Below, piece after piece: positions 1 to 44,291 of a stretch of DNA of 44,291 bases; within the stretch, counting starts at the first letter, position 1, and every line of letters begins with the position of its first letter. The notes below the pieces were generated by a model. That model ran no database searches and was not told where the DNA came from. It saw nothing but the letters and a program-made list of their open reading frames with translations. Source of the DNA: Phycisphaera sp. (GTDB taxonomy: Bacteria > Planctomycetota > Phycisphaerae > Phycisphaerales > Phycisphaeraceae); assembly GCA_016125215.1 (NCBI GenBank), contig WGMF01000001.1:1-44291 (forward strand), written 5' to 3'. A program made the translations under genes and the position numbers.

Positions 1-2
1 AG

Positions 3-218
3 TCCTGTGAATACGCTGCGCCCATCCGTTGGCTCCTTGAACACTCGACCGTGAGTGTGAGCACAACGTACACGCAAGCCGCCCAGGGCGCAATACCTAA
101 CAAGCGCCGAACGCGCTACGGATGGGTTGGGAATGCTCTAGTTGGTCAGTCGGCATCAACCCGCGGAAGACCCGGCTTGTTTGAGTCGATGCACGATCGA
201 CCAGTGGCTGCAGTGTCG
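3..218 (+). pseudogene. C-terminal piece of a tyrosine recombinase, running in from the left edge
   Basis: An open frame entering from the window edge reads IRWLLEHSTVSVSTTYTQA near its start (about positions 24-80). This looks like the last part of a tyrosine recombinase: the 'LLxH-x(n)-T-x-x-Y' stretch that carries the nucleophilic Tyr. The similarity fades by about position 140, where recombinase-like sequence on the opposite strand begins. The frame runs to a TGA at 216-218. Only the tail is visible, so it may be the end of an intact gene or a remnant. The match is by eye over about 20 residues. Confidence 0.4.
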
Positions 219-875
219 TGATCACATCGCGATGCAGTTCCAGCTTGGCGAATTTCTTGTTCTTGGCGTTGCTCTCCCGCATGATGAGATAAGGCCTGGT
301 CGACATCAGCTGTACGTCGCCGGCTTCGAGCTTCTTCAACTGGCTGTAGCGCAGGCCGGTCATGGCCGCGACCAGGTACACGGGCGCACGCTTGTCCGAG
401 ACTTTGAGCAGCCGCTGCAGCTGCTGGATTGTTAACGCCGCTCTCTCTCGGACACGGTTGCCGCGTACCTCGACCTTGGTGATGATGTTCAGCGGGTTGT
501 CGGCTTTCCTGGCACCGAGCACCCAGTTGATGAAGCACCGTGCCGCGTCGAGGTAGTCGTTGCGCGTCTTGGCTGACTTGCTTTTCTGCTTGGCCCGCCA
601 GGTGGTGAAACTCACAGCGGTCACTTCACGCAGGTAGGACCAGCGGCACTCATCCAGGAGCCGCGTCAGACGTTCCCTCATGTGTCGTGTGTAGCCCTTC
701 GAGCGTTTTCTTGCCCGCAGGTCCTCGATGAACATGTCCAGGTGTTCACGCAGCGGTCGGTTCGCCGCTTCGATCTCCGCATCGGCGACCAGCAGGCCCA
801 GGCGTCGACGTTGTTCTCTCTCGACGTGCTTACGCAGCACTTCCTCCGCAAGACGCTTGTCCTCGATGAGTTCAA
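97..875 (-). pseudogene. Truncated tyrosine recombinase (phage-type integrase) fragment
   Basis: The minus-strand frame holds an integrase N-terminal helical region (RLAEEVLRKHVEREQRRRLG), a SAM-like core-binding domain (REHLDMFIEDLRARKRSKG), and the start of the catalytic domain with its first Arg (AAMTGLRYSQLKKLEAGDV). It breaks off after about SRVFRGLMPTDQ, so the HxxR and Tyr parts of the active site are missing. The open frame extends upstream to 1035, but that part is antisense to an AraC-type fragment and is not integrase. The fragment lacks both ends and should be inactive. It is related in kind to, but not continuous with, the recombinase tail on the plus strand at 3-218. Confidence 0.75.
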
Positions 876-1110
876 ACTCTCGCGCAGGACACTGGACAAC
901 CGCATGAAGCGTGCGACGGGCCAATCGGTCTACACCGCGATCTGTCGGATGCGCGTCGACCTGGCCAAGCAGATGCTCGTCAAGACCGATGCGTCGATGC
1001 AACGGGTATCCCGTGAGTGTGGCTTCGACCGTCAATCACGGTTCAACGAGGTCTTCAAACGCATGACCGGCCTGACCCCCGGCCAGTTCCGCCAGCAGCG
1101 TTCCCGATAA
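874..1110 (+). pseudogene. C-terminal helix-turn-helix fragment of an AraC-family regulator
   Basis: About 78 residues match the C-terminal end of AraC/XylR-type regulators: KLSRRTLDNRMKRATGQS, then RMRVDLAKQMLVKTDASMQR, the second HTH with ECGFDRQSRFNEVFKRMTG, and the family ending LTPGQFRQQ. The ligand-binding domain and most of the first HTH are absent. Upstream of about 874 the sequence is antisense integrase. No start codon or ribosome site belongs to it. The fragment marks an old junction between an integrase and a regulator gene. Confidence 0.75.
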
Positions 1111-1190
1111 ACATCGGGGCTGTGTCGGGGGGTGTGTAACGAGTTGTGAGTTCAACAAGCCTGCGCCTGCGAACGCTCGGGACGACCGGG

Positions 1191-1838
1191 TCACCACTCA
1201 AACCCCAGCGCATCGAGAAACGCCCTGGCAATAATCATATGCCCCGTCAGGGTCGGGTGGACGCGGTCCCAGGCAAGCGTCGCGGGGTAGACGTGTTCGA
1301 GCACCTTGTTGAACGCCCCCTGCGTGTCGACGAAGACGGCGTCGTACTTCTGGGCCATCTTTCTGACGATCAAGCCGTACTGGTCCATGCGGGCGCGCAT
1401 CGCGTCCTTCGGGTTGGGCTCGATGTAGAAGGGGGTCATCAGGACCAGGCCCTTGAGCAGCGGGCGGGTCCGGTTACACAGTTCGTGATACGTGGCTTCG
1501 TATTCTTCCGGGGGGACGTGGGTTTCGGGTTGGCGGGGGAGGTCGAACTGCCGCCAGACGTCGTTGGTGCCGATCATGACGGAGAGCCAGTCGGGCTTGA
1601 GGTCGATGACGTCGGTCTGCCAGCGTGCCTTGAGGTTGCGGATGGTGTTGCCGGACGTGCCGACGTTGGTGATGCGGATTTTGAGCTGGGGGTAGACCGC
1701 GCCGAGCAGGGCGTCGGTAAAGGCGACATAACCCTTGCCGGTGGCCCCAAAAAGGCCCTCGCCAACGGGCTTGGCACGGTCGGCATCGGTGATCGAGTCG
1801 CCGATCATCACGAGTTTTTGGCCTGCGCCGATCATCAT
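1191..1838 (-). CDS. SGNH/GDSL-family hydrolase
   Basis: A 215-residue protein with the SGNH esterase motifs in order: block I MIGDSIT (nucleophilic Ser, about residue 15), block III GTNDVW with its Asn, and block V DRVHPTLTGH with the catalytic Asp and His. Members of this family hydrolyse esters, often acetyl groups on carbohydrates; the substrate cannot be read here. There is no signal peptide, so it is probably cytoplasmic. The start is supported by CAGGAG at 1854-1849, 10 nt upstream, and a TACAAT -10-like hexamer at 1873-1868. It stands alone, diverging from the next gene. Confidence 0.93.
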   Translation of the reverse strand: MMIGAGQKLVMIGDSITDADRAKPVGEGLFGATGKGYVAFTDALLGAVYPQLKIRITNVGTSGNTIRNLKARWQTDVIDLKPDWLSVMIGTNDVWRQFDLPRQPETHVPPEEYEATYHELCNRTRPLLKGLVLMTPFYIEPNPKDAMRARMDQYGLIVRKMAQKYDAVFVDTQGAFNKVLEHVYPATLAWDRVHPTLTGHMIIARAFLDALGFEW

Positions 1839-2004
1839 GGTGGTGTCACTCCTGGATTAAGCCGAGGATTGTAACGGCGGACGGGCAAGCCTGTGCGTGC
1901 CGATCGCACCCCGCCTGCCCGTGAAAACGGTTTTTCGGGCCTGTGGGACTGGGTAAAGTCTGACAATGGCAACGGCCGAGCCTTTCCCCCCGCGTGTTCG
2001 CGCG

Positions 2005-2010
2005 TATAAT
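2005..2010 (+). promoter_or_regulatory. -10 element TATAAT
   Basis: A perfect TATAAT lies 33 nt before the preferred TTG start of the Minf_1886-family gene. No good -35 is visible at 16-18 bp. The hexamer falls inside the longer ATG-started frame (from 1966), which is why that upstream ATG is not taken as the start. Confidence 0.5.
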
Positions 2011-2043
2011 GCTCTCGGCGGTCAGGCAGTGGAGACGCCTTCG

Positions 2044-2490
2044 TTGATTAAAGACCTCAACCAGATTGCATCGCAGACCAAGTACCCGGTCGAAGCGTTC
2101 CTCTTCGTGCAACGGGGATTGGATTACACCGTCCGCAGGGTACACGGCAACCACGACGTCGCCGCGGCAAACCCGGAAACCCCCGCAAGCACGGGGATCA
2201 TTTCCGAAGCCTTTGGCAGCGGCACGCCGGCGCACGTCCCCGCCAGCCGACACGTCACCGGCCGCGACCTGTGCCTGGGCCTGCGTGACTTTGCCATCAA
2301 GGAATACGGCCTGCTTGCACGTGCGGTGCTCAAGCGCTGGCACGTGACGAGCTGTGAGGACTTCGGCCACATCGTCTTTACCATGGTCGACTCCAAGCTC
2401 ATGATGAAGACCGACGAAGACACGATCGGCGACTTCATCGGCGTCTTCGATTTCTCCGAGGCGTTCAGCCCGCAGTTAAGTTTGAAGTGA
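2044..2490 (+). CDS. Minf_1886 family protein
   Basis: A 148-residue protein resembling the small conserved family known as Minf_1886, common in Planctomycetota and Verrucomicrobiota, of unknown biochemical role. Family features visible are YPVEAFLFVQRGLDYTVRR near the N-terminus, the centre HVTGRDLCLGLRDFAIKEYG, and the C-terminal FGHIVFTMVDSKLMMKTDED and FSEAF. The TTG start is chosen because GGAG (2031-2034) sits 9 nt upstream and a TATAAT lies before it. A GTG at 2029 and an ATG at 1966 are alternatives; the latter has no ribosome site. No operon partner. Confidence 0.8.
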   Translation: MIKDLNQIASQTKYPVEAFLFVQRGLDYTVRRVHGNHDVAAANPETPASTGIISEAFGSGTPAHVPASRHVTGRDLCLGLRDFAIKEYGLLARAVLKRWHVTSCEDFGHIVFTMVDSKLMMKTDEDTIGDFIGVFDFSEAFSPQLSLK

Positions 2491-2499
2491 AGCAGATCT

Positions 2500-2784
2500 T
2501 TCACGCGGGGGTCGCAGAGAGCGCGGGGGGGGCGAAGAAAGAAATTTCACGCCAAGCCCGCCAAGGACGCAAAGAAGAAATCAATTCAAGAGGGGTTGCC
2601 TCTCATATTTAGCCCGGTCGCTTGCGACCGGAGGACTCTTCACATCATCAATCATCAATCCTCAATGGATCGGATTCACATCAGACATCACACATCAGAC
2701 ATCAGGCATCTCCCCCTTGGCGTCCTTGGCGATCTTGGCGTGAACCCGCCTTTCCCCCGCGCTCTCCGTGTCCCCCGCGTGAAA
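2500..2784. repeat. Nested composite inverted-repeat element filling an intergenic gap
   Basis: The 352-bp gap between two genes is almost wholly repeat. The outer arm A (2500-2533, CACGCGGGGG and GAGAGCGCGGGG) is repeated inverted at 2754-2784. The inner arm B (2545-2575, 9-bp units such as GCCAAGCCC, GCCAAGGAC) is repeated inverted at 2715-2744. Between them lie an ATTTAGC hairpin (2607-2631, stem CCGGTCGC-TT-GCGACCGG), ATCATCA heptads (2643-2668) and TCAGACA heptads (2676-2711). The order is A-B-hairpin-heptads-B'-A'. No gene of its own was recognised; short open frames through it are by-products of the repeats. Confidence 0.85.
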
Positions 2785-2842
2785 CCTCTCCCCTTCCCCC
2801 GAAAAGCGAACGAATCTCCGTCGCCTGTCCGATAACAGGGGC

Positions 2843-3970
2843 ATGGATGCGGGCAAGCACCTCTGGGAATTCAAGTGGGTCCGTGACCTGGCGGTCCTCG
2901 CGGTCGTCGTGGGGCTGTGTTACGCCGCTTACACGATCCGGCAGGTGACCGGGCCAATCGTCCTCGGGGCGGCGCTGGCCTACGCATTCAACCCTCTCGT
3001 GACGTGGGCACACCGTCGCGGCAAAGTCCCCCGCTGGTGCAGTGCGACGGTGATCCTGATCGTGCTCGTCTCGCTGGCGATCGCGTTTGTCGTCGGCTTT
3101 GGCGCGGTGATCGTCTCGCAGGCGACCGAACTGCTGGGCAAGCTGCCGGCTTATTTCAACACCCTGGCGGATCGGCTCGGGCTGGACCTGGACTGGAAAA
3201 CCCTTTTCGACCAGGCACAGGCGGCCGCGGGGTCGCAGTTGCACAACGCCGACGCCTCGAACGCCCGACCGGTCGTGGAGGTCGCCCGCGCCGCGGCCGG
3301 CATGGCGCTGGGGCTGGTCACGGGCATCTTACAATTTGTTAGTGTGGCCACGGTCGGGCTGGTGATCGTGGGGTTCTGCTTTTTCTTCTTCGTCTCGCAC
3401 TGGGGGCCGATCACGGTGTGGTTCGAGCAGTTCATCCCCGAGCACGCAAAAGACAAGACGCTGCGCATCGTCCACCGCATGGACAAGACCGTCGCGGGAT
3501 TCATCCGGGGTCGGCTGGTTCAGGCGCTGGTGATGGCTGTGGTGCTCAGCGTCGGGTGGAAACTGGCGGGCGTGCCTTACTGGTTGTTGCTGGGTGTCGT
3601 GACGGGGCTGCTCAACCTGATCCCGTTTGCGGGGGTGATCGGGTTTGTGCTTGCGGTGGGGCTGGCGCTGGTGGACCACTTCACGGGGGGCAATGCGTGG
3701 TCGTGGGGCATCGTGCTCTGGCCGACGCTGGTTTATGCGATCGCGCAGGGCCTCGACGGGTGGGTGGTCGAACCGACGGTACAGGGCAAGGCCACGGACC
3801 TCGACGCGCTTTCGGTGCTCCTTTCGGTGCTCATCGGCGGGGCGTTGGCGGGGTTGCTCGGCATGCTGGTGGCCATCCCGACCGCGGCCTGCATCAAGAT
3901 TCTAAGCCAAGAACTCTTCATCCCCTGGCTGCGCAACTTCGCCAAAGCTCAAAACCCCACCGCCGGCTGA
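2843..3970 (+). CDS. AI-2E/PerM family transporter
   Basis: A 375-residue integral membrane protein of the AI-2E transporter (PerM/UPF0118) family. It shows paired N-terminal hydrophobic segments (about residues 12-52 and 58-90), a soluble loop (about 95-145), then further helices with the family stretch VAGFIRGRLVQALVMAV and the C-terminal block around GWVVEPTVQGKATDLDALSV, where the Pro/Gly-rich substitution-sensitive region lies. Members export small molecules or act in Na+/H+ antiport; the substrate cannot be inferred. The ATG at 2843 follows directly after the repeat-filled gap and no clear Shine-Dalgarno is present. Confidence 0.9.
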   Translation: MDAGKHLWEFKWVRDLAVLAVVVGLCYAAYTIRQVTGPIVLGAALAYAFNPLVTWAHRRGKVPRWCSATVILIVLVSLAIAFVVGFGAVIVSQATELLGKLPAYFNTLADRLGLDLDWKTLFDQAQAAAGSQLHNADASNARPVVEVARAAAGMALGLVTGILQFVSVATVGLVIVGFCFFFFVSHWGPITVWFEQFIPEHAKDKTLRIVHRMDKTVAGFIRGRLVQALVMAVVLSVGWKLAGVPYWLLLGVVTGLLNLIPFAGVIGFVLAVGLALVDHFTGGNAWSWGIVLWPTLVYAIAQGLDGWVVEPTVQGKATDLDALSVLLSVLIGGALAGLLGMLVAIPTAACIKILSQELFIPWLRNFAKAQNPTAG

Positions 3971-4116
3971 CGTGACCGGGTTTGCCGTGTCACCCCCGAC
4001 GGAGACCGGGCATCCCACTCACCGGATGGAATCTTCATTCACAACTCTCTTGAAACTATTGAAAAAGCAGGATTCTGTGGTAACAATAAGGGGGGAGAAA
4101 GCGAAAGGTCCCAGTC

Positions 4117-4302
4117 ATGAGTGAAGTCTACAATCCCGAAACCAAACGCTACGAGAAACTCGAATCCCTCGAACTCGAAGCACGCAGCCTCGTCCGACGA
4201 CGCGACGCCGCTGCCAATGCCGCCGACCGTCGCGTGATCGAGCAGCAACTGACTTTCGTCGAGGAACAGATCGAGCTTCTCCGCAAGCGCTTCCGCCGTT
4301 AA
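4117..4302 (+). CDS. Small conserved-looking helical protein, function unknown
   Basis: A 61-residue, highly charged protein predicted to be a helical hairpin or coiled coil (SLELEARSLVRRRDAA, then QQLTFVEEQIELLRKRF). Purine-rich GAAAGG lies about 10 nt upstream of the ATG, and the gene is 22 nt ahead of the secreted STN-like protein, so the two are probably co-transcribed. Coding character is good (codon third positions are GC-rich). I do not recognise a family. Confidence 0.7.
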   Translation: MSEVYNPETKRYEKLESLELEARSLVRRRDAAANAADRRVIEQQLTFVEEQIELLRKRFRR

Positions 4303-4324
4303 CTTACCTATCGGGAGTCATGAT

Positions 4325-5287
4325 ATGTCCAGCACGCTACGCAAGGTGATCCACCTGGCTTTGGTCGTCCTCTGCGCATCGAGCCTGAGCCCATCACACG
4401 CTTGGGCACAGACCGAAGTGCGTGAAGCCGACACACGCAACGTCTCGCAGCGCATGGGCGACATCCTCACCCGTGTGGATTTGCACGGCCTTGCCGCCCG
4501 CTCGGCGTTCGAGTGGTGGTCCGCGGCCACGGGCATCTCCGTCGTCATCGACTGGCGTGCGATGCAGGACGAACAGATCGAAGCCGACACCCCCATCACG
4601 GTCGAGTTGCAAAACGCACCGGCCGGGAAGGTGCTCGGTCTGATGATGCAGCAACTCGCCTCGCCCGCGGGGCAGGAACTCTTGTTCGAGACCACGCCGT
4701 GGTACGTGCGCATCATGACCAAGAACACCGCGAACAAGGAGCCTGTGCTGCGCATCTACGACGTGGGCGACGTGCTGCACGAGGTGCCGATGTTCATCGG
4801 GCCGAACTTCGATTTGAACCAGGCGCTGTCGAATACCTCTTCCGGAAGCGGCAATGGGGGCAGCGGGGGGGTGCAGAACACGACCCGACTGTTCCCCGAT
4901 GAGCCGGTGGAAAAAGAAGAGAAAAAGACCCGAGCCGAGCGTGGCCAGGAACTGGCGGACCTCATCATGGACACCATCGAGCCGACCATCTGGCAACAGC
5001 GCGGCGGGCAATACGCCTCGGTGCGATACTTCAACGGACGCCTGATCGTCAACGCCCCGCTCTACGTGCAGGAACAGATCGGCATCCCATCCATCACCCC
5101 CACCTCCGAAACCCCCACCCCCGGAACCCCCGGAACCCCCGGAAATCGAGCCAGTCGCAACAGGGATTCCTCGCGGTGGTACACCGTCAAGCCCCTGCCC
5201 AAGCCGACCAACCAGGCCGCGGCCCCGGCGGGCGTCACGGGTGTCCAGCCCAGCCAGTCCACTCCCGTGACAGGCGTGCAGGAATAG
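4325..5287 (+). CDS. Secreted STN/secretin-N-like domain protein
   Basis: A 320-residue exported protein. It has a signal peptide (basic start, hydrophobic 9-20, cleavage after SHAWA), then a stretch like STN/secretin N domains (GISVVIDWRAMQDEQI through ITVELQNAPAGKVLGLMM, about residues 75-115), an YDVGDVLHEVP segment, an acidic/basic linker, and the planctomycete-type motif DLIMDTIEPTIW with NGRLIVNAP (about residues 215-250). The tail is Pro/Thr-rich, with a tandem GGAACCCCC unit in the DNA. GGGAG upstream supports the start. A secretin pore domain is absent, so it may be a periplasmic partner or a stand-alone relative. Confidence 0.75.
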   Translation: MSSTLRKVIHLALVVLCASSLSPSHAWAQTEVREADTRNVSQRMGDILTRVDLHGLAARSAFEWWSAATGISVVIDWRAMQDEQIEADTPITVELQNAPAGKVLGLMMQQLASPAGQELLFETTPWYVRIMTKNTANKEPVLRIYDVGDVLHEVPMFIGPNFDLNQALSNTSSGSGNGGSGGVQNTTRLFPDEPVEKEEKKTRAERGQELADLIMDTIEPTIWQQRGGQYASVRYFNGRLIVNAPLYVQEQIGIPSITPTSETPTPGTPGTPGNRASRNRDSSRWYTVKPLPKPTNQAAAPAGVTGVQPSQSTPVTGVQE

Positions 5288-5342
5288 CCCCGGTGCCCCG
5301 GTTGACACATCAATCCATCCGCATCTAGACGTTGTCCACGGT

Positions 5343-5370
5343 TTGACACCCACACCGGGGGTGGTAAACT
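5343..5370 (+). promoter_or_regulatory. Sigma70-like promoter for rplM-rpsI
   Basis: TTGACA (5343-5348) and TAAACT (5365-5370) with a 16-bp spacer lie 55 nt before the L13 start codon. The sequence after the -10, CTGCTCGGCTCGATT, closely resembles that following the rpsL promoter at 31535 (CTGCTCGACTCGATT), so the two ribosomal operons share an initial transcribed sequence as well as promoter shape. Confidence 0.75.
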
Positions 5371-5425
5371 GCTCGGCTCGATTTTGAATAGACCCGTACC
5401 GCCCCTCGGGCACGGAAGTGTGGCC

Positions 5426-5860
5426 ATGAACCGACAGACTTACATCGCAAAGAACAACGAAGTCAAGCAGGATTGGTGGGTGGTGGACGCCACCGACATG
5501 GTGCTCGGCCGACTCTCGGTCAAGATTGCCAATGTCCTGACCGGCAAGCACAAGCCGACCTACACCCCGCACCACGACGTGGGCGACTTCGTTGTTGTGA
5601 CGAATGCCGACAAGCTCCGCGTCACCGGCAACAAGCCCGACATCAAGTTCTTCCAGACCTACTCCGGCTACCCCTCCGGTCAGAAGAACTTCAGCTACCG
5701 CTGGATGCTCGAGCACAAGCCCGAACTGCTCCTCGAACGCTCCGTGCGTCGCATGATGAGCAAGGGCAAACTCTCCCGCGCCCAACTCAAGAAGCTCAAG
5801 ATCTACCGCGGCGCGGAGCACCCGCACCAGGCCCAGCAACCCCAGCCGTTCCCTTACTAA
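5426..5860 (+). CDS. rplM: 50S ribosomal protein L13
   Basis: A 144-residue protein of normal L13 length. Landmarks are WWVVDATDMVLGRLSVKIAN at the N-terminus, the central GDFVVVTNADKLRVTG, and the family signature region in the second half with RMMSKGKLSRAQLKKLKIYRG ahead of the HPHQAQQP tail. It binds 23S rRNA early in large-subunit assembly. The open frame extends upstream, but the ATG at 5426 matches the L13 start and follows GGAAG. It is first in a two-gene operon with rpsI, the usual bacterial arrangement. Confidence 0.97.
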   Translation: MNRQTYIAKNNEVKQDWWVVDATDMVLGRLSVKIANVLTGKHKPTYTPHHDVGDFVVVTNADKLRVTGNKPDIKFFQTYSGYPSGQKNFSYRWMLEHKPELLLERSVRRMMSKGKLSRAQLKKLKIYRGAEHPHQAQQPQPFPY

Positions 5861-5897
5861 CTCTTGATGAGTCTTCATCCCGATAAGGCCCCCGATC

Positions 5898-6350
5898 ATG
5901 GCTGAAACCCCCGCAACCCCTGCCACCCCGACCGCCATCGCCGAACCCGCCAAGCCGGATAAGGGCGGCTACTGGCGAGGCACCGGCCGACGCAAGACCG
6001 CCATCGCGCGCGTCCGTGTCAAGCCCGGCGCAGGCGTCTACACCATCAACGGCAAAGAAGTCAACACCTACTTCACCGAACCCCGTGACCGCAACTTCGC
6101 CCTGGCCCCGCTCAACGCCACCAAGACCAACGCCAAGCTCGACGTGCTCGTGCAGGTCCACGGCGGCGGCTACGCGGGACAGGCCGGCGCGGTGCTCCTG
6201 GGCGTCAGCCGGGCGTTGAAAAATTACGACCCCGCCCTCGAACCGATCCTGCGCGACAACGACATGCTCACCCGCGACGACCGCAAAGTCGAACGCAAGA
6301 AGCCCGGCCAATCCGGTGCCCGCAAACGCTTCCAGTTCTCGAAACGATAA
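5898..6350 (+). CDS. rpsI: 30S ribosomal protein S9
   Basis: A 150-residue S9. An Ala/Pro/Thr-rich N-terminal extension (about 24 residues) precedes the conserved body: GRRKTAIARVRVKPG, the GGGYAGQAGAVLLGVSRAL helix region, and the basic C-terminus GQSGARKRFQFSKR that reaches the P site of the 30S subunit. The final KR matches the S9 C-terminal tail. It follows rplM by 37 nt and is followed by an intrinsic terminator. Confidence 0.97.
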   Translation: MAETPATPATPTAIAEPAKPDKGGYWRGTGRRKTAIARVRVKPGAGVYTINGKEVNTYFTEPRDRNFALAPLNATKTNAKLDVLVQVHGGGYAGQAGAVLLGVSRALKNYDPALEPILRDNDMLTRDDRKVERKKPGQSGARKRFQFSKR

Positions 6351-6443
6351 CCCTCGGATATTTTTTCATAATGCCGGCGCCCCCGGAAGCCTCGCCGGTC
6401 CCCACGGGGTTTACACGGTTCACAAAACAATCCACGACCCATC

Positions 6444-6472
6444 ACGCCCGCCACCGGTGGGCGTTTTTTTTA
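6444..6472 (+). terminator. Intrinsic terminator after rpsI
   Basis: The stem ACGCCC / GGGCGT (6444-6449 with 6459-6464) can be extended inward, and a run of Ts begins at 6464. It lies 94 nt after the S9 stop and inside the longer open frame of the downstream phosphatase, which argues that the phosphatase starts further on, at 6524. Confidence 0.85.
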
Positions 6473-6511
6473 TTTGGGCATCTCCCCCGCGCCTCGGCCC
6501 CCGTGGCCTGC

Positions 6512-6517
6512 AATAAT
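6512..6517 (+). promoter_or_regulatory. -10-like AATAAT, 6 nt before the ATG
   Basis: AATAAT is followed by GTCCAC and the ATG of the SpoIIE-type phosphatase. With the usual 6-7 nt from -10 to the transcription start, the RNA would begin at or next to the start codon. No Shine-Dalgarno is present. This is one of several genes here with this geometry. Confidence 0.5.
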
Positions 6518-6523
6518 GTCCAC

Positions 6524-7810
6524 ATGCTCCGACTCCCCCCCATCCCCGGTGTCAACGACCACGCTGGCCGATTGGAAAAAATTCTCCGCATGGTCCGCGA
6601 GATGAGCCAGCAGACCGAGCCGCTCGAACTCGTCAACCGATTCGGCGAGGGCATCCGTGAGTTCCTGCCCGTCGATGGGTACATCTCGCTGAGCATCCGC
6701 GACATCGAGCCACCGCGCCTCCGCATCACGCGCTACTCCGGCTGGGAGCACAAGCCCGACCCGTGGAACGACAAGGCTGCGCTGCCGATCATCGACCGTG
6801 GGATGTTCTCCGACCTCATCTATGCCGCGCAGCCACGACTGATCCACGGCTTACAGGTCGATGACAGCGACCCTGCCAAGCCCTACCTCGAAGGCTTCGG
6901 CTCGATGGCGGTCATCCCGCACTTCCACGAGGGCCAGGCCAAGAACATGGCCATCGCACTCAAGCGCGACCCCGACGGGTTCGACGAGGCCTACTTCCCC
7001 GAGTTCGTCCTCATCCACAACCTCTTTGGCCGCGTGACCAACAACCTCGTCCTCACCAAGCAGCTTGCCGCGGCGCACAAGCAACTCGACGAAGAGATGC
7101 GCATCGTCGGCGACATCCAGCGCTCGCTCCTGCCGCAGGAGTTGCCCGAAATCCCGAACTTCGACATCGCTGCCTATTACCAGACCGCTCACCGAGCCGG
7201 GGGCGATTACTACGACCTCTTCCCGCTGCCCGAGGGGCGATGGGGCCTGCTCATTGCCGACGTCTCCGGCCACGGCACACCCGCCGCCGTCGTCATGGCC
7301 GCCACGCACGCCATGGCCCACGCCTACCCCGGTCCGGACATGCCCCCCAGCAAGCTGCTGACCTACCTCAACGACAAGCTCATCGACCGCTACAACACCC
7401 ACGCCGTCATGTTCGTTACCGCGTTCTACGGCGTCATCGATCCCCGGAAGCGGACGATCACCTATTCGAGCGCGGGCCACAACCCGCCGCGATTGAGAAG
7501 GGGGCGAGAGCTATCCCGGCTCGACGAAGCCGTCGGCGTGCCGCTGGGCGTCTTGGACGGCTCGACCTACGAACCGACCACGATCCAGCTCGAACCTAAC
7601 GATGTGTTACTGTGCTACACCGACGGCGTCACCGAGACATTCTCCCCCGACGGCAGGATGTTCGGCGAAGAACGCATGGACCGCGCGATATTGGCCAACG
7701 AGTGCGACGCCAAGGCGCTGATCGGCCGAGTCCTCGCGGGGCTGCGCAACTTCGAGAAGGGCCTGCCCGTGCAGGACGACCGGACGCTCGTGGCACTGCG
7801 GGTGAAGTAG
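6524..7810 (+). CDS. GAF-like plus SpoIIE/PP2C phosphatase regulator
   Basis: A 428-residue cytoplasmic protein. Residues about 20-185 look like a GAF-type sensor region. A short coiled-coil linker (AAAHKQLDEEMRIVGDIQRS) leads into a PP2C/SpoIIE serine phosphatase domain: LLPQELPEIPNFDIAAYYQT, the metal-site motif GGDYYD, LLIADVSGHGTPAA, and the late metal-site motif LCYTDGVTETFSPDG, ending with QDDRTLVALRV. Such proteins dephosphorylate anti-sigma-antagonist or related targets in partner-switching pathways. No antagonist or anti-sigma gene is adjacent. The start is placed after the rpsI terminator. Confidence 0.9.
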   Translation: MLRLPPIPGVNDHAGRLEKILRMVREMSQQTEPLELVNRFGEGIREFLPVDGYISLSIRDIEPPRLRITRYSGWEHKPDPWNDKAALPIIDRGMFSDLIYAAQPRLIHGLQVDDSDPAKPYLEGFGSMAVIPHFHEGQAKNMAIALKRDPDGFDEAYFPEFVLIHNLFGRVTNNLVLTKQLAAAHKQLDEEMRIVGDIQRSLLPQELPEIPNFDIAAYYQTAHRAGGDYYDLFPLPEGRWGLLIADVSGHGTPAAVVMAATHAMAHAYPGPDMPPSKLLTYLNDKLIDRYNTHAVMFVTAFYGVIDPRKRTITYSSAGHNPPRLRRGRELSRLDEAVGVPLGVLDGSTYEPTTIQLEPNDVLLCYTDGVTETFSPDGRMFGEERMDRAILANECDAKALIGRVLAGLRNFEKGLPVQDDRTLVALRVK

Positions 7811-7832
7811 AGTTGATCTCATGACGCAGAAT

Positions 7833-7862
7833 AAAGCCGACGGATGGCCATCCGTCGGCTTT
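7833..7862. terminator. Perfect 30-bp palindrome at a convergent gene junction
   Basis: AAAGCCGACGGATGG is followed immediately by its reverse complement, giving A-rich and T-rich flanks on both strands. It lies between the end of the phosphatase (7810) and the end of the oppositely oriented membrane protein (7884), so it could end transcription from both sides. It is a relative of the palindromes at 37487 and 41418. Confidence 0.7.
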
Positions 7863-7883
7863 GGTCTAACCGTAGGCTTTGGG

Positions 7884-8531
7884 TCATGCGTCGGCTTTGG
7901 GCGCGGCTTCGGGCTGGGTATCGGTTTCGACTTGGGCTTTGCCCCCGATGACTTGCTCGGGTGTGAGTCGTTTTGTGATTTCGTCGACCATCTGCGTCGT
8001 CGCTTCGCGGTTGAATTTCCAGTCGTCGAGGACGAGCGCGCGTTCGATGCCGCCGTCTTCGACATACTTCACGATGGCGATGCCCTTGGTGTCCCAGCGC
8101 TCTTTGTTGATCTGTTTGATCGCGTCGAAGGTCGTGGATTGGCCCCAGCTTGTCTTGAAACCCGAGTCGCTCATCTCGACCCAGCGACCGCCGGCCCGGA
8201 TAAAACCGATCGTGAAGATCAACCCGATCGGCAGCGTGATGGCAAGCATGATGTATTGCGTGTAGATGTCCATCTGTCGCTTGGTCGCCTCGGTGGGCAT
8301 CTCGAGCGGATAGCCTTTTTCGGTGGCGATCTTGTTCCACTCGGCTTCACGCAGCTCGTTTTCCACGGGATATTTTTCGATCAGCGCGTCGCGTTCCAGG
8401 CCGATCTGCCGCAGGTAGGGGTAGTGGATATAGCCGTCGTAGAAGCAGTAAGCGGAGAACCCCAGGCACGCCAGGCCGATAATGCCAAGGCGCCAGCGAT
8501 AGCCGGGACTGATGTGGGCTTGCACGGGCAT
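7884..8531 (-). CDS. Membrane protein with two transmembrane helices, function unknown
   Basis: A 215-residue protein. Hydrophobic segments are at about residues 16-33 (GIIGLACLGFSAYCFYDG) and 95-115 (IMLAITLPIGLIFTIGFI). A charged helical segment lies between them, and a soluble C-terminal domain follows, with WVEMSDSGFKTSWGQSTTFD and a patterned WDTKGIAIVKYVEDG segment. The tail is Gln/Pro/Ala-rich. I recognise no named family. The ATG at 8531 is preferred because AAGGGG lies just upstream; an ATG 21 nt earlier is possible. Confidence 0.75.
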   Translation of the reverse strand: MPVQAHISPGYRWRLGIIGLACLGFSAYCFYDGYIHYPYLRQIGLERDALIEKYPVENELREAEWNKIATEKGYPLEMPTEATKRQMDIYTQYIMLAITLPIGLIFTIGFIRAGGRWVEMSDSGFKTSWGQSTTFDAIKQINKERWDTKGIAIVKYVEDGGIERALVLDDWKFNREATTQMVDEITKRLTPEQVIGGKAQVETDTQPEAAPKADA

Positions 8532-8593
8532 GGGTACCCCTTGGGTGAACACAAGAACAACAGGAACAACAGAATCATAATCTTCTAATCGGC

Positions 8594-8851
8594 TTAAAAG
8601 GGCAACCGATTGCGGACGCCCTCAAACGCCTGCGAATTGAGCATCCAGCCCCACCAGCGGTCGACCATCGCGCGGGCCCCGTCTCGACGCATGAGCAAAA
8701 CGAAACCGCCGTCCTCCACGCGCCTGCGGGGGATGCGTGGCAGGTCGCGGTTTTCCTCCAGCGCCCAGTTCAAAAACGCGTTGGTCTCCCGGATCATCTG
8801 GTCCCTGGGGTTGGGTAGTTTTGAAGGGAGTTGTGAAAATGAAAAAGACAT
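8594..8851 (-). CDS. Small protein of unknown function
   Basis: An 85-residue protein with a plausible composition (NAFLNWALEENRDLPRIPRR, GGFVLLMRRDGARAMVDRWW) filling the space between two minus-strand genes. A GACAAT hexamer lies 8 nt before the ATG, similar to other likely leaderless genes in this window. No family is recognised. It could be a spurious frame, but no other feature explains the stretch. Confidence 0.5.
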   Translation of the reverse strand: MSFSFSQLPSKLPNPRDQMIRETNAFLNWALEENRDLPRIPRRRVEDGGFVLLMRRDGARAMVDRWWGWMLNSQAFEGVRNRLPF

Positions 8852-8884
8852 GTGTGCGTATTGTCCGCCCCCGGGGTGTGGATT

Positions 8885-9517
8885 TCAAGGTGTTACGGGG
8901 TTTGTGGGCTGTTTTTTTTCATCGGGTGCCGGGTCGGTTGCCCATAAGCCTGAGCCGTCCATCTTGGCCTGCTGCTCAATCAGGGCAAAACGTTCGAGGT
9001 CGCGGTGGGGCCAACGGTCGTCGGCTCTGGCCAGGCCGGCGGCGAGTAAATGCTCCGCCAGCGCGGTGTGGTCGGGCAGTTCCACGTGTGCCAGGAGCCT
9101 GTCGAACTTGTCACGGATGCGTGAGGCTTCGAGGTGCAGCGTCACGGTCTGGTGTTCACAGAGCGAGCGCGTCATATCGGTGGCGTCATCGGCATATGGC
9201 TCGGTGGGGAGGTTGCGGTCGGGCTTGGCGGTCTCCGGTGTGTCGATGCCCCAGAGGCGCACGTGCGTGTCACGGCGGTCAGCGTCTGGTGCATCGACCA
9301 CGAGGGTGTCGCCATCGATCACGCGCACGACGCGCAGCGACCTTCCGTCGTACCGGTGCGTGTCCCCGCCGTCGTAGAGAAACGCGCCCCGCCTGTCGAG
9401 GATGGCCAGAACGGCGACGACGACGGTGGCGGACAGCCACAGCGACCAACGCCGATGGTTCCGTTGGCGGATGTAGGTGTTGAACGGGACGGGTTTGCGT
9501 GCGCGTGACCGTGGCAC
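8885..9517 (-). CDS. Membrane-anchored thermonuclease (SNase family)
   Basis: A 210-residue protein with a basic N-terminus and one transmembrane segment (about residues 24-42, LWLSATVVVAVLAILD), followed by a staphylococcal-nuclease fold. Motifs: RVIDGDTLVVDA with the Ca2+-binding Asp, RLWGIDTPE with the catalytic Arg and metal Asp, and DKFDRLLAHVEL with the second Arg. The family cleaves DNA and RNA in a Ca2+-dependent way; the anchor places it outside the membrane. The tail is Pro/Lys-rich. It lies 15 nt from the end of the upstream CopD-like gene, so the two may be co-transcribed. Confidence 0.9.
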   Translation of the reverse strand: MPRSRARKPVPFNTYIRQRNHRRWSLWLSATVVVAVLAILDRRGAFLYDGGDTHRYDGRSLRVVRVIDGDTLVVDAPDADRRDTHVRLWGIDTPETAKPDRNLPTEPYADDATDMTRSLCEHQTVTLHLEASRIRDKFDRLLAHVELPDHTALAEHLLAAGLARADDRWPHRDLERFALIEQQAKMDGSGLWATDPAPDEKKQPTNPVTP

Positions 9518-9532
9518 GGGTGTCCCCGGAGT

Positions 9533-10012
9533 TTATGAGCCGGGGAGGATGGCCTTGACGTGGTCGTGCAGGTGTTCGAGCCGATAGTAACGCAGGATCG
9601 AGGCGAGCAGGATGACGATGGCCGCGAGGTGGAGCTTCATCATCAGCCAGAACTTGGGGCTTTTGTTTTTGCCGATGCCCACGGACTGCGCCCAGATCAC
9701 AGCAAATAGCAGCAGGGCCAGGAGGACTTTCGTGCCGATCAGCGCGTTGCCGATCGGCCCCATGTCTTTGTAGGTCTGGGCCAGGAGCATCCAGTTGTAG
9801 ACGCCCGAGACGACCAGCCCGCCGACGCACCACCAGACGACGATGTTGAACCGCCTCGTGATAAGCGCGAGCGTCGATTGACGCAGTTGCTCGTCGAGCA
9901 TCTTCGTTCCGGGCAACAGTGCGAGTGAGATAAACGAAACCCCACCGACCGCGATGATGGCGCTGACGATGTGGAGGTAACGCATGACGATCTGAAGGAC
10001 GAGATTGTGCAT
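9533..10012 (-). CDS. CopD-like integral membrane protein
   Basis: A 159-residue protein with four hydrophobic segments (about residues 5-30, 50-72, 88-110 and 124-142) and the pattern of CopD/DUF2269-type proteins: an N-terminal RYLHIVSAIIAVGGVSFISL with a membrane His, and a late KLHLAAIVILLAS. Related proteins are linked with copper or heme in membranes, but no copper-operon neighbours are present here. The open frame extends far upstream; the ATG at 10012 is chosen because a perfect TATAAT lies 7 nt before it, so the longer version would contain its own promoter. Confidence 0.75.
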   Translation of the reverse strand: MHNLVLQIVMRYLHIVSAIIAVGGVSFISLALLPGTKMLDEQLRQSTLALITRRFNIVVWWCVGGLVVSGVYNWMLLAQTYKDMGPIGNALIGTKVLLALLLFAVIWAQSVGIGKNKSPKFWLMMKLHLAAIVILLASILRYYRLEHLHDHVKAILPGS

Positions 10013-10019
10013 GGGACGG

Positions 10020-10025
10020 ATTATA
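10020..10025 (-). promoter_or_regulatory. TATAAT 7 nt before an ATG (likely leaderless)
   Basis: A consensus -10 on the minus strand, followed by CCGTCCC and the ATG of the CopD-like gene. There is no room for a ribosome-binding site in the transcript. Confidence 0.6.
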
Positions 10026-10042
10026 GCCCCCCGAAAGTAAAA

Positions 10043-10072
10043 TTGGCTACGCAAAGCCATGGTTGATAAACT
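10043..10072 (+). promoter_or_regulatory. Candidate promoter of the SRP RNA
   Basis: TTGGCT (10043-10048) and TAAACT (10067-10072) with an 18-bp spacer. The -10 is identical to that of the rplM promoter. Transcription would start near 10080, just before the 5' strand of the SRP RNA terminal stem. Confidence 0.5.
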
Positions 10073-10090
10073 GAGGTATTCGGGGCGTAA

Positions 10091-10199
10091 GAGGACGGCC
10101 GGGCCCGATGCACGGGTGAGCTCATGAACCGGGTCAGGCCTTGACCGGAGCAGCCCTAAGTGTCGCCCGCCCGGTGCCGCCGGTGTCCTGGCCGTCCTC
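10091..10199 (+). ncRNA. ffs: Signal recognition particle RNA, small bacterial type
   Basis: The ends pair perfectly over about 10 bp: GAGGACGGCC at 10091-10100 with GGCCGTCCTC at 10190-10199. The centre holds the domain IV signature: GGTCAGG on the 5' side and GGAGCAGCC on the 3' side of the apical loop, which reads CCTTGACC. The loop contains UGAC, fitting the URRC loop class better than GNRA. The size, about 109 nt, suits the small bacterial SRP RNA that binds Ffh. Its place just upstream of dnaX is a common bacterial arrangement. A GC-rich hairpin (GCCCC-TTT-GGGGC) follows at about 10204-10217. Confidence 0.85.
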
Positions 10200-10320
10200 G
10201 TGCGCCCCTTTGGGGCGAGAGAGTAGAGCAGGAGAACAGGAGAGCAGGAGAGAAGACATTTAGCCCGGTCGCTTGCGACCGGAGGATACAAAAACTTCCA
10301 ATCATCCATCATCCATTCCT
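10200..10320. repeat. Repeat cluster between the SRP RNA and dnaX
   Basis: After the hairpin at 10204-10217 come AGGAG-type octads (about 10227-10252), an ATTTAGC hairpin (10258-10282, stem CCGGTCGC-TT-GCGACCGG) and ATCATCC heptads (about 10301-10316), ending 3 nt before the dnaX ATG. This is the same core order seen at 34291-34395, without flanking inverted arms. Confidence 0.7.
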
Positions 10321-10322
10321 AA

Positions 10323-12091
10323 ATGACCTACACCGTCCTCGCACGTCGATACCGCTCCGCAAGCTTTGATCAGGTGATCGGGCAGGAGCCGATCGCGCGG
10401 ACGCTGGCCAGCGCCATTACCACCGGTCGCGTTGCCCACGCCTACCTCTTCACCGGCACGCGCGGCGTCGGCAAGACCTCGATGGCACGCCTCTTTGCCC
10501 GGGCCCTCAACGCCCCCGACACCATCCCCGACTGCCCCAAACCCAAAGGCATCGACTTCCCCCCCCAAGACGTGCAGGACCGCATGGCGCAGGCCATCAT
10601 GCGCGGCGACGACATGAACGTCATCGAGATCGACGGGGCCTCGAACAACAGTGTCGAGAACGCACGCGAACTCATCTCCGGGGCCGGCCTCTCGCCCACG
10701 GGCAACGCGCTCTACAAGGTCTACATCATCGACGAGGTCCACATGCTCTCGACCGCGGCGTTCAACGCGCTGCTCAAGACCATGGAAGAGCCTCCGCCGC
10801 ACGTGAAGTTCATCCTCTGCACCACCGAGTCGCACAAGGTCCCCGACACCATCAAGTCGCGCTGCCAGCGGTTCGACTTCCGCAACATCCCCACGCCCCG
10901 CATCGCCGAGCACCTCAAGGGCGTGCTCGCCTCGGAAAAAATCAAGATCGAAGACGACGCGCTCTGGCAGCTCGCACGCCTGGGCAACGGCTCGATGCGC
11001 GACGCGCTCTCCCTGCTCGACCGCCTCATCGCCACCGGCGAGTCGCCGCTCACATCGAAAATCCTCGAAGAGATGCTCGGCCTGCCCCAGCAGCAGATGG
11101 TCTTCGACCTCGTCGACGCGCTGGCGTCGGGCGACATGGGCCAATCGCTCGACCTCGCATCGGCGCTGCTCGACCGCGGCCTGGCGCTCGACCAGGTGCT
11201 CGACGCGCTCATCCAGCAGTTCCGCAATCTCATGATCGTGGCTACCTGTGGCGACCAGTCCACGATCCTCGAACTCTCCGATGAGGCCCGCGCCCAGACG
11301 CTCGAACAGTCCCGCAAGTTCGACGCGGCCGGCCTCGTCCACATGATCGCCCTGTGCGAAAACCTCCAGCGCCACGCCAAGACCAGCTCCAACCCCCGCG
11401 CCCTGTTCGATGCCACCGTCGTCCGGCTCGCGCTATCCGAAAAAATGGCGGACGTCACCGCACTGCTCGCCGGCCGAACCTTGCCTGTCACAGGCGAAAA
11501 AAAAAACTCCCCCCGCCCCCGGAACTAAAAACCCCGCCCCCGGAAGTAAAAACCATAAACCCGGTGATGGCCCCGGAAACATCGCCGGTCCCCGCGCCCC
11601 CGGAAGATAAAAATCAAACCCCCCGGGCCACCTCCAACGACCCGCGCGAGGTCTGGTCTGCACTCGAACAGAGCATCACGGGCAAGCACGCGCTCAACTG
11701 GGTCCACAGCTTCACGCTCTCGTCGCTCGATCAGGCGCAGGCGGTCATCACGCCCAGGCCCGGCAAACGGCAGATGGTCTCCTTCATGACCCCGACCCAG
11801 TGCGACCGCCTGAGCGAACTGCTCGAACCGATCCTCGGCAGGCGTGTGCGCATCCAGGTCCAGGCGGGGGCCACACTCGACCATGCGCCCGACGCGCCGA
11901 CCCGTGATGAGAGCGCCGCCCCCACGACACAACCCGCCTCGCGCAGCGACCGCGACGCGGCGTTCAAACTCCCCCTCGTCCGCCAACTCGCCGACGTCTT
12001 TGACGTGACCCTGATGGATGTCCACAACGAACCCGATGAAAAACCCACGGAAGAACCGTCGTCCGGCGATGAAACCCCCGAGCCCATTTAG
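10323..12091 (+). CDS. dnaX: DNA polymerase III tau/gamma subunit, with -1 frameshift
   Basis: Clamp-loader ATPase. The zero frame (10323-11528) gives a 401-residue short form with Walker A GTRGVGKTSMARLFARAL, Walker B YIIDEVHML, sensor 1 FILCTTESHKVPDTIKSRCQ, and the collar domain. A run of ten As at 11497-11506 allows a -1 shift into a frame that stays open to 12091, adding a Pro-rich linker and a tau-type C-terminal domain (about 589 residues in all). So the short gamma form is the unshifted product, the reverse of E. coli. The usual zinc-site Cys cluster after Walker A is reduced to one Cys (PDCPKPK). ybaB follows, as is typical. A sequencing error in the A run is the main alternative. 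Confidence 0.9.
11497..11506 (+). other. A10 slippage site in dnaX
   Basis: The codons read GAA AAA AAA AAC in the zero frame, giving an A-AAA-AAA heptamer suited to -1 ribosomal slippage. Ten As would also favour RNA polymerase slippage, as known for Thermus dnaX. The zero frame stops at 11528, while the -1 frame runs 563 nt further with good coding character. Confidence 0.75.
11516..11615 (+). repeat. Direct repeats in the dnaX linker
   Basis: An 18-bp unit (CCCCCGGAA[C/G]TAAAAACC) occurs at 11516-11533 and 11537-11554, a 21-bp period, and a diverged copy starts at 11597. In the -1 frame they encode PPELKT and PPEVKT. In the zero frame the first copy supplies the TAA that ends the short form. 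Two of the three contain the decamer CCCCCGGAAG discussed in the findings. Confidence 0.75.
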
Positions 12092-12184
12092 CCCGGTCGC
12101 TTGCGACCGGCGGTTACACGTTCCGCCGATGAGCGCCGATATTTTGTACCCGCGCATCGCCTTCCGGGGGCGATGCAGCTAAAT
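12086..12184. repeat. Two ATTTAGC-type hairpins between dnaX and ybaB
   Basis: The first (12086-12110) has stem CCGGTCGC-TT-GCGACCGG, and its ATTTAG supplies the TAG stop of the long DnaX form. The second (12154-12184) is in reverse orientation: stem GCATCGCC / GGCGATGC with loop TTCCGGG, followed by AGCTAAAT, the reverse complement of the family lead-in. Both lie in the 111-bp gap before ybaB. Confidence 0.7.
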
Positions 12185-12187
12185 GAA

Positions 12188-12193
12188 TACAAT
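12188..12193 (+). promoter_or_regulatory. -10-like TACAAT, 9 nt before ybaB
   Basis: TACAAT is followed by GTTTCCGAT and the ATG. No Shine-Dalgarno is visible, so a leaderless or very short-leader ybaB transcript is likely, separate from the dnaX transcript. Confidence 0.45.
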
Positions 12194-12202
12194 GTTTCCG
12201 AT

Positions 12203-12571
12203 ATGTTCGACCAACTCAAAAACCTCGCGTCACTGATGGGCAACGCCAAGGAGGTCCGCAGGCGCATGGAGGCGATGCAGGCGGAGCTTGGCCGCCAGAC
12301 GGTTGAGGCCGACGCCGGCGCGGGGGCGGTGCGTGTGACGGCCAACGGCAAGCTCGAGATCGTGGGTGTGCGATTCGACCCGGTGATGATTGCCACGCTC
12401 GTCGAAGGCACCGACCGCGAAGCCGACCGGCAGATGATCGAAGACCTCGTCACCGCCGCGACCAATGCGGCGCTGGCCAAGGCACGCGAACTCGTTCAAC
12501 AGGAGATGGCCAAGATCACCGGCGGGCTCGACCTGTCGGGCTTCCCGGGGATGGACCAGTTGACGGGATAA
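12203..12571 (+). CDS. ybaB: YbaB/EbfC family nucleoid-associated protein
   Basis: A 122-residue small DNA-binding protein: N-terminal helix MFDQLKNLASLMGNAKEVRR, strand region VRVTANGKLEIVGVRFDP, and a C-terminal helix with DLVTAATNAALAKARELVQQ. The family forms tweezer-like dimers that bind DNA. It follows dnaX, its usual partner, but recR, the common third gene, is not next. The start at 12203 matches the family start; the longer frame upstream runs through hairpins. Confidence 0.92.
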   Translation: MFDQLKNLASLMGNAKEVRRRMEAMQAELGRQTVEADAGAGAVRVTANGKLEIVGVRFDPVMIATLVEGTDREADRQMIEDLVTAATNAALAKARELVQQEMAKITGGLDLSGFPGMDQLTG

Positions 12572-12656
12572 CGGGATTTTAAGGTTCAACAGGATCAGAA
12601 CGACGCACAAATCGCTTCCTGATCCTGTCAATCCCGCTGATCCTGTTATCCCGTCT
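12568..12656. repeat. Inverted-repeat element at a convergent junction
   Basis: The left arm ACGGGATTTTAAGG-TTCAACAGGATCAG (12568-12597) is matched in reverse by CCTGATCCTGTCAATCCCGC and TGATCCTGTTATCCCGT (12620-12656); the right arm carries two 18-bp units. It lies between the ybaB stop and the aminotransferase stop. Confidence 0.75.
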
Positions 12657-12665
12657 ATTCTTTGA

Positions 12666-13859
12666 TTAGCCCATCACCCTCGCGATGGCGCCGCACAGCG
12701 CGTCCATGTTGGCGTCGGTCATGCCCGCGACGCTGATTCGGCCGGAGCCGACGACGTAGACGGCGTGTTCGGTGCGGAGTTTGTCGACCTGGGCTTTGGT
12801 GAGGCCCGAGAAGCTGAACATGCCGCGCTGTCTGGCAATGAAGGACATGTCTTTCCTGACGCCCTTGGCCTTGAGGGTGTCGACGAAGAGCGATCGCATG
12901 TGGTTGATGCGGTCGCGCATCTGTTTGACTTCCTCTTCCCATTGTCTGCGCAGGGCTGCGTCTTCGAGGATGGTGGTGACGATCGACGCGCCGTGGGCGG
13001 GGGGGTTGGAGTAGTTGGCACGCACGACGCGCTTGGCCTGGCTGAGCACCGCGGCGGCCCGTTCCTTATTGGATGCGACCAACGTCAGCGCCCCGACGCG
13101 CTCGTTGTAAAGGCCGAAGTTCTTGGAGAAACTCGAACAGACCATGAAGTCCGACCCGCCGGTGACAAACGCCTCAAGGCATTGGGCGTCTTGTTGCAAC
13201 CCGTCGGCAAAGCCCTGGTAGGCAAAGTCGATGACGGGCAGCGCCCCGCGTTTGGCCAGGATGCCCGCCACCTGTTTCCAAACTTCCGGGGGCAGGTCGA
13301 CGCCTGTGGGGTTGTGGCAGCAGCCGTGCAGGAGCACCGCGTCGCCGGCGGGGACTTTGTCGAGGGCCTTGAGCATCTCGTCGAGTTTCAAGCCGTTGGT
13401 GGCAGGATCGAAGTAGGGATATGTGGCCACTTTCAGGCCGGCGGCCTCGAAGATTTGCGGGTGGTTGGGCCAAGTCGGATCGGACATGTGGATCGTGATC
13501 TGGCCGTGGTTGGCACGCAGGTAATCGCCGGTGACGCGCAGGGCACCTGTTCCGCCGGGCGTGTGGAGCGTGGCAGAGCGACCGGACGCGACGGCTTCAC
13601 CCTTGTTGCCAAAGAGCAGGCCCTGCACGAGGCCCGCGTACTTGGGCGAGCCGTCGATGGGCATGTAGTTCTTGGATTTTTCGCTTTCAAGCAGCCTGCG
13701 TTCAGCGGCCTTGACGGAGTCGAGCACGGGCGTCTGGCCGTTGGCGTCTTTGTAAACACCCACACCCAGATTGATCTTCCGGGGGTTGGCGTCGGCGTTG
13801 AAGGCTTCGGTCAAGCCGAGGATCGCGTCGGGCGGGGCGGGTTGGATTTTCTCAAACAT
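12666..13859 (-). CDS. Aspartate/aromatic amino-acid aminotransferase, class I
   Basis: A 397-residue PLP enzyme of the AspC/TyrB subfamily: N-terminal PPDAILGLTEAFNADANPRK, LGVGVYKDANG, the cofactor region HTPGGTGALRVTGDYLR, LLHGCCHNPTGVDLPPE, the PLP lysine in SSFSKNFGLYNERVGAL, and the C-terminal substrate Arg in VVGSGRISVAGM. It transfers amino groups between glutamate and oxaloacetate or aromatic keto acids. It diverges from tyrA with a 146-bp gap, which favours a part in tyrosine/phenylalanine synthesis, though an aspartate role is equally possible from sequence. Confidence 0.93.
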   Translation of the reverse strand: MFEKIQPAPPDAILGLTEAFNADANPRKINLGVGVYKDANGQTPVLDSVKAAERRLLESEKSKNYMPIDGSPKYAGLVQGLLFGNKGEAVASGRSATLHTPGGTGALRVTGDYLRANHGQITIHMSDPTWPNHPQIFEAAGLKVATYPYFDPATNGLKLDEMLKALDKVPAGDAVLLHGCCHNPTGVDLPPEVWKQVAGILAKRGALPVIDFAYQGFADGLQQDAQCLEAFVTGGSDFMVCSSFSKNFGLYNERVGALTLVASNKERAAAVLSQAKRVVRANYSNPPAHGASIVTTILEDAALRRQWEEEVKQMRDRINHMRSLFVDTLKAKGVRKDMSFIARQRGMFSFSGLTKAQVDKLRTEHAVYVVGSGRISVAGMTDANMDALCGAIARVMG

Positions 13860-13970
13860 GGCGGCGTTCCGTGGACGGGGCGGTGTTGGACCTGGACGAC
13901 AAAGGATCGACCCATCACGATATCAGGCACGGAACTTGGCGACAAAGCACGATGGCGCGTCAGCGTCTTA

Positions 13971-13999
13971 TTCGATTTTTCACACGGGGCGTTTATCAT
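13971..13999 (+). promoter_or_regulatory. Promoter of tyrA with -10 next to the ATG
   Basis: TTCGAT (13971-13976) and TATCAT (13994-13999) with a 17-bp spacer; the -10 is 6 nt before the ATG at 14006 (GCCCAC between). The -35 is weak. The geometry predicts a leaderless mRNA. Confidence 0.5.
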
Positions 14000-14005
14000 G
14001 CCCAC

Positions 14006-14875
14006 ATGGTTGCGTTTGAACGTGTGTGTGTGGTGGGTACGGGCCTGCTCGGGGCAAGTCTGGCGCTAGGCCTGCGTGCGCGGGGGTACGCCGGCAAGAT
14101 CGTCGGTGTCGGTCGCAGACAAGCCACGCTTGACCGGGCCGCGGCCCTGGGGTGTTTCACGACGCTCACCACCGACATGGCACATGCCGTCACAACCGGC
14201 TCGCTCGTGGTGCTCTGTTCGCCCTTGTCCTCTTTCCCCGAACACTTCAGGCAGCTTGCCGCTCTGGGTGTCGAGGGGTTGACCCTCACCGACGTCGGTT
14301 CGGTCAAACAGAGTGTCTGTCTCGAAGCGCAGCGGCATCTTCCAGCGTCGATGCTTGCGGGTTTCGTCGGGTCGCACCCGATGGCGGGCGGCGAGAAGAC
14401 CGGCCCCGAAGCCGCGAAAGCGGATTTGTTCCACGGCAGGCCCTGCATCGTGACGCCGATGCGTGAGAGCGACGCCGGCGTGGTGGATCGTGTCCAGGCC
14501 CTGTGGCAGGAACTGGGCATGAGGGTCGTGCGTCTATCGCCCGATGAGCACGACCGCCGGGTGGCGCTGGTCAGTCAGTTGCCCCACGCGGTCGCGGCGG
14601 CGCTGGTCCATCTGGCCCTGAAGGATGACGCCATCGACATTGCGTCGACAGGGTTCCGTGACACGACGCGCGTGGCCTCGGGCGACGGGGAACTGTGGCG
14701 GGATATTTTCCACGACAACCGCGAGCAGGTCATCCGCAGCGCCGACGAGATGATCGAAATCCTCCGTGTTTTCCGGGAGATGCTTGAGAAAGCAAAATGG
14801 GACGAGATGACCCGCTGGCTCGACGAGGCACGCAACGAGCGCGACCGATGGGTCGGCGGTTCGGGCAACACGTGA
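14006..14875 (+). CDS. tyrA: Prephenate (arogenate) dehydrogenase
   Basis: A 289-residue NAD(P)-dependent dehydrogenase: dinucleotide-binding VCVVGTGLLGASLALGLRARG, LTDVGSVKQSV, the family motif GSHPMAGGEKTGPEAA, and a helical C-terminal dimerisation domain with SQLPHAVAAALVHLA and STGFRDTTRVASGD. It makes 4-hydroxyphenylpyruvate from prephenate. No chorismate mutase or ACT domain is fused. The ATG at 14006 is chosen over the longer frame because the glycine-rich loop then begins about 10 residues in and a -10 lies just upstream. Confidence 0.93.
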   Translation: MVAFERVCVVGTGLLGASLALGLRARGYAGKIVGVGRRQATLDRAAALGCFTTLTTDMAHAVTTGSLVVLCSPLSSFPEHFRQLAALGVEGLTLTDVGSVKQSVCLEAQRHLPASMLAGFVGSHPMAGGEKTGPEAAKADLFHGRPCIVTPMRESDAGVVDRVQALWQELGMRVVRLSPDEHDRRVALVSQLPHAVAAALVHLALKDDAIDIASTGFRDTTRVASGDGELWRDIFHDNREQVIRSADEMIEILRVFREMLEKAKWDEMTRWLDEARNERDRWVGGSGNT

Positions 14876-14922
14876 TCGACAAATCGCAGTTACCCAACAA
14901 GCGGTTGGCATCGAGGTGAACC

Positions 14923-16068
14923 ATGCAACGTAAGCCCCTTTCCATCTTCAAACCTTGCGTGTGGCTCTGTGCCGCGTGGGTGTGCGTGATTTTCACCGGC
15001 CCGGCCGCCCTGGCTGAGATGCCCGTTCAATTGGACGAGGTCGGTATCGACGAGGCCCCGCCGCAGGCCGAGGGTCCCGCCGATCAGGAACAGCCCCAGC
15101 CCGATGCACCCGCCGCGGAGCCCGACATCAAATCGCTCATGGCTGAACTGGTCAATCTCCGCAAGGAAGTCGTCACCCTCCGCAAAGAGGTGCAGAAACT
15201 GTCACAGGACAACGCGCAACCCGAGCAACGCATCAACCGTGTGATCCAGCGGCCCCGTGGGGCGGACAAGGAGGCGCTGGGCAAGATCAAGCTCCCCGAA
15301 AACGCCACCAAGGAACAGGTCCGCGAGTACGTCGACAAGATCATCGAAGCCACCCGCAACCAGCAGAGCTATTCGAGCAACGACCCGCAGGTCAAGATGT
15401 ATACCGACGTGGGCCCGGACAACCTCGACGTGCTGCTGGACCAGAGCGACACCGGCAACGCCAACTACCACCTCCAGCAGGCGGTCCAGAAGCTGCTCAA
15501 GCCCGAGCACAAACCCATCGTCATCGAGGCCTTCAAGAACAACGACAACCTCATCAGCATGATCATGCAGCGTGGCTGGGAGCAGGACGCCGCGGAGGTG
15601 CTGTTGCAAAAGCTCCGTGACAACCCGCGCAACCTGCGCAACGACATCATCCAGGCCATCGTCATGCTCGAAGACCCCAAGTCCTACGACCTGCTCAAGG
15701 AGTACCTGGTCTACAACTCCAACCGCGAGTGGACCTACCGCCAGATCAAGGATTTGCCGGGCATCGACCTGTCGGACGCGGTGGGCAGGATGTGGCGTCT
15801 TGCCAAACGCAACGGCAGTTGGGACGAACGCCAGGCCGCCACGATTGCCATCGAGTACGGTTACTTCGACGCGCTCGAGTCGCTCATCGATGCGGCCAGC
15901 GACCCGCAACAGAACCAGAACGTCCGCCCCGAGGAGCGCCGCGCGATCCGGCGGTACCTCGACTACACCGGCGAGTGGGACAACCTGGGCAAGTGGTTCG
16001 ACGAGAACCGCGCCTCGATCCGCTACGACGCCAAACGGCACAAGTTCTACCTGCCGTTGCCGATGTGA
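14923..16068 (+). CDS. Secreted helical protein, function unknown
   Basis: A 381-residue exported protein: signal peptide (hydrophobic about residues 12-30, cleavage near AALAE), an acidic Pro/Gln/Ala-rich linker (about 35-65), a coiled coil (LMAELVNLRKEVVTLRKEVQ, about 68-95), then a mostly helical region that resembles HEAT-like stacking (HLQQAVQKLLKPEHKPIVIE, AAEVLLQKLRDNPRNLRND, DGL-type turns) and ends KWFDENRASIRYDAKRHKFY. I do not recognise a named family. It follows tyrA by 47 nt and may be co-transcribed, but the functional link is unclear. Confidence 0.75.
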   Translation: MQRKPLSIFKPCVWLCAAWVCVIFTGPAALAEMPVQLDEVGIDEAPPQAEGPADQEQPQPDAPAAEPDIKSLMAELVNLRKEVVTLRKEVQKLSQDNAQPEQRINRVIQRPRGADKEALGKIKLPENATKEQVREYVDKIIEATRNQQSYSSNDPQVKMYTDVGPDNLDVLLDQSDTGNANYHLQQAVQKLLKPEHKPIVIEAFKNNDNLISMIMQRGWEQDAAEVLLQKLRDNPRNLRNDIIQAIVMLEDPKSYDLLKEYLVYNSNREWTYRQIKDLPGIDLSDAVGRMWRLAKRNGSWDERQAATIAIEYGYFDALESLIDAASDPQQNQNVRPEERRAIRRYLDYTGEWDNLGKWFDENRASIRYDAKRHKFYLPLPM

Positions 16069-16090
16069 AAGAGCCGGTCGGACCGCATAC

Positions 16091-16118
16091 ATTTTTAGCC
16101 GCAGGGGTATACCCGCGG
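16091..16118. repeat. Hairpin in the gap before proC
   Basis: ATTTTTAGC is followed by CCGC ... GGGTATACCC ... GCGG, an imperfect hairpin with a palindromic centre. It resembles the ATTTAGC hairpin family in its lead-in and may serve as a terminator for the upstream gene. Confidence 0.45.
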
Positions 16119-16171
16119 TGCCTCGGCCATCCCCGCAACGCCTTGGCCACGCCTGTCGCTGTCCGGTGTGT

Positions 16172-16177
16172 TACATT
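16172..16177 (+). promoter_or_regulatory. -10-like TACATT, 7 nt before proC
   Basis: TACATT then CTTGCGC then ATG, with no Shine-Dalgarno. A leaderless proC transcript is predicted. Confidence 0.45.
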
Positions 16178-16184
16178 CTTGCGC

Positions 16185-16994
16185 ATGTCTGAATGGACCT
16201 ATTCACTGGGCCTGCTCGGCGCGGGCAACATGGCCGAGGCCATTGTCCGCAGCGCGATCGACAGGGGCGTGCTCAGCGCCGCACAGATCGTTGCGTCCGA
16301 CCCCTCCGAGGTGCGCAGGGCGGTCTTCGATGCGCTGGGGGTCAAGACCGTGTCCGACAATGCGCAGGTCATCGGCACGAGCGCGCAGGTGCTCATCGCC
16401 GTCAAGCCACAGGTGATGAAACAGGCCGCGGCCGATCTTGCAAAGGGTCTGACCGACTCACAGGTTGTGATCTCGATCATGGCCGGTGTGACGAGCGCCA
16501 AGTTGTCAAAAGAGATCGGCAGGCCGACGCGGGTGGTGCGTGTGATGCCCAACACGCCGTTGCTCGTGGGCGAGGGGATGGCGGGCGTGGCGCTGGGCGT
16601 GGACGCCAAAGCCGGCGACGATGCGCTGGCCATGAAGTTGTTTGCCGCCGGCGGCAAGGCGATCCGCGTTGAGGAAAAGCTGATCGACTCGGTCACCGCG
16701 GTGTCAGGCTCCGGGCCGGCTTATGTGTTTTATCTTGCACAGCTCATGGAAGAGTCGGCACGCGAACTGGGCCTGGGCGATCATGCGAGGACACTCGTGG
16801 CCCAGACGATCACCGGCGCCGCAAAGCTTCTGGCGCAATCCCCCGATTCAGCCGAGGAACTGCGCAGAAAAGTCACAAGCCCCGGCGGAACGACCGAGGC
16901 CGCCATCAAACACATGCAGGCTAACGGCATGGACAAGACCATCATCGAAGCCATCCACGCGGCGCACAAACGCAGCATCGAACTGGGCGCTTGA
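16185..16994 (+). CDS. proC: Pyrroline-5-carboxylate reductase
   Basis: A 269-residue enzyme for the last step of proline synthesis. It shows the N-terminal nucleotide-binding LGLLGAGNMAEAIVRSAIDRG, ISIMAGVTSAKLSKEIG, VRVMPNTPLLVGEGMAGVA, and the ProC signature SGSGPAYVFYLAQLMEESA, with the C-terminal SPGGTTEAAIKHMQANGMDK. Length and motif order are complete. The longer open frame upstream overlaps the previous gene and is not used. Confidence 0.95.
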   Translation: MSEWTYSLGLLGAGNMAEAIVRSAIDRGVLSAAQIVASDPSEVRRAVFDALGVKTVSDNAQVIGTSAQVLIAVKPQVMKQAAADLAKGLTDSQVVISIMAGVTSAKLSKEIGRPTRVVRVMPNTPLLVGEGMAGVALGVDAKAGDDALAMKLFAAGGKAIRVEEKLIDSVTAVSGSGPAYVFYLAQLMEESARELGLGDHARTLVAQTITGAAKLLAQSPDSAEELRRKVTSPGGTTEAAIKHMQANGMDKTIIEAIHAAHKRSIELGA

Positions 16995-17015
16995 GATATC
17001 GATCCGACCATTATT

Positions 17016-17210
17016 CAACACAGAGGACACAGAGGACACAGAGGACACAGAGGACACAGAGAGGGGGCAGGGGGCAGGAGATAGGAGATATGAGTGAGGA
17101 GACTCGTTGCATATAGTCCGATCGATTGAGGCCGGTGGCCAAACATCTGAGATCATCAATCATCAATCATCAATCATCAATGGATTTTCTTCTCTGTGCC
17201 TCTGTGATGA
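17016..17210. repeat. Composite inverted-repeat element with CACAGAGGA units
   Basis: The 274-bp gap between proC and the UbiD-type gene holds about five 9-bp CACAGAGGA units (17016-17066), GGGGGCA and AGGAGAT-type units (17063-17095), a degraded hairpin (about 17112-17138), TCTGAGATCATCAATCA leading into four ATCATCA heptads (17155-17181), and the inverse arm TCTCTGTGCCTCTGTGATGA (17191-17210). No gene was recognised. Confidence 0.8.
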
Positions 17211-17268
17211 TTCACGACCCCTCGAAGTTCGATCGCCCTGCTTAATCGGCTGATGCAAAGGTCTAACC

Positions 17269-18990
17269 ATGTACCGATCCCTGCGTGAGTTTGTCCAAGC
17301 CCTTGAGCTAGAAGGTGAACTTCACCGAGTCTCAGCAAAGGTCTCGCCGATGCTGGAGGTCACGGAGATCGCTGACCGCGTGAGCAAGTCGCCTGCCCCG
17401 ACAGCCTCGGATCACGCACGACACTTCGACCCCCGCTTCTACCGGGGGGGCGGCAAGGCCCTGCTCTTTGAAAACGTCGAGGGCGCGAAGTTCCCCCTGC
17501 TCATCAATGCGTACGGTTCGTACCACCGCACCGAGATGGCGCTGGGCTGCACCGACGTGGGCTTCGACGGCCTGGCTGAAAAAATCGAACGCCTCATCAA
17601 GCCCGAACCACCCACCGGCATCATCGAGAAGATCAAGAAAGGCCTCGAACTGGCCAGGGTCGCCTCGTATGGCCCGAAGGTCCGAGACACCGGATCGGCC
17701 CCGTGCCAGGATGTCGTGAAACTCGCTTCGGACGGTGAAGCCAACCTCTTCGACCTGCCCATCATCAAGTGCTGGCCCCTCGACGGCGACCCCCGGATGG
17801 TGGGGTACCCGATCTCTCCCGAGGATTCGGGCACAGCTTCCGGGGGCGGGAAATACATCACTTTTGCCGGCATCTACACCATCCACCCCGACGACGCGGG
17901 CAAGCCCGAGGGCACGCCACGCCCCTCGCGCAACATCGGCATGTACCGCGCCCAGCTCATCGACCCCACCCACACCGCCATGCACTGGCACATGCACCAC
18001 GACGGCGCACGCCACTGGCGGGCGTGGAAAAAACACAACGAGACGCGCGGCGACCATTCGACCGGAATGCCCTGCGCCATCGTGCTCGGCGGTGAACCCG
18101 TGCTCCCCTACGCCGCGACCGCGCCACTGCCGCCGGGCGTCTCCGAGCTGCTCATGGCAGGCTTCCTCAACCAGAAAGGCATTGAGCTAATCAAGTGTAA
18201 GACCATCGACATGCACGTCCCCGTGAATGCCGAGATCGTCATCGAGGGCTACGTCAGCACCGAGGCAAATGGCATTGGATACGACCCAAGGAAGTTGATA
18301 CACGGTGAACCCGAACCCCTCGGCCCCGGGGCTGTCTTCGAAGGCCCGTTCGGCGACCACACCGGGTTCTACTCGCTCCCCGACCGCTACCCCGTCTTCA
18401 CCGTCACCGCCATCACCCACCGGCAAGACGCGGTCTACCCCACCACCATCGTCGGCCTGCCCCCGCAGGAAGATTACTACCTCGGCAAGGCGACCGAGCG
18501 GTTGTTCCTCCCGCTGCTCCGCACACTCGTGCCCGACATCCTCGACTACGACCTGCCGATGTTCGGCTGCTTCCACAACTGCGCGTTTGTCAAGATCAAA
18601 AAGGAGTACCCGCTCCACGCACGCAAGGTCATGCACGCGATCTGGGGCGCGGGGCAGATGGCGTGGACCAAGATGATCGTCGTCGTCGACCAAGATGTGA
18701 ACGTCCACGACCACGACGAGGTGTGGTTCCATGTCTGTGCCAACTGCGACCCCGGTAGGGATATCGAGATCGTCAACGGCCCGCTGGATATCCTGGACCA
18801 CGCCGCCCCTCGTCTGGGCGCGGGACACAAGATCGGCTACGACGCCACACGCAAGATTGCCGGTGAAGAGGTCAACGGCCACCCGGTGCGGGATTTCCCG
18901 CCGATCCTGAAGATGGACGACGCCACACGCGCACTCGTGGATCAACGCTGGTCGGAGTACGGGTTGCCGGGGACAGATACCGAAGATTAG
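17269..18990 (+). CDS. UbiD family decarboxylase
   Basis: A 573-residue protein of the UbiD family, which uses prenylated flavin to (de)carboxylate aromatic or unsaturated acids. Landmarks: N-terminal SLREFVQALELEGELHRVSA, LLFENVEGAKFPLLINAYGS, the central block IGMYRAQLIDPTHTAMHWHM with the Arg of the cofactor site, YAATAPLPPGVSELLMAGFL, EIVIEGYVS, and the GPFGDHTGFYSLPDRYPVF segment with catalytic acidic residues, then VKIKKEYPLHARKVMHAIWG. Full length. No ubiX (flavin prenyltransferase) is adjacent. A role in quinone synthesis is possible; other substrates cannot be excluded. AAGG precedes the ATG. Confidence 0.92.
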   Translation: MYRSLREFVQALELEGELHRVSAKVSPMLEVTEIADRVSKSPAPTASDHARHFDPRFYRGGGKALLFENVEGAKFPLLINAYGSYHRTEMALGCTDVGFDGLAEKIERLIKPEPPTGIIEKIKKGLELARVASYGPKVRDTGSAPCQDVVKLASDGEANLFDLPIIKCWPLDGDPRMVGYPISPEDSGTASGGGKYITFAGIYTIHPDDAGKPEGTPRPSRNIGMYRAQLIDPTHTAMHWHMHHDGARHWRAWKKHNETRGDHSTGMPCAIVLGGEPVLPYAATAPLPPGVSELLMAGFLNQKGIELIKCKTIDMHVPVNAEIVIEGYVSTEANGIGYDPRKLIHGEPEPLGPGAVFEGPFGDHTGFYSLPDRYPVFTVTAITHRQDAVYPTTIVGLPPQEDYYLGKATERLFLPLLRTLVPDILDYDLPMFGCFHNCAFVKIKKEYPLHARKVMHAIWGAGQMAWTKMIVVVDQDVNVHDHDEVWFHVCANCDPGRDIEIVNGPLDILDHAAPRLGAGHKIGYDATRKIAGEEVNGHPVRDFPPILKMDDATRALVDQRWSEYGLPGTDTED

Positions 18991-19005
18991 AAGTACCCCG
19001 TGAAC

Positions 19006-19139
19006 AAACTCCCCTCCCTCTTTGAGAGGGAGGGGCCGGGGGAGGGTGTCCTGGGGTGTTCTTCACAGATGACGGTTGGCTGGTGCATTCCAGAAGACAT
19101 CCCCTCCCCCAGCCCCTCCCCTGGTAAGGGGAGGGGGGT
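19006..19139. repeat. GC-rich inverted-repeat pair
   Basis: CTCCCCTCCCTCTTTGAGAG with GGGAGGGGCCGGGGGAGGG (19006-19048) and, inverted, CCCCTCCCCCAGCCCCTCCC with CTGGTAAGGGGAGGGG (19102-19139). Each arm also folds on itself. It occupies most of the 185-bp gap before the zinc-ribbon membrane protein. Confidence 0.7.
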
Positions 19140-19175
19140 AAGACAAAAAAGCAAACACTCTGTAAGGGTCGCCCC

Positions 19176-20600
19176 ATGCCCAACGCACAACACGCCACGC
19201 TGCCGATGGACACGGACAACCGCCTCACGGTGGACCTGCCCTGCGTCGGCTGCGGGTATTCGCTGCGCTCGCGCCTGACCACCGACGCCTGCCCCGAGTG
19301 CGGTCAACCGGTAACGGTGTCGATGCAGTCGCGGTGGTTCCTCCACGCACCGCAGAGGTGGATCAACCGTGTGCGCAACGGCTGGGCGCTGACCATCCTA
19401 GCGCCATTGCTGGCGATGCTGTCCGTCTGTGCCTGCTGGCTCACCGCCATCTTCTGGTTCTTCATGCGGGCCGGGGGCGGTGAAGATGGCATGGTGTACG
19501 CCTTCGTGATCTGGCTGCTATTCCTGCAATTGTTGCTTGCCATCGGCATCACCAAATCCACGTCGAGTCGCGGGGACCTCGGTCCGTCGACCGGGTGGGC
19601 CCGGTTGCAACGTACCGTTGTTCTGGCCATGGTCTGGCTCGGGTTGTTCTGGACCACCACCCTCTCCATCATGGTGATGACGGAATCGTTCCATTGGATC
19701 GAAGACGTCGACGGCACGACCACTTCCATCATCGCCGCGGTGATGATCGTGCTGTTACTCATGACCGCTTCAACCGCCGCCGGTGCCGGGCAGTCGCTTG
19801 CCACATCCATCCCGCGCAAGACGCTTGCGACCCAGTTCCGCGTCGGCAAGGTCGCCCTGCTGGTCTTCGGGCTGATCGCCCTGGGTTTTTATTACACGCT
19901 CATCTATCTCAGCACCAGCTACTACAGCCACATGAGCCAGGTGTCCACGACACAGTCCACCGCGCAGGTGCCTGTGCCCGCTCAACCCACACACCCGCTG
20001 GCGATGGGCATCGCGCCCGCCTTCCCCATCCCGCCCGCACCCAACGGCCAAGTCTCCACCATCCAGAACCCGCCCACCGCCACCTCCACCAGCACCCAGC
20101 CCATGGGTAACGGCGCGGTCACGACCACGATCCAATACTCCGATGGCTCCACGATGTCCCACACCCTCCAACCCAACGGCGAGTGGTACAGCATCACCTA
20201 CTGGCCCGACGGGACGACGGTCAACGTTTCCGCGATGGGCCGCGTCCCCGTCACACCCGGGGCCGGCCCCGCCACCACAACCCCCGCGCCGGGCAGCCCG
20301 CCCCCCGTCATCAACGTCGATGTGACATGGTCCTCGTCCGCGTCGGTGATGTCATCACAATCGGCTTTCTCAAGCATGCGGACCTGGCTGACCGTGCTGG
20401 GCGTCACCGCATGGCTGTGCGTGCTGGGTTTTCTCGTCACGTCCCTGTGGATGATCGTCATCGGCATCCTGCTGGCGCGCAACATGAAGAAGCTCACCAA
20501 ACTCCGCGCCGCGTTCAATGAAACGAAGCGCCAACTCGCGCTCACGGCCCCATTGCCGAACATCACGCCCGTCAAACCCTACTCACCTCCCTCACCGTAA
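19176..20600 (+). CDS. Zinc-ribbon membrane protein, function unknown
   Basis: A 474-residue protein. A short N-terminal zinc ribbon, CVGCGYSLRS ... CPECG (residues about 23-44), is typical of planctomycete membrane proteins. About four hydrophobic segments follow (about residues 70-100, 108-130, 143-165, 180-205), then one at about 225-240. A long Pro/Thr/Ser-rich stretch outside the membrane (about 250-395) holds a patterned YSDGSTMSHTLQPNGEWYS / YWPDGTTVNVS repeat. A final transmembrane segment is at about 405-435. No catalytic motif is seen. An ATG at 19206 is an alternative start. Confidence 0.75.
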   Translation: MPNAQHATLPMDTDNRLTVDLPCVGCGYSLRSRLTTDACPECGQPVTVSMQSRWFLHAPQRWINRVRNGWALTILAPLLAMLSVCACWLTAIFWFFMRAGGGEDGMVYAFVIWLLFLQLLLAIGITKSTSSRGDLGPSTGWARLQRTVVLAMVWLGLFWTTTLSIMVMTESFHWIEDVDGTTTSIIAAVMIVLLLMTASTAAGAGQSLATSIPRKTLATQFRVGKVALLVFGLIALGFYYTLIYLSTSYYSHMSQVSTTQSTAQVPVPAQPTHPLAMGIAPAFPIPPAPNGQVSTIQNPPTATSTSTQPMGNGAVTTTIQYSDGSTMSHTLQPNGEWYSITYWPDGTTVNVSAMGRVPVTPGAGPATTTPAPGSPPPVINVDVTWSSSASVMSSQSAFSSMRTWLTVLGVTAWLCVLGFLVTSLWMIVIGILLARNMKKLTKLRAAFNETKRQLALTAPLPNITPVKPYSPPSP

Positions 20601-20605
20601 AACAC

Positions 20606-20633
20606 CACACCCGCCGTGGACGGGGCGGGTGTG
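20606..20633 (+). terminator. GC-rich hairpin terminator-like element
   Basis: A 10-bp stem CACACCCGCC / GGCGGGTGTG lies 6 nt after the stop of the zinc-ribbon protein. It lacks a T run, so strong termination is uncertain. Confidence 0.5.
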
Positions 20634-20653
20634 GGGAGGGAAACTTTCCATAG

Positions 20654-20720
20654 CGCGACCTTCCAGGTCGCGGGGTATTCTCTGCGTCGTGGGCGTTTCG
20701 GCGCGACCTGGAAGGTCGCG
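20654..20720. repeat. Pair of oppositely oriented GCGACC hairpins
   Basis: CGCGACCT-TCC-AGGTCGCG at 20654-20672 and CGCGACCT-GGA-AGGTCGCG at 20702-20720: the same hairpin in opposite orientation, each next to TAGC on its own strand. They sit at the convergent junction between the zinc-ribbon protein and the B12-fold gene; the second abuts the latter's stop. Confidence 0.7.
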
Positions 20721-21431
20721 CTAGGCCGCGTCGCGCGAGCGGGTTCGGCGTTTGCGCCCGACGGTGCGCTGCTCGTGGTCCATGCGGCGCTGCGGTTCGG
20801 TGGACATGACCTCGACGAGTTCGCTGGGGGTGTTGGCCCACAGATCGGCACCGATCTCTTCCGCGAGGCCCTCGGCCCGGTTGAAGACGCCGCCGCCGAC
20901 GACGATCTGCAGCTTGGGGCACACGCCGATGTCGTGCAGGTGGTCGATGAGCAGGCGTGTAAAGGGGACCGTGCTGGGGACGACGCCGAACACCACGAGC
21001 TTGTCCGCGCCGAGCGAGCCGAGCTGGTTGATGATCTCATCATTCGCCACGCCGCCACCGACGAAGTAGACCTCGTAGCCGTCGGCTTCGAGCAGGTCCG
21101 CGGTCATCTGCGCACCGAGTTCTTCACTCTCTTCCGGGCCACAGACGAGCAGGACCTTCTGGTTTCGGCGGTCATTTTGTTCGAGGCGCATCTGCATCTG
21201 GTCGACGAGCGCGCGGAGCATGCGGGTGGAGAAGTGGTGGGCGATGTCGCTGATCTGGTCGGCCCGGGCGAGGGCCTGGATCTTCTCGAGCGTTGGCCAG
21301 AAGAGGAGGTTGATGATTTTCTCGGCTGGGCAGTCAGCCTGGTGGAGTTCGTCCACGATGGCCCGGGCGGACTCACGGTGGCCCGAGATGAGGGCGGTGA
21401 AAAATCGTTCGAGCAGCACTTCGCGTTTCAT
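20721..21431 (-). CDS. B12-binding-fold protein lacking the axial histidine
   Basis: A 236-residue protein with a helical cap (MKREVLLERFFTALISGHRE through AHHFSTRMLRALVDQMQMRL, residues 1-90) and a Rossmann-like cobalamin-binding fold (VLLVCGPEESEELGAQM, ADGYEVYFVGGGVANDEIIN, LQIVVGGGVFNRAEGLAEEI). The fold normally carries DxHxxG, whose His ligates cobalt; here the aligned stretch is EESEELG, with Glu in place of His. It may therefore bind B12 differently or not at all. A basic tail ends the protein. AGGGAG lies 6 nt before the ATG at 21431. No DNA-binding domain is fused. Likely a sensor or regulator, by inference. Confidence 0.8.
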   Translation of the reverse strand: MKREVLLERFFTALISGHRESARAIVDELHQADCPAEKIINLLFWPTLEKIQALARADQISDIAHHFSTRMLRALVDQMQMRLEQNDRRNQKVLLVCGPEESEELGAQMTADLLEADGYEVYFVGGGVANDEIINQLGSLGADKLVVFGVVPSTVPFTRLLIDHLHDIGVCPKLQIVVGGGVFNRAEGLAEEIGADLWANTPSELVEVMSTEPQRRMDHEQRTVGRKRRTRSRDAA

Positions 21432-22009
21432 GGGGGACTCCCTGGTTGACCCTTTGGACCGGTTCGGCTTCCGCACACTCGGAGGCCGACCCACCCGATC
21501 CCACCGACGATAAGGTCTTAGATCGGTCCGAGCCGTCGTTGCGTTTGATGCAATCGTCATAAATCCTCCAGATTGACCCCCGGAAGGGCTCGGCCGGTGG
21601 AAATTGTGGTTTAAGTGTATTTGGATACGTGTATTACGACATTATGACCATCAGGCCGATAAACAGCGTTCAGGGGGTGGGCAGACCGTCCGATAATATT
21701 TCTTCCCACCATCCGATCTCCAAGGACGCGATCGCAAACCTTCTGGGGGTTATCGGAACCTAAGTAACCAATACAAATCCCGGGCAGTCAAGTCGTGGGA
21801 TCAAGTTCTCTTGCCATGTGGCAATTCAACTCACGGGGTATCGTTTCACTTTCCGATCCGAACCGCAGATGACGCAGATTTCACAGATTGAATGCGTATA
21901 TCCCCGCTGGCTCCGTCGCCTCAGCGGTATCACCACACTTGTCTTAAAATCTGTGTCCTCTGCGGAATCTGCGGTTTCTTCCCCGCATACGATCATCAGG
22001 AGCCACACG
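21432..22009. other. 578-bp divergent intergenic region
   Basis: The half next to the B12-fold gene is AT-richer than its surroundings and holds GTGTATT twice, about 16 bp apart (near 21617 and 21633), and a CTTCCGGGGG copy (21577-21586, minus). TTGCCA-TG-TGGCAA (21811-21824) is a 14-bp operator-like palindrome. A 9-bp-unit inverted element (CGCAGATGA-type units at 21863-21891; inverse at 21945-21978) ends about 30 nt before the peptidase ATG. No gene was recognised. Confidence 0.5.
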
Positions 22010-22945
22010 ATGCAACGAAAACTCTGGATCACGGTCGCCATCTGTCTATCACTCTTACCGTGGGTGGGGGGGTGCTCGACGAACCCCGCTACGGGGAAGA
22101 GTCAGTTCAACATCATCAGCACCGATCAGGAAATCTCACTGGGCGAAGAGGCTCAGCCGGCGTTTCTTAAAGACAACGGCGGTGAGGTGCCGTCGCCCGG
22201 GATACTCAGCTACGTGCGCAACATGGGGCAGGCCCTTTCCGCCAAGAGCGAGCGACCGGAGATGCCGTGGGAGTTTCACGTGGTGGACTCTTCGATCCTC
22301 AACGCTTTTGCGTTGCCCGGTGGCAAGGTCTTCATCTCACGCGGGCTGCTTGAGAAGCTTCATAACGACGCAAGCCTTGCGGGCGTGCTGGGCCACGAGA
22401 TCGGCCACGTCACCGCGCAGCACGTCGGGCAGAGGATGAGCCAGGCGCTGGTGCTTCAGGGCATCGTCGCGGGCCTGGGTGTGGCCGGCCAGGCAACAAA
22501 CAAAGACTACCTCCAGGTGCTGGGCGTCGGTGTGCAGACCGGTGGGTCGGTCTACCTTCTCAAGTTCAGCCGGGACCAGGAGAGCCAGGCCGACGAACTG
22601 GGCGTACGGTACATGTCGAGGTTGGGTTACGACCCGACGGGCATGGTGCAGGTGATGGAGGTCTTGAAAAACGCCTCGTCGAGCAGCACGCTTGAGATCC
22701 TCTCGACGCACCCCTTGCCCGAGACGCGGATCGACAGGCTCAAGAAACTCATTGCCGATCAGTACCCCTACGCCGGCGACGGGCACACCTACACGTTTGG
22801 TGAGGAGACTTTCAAGCGGTCGGTGCTCGTGCCTTTGTCGAAATTGCCCGCGCCCAAGGCCGGGGCCGGGGTGCTCAAGGTCACGGACGAACAGCTCGCC
22901 GACGCGGGCTGGTGTGCGATCTGCCGAGAGCGGCACGGTCATTGA
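22010..22945 (+). CDS. M48 family metallopeptidase, lipoprotein
   Basis: A 311-residue protein with a lipoprotein signal (hydrophobic residues about 5-18, lipobox WVGGC, then STNPATGK typical of this group), the zinc motif LGHEIGHVTAQH, and the third ligand in ESQADELGVRYMSRLGYDP. It resembles BepA/YfgC-type periplasmic peptidases that act in outer-membrane protein quality control. The C-terminus ends WCAICRERHGH, with a CxxC pair. AGGAG lies before the ATG at 22010. The UbiE-type gene follows by 12 nt. Confidence 0.93.
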   Translation: MQRKLWITVAICLSLLPWVGGCSTNPATGKSQFNIISTDQEISLGEEAQPAFLKDNGGEVPSPGILSYVRNMGQALSAKSERPEMPWEFHVVDSSILNAFALPGGKVFISRGLLEKLHNDASLAGVLGHEIGHVTAQHVGQRMSQALVLQGIVAGLGVAGQATNKDYLQVLGVGVQTGGSVYLLKFSRDQESQADELGVRYMSRLGYDPTGMVQVMEVLKNASSSSTLEILSTHPLPETRIDRLKKLIADQYPYAGDGHTYTFGEETFKRSVLVPLSKLPAPKAGAGVLKVTDEQLADAGWCAICRERHGH

Positions 22946-22957
22946 TTGCGAGCTACG

Positions 22958-23731
22958 ATGCCTGTTGCCGTGCAAGAAAACCCGACATCGAACGAGCCGA
23001 CCGTCGCGTGGGGCGAGGCGGACCTGGCACAGAACCCGCACGCAGCCGCCGACAAGGCGCAGCGTGTGCAGCGGATGTTCAGCGCGATCGCGCCGAGCTA
23101 CGACCTGAACAACCGCCTGCACTCGCTCTGGCGTGACCAGGTGTGGCGGCGGGCCGCGGTCGAAGCCGCCAACGTCAAGACGACCGACAGGGTGCTTGAC
23201 GTGGCGTGCGGGACGGGCGACCTGGCAATGGCGTTTGCCGCGAAGAAGCCCGCCTCCGTGCTGGGGGTGGATTTCACTTACAACATGTTAGCCGTTGCGC
23301 AGCGCAAGGCCCCTCGCCTCGCCTACGCCACCGGCGACGCGATGCGGCTGCCGCTCCCGGGGGCAAGCGTCGACGTGGTGAGCATCGCATTCGGAATCCG
23401 CAACGTGGCCGACCCGCTCGCGGCGCTGCGCGAGTTTTACCGTGTGCTGCGCCCGGGCGGCCGGGTGATCGTGCTCGAGTTCAGTTTGCCGACGAACCCG
23501 GTGATGCGGGGGCTTTACAACACCTACTTCCACCACGTCCTGCCGCGCACAGCGTCGTGGATCGCGCGGGACAGGAGCGGGGCGTACCGCTACCTGCCGC
23601 GCAGCGTCAACACGTTTATCAACCGCGACACGATGCGCTCGATGATGCACGGGGCGGGCTTCGACGCGGTGACTGTTAAACCCATGACGCTGGGCATCGC
23701 GGTGATCTACCGCGGCGTGAAGCGGGTGTGA
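22958..23731 (+). CDS. ubiE: UbiE/MenG-type quinone C-methyltransferase
   Basis: A 257-residue SAM-dependent methyltransferase: VQRMFSAIAPSYDLNNRLHS and WRDQVWRRAAV at the N-terminus, motif I VLDVACGTGDLAMAFA, post I VLGVDFTYNMLAVA, DAMRLPLPGASVDVVSIAFG, RNVADPLAALREFYRVLRPG and VIVLEFSLPTNPVMR. These are the UbiE signatures. It methylates demethylmenaquinone (or the ubiquinone precursor); which quinone is used is not shown here. It follows the M48 peptidase by 12 nt, so the two are probably co-transcribed. Confidence 0.93.
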   Translation: MPVAVQENPTSNEPTVAWGEADLAQNPHAAADKAQRVQRMFSAIAPSYDLNNRLHSLWRDQVWRRAAVEAANVKTTDRVLDVACGTGDLAMAFAAKKPASVLGVDFTYNMLAVAQRKAPRLAYATGDAMRLPLPGASVDVVSIAFGIRNVADPLAALREFYRVLRPGGRVIVLEFSLPTNPVMRGLYNTYFHHVLPRTASWIARDRSGAYRYLPRSVNTFINRDTMRSMMHGAGFDAVTVKPMTLGIAVIYRGVKRV

Positions 23732-23776
23732 GGGTTTTCAAACTTTCGCAGCCACGCATGGATGTGCGTGGGGGTC

Positions 23777-23797
23777 CCCACGGTCGGAGACCGTGGG
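23777..23797. terminator. Hairpin at a convergent junction
   Basis: The perfect stem CCCACGGTC-GGA-GACCGTGGG lies between the ubiE stop and the stop of the opposing DUF2231 gene (10 nt away). There is no T run; it may terminate or protect both transcripts. Confidence 0.6.
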
Positions 23798-23806
23798 CGT
23801 TCAACG

Positions 23807-24307
23807 TCAGGGTGATGTTGCCATCTGCGGCACCCCGACGCCGTGGCCGTACACGATCTCGCCGCCGTGGTAGGCGGTGTTGACGACCAGTCCCACGTTC
23901 ATCAGTGACGTGACCAGCGCCAGGACCGCGAAGGTCACACGGACAGGTTTTTTCGGGACCGCGGTCAGGGCGACGAACGAGCCGACGATGAGCATGGACC
24001 ACCAGACTTTTTCGCCCATCTCCTCGTGATCGTGGATGAGCTGCTTGACGCCATCGGAGAGATTGGAGGTGTCGAGGTCGTTTACGGAATCTTCCCCCGC
24101 GTCCATGGCAATGAATCCCGTGAGTGCCGCCACGAGGTAGAGCGCGACGCACCACCACCGCAGGCCCTTGCTCTTGCCGAGCGTAACGGTGAGGGCAATA
24201 GTCAGCACCAGGCCGACGAATGCGAGCACAATGGGGAAGTGGACGAGCGCGGCGTGGAGCTTGTGCGGGTCGTTGAGGGTGTCGGTGATGGCGGCGAGTG
24301 TGGGCAT
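23807..24307 (-). CDS. DUF2231-type membrane protein
   Basis: A 166-residue protein with four hydrophobic segments (about residues 20-42, 52-70, 100-118, 124-145). It carries the family marks KLHAALVHFPIVLAFVGLVL at the N-terminus and a late YHGGEIVYGHGVGVP, where His residues of the family lie. Function is unknown; some relatives occur with cytochromes. It is separated from glyA, upstream on the same strand, by a hairpin. Confidence 0.8.
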   Translation of the reverse strand: MPTLAAITDTLNDPHKLHAALVHFPIVLAFVGLVLTIALTVTLGKSKGLRWWCVALYLVAALTGFIAMDAGEDSVNDLDTSNLSDGVKQLIHDHEEMGEKVWWSMLIVGSFVALTAVPKKPVRVTFAVLALVTSLMNVGLVVNTAYHGGEIVYGHGVGVPQMATSP

Positions 24308-24342
24308 GGGAGCACGTTGTGAGGTGATCGCGGGGGGTTGAT

Positions 24343-24363
24343 CCCGGGCCTGGACGGCCCGGG
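24343..24363 (-). terminator. Hairpin after glyA
   Basis: CCCGGGCC-TGGAC-GGCCCGGG, 60 nt downstream of the SHMT stop on the minus strand. No long T run follows. The flank GGGCTTT recalls the palindromes at convergent junctions. Confidence 0.55.
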
Positions 24364-24423
24364 CTTTGCAAACTCAGAGTCGGGTATTGGAGATTCAGGG
24401 TTGGGCTTTGCAGCTTCCGGGGG

Positions 24424-25728
<1,305 letters not shown>

Positions 25729-25812
25729 CGTGCCTCTCCGGTGGGATGATGTGCGGGTGAATAGGTGTCGTGCCCGGTGTCAGGAGCAAGCCGGGACTGG
25801 AGTCATCATAGC

Positions 25813-25831
25813 CGCAAGTCGGTCGCTTGCG
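25813..25831. repeat. Short hairpin between glyA and the propeller gene
   Basis: CGCAAG-TCGGTCG-CTTGCG, preceded by CATAGC, resembles a rearranged form of the ATTTAGC hairpin family. It lies in the 118-bp gap upstream of glyA and just past the stop of the large propeller gene. Confidence 0.4.
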
Positions 25832-25846
25832 TATGGGGCGTGAGGG

Positions 25847-28800
25847 TCAGGGGATTGTCGGGGCGGCGGGCGAGCTTAGGCGGATGGTCTGCACATCGCA
25901 GCCGATCATGAGGTTGTTGTTGATAAGACAGGCCTGTCCGGGGGCGATGGGGCGGTTGCCCGCGTCGATCTGCTGAGTCGAGACGATGGCCCCGCCTTTG
26001 CGGTCGAGTGTGTAGAGCTTGTAGCGCCACTGCCCGGGCTTGTTGGGCAGCGGTTGGCCGCTCTGGTCGTCGAATTGACCGGGGATCAACACGGCACCGT
26101 TCACAACCCCGTTGGGCGGGATGTTGACCTGCATCTGCACCATTTGGCGTCTGCCGTTGATGACGACGGGGACCTGCCGGACTGCGAAAGGTCTGTTCTG
26201 AATCTGCAGGGCCTGTTGCTGGGCGGCGTTGTCGTAGCCCGTCTGTGTGGCGGTGAGGATGACGACGTATTGGTCGGTGACGAAGCGGTCGAGTTGCGTC
26301 ACGGGGTCTGCGATGGCGTCGCGCCAGAGGACCGAGCCGTCGGCGTTGAGCAGTGTGGTGTTGTGGTTGGAGCCGATCACCCAGCAGCCGTCGATATCGT
26401 CGATGGACATGGCGGGTTGTCGGCTGTTGAGCCTGGGGGTATCGCCGACGCGTCGGGCCAGGACTTTGCCTGTCGAGGCTTGAACGATGACGGTGGACCC
26501 GCTGCGGTCCTGCCAGGCGATGTTGTCGGTGCCGGGTTTGGAAGAGATGAGGAAGTCGGGCGCGGGGGCGTCGCCGTTGGGCACGGGGTTTTGCCAGAGC
26601 GTCTTGCCGGTGGCCGAGTCGATGCCGTTCGTGGTCTTGTTGGTGGCGTAGAACAGCGTGCCGCCCTGTGTCAGGCAGAGGTGGTTGACGCGCTCCTGGT
26701 CTTCGATTCGAGCGAAGCGCTGCTCTCCTGTGAGGATGTCCAGGACCCAGACCGTGTCGGTGAGCGATTGGCCGTCGGCGTCCTGGATGCGACCCAGCGC
26801 GACGACCGATTCGTCACCCACAAGCACGTACCGGAGCAGGTCGACGCTGACGGTGTTGTTCCACAGGGGCTGGCCGCTGTCGCGGTCGATGGCAACAATC
26901 TGGCCGGTTTTGTACGCGATGACGATGACCTGGTCGTTGAGGGCCACGAGCGATGTGGGGGCGATCTCGTCGTCGAGTTGCGGGTCGCCGAAGAGCAGTT
27001 TCTGGTCGATGCCGTTGAACGGGACGAACCGGTTGCCCCGGATGAACTGGGGCATGCGCTGTTGAGGCAAGCGTCTGTCGAATCGTCCGTTGTTGATCCA
27101 CACCTGCACCTGTGGCTGTTGTTCGATCATCCAGCCGTTGTTGTCTTGCTCATCGTCACCCGCGGGGAGGTTGAGCAGGGCGCGGGTATCGATGTCGGGC
27201 CAGAGCGGCGCGCCGGTATGGGTGTTGACCCCTGTGATCTTACGGGTCCGGGGCGACCAGAGGAGCAGTTGCTCATCGTCGAGCCAGAGGACCATGGCGG
27301 CGGGGTCTTCGGGCTGCATCGACCATTTTTCATCGAGGCCCGGTGTGGCAAGCAGTCGGAGCAAACCCCCGCTCGCGGTGGCCACGGCTTGCCTGGCGTA
27401 ATCGGCGCGGTCCTGGAGCAGGGGAACGACGAGCGATTGAGCCATCACCGCTGCGCTTGCAAAGGGCGTCTTGATCGTGGGCATCTCGGTGCCGGCCTGC
27501 TTGCGTAAGGCCAGGTCCGCCAGCCAAAGGTCGGGGTCGGCTTCTTGGCCGCTGCGGATGGGTAGCACCCCGGGGTGGTCCCTGCGGAGGCGTTCGATCC
27601 ACTGCGCCGCCCTGCGGGGCAAGCCCGCCGCGTCGTAGAGTTCGACCAGCCGACCGACGATGCGCTGGGTGAGGCGGTCGTCCTGCGTCATGCGGTAAGC
27701 CAGTCGGAGCTTGACGATGGCTTCGCCCGCGCGATCCGTCTTTGCCAGTTCTTCGGACGCCAGGTAGAGCGCAGCCGGTGCGGCGCGTGAGAGGGGGTAC
27801 TGGTTGGCCACCTCGATCAGGGCGTCGATGTTGAGCGGCTTGCGGTCGGACAGTTGCGTGAGCTTCTGCGCCGCCAGCGCGTCGTAGGGCGTGTAAATGG
27901 CGTTGCCGAAGCGTTCGACCAGGGCCTGCAATCGCCTGCGGGCCTCGGTGGATGCCAGGATATTGCCCGCATCGCACTCGATGACCTGATCCGAGAGCGG
28001 GGCGCTGACGAGGATCGATTGCAGGTGGTCGACCGCCTCGTTGACCTGCCCGGTGTCGGTGAGCAGTTGAGCCAGTGACAGGTGGTAATAGGCTTCGTCG
28101 GCGGGCGAGGCGGTGATGCTTGCCGTGCGGTCGAGGATCGCCCTGCGCAGCGTGGTGTTGGCACGGTCGTTGGGTGCGACGAACTCGAGCAGCCGCTTGA
28201 GGAGCTTATGCTGGTCCGCCGCGGTTTGCGCATCGGGCAAGGGCCGGTCTGCCACGCGATTCTGATAAGCCGACATCGCCGCGTCGACGCCCTCGAGCAC
28301 CGCCTCGGATTGCCTGGCGGTCAGCGCGACGTGCGCCATGGTCAGGCCGGGCTCGATCCGGGTCGGGTTGGCTTTGATCTGCGTGGCGAGTTGCGTGTAA
28401 GCGCTGGGCCAGGCCATGAAGCCCGCCACGCTCTGCGCCCCGGCGATGACGATCTGTTGTTCGAGCACGAGCAGGTTGCCCGGCACCTCGAGGGGTGTCT
28501 GCGTGAGGATCGCGCCGTCGGACCGCCTGACCGCGACGAGGCGGTCCTTGGTCGGGATGTAGACCGCGTCTTTCGAGGCCGCCGCCAGCCCGAACGAGCC
28601 GGCCTTGAGCTGCAGCGGCAGCTCCGACTTCCACTTTTGCGCCAGCGTCTTGCCGTCGAACAGATAGACGGTCGGCCCGACGGCCAGCACGTCCCCGTCG
28701 AGGTCTAACAGGTAGTTAGATGTGATCCATCCCGGCGCGTCAAGGCTGTTGATGATCCTGCCGCTGGATGGGTCCATCAGCCAGGCCGGCTTGCCCTCGC

Positions 28801-30406
28801 TCATCGAGGGCACGATCAGCCCCGCGCGTGTCAGGATCGGGGGGTTGATGTCGTCCACGCCCGACATGCCCCGGATGCCGCGCACCCATTCCTCGGGCTT
28901 GAGCACCTTGGACTCATCGACGGTCAGCCAGAGCATCGCGCCGGTCCGCCCGTCGAGGCACGCCGCGGCACCCAGCGGGTCCCACAGGTACAGCCGACCG
29001 TCGACCACACGGACCTGCGTCGTGTTCCCGCCCGTCTGCCCGCGCGACGCGGCCCCGGCGATGTGACGCTTCCAGATCAGGCTCCCGTCACGCAGGCTCA
29101 CCGCCGCGGCGTAGGCGTCCTGAAACCCCGAGACCTGGTTGCGACGCAGGATGACGTAGACCCGGTCGTAACCCGACCACGGCGTGCCCTGGAAATAAGC
29201 GCTGTTGAGCGCGGGGTCGAGGTCGCCGGTGTTCCTGGCCCAGAGCAATTTCCCATCGGTCTGGTCCAGACACACCAGCGTCGTGTCCGCCGCGTCGCCG
29301 TCGTTCTGTCGCACCGCCCAGCGTGAAGCCTGACCCACGACCGCGACCACTCGGCCGCCCGCAACCGCCACGCCCCGCTGGTCGGGGATCATGCCGTTGA
29401 TGAATGTCCCCGCCAGTTCGTTCTGGCCCTGTGCGTTGTTGACCGGTGTCTCGGGCCAGAGCCACTGACGCCTGCCGGAGTAGCGGTCGAGCCTGCTGAC
29501 GGTCTGGGTGTCGTTGATGTAGATCGCATCACCCATGGCCATGGGCACGGGCTTGCCGATCGAACTCATCCCGTCCTGCGTGTTGCCACCCCGACCGCGA
29601 CGCATGGTGACGATGGTGTTGACGATCGCCGACGCCGAGGGCAGCGGGGTGGTCCACAACGGTGTGGCCACCGGGTCCACCACGACGGGGTCGGCTGAAG
29701 GGGACCACGGGCCTTGAAGGGTGTGGTCGCTGATCGCTTGGAGGCTGTCGCTCATCTGCCCCGTCGCGGCCATGAGCATGGCGTAGCGCACCTGCTGCCC
29801 GTCGAGCGAGGGATGCCGGGCCAATTCGCAGAGCACCGCGTGGGCGTCGGTCGCGTCGCCGCGTTCGAGATAGACCGACACGCAGCGCAGCGACGCCTCC
29901 AGCCCCGCCGGGCAGAGCCAGTACCGTCTGGCGGCCTCTTCCCAACGCGCGATGCGCGGCGCGTCGAAGAGGTCCATCGATGACGTGTCCGGGCCGTCGC
30001 CGAGTAATCGCTGCGCGACGGGGTCGGTCTGTTGGACGTAAGCCCTGAGCAAGTTCGGCTGCGATGCGACGAGCGCCCGCACCGCGTGGAGCGTGTCCCA
30101 GTAAGCCCCCGCGCCGTGCGGCATCAACTTGAGCGCGTACTCGTCCATCACTTTCTGATAGAGCGTCACCGCTTCGGATTCACGCTGCTGTGAGACGAGC
30201 AGGCCCGCCTGCGAGATCATGTCCGTCGCGGTCGGGGAGAAATCGACATAGACCGGCATCGACCCCGGTTGCGGCGCGCCCGCCCCGACGACCCCGCCCT
30301 GAAAAATAATCTGTCCACGCAACAACGATGCCCCGATCAACAACACACACGCCACCAGCGCGGGTCTGGCTAAGCGTCCCCTGGGTCTGGATGGTTGCGG
30401 TTGCAT
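25847..30406 (-). CDS. Giant exported PQQ-type beta-propeller and TPR protein
   Basis: A 1519-residue protein. A signal peptide (PALVACVLLIGASLLRG) is followed by a helical TPR-like region (about residues 45-210), a first propeller built of WD/PQQ-type blades (about 240-700: DRYSGRRQWLWPET, TDGKLLWARNTGDL, LRDGSLIWKRHIAG, DGRTGAMLWLTVDES), a second helical stretch with ordinary TPRs (about 710-1040), and a second propeller (about 1040-1510: NTHTGAPLWPDIDTRALLN, DRDSGQPLWNNTVS, SATGKTLWQNPVPNGD). The start at 30406 gives a proper signal peptide and has TAGAAT 7 nt upstream. It is probably a periplasmic or outer-membrane scaffold; no enzyme residues are evident. Confidence 0.88.
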   Translation of the reverse strand: MQPQPSRPRGRLARPALVACVLLIGASLLRGQIIFQGGVVGAGAPQPGSMPVYVDFSPTATDMISQAGLLVSQQRESEAVTLYQKVMDEYALKLMPHGAGAYWDTLHAVRALVASQPNLLRAYVQQTDPVAQRLLGDGPDTSSMDLFDAPRIARWEEAARRYWLCPAGLEASLRCVSVYLERGDATDAHAVLCELARHPSLDGQQVRYAMLMAATGQMSDSLQAISDHTLQGPWSPSADPVVVDPVATPLWTTPLPSASAIVNTIVTMRRGRGGNTQDGMSSIGKPVPMAMGDAIYINDTQTVSRLDRYSGRRQWLWPETPVNNAQGQNELAGTFINGMIPDQRGVAVAGGRVVAVVGQASRWAVRQNDGDAADTTLVCLDQTDGKLLWARNTGDLDPALNSAYFQGTPWSGYDRVYVILRRNQVSGFQDAYAAAVSLRDGSLIWKRHIAGAASRGQTGGNTTQVRVVDGRLYLWDPLGAAACLDGRTGAMLWLTVDESKVLKPEEWVRGIRGMSGVDDINPPILTRAGLIVPSMSEGKPAWLMDPSSGRIINSLDAPGWITSNYLLDLDGDVLAVGPTVYLFDGKTLAQKWKSELPLQLKAGSFGLAAASKDAVYIPTKDRLVAVRRSDGAILTQTPLEVPGNLLVLEQQIVIAGAQSVAGFMAWPSAYTQLATQIKANPTRIEPGLTMAHVALTARQSEAVLEGVDAAMSAYQNRVADRPLPDAQTAADQHKLLKRLLEFVAPNDRANTTLRRAILDRTASITASPADEAYYHLSLAQLLTDTGQVNEAVDHLQSILVSAPLSDQVIECDAGNILASTEARRRLQALVERFGNAIYTPYDALAAQKLTQLSDRKPLNIDALIEVANQYPLSRAAPAALYLASEELAKTDRAGEAIVKLRLAYRMTQDDRLTQRIVGRLVELYDAAGLPRRAAQWIERLRRDHPGVLPIRSGQEADPDLWLADLALRKQAGTEMPTIKTPFASAAVMAQSLVVPLLQDRADYARQAVATASGGLLRLLATPGLDEKWSMQPEDPAAMVLWLDDEQLLLWSPRTRKITGVNTHTGAPLWPDIDTRALLNLPAGDDEQDNNGWMIEQQPQVQVWINNGRFDRRLPQQRMPQFIRGNRFVPFNGIDQKLLFGDPQLDDEIAPTSLVALNDQVIVIAYKTGQIVAIDRDSGQPLWNNTVSVDLLRYVLVGDESVVALGRIQDADGQSLTDTVWVLDILTGEQRFARIEDQERVNHLCLTQGGTLFYATNKTTNGIDSATGKTLWQNPVPNGDAPAPDFLISSKPGTDNIAWQDRSGSTVIVQASTGKVLARRVGDTPRLNSRQPAMSIDDIDGCWVIGSNHNTTLLNADGSVLWRDAIADPVTQLDRFVTDQYVVILTATQTGYDNAAQQQALQIQNRPFAVRQVPVVINGRRQMVQMQVNIPPNGVVNGAVLIPGQFDDQSGQPLPNKPGQWRYKLYTLDRKGGAIVSTQQIDAGNRPIAPGQACLINNNLMIGCDVQTIRLSSPAAPTIP

Positions 30407-30413
30407 GCCCGAC

Positions 30414-30419
30414 ATTCTA
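30414..30419 (-). promoter_or_regulatory. TAGAAT 7 nt before the propeller gene ATG
   Basis: TAGAAT, then GTCGGGC, then ATG on the minus strand. It fixes the start at 30406, not 30457, and predicts a leaderless transcript. Confidence 0.5.
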
Positions 30420-30497
30420 GGCCCCGACCGTGGTTTGCCGTTGCGATATTCTCTCATCGTACCCTCTCACGCCCAAGCCTCATCGGTCAAGCTCTGC

Positions 30498-30503
30498 TAA
30501 ATT
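30498..30503 (+). promoter_or_regulatory. -10-like TAAATT before the PfkB kinase
   Basis: TAAATT ends 10 nt before the ATG at 30514. The intervening GATCGGACCT includes only a weak CGGA. The leader would be 3-4 nt. Confidence 0.35.
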
Positions 30504-30513
30504 GATCGGACCT

Positions 30514-31458
30514 ATGGACCCGCTCCACCCCCGTTTTACCGTCGTCGGCCTGGGCGAAGCCCTGTTCGACATCTTCCCCGACGCCCAGGTGCTCGGCGGG
30601 GCACCGCTGAACGTCGCTGTCCATGCACACCAGCTTGCCGGGCCACTGGGCGGGCGCGGCGTCGTCGTCTCTCGCGTCGGACAGGATGAACTGGGCAATC
30701 TCGTCATCGACGAACTCAAGAACCGCGGCATGACGCCCGACTATCTCCAGGCCGACCCCGACCACGACACGGGCAAGGTCTACGTCACTTTGGACGCACG
30801 AGGCCAGCCCTCGTTCGAGATCGTCCGCAACGTCGCGTGGGACTGGCTCTCATTCGACCCGCAGGACGAAACGCTTGCCCGCCAGTGTGAAGCGGTTTGC
30901 TTCGGCTCACTGGCGCAGCGCGAGGCCCAGGCCCGCAACGCCATCTACCGATTCCTCGACACCGCCAGACGCGCGGTCAGGCTCTTCGATGTCAACCTTC
31001 GGCAGGATTATTTCGACCGCCACATCCTCGACCGAAGCCTCTCGATGGCCACCGCCTGCAAGCTCAACGTGGACGAACTGCCGAGGGTGATGAAACTCGT
31101 CCACGCGGTCAAGGCCACCGACGCGGGGGATGATGCAGCCTGTGACGCCATGGCTAGGGCGCTGCTTGAGAAATACACGCTTCGCTTCGTCGCGCTGACC
31201 CGTGGCGAGCGGGGCACGGTGATCTACGACCCCCAGGGCCGACACGAGGGCACGAAGGCGAGTTACCCCATGCAGGACCGGGCCGACGCGGTCGGGGCCG
31301 GCGACGCCTGCGGGGCAGCCATCCTCGTGGGCGTGCTGCGAAGGTGGCCCATGAAAAAAGTCGCGGACCTGGCCAACAGGGTCGGGGCTTATGTCGCCTC
31401 CGTCCCCGGTGCCACCCCCAGACTCCCCGACGATCTGCTTCAAATGATGACCACCTGA
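30514..31458 (+). CDS. PfkB-family carbohydrate kinase (fructokinase-like)
   Basis: A 314-residue ribokinase-fold kinase: VVGLGEALFDIFPDAQVLGG, APLNVAVHAHQLAG, SRVGQDELGNLVIDELKNRG, VNLRQDYFDRHIL, and the C-terminal PfkB signature DAVGAGDACGAAILVGVLRR with the catalytic Asp. This subgroup usually phosphorylates fructose or related sugars, but the substrate is not proven. It diverges from the propeller gene and has no sugar-transport neighbour. Confidence 0.9.
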   Translation: MDPLHPRFTVVGLGEALFDIFPDAQVLGGAPLNVAVHAHQLAGPLGGRGVVVSRVGQDELGNLVIDELKNRGMTPDYLQADPDHDTGKVYVTLDARGQPSFEIVRNVAWDWLSFDPQDETLARQCEAVCFGSLAQREAQARNAIYRFLDTARRAVRLFDVNLRQDYFDRHILDRSLSMATACKLNVDELPRVMKLVHAVKATDAGDDAACDAMARALLEKYTLRFVALTRGERGTVIYDPQGRHEGTKASYPMQDRADAVGAGDACGAAILVGVLRRWPMKKVADLANRVGAYVASVPGATPRLPDDLLQMMTT

Positions 31459-31469
31459 CGCCCCTCCCC

Positions 31470-31494
31470 ATTTAGCCCCGTCGCTTGCGACGGG
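31470..31494. repeat. ATTTAGC hairpin with compensatory changes
   Basis: The stem is CCCGTCGC-TT-GCGACGGG. Compared with the main form (CCGGTCGC-TT-GCGACCGG), two positions have changed on both sides so that pairing is kept. It lies 11 nt after the kinase stop. Confidence 0.7.
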
Positions 31495-31511
31495 TGGGGG
31501 TGATTGGGCAT

Positions 31512-31540
31512 TTGATGCCTAATCTGCTTCGGGGTATACT
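31512..31540 (+). promoter_or_regulatory. Sigma70-like promoter for rpsL
   Basis: TTGATG (31512-31517) and TATACT (31535-31540), 17-bp spacer, 36 nt before the S12 start. The downstream GCTCGACTCGATT resembles the start of the rplM transcript. Confidence 0.75.
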
Positions 31541-31576
31541 GCTCGACTCGATTCACCCCGGCACCAAGAGACCGCC

Positions 31577-31948
31577 ATGCCCACGATCAACCAACTCGTT
31601 CGCAAGCCCCGCGCCACCCCCCGTGCCAAGTCCAAGGTCAAGGACCTCGAAGCCAGCCCGCAGAAGCGCGGCGTGTGCCTCCAGGTCAAGACCGTCACCC
31701 CCAAGAAGCCCAACTCGGCCCTCCGCAAGGTCTGCCGTGTGCGTCTGTCCAACGGCAAGGAAGTCACCGCCTACATCGGCGGCGAGGGGCACAACCTCCA
31801 GGAACACTCCATCGTCCTCGTCCGTGGCGGCCGTGTGCGTGACCTGCCCGGTGTGCGTTACCACGTCGTGCGTGGCTCGCTCGACTGCCTCGGCGTCGAC
31901 GGCCGAAAGAAAGGCCGCAGCAAATACGGCGTCAAGCGCGGCAAATAA
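31577..31948 (+). CDS. rpsL: 30S ribosomal protein S12
   Basis: A 123-residue protein of standard length: [33 protein letters not shown] with KPNSALRK (the conserved decoding-centre lysine region where streptomycin-resistance changes arise, here wild type), [41 protein letters not shown] and SKYGVKRGK. It is followed after 163 bp by rpsG, but not by fusA and tuf. Confidence 0.97.
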
Positions 31949-31956
31949 ACATCCGT

Positions 31957-32002
31957 CAGAGCCGGCTTGTCTCAAGAACAGAGCCGGCGTGTCTCACGCC
32001 GG
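31957..32002. repeat. Tandem 22-bp unit with hairpin between rpsL and rpsG
   Basis: CAGAGCCGGC[T/G]TGTCTCA is repeated with a 22-bp period. The second copy folds as CCGGCGTG-TCT-CACGCCGG (31984-32002). It could act as an attenuator or processing site between the two ribosomal genes. Confidence 0.6.
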
Positions 32003-32081
32003 TATGACCTCAAACCATGACCCCCAACATTCGGCAGTAATCATCTGACGCGTCGTCAGTGGTGAAGAGACCCGGACTTGA

Positions 32082-32588
<507 letters not shown>

Positions 32589-32613
32589 TAAAAAGCAAGT
32601 TTGCTGATTTTCA

Positions 32614-32642
32614 TTGACCCTACACACGGAACGGTTTATACT
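32614..32642 (+). promoter_or_regulatory. Sigma70-like promoter of the riboswitch operon
   Basis: TTGACC (32614-32619) and TATACT (32637-32642) with a 17-bp spacer, the strongest promoter by consensus in the window. Transcription would begin near 32650, 25 nt before the aptamer. Confidence 0.8.
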
Positions 32643-32674
32643 CCGTGGCACACAATTAAATAGCTCGATCGCAA

Positions 32675-32814
32675 CTTATCGAGAGTGGCTGAGGGATGGG
32701 CCCTGTGAAGCCACCGCAACCCCCAAGCCGGCCAAATATGACCGGAATCAAGGGACCGTGCGAACTCCCGCTCATCTTGAGGTGTCAACCCCACCCCACG
32801 ATGAGAAAGATAAG
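32675..32814 (+). promoter_or_regulatory. SAM-I (S-box) riboswitch aptamer
   Basis: Conserved S-box elements appear in order: P1 5' strand CTTATC (32675-32680) with GAGAG, the GAGGGA-TGGGCCC core, TGAAGCCACCGCAACC, the later GTGCGAACTCCCGC, and GATGAGAAA-GATAAG closing P1 (GATAAG at 32809-32814). The pseudoknot and kink-turn segments are in the expected places. Binding of S-adenosylmethionine should stabilise P1 and let the downstream terminator form. Confidence 0.95.
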
Positions 32815-32861
32815 AAGCGGCGACCACTCCCTACGGAACACCCCCCGAAAGGACCACCCGC

Positions 32862-32891
32862 CCCTTCTTATCCCGTAAGAAGGGTTTTTTT
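32862..32891 (+). terminator. Riboswitch-controlled terminator with antiterminator
   Basis: Stem CCCTTCTTA-TCCCG-TAAGAAGGG followed by seven Ts. Its 5' arm CTTCTTATC (32864-32872) is perfectly complementary to GATAAGAAG (32809-32817), which contains the 3' strand of P1. So P1 and the antiterminator exclude each other: SAM bound means P1 and terminator, SAM absent means antiterminator and read-through. Confidence 0.92.
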
Positions 32892-32987
32892 ATAACCCGG
32901 CCATACCGGTCAGACCAGACCACCCGCAGCCCACTACGATCCCCCCCAGTCACCCGTCACCCTTCCGGGGGTCACCCGTCACCCACC

Positions 32988-34253
32988 ATGCCCTACGTCA
33001 AATCCCTCACCTGTAAAGAATGCGGCACCGAGTACCCCATCGAGCCGCGCACCGTCTGCGACCACGATTTCGCGCCGGTCGAAGTCACCTACGACTACGC
33101 CGCGATGAAGGGCAAAATGACCCGTGCCTCCATCGAAGCCGGCCCGCGCTCGCTCTGGCGGTACCGTGACCTGCTCCCCATCAACAGTCAGCCGCGCGTC
33201 GGCCTCAACTCCGGCTATACCCCGCTCATCAAGGCGGACAACCTCGCCAAAGAGATCGGCGTCAAAGAACTCTACATCAAGGACGACAGCACCAACTACC
33301 CCACCTTCAGCTACAAAGACCGCGTGGTCAGCGTCGCGCTCACCAAGGCCCTCGAGTTTGGTTACGACACCGTCGGCTGTGCCTCGACGGGCAACCTCGC
33401 GCACAGCGTCGCCGCCCACGCCGCGAAAGCCGGCCTGCGCGCGTTTGTGATGATCCCGCACAATCTCGAGGAGGGGAAAGTCGTCGGCTCGTCCGTGTTC
33501 GGCCCGCGCGTCGTCCGCATCGACGGCAACTACGACGACGTCAACCGTCTCTGTTCCCAGATCGCTGACAAATACAAGTGGGCCATCGTCAACGTCAACC
33601 TGCGTCCGTTTTACACCGAGGGCGCCAAGACGCACGGCTTCGAGATTGCCGAGCAGATGGGCTGGAAACTGCCCAAACACACCGTCGTCCCCGTGGCCGG
33701 CGGAACGATCCTGCCCAAGATTTACAAGGCCTACCGCGAGTTCATCGAACTGGGTTTAGTGGAAGATAACCAGCCGAAGATGTATGCAGCCCAGGCGGCC
33801 GGCTGCAACCCGGTGGTCAAGGCGATCCAGGAGGGCAACGAACTCTTCCACCCGCAGAAGCCCAACACGATTGCCAAGAGCATCGCGATCGGCAACCCGG
33901 CCGACGGGTACTACGTCATCAAGATCATCCAGAAGTCACAAGGATGGGGCGAGAGTGCGACCGACCCGGAGATCGTCGAGGCTATCAAGTTGTTAGCCCG
34001 CACCGAGGGCATCTTCACCGAGCCCGCCGGCGGCACCACCCTCGCCTGTGCGGCCAAACTCATCCGGTCCGGCCGCATCCCCCGCGACGAGCCGATCTGC
34101 GTCTGCATCACCGGCAACGGCCTCAAGAGCATCGAGGTCATGCAGGGCCAGTTCGCCTCGCTGCCCGTCATCCCCGCCAAGATCGCCGAGTTCGTCAAAC
34201 TCGTCGAAGCCACCGAGGAACACACGCCGAACGCGACCAAGGCGACCGTGTAA
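32988..34253 (+). CDS. thrC: Threonine-synthase-like PLP enzyme under SAM control
   Basis: A 421-residue fold-type II PLP enzyme. The N-terminus has a zinc-ribbon-like CKECGTEYPIEPRTVCDHDF in which the usual last Cys is missing. It continues with GYTPLIKADNLAKEIG, the PLP lysine in PTFSYKDRVVSVALTKA, STGNLAHSVAAHAAKAG, VAGGTILPKIYKAYRE, and GIFTEPAGGTTLACAAKLI. Threonine synthase converts O-phosphohomoserine to threonine. Being first in a SAM-riboswitch operon with a sulfur carrier and its activator suggests sulfur chemistry on a homoserine ester instead. Plain threonine synthase regulated at the methionine branch point is the alternative. Two GTCACCCGTCACCC tracts precede the ATG, with no clear Shine-Dalgarno. 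Confidence 0.88.
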   Translation: MPYVKSLTCKECGTEYPIEPRTVCDHDFAPVEVTYDYAAMKGKMTRASIEAGPRSLWRYRDLLPINSQPRVGLNSGYTPLIKADNLAKEIGVKELYIKDDSTNYPTFSYKDRVVSVALTKALEFGYDTVGCASTGNLAHSVAAHAAKAGLRAFVMIPHNLEEGKVVGSSVFGPRVVRIDGNYDDVNRLCSQIADKYKWAIVNVNLRPFYTEGAKTHGFEIAEQMGWKLPKHTVVPVAGGTILPKIYKAYREFIELGLVEDNQPKMYAAQAAGCNPVVKAIQEGNELFHPQKPNTIAKSIAIGNPADGYYVIKIIQKSQGWGESATDPEIVEAIKLLARTEGIFTEPAGGTTLACAAKLIRSGRIPRDEPICVCITGNGLKSIEVMQGQFASLPVIPAKIAEFVKLVEATEEHTPNATKATV

Positions 34254-34256
34254 GAC

Positions 34257-34428
34257 TTTTCACCGCAGAGTTCGCGGAGAACGCGGAGAGGAGATAGAAG
34301 ACAGGAGTTAGGAGTTAGGAGACAAGATATCGGCTCATTTAGCCCGGTCGCTTGCGACCGGTGAACCAACCCTCTGAGATCATCAATCATCCATGGATTT
34401 CTCTGCGTCCTCTGCGCTCTCTGCGGTT
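34257..34428. repeat. Composite inverted-repeat element in the operon, gap 1
   Basis: The outer arm has 9-bp units CGCAGAGTT, CGCGGAGAA, CGCGGAGAG (34262-34291); its inverse TCTCTGCGTCCTCTGCGCTC with TCTGCGGT is at 34399-34428. Between them are AGGAGTT heptads (about 34303-34323), an ATTTAGC hairpin (34337-34361), and TCTGAGATCATCAATCA (from 34372). The carrier gene's ribosome site AGAAGGAG follows immediately. Confidence 0.85.
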
Positions 34429-34457
34429 ACATTCGACTGATTTAGAAGGAGCCCCCC

Positions 34458-34745
34458 ATGCCCGCCACCACCACCGTCACCATCGAGGTCCCCACCGCCC
34501 TGCGGCCGCAGGCCAACAACCAATCCACGGTCGAAGCCGCCGGCGGTTCGGTCAGGGAGGTCCTCGCCTCGCTCACCGCGCAGTTCCCCGAGTTGGGCAA
34601 GAAGCTCTTCAAAACCGAGGGCGAACTCAACCGCTTCATCAACATCTACGTCAACGACGAGGACATCCGCTTCATGGACAACCTCGACACCCCCATCAAG
34701 GAACGCGACGAGGTCTCCATCGTCCCCGCCATCGCGGGGGGATAA
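34458..34745 (+). CDS. MoaD/ThiS-type sulfur-carrier protein ending in Gly-Gly
   Basis: A 95-residue ubiquitin-like carrier: first strand TTVTIEVPTALRPQ, helix GSVREVLASLTAQFPELGKK, and the family C-terminus DEVSIVPAIAGG. The C-terminal GG is exposed by the stop codon itself, so no protease is needed before adenylation. Such carriers are adenylated by ThiF/MoeB-type enzymes and turned into thiocarboxylates that donate sulfur. AGAAGGAG gives strong translation. Placement in a SAM-controlled operon suggests methionine synthesis over molybdopterin or thiamine; no moaE or thiG is nearby. Confidence 0.92.
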   Translation: MPATTTVTIEVPTALRPQANNQSTVEAAGGSVREVLASLTAQFPELGKKLFKTEGELNRFINIYVNDEDIRFMDNLDTPIKERDEVSIVPAIAGG

Positions 34746-34750
34746 GAACA

Positions 34751-34901
34751 TTTACCGCAGAGATCGCAGAGTGCGCAGAGAAATCCATTGGTAATTAATG
34801 GTTTATCATCGATGATCTCAGGCTTTCAATGACCGATAGCACCGACGCAGCCTCATACTCTCTTTCTCCTCTCTGCGTCCTCTGCGATCTCTGCGGTGAA
34901 A
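34751..34901. repeat. Composite inverted-repeat element in the operon, gap 2
   Basis: The arm ACCGCAGAGATCGCAGAG with TGCGCAGAGAAA (34753-34783, 9-bp units) is repeated inverted as TCTCTGCGTCCTCTGCGATC with TCTGCGGTGAAA (34870-34901). Inside is a second inverted pair: CCATTGGTAATTAATGG (34785-34801) and the heptad relic TTATCATCGATGATCTCAGG (34803-34822), the latter an inverted TGAGATCAT core. Confidence 0.8.
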
Positions 34902-34917
34902 ACCGCTTGGAGTTCCC

Positions 34918-35169
34918 ATGCAAACCCAACGTAAATGCTGGCTGACCTTTGAGTCCGGGCGACAGAACGAACCCTGCCTCTGGAAGATGACGCGCAAGTA
35001 CCCCGACGTGATGTTCGACATCCGCCAGGCGTCGGTCCAGAAAGACATCGGCATCATGGCCGTGCTCTTCACCGGCCCGGAGGCCGACGTCGACGCAGCC
35101 TTGGCCTACCTCGTCGAACTGGGCGTCAAAGTCGACCCCGTCGAGGGTGGCTCGCTGGTGGCGGGGTGA
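34918..35169 (+). CDS. NIL-domain protein
   Basis: An 83-residue stand-alone NIL domain: RKCWLTFESGRQNEPCLWKM, a central VMFDIRQASVQKDIGIMAVL and the C-terminal EADVDAALAYLVELGVKVDP. NIL domains occur at the C-terminus of MetN (methionine ABC transporter) as ligand-sensing ACT-like folds and beside ferredoxins in alternative homocysteine routes. Here it sits between carrier and activator, so it may sense methionine/homocysteine or bind a sulfur donor; this is inference. GGAG lies before the ATG. A single Cys (about residue 20) is notable. Confidence 0.9.
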   Translation: MQTQRKCWLTFESGRQNEPCLWKMTRKYPDVMFDIRQASVQKDIGIMAVLFTGPEADVDAALAYLVELGVKVDPVEGGSLVAG

Positions 35170-35175
35170 GAAGAA

Positions 35176-35282
35176 ATGTCTGATGTCTGATGTGTGATGT
35201 CTGATGTCAGAAAATACACAACAAAGCAAACAATATCCCTATGACCACCACATCAGACATCAGACATCATACATCAGACATC
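35176..35282. repeat. TCAGACA-heptad inverted pair overlapping the thiF-like start
   Basis: ATGTCTGATGTCTGATG-type heptads (35176-35210) and, inverted, CATCAGACATCAGACATC-type heptads (35251-35282). The right arm lies inside the next gene, coding for SDIRHHTSDIA just after its ATG. Confidence 0.85.
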
Positions 35283-36392
35283 GCCCCCACCCTCGACCGC
35301 TACCACCGGCAGATGCTCCTGCCGGGGATGGGCGAGGAGGCGCAGCGCAGGCTCCTCAACGCCACCGCGCTGGTCGTCGGCTGCGGGGCATTGGGCACGG
35401 TGATTGCCAACATGCTCGCCCGCGCCGGGGTGGGGCACCTGGTGATCGTGGACCGCGACTTTATCGAGGTCACCAACCTGCAACGGCAGGTGCTCTTTGA
35501 CGAAGACGACGTCGAGCAGGCGATCCCCAAGGCCGAGGCCGCCAAACGCAAGATCGCCAAGATCAACTCGCAGGTGAAAGTCGATGCGATTGTCGACGAC
35601 GTGAACCACACCAACATCGAAAAGTTCATGACGATGGGCGACACCGGCATGGTCGACATTGTCGTGGACGGCGTGGACAACTTCGAGACACGTTTTGTCG
35701 TCAACGACGCGGCGGTCAAGAACCGCGTGCCCTACATCTACGGCGGGGCGGTGGGTTGTGTGGGGATGAGTTACGCGGTCCTGCCCCACAGCGCGGTGGG
35801 TAACAGCGACGAAACCCCGTGGGAAAAGGCGGGCAAGGCGACGCCGTGCCTGCGCTGCATCTTCGAGCAGGCCCCGCCGCCCGGAATCAATCCCACTTGT
35901 GATACCGCCGGCGTGCTCGGCCCGGTTGTGTCGATCATTGCCAACTACCAGTGCGTCGAGGCGATCAAGGTCCTCACGGGCAACTACAACGCGGTCAATC
36001 CGAACATGGTCTCCATCGATGTGTGGAACAACACGATGAAGCAGTTCAAGGTGGCTAAGGCTTACGACGTGGGCGAGTGCGTCTGCTGCAAGAAGCGAAA
36101 CTTCGAGTGGCTCGATGGCAAGTTCTCCAGCGGCACGACGACGCTCTGCGGCCGCAACGCGGTGCAGCTCACGCAGGCCCAGGACGCGGGCAAGCTCGAC
36201 TTCGACGAGATCGCCGGTCGTTTGCGTCCGCACGGCGGGGTGACCGCCAACAAGTTCATGATCCGCGCCGCGATCAAAGACAACGGTCAGGACTACGAGC
36301 TGACGCTTTTCAACGACGGTCGGGCTATCATCAAGGGCACCAAGCAGCCGAGCGTCGCCAAGAGCATCTACGCCAAATACATCGGTGCCTGA
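35241..36392 (+). CDS. ThiF/MoeB/HesA-type carrier-activating enzyme
   Basis: A 383-residue E1-like enzyme. After a repeat-derived start (MTTTSDIRHHTSDIA) comes DRYHRQMLLPGMGEEAQRRL, the ATP-binding VVGCGALGTVIANMLARAG, VDRDFIEVTNLQRQVLFDED with the Arg of adenylation, the zinc Cys pairs PCLRC (about 203-207) and CVCC (about 278-281), the candidate catalytic Cys in PTCDTAGVLGP, and a C-terminal domain ending FNDGRAIIKGTKQPSVAKSI that is common to this subgroup. It adenylates the Gly-Gly tail of the carrier two genes upstream. A rhodanese domain is absent. No other ATG can start the conserved domain. Confidence 0.92.
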   Translation: MTTTSDIRHHTSDIAPTLDRYHRQMLLPGMGEEAQRRLLNATALVVGCGALGTVIANMLARAGVGHLVIVDRDFIEVTNLQRQVLFDEDDVEQAIPKAEAAKRKIAKINSQVKVDAIVDDVNHTNIEKFMTMGDTGMVDIVVDGVDNFETRFVVNDAAVKNRVPYIYGGAVGCVGMSYAVLPHSAVGNSDETPWEKAGKATPCLRCIFEQAPPPGINPTCDTAGVLGPVVSIIANYQCVEAIKVLTGNYNAVNPNMVSIDVWNNTMKQFKVAKAYDVGECVCCKKRNFEWLDGKFSSGTTTLCGRNAVQLTQAQDAGKLDFDEIAGRLRPHGGVTANKFMIRAAIKDNGQDYELTLFNDGRAIIKGTKQPSVAKSIYAKYIGA

Positions 36393-36408
36393 CCCTGGGA
36401 GTTTAGTG

Positions 36409-36906
36409 ATGAGCCAGATGTCGCTAGTCGTCGGTCTGATGAAGATGAACCTGAATATGGTCGAGCCGCTCTTGAAGGGTGTGCCCGACGAGAAGTTGGC
36501 TTACCAGTCCGGCTCGTTCACCGGCCACGCGGCCTGGCAACTCGGGCATCTCGCTTCGAGTCTGGCGTTTGCCGGCTCGCTGTGCGGCGCCACTTACACG
36601 CTTCCGGACGGATGGCAGGAGAAGTTCGGCAACGGCTCCACGCCCACGCCCAACCGCGCGGATTACCCGAGTGCCGCGGCGCTTGTGGCCGAGGTGAAAA
36701 AGGCGACCGACGCACTGGCCGCACACCTGCCGAATGTAGATGAAAAAACGCTGACCGCACCTTTCCCCGACGAACAGTTCCGCGCGTTCTGGCCGACGGT
36801 CGGCGACGGGGTCGTCTTCCTTGCGACGACGCACGTGGCGTACCACCTGGGGATTCTTGCGGGGTGGCGTCGTGTGATCGGGCTGGGGTCGGCGTTCGGG
36901 TTTTAA
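36409..36906 (+). CDS. DinB-family protein
   Basis: A 165-residue four-helix-bundle protein of the DinB/YfiT type: LLKGVPDEKLAYQS, a His in FTGHAAWQLGHLASS, and a late ATTHVAYHLGILAGWRR, giving the usual three-His metal site. The family includes thiol-dependent transferases and many of unknown role. It begins 16 nt after the thiF-like gene with GGGAG upstream, so it could be the last gene of the SAM-controlled operon. Confidence 0.85.
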   Translation: MSQMSLVVGLMKMNLNMVEPLLKGVPDEKLAYQSGSFTGHAAWQLGHLASSLAFAGSLCGATYTLPDGWQEKFGNGSTPTPNRADYPSAAALVAEVKKATDALAAHLPNVDEKTLTAPFPDEQFRAFWPTVGDGVVFLATTHVAYHLGILAGWRRVIGLGSAFGF

Positions 36907-36939
36907 TATGGGATCATTCGTGACACCACAAAAGAAGAA

Positions 36940-36958
36940 CCGGGGATGACATCCCCGG
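36940..36958. terminator. Palindrome between the two DinB genes
   Basis: CCGGGGAT-GAC-ATCCCCGG followed by CTTTA. It is similar in plan (GGAT...ATCC core, CTTT flank) to the palindromes at convergent junctions and may end the operon. Confidence 0.55.
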
Positions 36959-36974
36959 CTTTATGGAGACGATT

Positions 36975-37463
36975 ATGTCCGCACTGATTGACGGTTTGCT
37001 GATCGGCTGGCACAAGAACGTCGAGTACATGAAGAAACTCGTGGCGGATGTTCCGCCGGAGAAGATGGCCTACCAGCCCCACGCAAAGATGAACCACCCC
37101 GCGTGGGTCCTGAGCCACCTGAACATCTACCACAGCCCGATGGTCTTGATGACGCGCGGCGAGTCGTTCACGGACGTGCGTGACCACAAATACGGCATGA
37201 CCAGCCAGTGCGTGGCGGACGCCTCGCTGTACGCCGGCAAGCAGGAGCTTATCGACGCCTTCATCCTCGGCCACGAAAAGGTCGAGGCCGCGATCAAGGC
37301 CATGGACGTGAAGGTCTTCGACAGACAGACCCCGCTCGAACGCTGGCGTTCGACGATGCCGCTGATCGGCAACGTGCTCCCTTACCTCATGCTCGTGCAT
37401 GAATCGACGCACATCGGGCAACTCAGCGCCTGGCGCCGCGCGCAGGGGATGCCCAGCGTGTGA
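36975..37463 (+). CDS. Second DinB-family protein
   Basis: A 162-residue DinB-fold protein: KKLVADVPPEKMAYQPHAKM, NHPAWVLSHLNIYHSP with His ligands, a central helix pair, and the last His in MLVHESTHIGQLSAWRRAQG. GGAG at 36965-36968 lies 6 nt before the ATG at 36975, favoured over the ATG at 36963, which overlaps the ribosome site. It is a distant paralogue of the preceding gene. Confidence 0.85.
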   Translation: MSALIDGLLIGWHKNVEYMKKLVADVPPEKMAYQPHAKMNHPAWVLSHLNIYHSPMVLMTRGESFTDVRDHKYGMTSQCVADASLYAGKQELIDAFILGHEKVEAAIKAMDVKVFDRQTPLERWRSTMPLIGNVLPYLMLVHESTHIGQLSAWRRAQGMPSV

Positions 37464-37486
37464 TGTGGTCGGTATCCACTGAAAAT

Positions 37487-37516
37487 AAAGCGGAGGGATC
37501 GCCATCCCTCCGCTTT
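37487..37516. terminator. Palindromic bidirectional terminator
   Basis: AAAGCGGAGGGAT-CGCC-ATCCCTCCGCTTT, flanked by AAAAT on the left and GCTTTTATT on the right. It lies at the convergent junction of the second DinB gene and the peroxidase gene. The same 26 stem bases recur at 41418. Confidence 0.75.
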
Positions 37517-37541
37517 GCTTTTATTCAACATCTCTGAATGG

Positions 37542-39266
37542 TCACGGTTTTCGTCGTCGGATCGACAGCGCCAGACCGACCAGGCCCATCGCGCCCAGCG
37601 ACGCGGTGAGCGGTTCGGGGACGCTCACGGTGTCGGTGACGAACATCGCCAGCAGTTGCATGTCGTGGATGTTCGTGTTGTCCATGATGATGCTCGAGAG
37701 GCAGACCGAGTTGAGGTCGAAGACGCCGTCCTGCTGGAACATGAGCAGGTCGGGGTCGTCGATGTAGAAGAATCGGTCGCCGTCGCGCAGGCGTGTGAAC
37801 TGGTCGATGAGGACCTGAGCCATGAGCGAGCCAACCTCGGCGCCTTGCATGTGGTCTTCTGTCAGCAGGCCGACCCACAGGTCGATGTTGTCGACATTTC
37901 CGTAGAGGGACAGGAGGTCCGCGGCCAGAACGGGGTCGCTGGTGAGGTCGGAGAAATCGACCAGCGGTGCCAGGCCGTAGTACTGGCGGAGGCTGTTGTA
38001 ATCGGGCAGGCCGTGGTCCCGACCGCGCTGGATGTTCAGTGAAGCGAGGTCAAACCCACTGCTACCGGGCGGGCCGAAGAGGAAATTGCGAACGTCGTCG
38101 ACGACCTGGTTATCGATGGTCTGCATCGACTGGTGTGCCATGCCGTTGAGCAGGCGTTCGACATTGAGCGGATCGCCCCCGGAAGCGGTCTGGAAAAAGC
38201 CGGGGTTGAAGAAAGAGTTGAGGAGGTTCACGGTGCCCATGTCTGAACCGTCAGCGCCCTTGAGCTGGAGCGTCGAGGAGAGCATGGTGTGGCCGAGCCG
38301 GTAGGCGGCGGTGGAGAATTCGTTGAGGATGGTGGCATCCACGCTTGGGTCGTAGAGGTAGTCCGTGGCTTTGGGCGCGGCTGATCCGAGCAGCGTGGGC
38401 AGGAACTCCTGATAGGTGATGTGCTGCACCTCGGCGGCGACGATCTTGCGGGCCGCCTGGAAGATTGTTTCATCGTAGGCGACGGGGTCGAGGTTGTAGG
38501 TCGTGGCAATGAGGTTGGCCAGTCGGTTGTGCTCACGGACGAAGAGCGTGTGCATCGCGGTCAGGCCGACTTGTTCATTGGCACGCTCGTCGCCGGCGAG
38601 GAAGAGGTCGCTCCCCGTCCCGCCGGCGTTGGGCAGGCCGAGTGTGTTGAAGGGTAAGAGGTCGCCGCTGCTCGTGGCCATGAGTCCGCCTGTGTGGGCA
38701 CGCAGCGCGTCGGCGCGGAGAGAGTCCGAGCCGTAGACGTTAGAGGCGTCGATGTAGGATGTGATGTTGTTGATCTGTTCGCGCGGCGTACCGGGCACGC
38801 CGGTACCTGCCGAAGCGGTGGAGCGGTTGAGTGCGATGGTTTGTGTGCCGGTGGAGAAGGGGTCGAAGTAGGGGTCACCCGTGGGCACGGGGATGTTGAA
38901 GGCTTCGTTGCCGGTGGGCGAGAGGTCGATGTCGTGGTCGAGGAATTGGCCCCACTGCCAGACGAGGTCGCTCATCATATGGGCATTGGGTTTCGAGCCG
39001 ACCTGTGCCGCGACTTTGTTGCTGATCTCCCGTGCGCTGGGCCTTATGGTGATGGGGGTGTTGTAACCGTCGGCGTAGGTGGCAGGCAGGAGTCGGGCCA
39101 GTTGTGAGCCGGCCATGCCCCAGTCGGTGTGGGTCAGGTTGTTGCCCGAGCCGTCGATGGTGCGCACATCGGAGACGACAGCGACAGCCCGGCTTGGAGA
39201 CAGCCAACCCACAGCCGCCAACGCAGCGACAGCACACACGACAAGCTGCCCAGATCGGTTGTTCAT
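37542..39266 (-). CDS. Exported heme peroxidase with PEP-CTERM tail
   Basis: A 574-residue protein with a signal peptide (VVCAVAALAAVGWLSPSRAVA) followed by an animal-type (peroxinectin-like) heme peroxidase domain: distal WGQFLDHDIDLSP with His and Asp, LFVREHNRLANLIA, the proximal YRLGHTMLSS, and SLNIQRGRDHGLPDYNSLR. The C-terminus is a PEP-CTERM sorting tail: VPEP (from residue 549), a short hydrophobic helix and RRRKP. PEP-CTERM proteins are processed by exosortase and placed on the cell surface. GGAGAAAGG lies before the ATG. Confidence 0.93.
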   Translation of the reverse strand: MNNRSGQLVVCAVAALAAVGWLSPSRAVAVVSDVRTIDGSGNNLTHTDWGMAGSQLARLLPATYADGYNTPITIRPSAREISNKVAAQVGSKPNAHMMSDLVWQWGQFLDHDIDLSPTGNEAFNIPVPTGDPYFDPFSTGTQTIALNRSTASAGTGVPGTPREQINNITSYIDASNVYGSDSLRADALRAHTGGLMATSSGDLLPFNTLGLPNAGGTGSDLFLAGDERANEQVGLTAMHTLFVREHNRLANLIATTYNLDPVAYDETIFQAARKIVAAEVQHITYQEFLPTLLGSAAPKATDYLYDPSVDATILNEFSTAAYRLGHTMLSSTLQLKGADGSDMGTVNLLNSFFNPGFFQTASGGDPLNVERLLNGMAHQSMQTIDNQVVDDVRNFLFGPPGSSGFDLASLNIQRGRDHGLPDYNSLRQYYGLAPLVDFSDLTSDPVLAADLLSLYGNVDNIDLWVGLLTEDHMQGAEVGSLMAQVLIDQFTRLRDGDRFFYIDDPDLLMFQQDGVFDLNSVCLSSIIMDNTNIHDMQLLAMFVTDTVSVPEPLTASLGAMGLVGLALSIRRRKP

Positions 39267-39512
39267 CTCTGGCCCTTTCTCCGTGATCCCGTGCGGGAGG
39301 GGATCACCCCGTCCTGCTTGTTCTGGGTTCCTGACCCAGACCCGTGAGCATACCCTCCCCCTGCCGCGTGATGCAATAGGATTTCCACCGGTATGTGGCT
39401 ATGCGTGTGAATTCCCTGCTAAGATGGGGGTCTTGAAACGCGCGTGACACTTGACGGGACGCCCCGCGGGGATTCAGCCGCTCACAAACCCTTGAAATAA
39501 AACGGAAACCAC
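39267..39512. other. Divergent intergenic region, peroxidase and aminotransferase
   Basis: It holds a hairpin TCTGGGT-TCCTG-ACCCAGA (39322-39340), a possible -10 TAAGAT (39420-39425) for the aminotransferase, and a small CCCCGCGGGG palindrome near 39464. No gene or repeat arm was recognised. Confidence 0.4.
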
Positions 39513-40685
39513 GTGTCCGACCTGACCTATTTCGACAACGCCGCCACGAGTTTCCCCAAGCCCCCGCAGGTCGGGCAGGCGATGGCGAAGTTCCTGGCTG
39601 AGGACTCGGCCAACCCCGGTCGGGCAGGCCACCGCATGGCCGTCGCCGCCGAACGCATGCTCGATGACTCCCGGCTCAAGCTCACCCGCCTCTTCGACGC
39701 CCCCGACCCGCACCGCATGGTCTTTGCCCTCAACGGGACCGATGCGCTGAACATCGCCATCAAGGGCGTCATCACATCGCACGTCAATAGCAACGGCCAC
39801 AAGCCGCACGTCATCACCACGGTGCTCGAACACAACTCGGTGAGCAGACCTCTTGTGGCGCTGGAGCAGGCCGGTGCGATCGAGCTGACGCGCATCGATT
39901 GCGATGACCAGGGGCTGATCGACCCGGACGACATCCGCAAGGCCGTCAAGCCTAACACCCTGTTAGTCGCCCTCACGCACGCCTCGAACGTGCTGGGCAC
40001 GATCCAGGACGCCGCCGCGATAGGCCGAATCACCCGTGAGCTCGGCGTACTCTTTCTGCTCGACGCCGCGCAAACCGCCGGCTGCGTGCCCGTCTCGGTC
40101 AAGGCGATGAACATCGACCTGCTTGCGTTCCCCGGTCACAAGTCGCTGCTGGGCCCGACGGGGACGGGCGGTTTGTATGTGGGCCAGGGTGTCGACAAGA
40201 TCACGCCGTGGCGCGAGGGCGGCACGGGCGGCGACTCCTCCACACCCACGCAGCCCACACTTTATCCCTACCTCCTCGAAGGCGGCACGCCCAACACGGT
40301 CGGCATCGCGGGTCTCTCGGCCGGTGTGGATTTCGTCCTCACGCACGGCATCGACCACGCGCTGCAACACGAACAGGCGATGGTGGCCCAAATCCTCGAA
40401 CGCTTCGGCGGCGACGACCGTTTCACCTTCTACGGCTCACGCGACCCCCGCAAGCACGTCGGGACACTGTCTCTCAACATCGAGGGCTACGACGCGCCGG
40501 ACCTCGGCGCCATCCTCGACGACAGCTTCGGCATCGCCGTCCGACCGGGCCTGCACTGTGCCCCGTACATCCACAAACGCATCGGCACCTTCCCCGACGG
40601 CGCGGTCCGTATCAGCCCCGGCGTCTTCAACACCGACGAACAACTGGCCCACCTCTGCGACGCCCTCGAACAGGTCGCGGGGTGA
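39513..40685 (+). CDS. Class V aminotransferase, cysteine-desulfurase-like
   Basis: A 390-residue PLP enzyme with a GTG start: LTYFDNAATSFPKPPQVGQA, TTVLEHNSVSRPLVALEQAG, ALTHASNVLGTIQDAAAIGR, LFLLDAAQTAGCVPVSVKAM, the PLP lysine in FPGHKSLLGPTGTGGLYVG, and the late GIAVRPGLHCAPYIHKRIGT with a Cys where SufS-like desulfurases hold theirs. It resembles the group annotated as 'aminotransferase class V / cysteine desulfurase'. It might supply sulfur for the ThiF-like system 3 kb upstream, but it is not in the same operon; that link is inference. Confidence 0.85.
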   Translation: MSDLTYFDNAATSFPKPPQVGQAMAKFLAEDSANPGRAGHRMAVAAERMLDDSRLKLTRLFDAPDPHRMVFALNGTDALNIAIKGVITSHVNSNGHKPHVITTVLEHNSVSRPLVALEQAGAIELTRIDCDDQGLIDPDDIRKAVKPNTLLVALTHASNVLGTIQDAAAIGRITRELGVLFLLDAAQTAGCVPVSVKAMNIDLLAFPGHKSLLGPTGTGGLYVGQGVDKITPWREGGTGGDSSTPTQPTLYPYLLEGGTPNTVGIAGLSAGVDFVLTHGIDHALQHEQAMVAQILERFGGDDRFTFYGSRDPRKHVGTLSLNIEGYDAPDLGAILDDSFGIAVRPGLHCAPYIHKRIGTFPDGAVRISPGVFNTDEQLAHLCDALEQVAG

Positions 40686-40690
40686 GAGCA

Positions 40691-40806
40691 ATGTCTGATG
40701 TCTGATGTTTGATGTCTGATGTCAGAGCCAAGGATCGCACTAACTTCATGTAAGAGTTTTCCATGTCAATTTCTCACATCAGACATCAAACATCAGACAT
40801 CAGACA
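40691..40806. repeat. TCAGACA-heptad inverted pair overlapping the nfeD-like start
   Basis: ATGTCTGATGTCTGATG-type heptads at 40691-40725 and the inverse CATCAGACATCAAACATC-type heptads at 40776-40806. The right arm is inside the next open frame, coding HIRHQTSDIRH after its ATG. Confidence 0.85.
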
Positions 40807-41389
40807 TGCGCCCGCATTCTCAACAGCCCTACTTATTCTCCTGGCGCAACAGTCCACCACCACGCCACCTCCCGCCGCTTCCGGGGGCATGAGCATGGCC
40901 TTGTGGGGGATGATCCTCATCGGGGTGGCGATCCTGCTATTTTCGCTGGAATTGTTCGTGCCCTCGGGGATGATCCTGGGGATCGGGGGGATGGTGTCGC
41001 TGGTGGCGGGGATTGTCTGTTTGTTTATCCAGAGCCAGGAGCTGGGGCTGATCGGGATCGTGGTGTCGCTGATCGGTCTGCCGATCTTCTTTGTGATGGC
41101 GATCCGGGTTTGGCCGACGACGCCGATTGCGCGGTTTCTGACACTGGGCAATCCGCGCGGGGACGATGCGGACGGCGAGGGGGCGGGCAAGCCGCGTGAG
41201 GCAACCGACCGGTCAGCGATGGTGGGCAAGGTGGGGCAGGCCCAGACCGGCCTGCGTCCTGTGGGGACGTGTGTGATCGATGGCGATCGTCACGAATGCC
41301 TTGCGGAGTCGGGCGTGATCGAGGCGGGCTCGCGTGTGCGGGTGGTCCACGCCGACGGGATGCAGATCAAGGTGCGCGCGGTGGAGTGA
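40763..41389 (+). CDS. NfeD-like membrane protein
   Basis: A 208-residue frame. Residues 1-16 come from the heptad repeat, residues about 17-30 (APAFSTALLILLAQQ) look like the hydrophobic end of a signal peptide, then transmembrane segments at about 45-65, 68-88 and 92-112, and a C-terminal OB-fold typical of NfeD (GKVGQAQTGLRPVGTCVIDG, RVVHADGMQIKVRAVE). NfeD proteins assist stomatin/flotillin partners in membrane organisation. An internal ATG at 40889 would remove the signal-like stretch. No flotillin gene is adjacent. Confidence 0.8.
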   Translation: MSISHIRHQTSDIRHAPAFSTALLILLAQQSTTTPPPAASGGMSMALWGMILIGVAILLFSLELFVPSGMILGIGGMVSLVAGIVCLFIQSQELGLIGIVVSLIGLPIFFVMAIRVWPTTPIARFLTLGNPRGDDADGEGAGKPREATDRSAMVGKVGQAQTGLRPVGTCVIDGDRHECLAESGVIEAGSRVRVVHADGMQIKVRAVE

Positions 41390-41417
41390 TGGCGTGGGGT
41401 TTTTGAAACGATGGGGT

Positions 41418-41447
41418 AAAGCGGAGGGATAGCCATCCCTCCGCTTT
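41418..41447. terminator. Palindromic bidirectional terminator, second copy
   Basis: AAAGCGGAGGGAT-AGCC-ATCCCTCCGCTTT at the convergent junction of the NfeD-like and FliN-like genes, differing from the copy at 37487 only in the first loop base. Confidence 0.75.
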
Positions 41448-41467
41448 GGCAAGTCAATTGTTGAGGG

Positions 41468-41737
41468 TCACTCGCCGAGGGCTTCAACGCGTTGGCGGGC
41501 GCTGCCGACGGAGGTGATTTTCAAGCCGAAGTTCTCGCCGATCTTGACAGCTTGTCCCGAGCCGACGCGTTTGTTGTTCACGAGCAGGTCGAGTTCTTCC
41601 TCGGAGCTTTTGCGCAGTTCGAGGATGGCACCGGGGCCGAGGGCCAGCACGTCGTCGAGGGGGACCATGCGTTCGCCGATGCGCACGATCACGGGCACCT
41701 GGAGCTTGAGGATGGTGGAGAGTTCGGGCTGCTTCAT
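41468..41737 (-). CDS. FliN/SpoA-domain protein (flagellar switch type)
   Basis: An 89-residue protein that is almost entirely one SpoA domain: LKLQVPVIVRIGERMVPLDD, VLALGPGAILELRKSSEEEL, LLVNNKRVGSGQAVKIGENF, GLKITSVGS. This is the C-terminal domain of FliN, which forms the C-ring of the flagellar motor; SpoA domains also occur in type III secretion. It stands alone with no other flagellar gene. No Shine-Dalgarno is seen. Confidence 0.88.
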   Translation of the reverse strand: MKQPELSTILKLQVPVIVRIGERMVPLDDVLALGPGAILELRKSSEEELDLLVNNKRVGSGQAVKIGENFGLKITSVGSARQRVEALGE

Positions 41738-41865
41738 GTCGGTCAGGAGGTATATCGGATGGTGTGCATGGGCGTGTGCAATGTTTGGGGGGAGGGGAGG
41801 GATTAGCCGCCGATGAACGCCGATGAACGCGGACGGGGAGAGGAAATCATGTTATTCGTCGGGGC

Positions 41866-41890
41866 ATTTAGCCCCACCGCTTGCGGCGGG
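41866..41890. repeat. ATTTAGC hairpin, third stem variant
   Basis: Stem CCCACCGC-TT-GCGGCGGG, with the constant CGC-TT-GCG tip and one A-C mismatch. GCCGATGAAC repeats (41808-41830) lie just before it. Confidence 0.6.
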
Positions 41891-41953
41891 TGGCGCGGGA
41901 TCGGTCGAGTGCTTTGATATCGGACGTTGTGGCAGCGCGTAACGGCGATTTGT

Positions 41954-41959
41954 TAGATT
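41954..41959 (+). promoter_or_regulatory. -10-like TAGATT, 6 nt before the ATG
   Basis: TAGATT, GGAACG, ATG of the DUF1643 gene. The GGA could be a weak ribosome site, but with normal promoter spacing the transcript would start at the ATG. Confidence 0.45.
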
Positions 41960-41965
41960 GGAACG

Positions 41966-42466
41966 ATGGTCAAGCGAGCGCGGAGACAACGAACAAATGA
42001 GCCGCCCGCGGTTTTCTCTCGTTGCCGGGCGTATCGGTACCTGCTCTGGCGGCGGTGGGATGCGGGCAACCCGGCGTATGCGATGTTCATCGGGCTGAAC
42101 CCCTCGACGGCGGATGAGGTGAACGACGACCCGACGGTTCGGCGGTGCATCCGCTTTGCCCAGCGCTGGGGGTACGGGGCGTTGTGCATGACCAACATCT
42201 TTGCCTACCGTGCGACCGACCCGAATGTGATGAAGACGCAGGCCGACCCGGTGGGGAAGTTGAATGACCGTTACCTCAAGTCGGCAGCGCATCAGGCGGG
42301 CATCGTCGTGGCCGCGTGGGGCACCCACGGAGCGCACGAAGATCGCGAAGAAAAAGTGCTCGGTCTGTTGCGGGGGAAACTTTCCTGCCTGGGCACCACC
42401 AAGGCCGGCCACCCCAGGCACCCGCTCTACCTCCGCGCCGACACGGTGCCGCAACCGTGGGCGTGA
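41966..42466 (+). CDS. DUF1643 family protein
   Basis: A 166-residue protein: YRYLLWRRWDAGNPAYAMFI followed by GLNPSTADEVNDDPTVRRCI, RFAQRWGYGALCMTNIFAYR and the C-terminal LGTTKAGHPRHPLYLRADTV. The family is widespread, sometimes phage-borne, and has no firmly assigned function. It converges with trpE with only 9 nt between the two stops. Confidence 0.88.
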   Translation: MVKRARRQRTNEPPAVFSRCRAYRYLLWRRWDAGNPAYAMFIGLNPSTADEVNDDPTVRRCIRFAQRWGYGALCMTNIFAYRATDPNVMKTQADPVGKLNDRYLKSAAHQAGIVVAAWGTHGAHEDREEKVLGLLRGKLSCLGTTKAGHPRHPLYLRADTVPQPWA

Positions 42467-42475
42467 TGACAGGGT

Positions 42476-44065
42476 TCAGCCAAACGCCCGTTCCGCCAGC
42501 GCGACGGCCGTCGCCATCGCCGCGGACTTGTTGAGCGTCTCCTGGTGCTCCATGTCCTCATCGCTGTCGGCCACGATGCCCCCGCCCGCCTGGATGTGGA
42601 CGGTCCAGTAGTCGGCGGTAGCCGAATGACTACTATCCCTTGGTAAGACCACCATCGTCCGCAGCGCGATCGCCATGTCCATGTTGCCCGCGAGGTCGGC
42701 GTAACCCACCGCGCCGGCATAAGGCCCCCGCCTCGTCGGTTCGAGTTCGTCGATGATCTGCATCGCACGCACCTTCGGCGCCCCGCTCACCGTGCCCACC
42801 GGCAGCGCGTATCGCAGCGCGTCCCAGCACGTCTTGCCCTCACGCAATCTCCCCGTCACCGTCGACGAAATATGCATCACGTGGCTGTAACGCTCGACCG
42901 TCATCACCTCCGGCAATTCAATCGTGCCCGGCTGACACACTCTCCCAACATCGTTGCGTCCCAGGTCCACGAGCATGATGTGCTCAGCCCGCTCCTTCGG
43001 GTCGTCGAGCAATTCACGCTCCAGCGCCGCGTCCTCAGCCGGGGTCTGGCCACGCTTGCGCGTGCCTGCCAAGGGCCTGTTCGTCACCACGCCGTCCTGC
43101 ACCCGGCAAAGAATCTCCGGGCTCGACCCCACGAGCACCGCGCCCTCGACCTGCAGGTAAAACATATACGGCGAGGGATTGAGCACCCGCAGCGAACGGT
43201 AGATGTCAAACGGGTCGGCCTTGGTCCGCAGTTCAAACCGCTGGCTGGGCACGACCTGGAAAATATCCCCCGCGCCGATGTATTGCTTGGCCTTACGCAC
43301 AGCCTTTTGATAACCGCCCACGCCCATGTTGCTCGGCGGCAGTTCCCGCGCGGGGGTCGAGAGGTCCAACTCGCCCGCGGAGAGTTCCGGCACGCTGCCG
43401 CGCGGCGTCTCGATCCGCTGGACCAGGTCATCGAGTTCACGCACGCCCGATGCGTAGGCGTCGTCCACGCTTTTGTGGTCCGCGATGCGCACGTTGGTGA
43501 TGAGCACCACCGCTTTGCGGGCGTTGTCGAAGGCAATCACCTGACGGTAGAGCTGCATGTGCAGGTCGGGCAGGTGGCGGTCGTCTTCCGGGGGATTGGG
43601 CAACTGCTCGCCCTCGAGGTAACGCACCGTGTCGTAGCCCGCATACCCGACCCAGCCGCCGGTGAAGAGGGGGATGTCCATCGGCAAGCGTTCGCGCGGC
43701 GGGAGCGTCCAGTTGCGCGTGATGCGTTCGATCTCCGCCAGCGGGTCGGGGTGTTCGTATGCTTTCGAGGTGGCCTGGCCGTTCGGCGATTCGTGGACGC
43801 GGTGGACCACCCTGCGGTCGTAGGCAACCAGTTCCTCCACGGGGTTGGCCCCGAGGAAACTGTAACGCCCGATGCGGTCGCCCCCGACGACGGACTCAAA
43901 CAAAAAACTCGGTGCCAGCCGCGTATCACGCTCGACCAGCCGACGGTACGCCAGCACCGGCGTGAGCTGGTCGCTCATGATCCTGCGCACCATCGGCACG
44001 GTATTCACACCGGGCATGGCCGCGAGTTTCTTGAAGGCGTCGGGTTGGGGGAGGGTCAGGGGCAT
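42476..44065 (-). CDS. trpE: Anthranilate synthase component I
   Basis: A 529-residue chorismate-using enzyme. It has an N-terminal regulatory region (LTPVLAYRRLVERDTRLAPS FLFES, where the tryptophan-binding LLES-like motif lies), GGWVGYAGYDTVRYLE, and the catalytic half: VVPSQRFELRTKADPFDIYR, LNPSPYMFYLQ, GSSPEILCRVQDG, LAGTRKRGQTPAEDAALERE, MLVDLGRNDVGRV, ALPVGTVSGAPKVRAMQIID. It makes anthranilate with a glutamine amidotransferase partner; trpG is not in the window. PabB (aminodeoxychorismate synthase) is less likely given the length and N-terminus. No ribosome site is seen before the ATG. Confidence 0.93.
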   Translation of the reverse strand: MPLTLPQPDAFKKLAAMPGVNTVPMVRRIMSDQLTPVLAYRRLVERDTRLAPSFLFESVVGGDRIGRYSFLGANPVEELVAYDRRVVHRVHESPNGQATSKAYEHPDPLAEIERITRNWTLPPRERLPMDIPLFTGGWVGYAGYDTVRYLEGEQLPNPPEDDRHLPDLHMQLYRQVIAFDNARKAVVLITNVRIADHKSVDDAYASGVRELDDLVQRIETPRGSVPELSAGELDLSTPARELPPSNMGVGGYQKAVRKAKQYIGAGDIFQVVPSQRFELRTKADPFDIYRSLRVLNPSPYMFYLQVEGAVLVGSSPEILCRVQDGVVTNRPLAGTRKRGQTPAEDAALERELLDDPKERAEHIMLVDLGRNDVGRVCQPGTIELPEVMTVERYSHVMHISSTVTGRLREGKTCWDALRYALPVGTVSGAPKVRAMQIIDELEPTRRGPYAGAVGYADLAGNMDMAIALRTMVVLPRDSSHSATADYWTVHIQAGGGIVADSDEDMEHQETLNKSAAMATAVALAERAFG

Positions 44066-44077
44066 GGTTCAAAAAAC

Positions 44078-44160
44078 CATCGATGATTGATGATTGATAA
44101 TTGATGATGTCATAAGCCGAGCAAGATGCACTCTGAGATCATCAATCATAAATCATCACT
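44078..44160. repeat. ATCATCA-heptad inverted pair upstream of trpE
   Basis: CATCGATGATTGATGATTG with ATAATTGATGATG (44078-44110) and, inverted, TGAGATCATCAATCATAAAT with CATCA (44134-44157). The right part includes the TCTGAGATCATCAATCA core shared with 17155 and 34372. The rest of the window (44161-44291) shows no gene I can support. Confidence 0.7.
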
Positions 44161-44291
44161 ACTGTCCCAACGTTTGATGCAAGAATCATTCTAACTTCAA
44201 TCAACCGCGCGATCTGCAACGAATCATGACCTGCATCGACTTCAATTCGATCCCATCATGGAGCCTTTCCTCAATGTCAGGAGAGGCTCAT

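Follow-up and report, generated by a model that had tools for sequence, protein, structure and literature searches.

A putative SAM-controlled operon of the MetM/MetO type, with its own E1-like enzyme and NIL-domain protein, in a Phycisphaera genome

The window, a stretch of 44,291 nucleotides from contig WGMF01000001.1 of a Phycisphaera sp. genome, contains a run of four genes on one strand behind a SAM-I riboswitch. The following features were assigned, the last of them 3.1 kb downstream of the run with other genes in between:

32614..32642, + strand, sigma-70-like promoter match TTGACC-17-TATACT, 30 bases 5′ of the aptamer
32673..32816, + strand, SAM-I riboswitch aptamer (S box; RF00162, 71.7 bits, E 5.8e-15, full length)
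32809..32872, + strand, antiterminator, in which the 3′ strand of P1 (32809-32817) pairs with 32864-32872 (fold of 32806-32892)
32862..32891, + strand, intrinsic terminator, hairpin 32862-32884 with a 10-pair stem, then 7 T
32988..34253, + strand, ThrC-like PLP enzyme (421 aa), MetM-like, proposed O-phosphohomoserine-dependent homocysteine synthase
34458..34745, + strand, ubiquitin-like sulfur carrier, MetO/CysO-like (95 aa, C-terminus AIAGG)
34918..35169, + strand, stand-alone NIL-domain protein (83 aa, 43.5 bits), related to the NIL-type domain of MetN and proposed to sense methionine
35241..36392, + strand, E1-like adenylyltransferase of the ThiF/MoeB family with a C-terminal extension (383 aa, ThiF 236.6 bits), proposed carrier activator
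39513..40685, + strand, cysteine desulfurase family protein (TIGR01977), possible sulfur source

A first, sequence-only reading had described a strong promoter and a SAM-I aptamer with terminator ahead of a ThrC-like enzyme, a GG-ending carrier, a NIL protein and a ThiF/MoeB enzyme, all on one strand. The open reading frames and domain matches bear out the four genes, and the leader was confirmed by the RF00162 match, which lies above the Rfam gathering score and is followed by an expression platform. The 3′ strand of P1, GATAAGAAG (32809-32817), shows perfect antiparallel complementarity to CTTCTTATC (32864-32872), which belongs to the terminator hairpin 32862-32884, and the folding energy of 32860-32892 is -12.8 kcal/mol. 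As to the promoter, the site is present, but a scan of 32400-37500 found one promoter-like site versus 1.0 expected in shuffled sequences, so that only its position is suggestive and the match is a weak one, not the strong promoter that had been claimed. The same scan found no terminator-like site on the + strand 3′ of 32884. The gaps between the four genes measure 204, 172, and 71 bases and hold many inverted repeats, one of which reaches into the start of the ThiF reading frame and makes its start codon uncertain. The four genes are probably co-transcribed.

The ThrC-like enzyme matched the PALP family with 228 bits and the threonine synthase model TIGR00260 with 292 bits (cut-off 167), and reached 297.6 bits for NF006050, under the cut-off of 303. 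Among solved structures, threonine synthases come closest to it (E about 1e-60). The carrier scored 61.8 bits for ThiS and 61.2 bits for SAMP1 (cut-off 60), and its best solved relative is 3dwg chain C (CysO in complex with CysM). In an alignment of 81 carriers, 14 of which had been trimmed by us at the GG motif or end there, the two terminal positions were glycine in 79 and 80 sequences, respectively. The NIL protein has no second Pfam domain and no conserved cysteine. Genes of the TIGR01977 family stand directly 3′ of the ThiF gene in two related loci (L036 and L041).

To place the enzyme, homologs with more than 120 bits and more than 300 residues were used for a tree and for residue counts; this filter removed shorter sequences such as L065. 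In the FastTree tree, a branch with support 1.0 separates the 111 MetM-like sequences from 31 other ThrC proteins, and the same split received a UFBoot value of 100 (57 of the 142 sequences, 26 of them MetM-like). A support of 0.46 and an apparent non-monophyly of canonical ThrC in the FastTree result are effects of rooting and do not touch this split. The f27 genes formed no clade in the tree. Eight residues (V114, L137, V185, N186, R206, Y209, D306, and G307) are fixed in all 111 MetM-like proteins and occur in at most three of the 31 others. The position after STGN is L in 111/111 MetM-like proteins and T (23/31) or A (8/31) in the others; the window enzyme lacks the STGNT loop of canonical threonine synthase. 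Members from genomes in which the MetM-like protein is the single ThrC match (L053-L063) also carry L137, which is thus no proof of function. An actinobacterial homolog, 51.5% identical to the window enzyme, is encoded in the order SAM-I, enzyme, GG-ending carrier, the layout that PMC12172450 cites for Streptomyces albulus MetM/MetO. The cyanobacterial loci L189 and L202 fall inside the MetM-like set, and a Microcystis homolog is 51.6% identical to MetM (PMC12172450). By these sequence features the window enzyme belongs to the MetM lineage and not to canonical ThrC, the link to MetM itself running through the shared layout and the Microcystis identity.

The window's own genome was analyzed for enzymes that could overlap with the operon. 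A second, canonical thrC, which the sequence-only reading had proposed to look for, was found as another TIGR00260-positive protein (L003). The idea that the carrier serves thiamin or molybdopterin was rejected, since the genome separately encodes a ThiS protein in L212 (TIGR01683) and, in L213, a carrier with terminal GG next to a gene judged MoeA-like by eye. At the genomic level, then, neither of the outcomes that would have refuted the sequence-only reading is seen: the operon enzyme is not the only thrC of this genome, and thiamin and molybdopterin have carriers of their own. The proposed homoserine kinase TIGR02535 (482 bits, cut-off 446) and a protein named CysK-like by eye (L001) are also present, and DUF39 was absent. 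From the suggested check for metB, metY, and metZ, MetY emerged together with MetX; the two genes lie close together on a contig other than that of the operon, with no SAM-I nearby. Their presence makes a carrier route in this organism redundant or conditional.

The expectation that the gene set and its SAM-I element recur in related genomes held across phyla: MetM-like genes are found in many of them with carrier, NIL, and E1 genes and often SAM-I. Among the best 80 of at least 588 confirmed relatives (L127-L206; L128 is probably the same locus as L035 of genome G111), a carrier closely follows the enzyme in at least 64 loci. This is a lower bound because the distance rule left out L131 and L136, where carrier and enzyme frames overlap; in addition, five loci break off within 400 bases of the end of the enzyme gene, and the GG tail pattern missed L202, whose carrier does end in GG. 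In this same set of best relatives, NIL is present in 42/80 loci, E1 in 31/80, and SAM-I upstream in 31/80. Of 31 loci from the phylum, 24 were searched with Rfam and the remaining seven (L057-L063) with a model of our own. Fusions of carrier and NIL exist among the relatives.

This adjacency bears on an alternative in which the ThrC-like enzyme makes homocysteine from free sulfide, while carrier and E1 serve MetY, a cysteine synthase, or tRNA thiolation. MetY, reportedly the acceptor in Wolinella, is encoded in the window's genome, CysK-type genes recur in related clusters (one representative checked), 3dwg chain C is the closest solved structure to the carrier, no carrier adjoins the MetM-like gene in L052-L063, and Na2S has been added to mimic MetM activity (PMC12172450). 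The close succession of enzyme and carrier in most of the 80 loci and in the actinobacterial locus speaks against such a division of labor, and we consider it rather unlikely. The CysK-type genes, the CysH genes found in related clusters, and the CysO-like carrier might also point to O-phosphoserine as the substrate and to cysteine or a different sulfur amino acid as the product. This would be very surprising, since the enzyme scores with threonine synthases and not with CysK/CysM, the genome has its own CysK-like protein, and homoserine dehydrogenase, aspartate kinase, and the proposed homoserine kinase recur nearby in related clusters. In L143, for example, the TIGR02535 kinase stands in a same-strand run with MetM-like and ThrC genes; together with the kinase of the window's genome, this is indirect evidence that O-phosphohomoserine can be supplied.

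To see which genomes might depend on the MetM-like enzyme, we compared the sets of homocysteine enzymes within the phylum. Nineteen genomes lacked PF01053 (Cys/Met-type PLP enzymes), and seven of these had a MetM-like enzyme; six of the seven also lacked MetX and DUF39 (four being 99% complete). Seven genomes of the phylum, on the other hand, had neither PF01053 nor DUF39 nor a MetM-like enzyme. MetX was found in 2 of 32 genomes with a MetM-like enzyme versus 53 of 167 others; Fisher tests gave p values of 0.002 for MetX and 0.018 for the lack of PF01053, which ignore kinship between genomes and are indicative only. For the 80 best relatives, the PF01053 search covered the genomes of 50 loci, given without completeness values, and 34 of these were negative; among 20 of the 34 tested for DUF39, 18 were without it, and the two positive genomes are the cyanobacterial ones holding L189 and L202. 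In several genomes the MetM-like set is thus the only homocysteine candidate found.

The same genomes were informative for the possibility that the enzyme provides a further threonine synthase activity, alone or combined with deaminase activity, and is silenced by SAM at a branch point. The solved relatives and the TIGR00260 score agree with this, and the Microcystis homolog was reported to form threonine and α-ketobutyrate (PMC12172450). In 11 of the 32 MetM-like phylum genomes (G021, G022, G047, G068, G086, G104, G115, G120, G136, G146, and G193), all with strong PF01053 enzymes, the MetM-like protein was moreover the only ThrC relative at E ≤ 1e-20 and could therefore be the threonine synthase there. 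In G146 (L053), SAM-I is followed by an ORF resembling homoserine dehydrogenase by eye, then by ThrB and by the MetM-like gene itself, and in G115 (L060) SAM-I and then homoserine dehydrogenase lie upstream of the MetM-like gene. Such clusters speak for a supply of O-phosphohomoserine to the MetM-like enzyme, but threonine operons share the arrangement of hom-thrB and a following ThrC-like gene. However, in the window's order five near-complete genomes (G002, G034, G077, G095, and G172) gave no match whatsoever at E ≤ 1e-20, so that this search can miss a real ThrC. Both kinds of ThrC occur within one cluster in at least nine Nitrospirae-type loci (one checked), and the window's genome has its canonical thrC. 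Carrier, E1, and NIL would be left unexplained, as already argued in the sequence-only reading, and so would the genomes without another homocysteine enzyme found. Plain threonine synthase as the sole reading was rejected for the window, and we regard the broader threonine alternative as improbable.

A Prok-JAB protein (PF14464) was detected in 23 of 25 genomes tested and gave no match in the window's genome (G000) or in G111, its one sampled family member. The proposal that the pathway has no protease step thus fits these two genomes and does not extend to most others.

Taken together, the four genes probably represent a homocysteine operon of the MetM/MetO type under SAM control. At low SAM the leader would form the antiterminator and the operon would be read, whereas at high SAM the aptamer would close and the terminator would stop transcription. 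Judging by their families, the ThiF/MoeB-like E1 would adenylate the C-terminal glycine of the carrier, and sulfur from a desulfurase or from sulfide would convert it to the thiocarboxylate. The ThrC-like enzyme may open O-phosphohomoserine with loss of phosphate as threonine synthase does, sulfur then entering at C-γ instead of water at C-β to give homocysteine. The NIL-type domain of MetN binds methionine; by this relation the NIL protein most likely does so as well and might tune carrier, E1, or synthase by feedback. In the window's organism this could provide a SAM-regulated second route beside MetX/MetY, perhaps for another sulfur source or for low sulfide.

A wider proposal, for which we see the balance as tilted slightly to the negative, is that MetM/MetO is a major, largely unrecognized route in many phyla including Aquifex. 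In its full form the set would include a dedicated E1 and a NIL protein that senses methionine and gates the carrier. Where this NIL part is fused to the carrier past the GG, sulfur could be loaded only after cleavage by a JAMM protease; the window would show a streamlined version with a GG-terminated carrier and loss of the protease. The carrier-NIL fusions suggest that methionine exerts control on the sulfur carrier itself. Textbook methionine synthesis places sulfur on C-γ by fold type I enzymes; if the MetM/MetO reading is right, a fold type II enzyme of the ThrC type does the same, unlike these. Many 'threonine synthases' scoring with TIGR00260 would then be homocysteine synthases, and several genomes seemingly unable to make methionine could make it. 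The homocysteine route of Aquifex, still to be found according to Price et al. (2018; PMC5764234), could then be tested directly by means of a single enzyme and its carrier, such as the Aquificaceae pair at 2279-3798 of L206.

Several known systems invite comparison. Canonical threonine synthase shares the PALP fold, the PLP lysine region, and the best solved relatives with the window enzyme, which differs by the L in place of T or A after STGN and by the other fixed changes, and which is not the sole thrC. CysO-CysM-Mec is the cysteine route of Mycobacterium tuberculosis. It includes the closest solved relative of the window's carrier, and its PLP enzyme, CysM, is likewise of fold type II and acts on a phosphorylated compound; enzyme family and product differ, and the window's genome has no Prok-JAB match. 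In Wolinella, MetY reportedly acts as the acceptor enzyme on an acyl-homoserine, and a JAMM protease is reported to be involved. This HcyS/HcyF/HcyD/MetY route, which is cited in PMC5764234 and PMC6225789 and in which carrier and E1 feed homocysteine, has carrier and E1 in common with the window. It differs in that the window has a clustered ThrC-like enzyme, with MetY on another contig near MetX and no PF14464 match for a JAMM protease in its genome or G111. The DUF39 plus NIL/ferredoxin route (PMC5764234) likewise employs a NIL domain for making homocysteine; the window's genome is without DUF39, and its NIL protein stands alone and has no conserved cysteine.

The closest system is MetM/MetO of S. 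albulus. According to Hasebe et al. (2024, AEM 90:e01247-24), as cited in PMC12172450, the ThrC-like MetM converts O-phosphohomoserine to homocysteine; the carrier gene is metO, and a SAM riboswitch lies upstream of metM. This agrees with the earlier proposal of a ThrC-like, homocysteine-forming acceptor enzyme for O-phosphohomoserine, and the basic idea of carrier-linked synthesis by such an enzyme is already in print (Streptomyces, 2024). Beyond MetM/MetO, we recognized no further report of a ThrC-like, carrier-dependent route in the literature. The cyanobacterial homolog, reported as threonine synthase and deaminase, does not appear fully MetM-like in the cell; in Microcystis, a threonine-caused drop in methionine induced both the homolog and the carrier gene, and expression of the homolog returned to the control level upon methionine addition (PMC12172450). 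The window shares with S. albulus, as that system is cited there, the ThrC-like enzyme, the adjoining GG-ending carrier, and the SAM riboswitch upstream. It differs by an E1 and a NIL protein in the same gene run and by a genome with no Prok-JAB match. This E1+NIL operon, the carrier-NIL fusions, the form without Prok-JAB, and the candidate route for Aquificota appear to be new.

Two ribosomal protein genes, by eye those of S12 and S7, precede the operon at 32614-36392 on the forward strand. After a promoter-like site come a SAM-I aptamer (71.7 bits), an antiterminator and a terminator. The 3' strand of P1 and the 5' arm of the terminator are exact complements, so that closing of the aptamer would free the terminator, and the leader is predicted to be an off-switch responding to SAM. 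Four genes on the same strand lie 3' of the terminator. The arrangement described by the sequence-only reading, a SAM-I switch with ThrC-like, carrier, NIL and ThiF/MoeB genes, is thus real. The genes and further features of the window are:

32988-34253, forward: ThrC-like PLP enzyme, here called MetM-like
34458-34745, forward: ThiS/MoaD-type carrier with the C-terminus AIAGG
34918-35169, forward: NIL protein of 83 residues
35241-36392, forward: ThiF/MoeB-type E1
36385-36906 and 36963-37463: two tandem DinB_2-family genes, directly 3' of the operon
37542-39266, reverse: animal-type haem peroxidase with a PEP-CTERM sorting signal
10097-10196, forward: bacterial small SRP RNA

The gaps among the first three operon genes are filled by inverted repeats of the CACCGCAGAGATCGCAGAG type (34257-34298, 34381-34428, 34743-34800, and 34861-34902). 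This type has eight matches in the window (0.21 expected), seven of them in these gaps and some overlapping. Another inverted repeat, ATGTCTGATGTCTG (35176-35281, arms of 32 nt, 94%), covers the gap between the NIL and ThiF genes. Since it also encodes the N-terminal end of the ThiF ORF at the coordinates given above, the start codon of this ORF is doubtful.

By sequence, the MetM-like enzymes form a set apart from other ThrC proteins. A set of 111 MetM-like sequences was separated from 31 other ThrC proteins with a split support of 1.0, and with a UFBoot value of 100 when 26 of the 111 were used. Eight residues (L137, V114, V185, N186, R206, Y209, D306, and G307) were present in all 111 MetM-like sequences and in at most three of the 31 others. 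The STGN motif is kept in MetM-like enzymes, but the next residue is leucine, whereas it is T or A in other ThrC proteins. In threonine synthase, the threonine after STGN probably helps to position the water from which threonine is made, and its absence would be consistent with sulfur being used in place of water.

The genome of the window (4.04 Mb, 98.25% complete) contains four proteins found with PF00291: the window enzyme, a CysK-like and a TrpB-like protein (both named by eye), and a threonine synthase of 515 residues (TIGR00260, 233 bits). A second, canonical thrC therefore exists in this genome. Besides the operon's carrier, there are two of the ThiS/MoaD type, a ThiS (TIGR01683) and one adjoining a MoeA-like gene (by eye). 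ThrB was not found at E ≤ 1e-8; the proposed homoserine kinase TIGR02535 reached 482 bits (cut-off 446). MetY is present (TIGR01326, 658 bits, cut-off 495), and 365 bases from it lies MetX with 445 bits, below the model cut-off of 500, which no genome tested reached, controls included. No SAM-I was found near MetX/MetY. Given these two genes, the operon is not the sole likely homocysteine route of the organism.

The nearest named relatives are Phycisphaeraceae, and the phylum is taken to be Planctomycetota. Within this phylum, 32 of 199 sampled genomes, the window's counted, have a MetM-like ortholog. Identity to the window enzyme is 49-73% for the other 31 orthologs and 26-42% for the further ThrC matches listed. 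A carrier adjoins or lies near the gene in 17 genomes, again including the window's, and SAM-I precedes it in 14 of 24 scanned loci, plus L036 by our own aptamer model. Five loci encode carrier and NIL domain as a single protein with an internal GG (L036:7037-7600, L041:6717-7280, L045:5130-5711, L048:5288-5863, and L049:4414-4917); sulfur loading of such fusions would need cleavage, or they would never be loaded. A gene of the cysteine desulfurase family stands directly after E1 in L036 and L041. ThrB precedes the enzyme gene in G131; in G086, G136, and G022, it is located 1.3 kb from a carrier of the operon's type, away from the enzyme locus. In G185, a JAMM-motif gene and, after it, a gene for one protein composed of carrier, ThiF-type E1, and a rhodanese-like end (by eye) are located at L050:2692-4592. 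A MetM-like gene and a carrier under SAM-I control lie about 1 kb downstream of this pair.

A role in threonine synthesis has to be considered for part of the family. Eleven of the 32 genomes have PF01053 (Cys/Met-type PLP) enzymes and no ThrC match at E ≤ 1e-20 other than the MetM-like protein, which may therefore make threonine in this branch. The ThrC search can overlook genuine threonine synthases: in five near-complete genomes from the order of the window, it gave no hit at all. None of the loci L052-L063 has a carrier adjacent to the MetM-like gene, and among them SAM-I was found only in L053 and L060, about 2.2 kb upstream and heading the gene cluster. It is followed by homoserine dehydrogenase (by eye), ThrB (TIGR00191), and the MetM-like gene in L053:69-3755, and by homoserine dehydrogenase (NF004976, 510 bits) and the MetM-like gene in L060:6217-9989. 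Neither genome has another ThrC relative at E ≤ 1e-20, and these clusters could be either threonine or homocysteine operons under SAM control. For the Microcystis homolog, PMC12172450 describes threonine synthase and deaminase activity, doubts a full MetM role, and reports that added methionine brought its expression back to the control level.

A scan of named genomes yielded at least 588 relatives. The best 80 of these include Phycisphaerae, Nitrospirae, Omnitrophota, Acidobacteria, Verrucomicrobia, Deltaproteobacteria, Binatota, Methylomirabilota, Rokuibacteriota, Nitrospinae, Aquificota, Cyanobacteria, Chloroflexi, Armatimonadetes, and others. Among these best 80 loci, 64 have a carrier close downstream of the enzyme, 42 a NIL gene, 31 an E1, nine an ORF with a JAMM-like motif, and five a carrier-NIL fusion. 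Same-strand SAM-I lies upstream in 31; its distance from the enzyme is 2.2 kb in L142 and no more than about 1.2 kb in the 30 others. The commonest same-strand neighbors are PALP genes (CysK type and canonical thrC, 31 loci) and E1 (25), followed by homoserine dehydrogenase (7), JAMM (6), aspartate kinase (6), TIGR02535 (4), CysH (3), and an Rrf2-like regulator (3, by eye); one representative of each class was identified, Rrf2 excepted.

The best solved relative of the window carrier is 3dwg_C (1.5e-20), which we take to be CysO of the CysM complex. Of the 64 enzyme-near carriers, 22 end exactly at GG by pattern, 34 run on for 1-21 residues, five continue into a NIL domain, and three escaped the pattern. 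The Prok-JAB protease was present in 23 of 25 genomes tested. The two in which it was not found are the window's and that of G111, a member of the same family, and both have carriers that end at GG. The converse fails, as the carriers of G185 and G138 end at GG though these genomes have Prok-JAB. The E1 cysteines C203, C206, C220, C280, and C283 are each kept in 35-38 of 38 sequences, and among solved structures E1 is closest to Uba4, ThiF, and MoeB. For the NIL profile, the solved matches are MetN chains (3dhx, 4.4e-10), whose NIL-related domain binds methionine, and the 47 NIL sequences have no conserved cysteine; a ligand sensor is therefore likelier than a sulfur carrier.

Counting a best E > 1e-30 as absence, PF01053 enzymes are absent in 19 of 199 phylum genomes. 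Seven of these have the MetM-like enzyme (G070, G088, G106, G114, G138, G168, and G182) and six have DUF39, a marker of another homocysteine route, G114 having both. The remaining seven (G012, G014, G053, G073, G075, G091, and G175), six of them <80% complete and G012 97%, may be auxotrophs or use yet another route. The six genomes with only the MetM-like enzyme gave no MetX match; G070, G088, G106, and G168 are 99% complete, and G088 is one contig. Overall, MetX occurs in two of 32 MetM-like genomes (the window's and G111) versus 53 of 167 others.

In 34 of 50 genomes of named loci from the best 80 of at least 588, PF01053 was absent at E ≤ 1e-30, including four Aquificota (L193, L195, L204, and L206) and two Phycisphaerales (L130 and L132, the latter with an enzyme 80% identical to the window's); the genome of L127 has a PF01053 fragment. 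Of 20 such PF01053-less genomes checked, 18 had no DUF39, all four Aquificota among them. The carrier starts 12 bases after the enzyme in L195 and L206; L193 has none adjacent, and L204 (Aquifex aeolicus by name) ends 633 bases past the enzyme with no carrier within. Price et al. (2018; PMC5764234) stated that one or more routes to homocysteine were still to be found, and named Aquifex aeolicus, Pyrolobus fumarii, and Acidimicrobium ferrooxidans. As Aquificota loci have the MetM-like enzyme without PF01053 and DUF39, MetM/MetO is a candidate for the route of A. aeolicus.

In the literature searched, which left aside most subscription papers and Hasebe et al. (2024), we found no E1 and NIL operon, carrier-NIL fusion, Prok-JAB-less form, or link to the Aquifex gap. 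The core idea of the sequence-only reading, carrier-dependent homocysteine synthesis by a ThrC-like enzyme, comes close to the MetM/MetO route published in 2024, as outlined in PMC12172450. As cited there, MetM of Streptomyces albulus is a homocysteine synthase converting O-phosphohomoserine, metO is the carrier gene, and a SAM riboswitch is located upstream of metM (Hasebe et al., 2024). A Nonomuraea record from the plasmid collection (11.85 Mb) has the same layout as that cited, with SAM-I before an enzyme 51.5% identical to the window's and a GG-ending carrier after it. Judged by this layout and the S. albulus precedent, the window operon is assigned to the MetM/MetO type.
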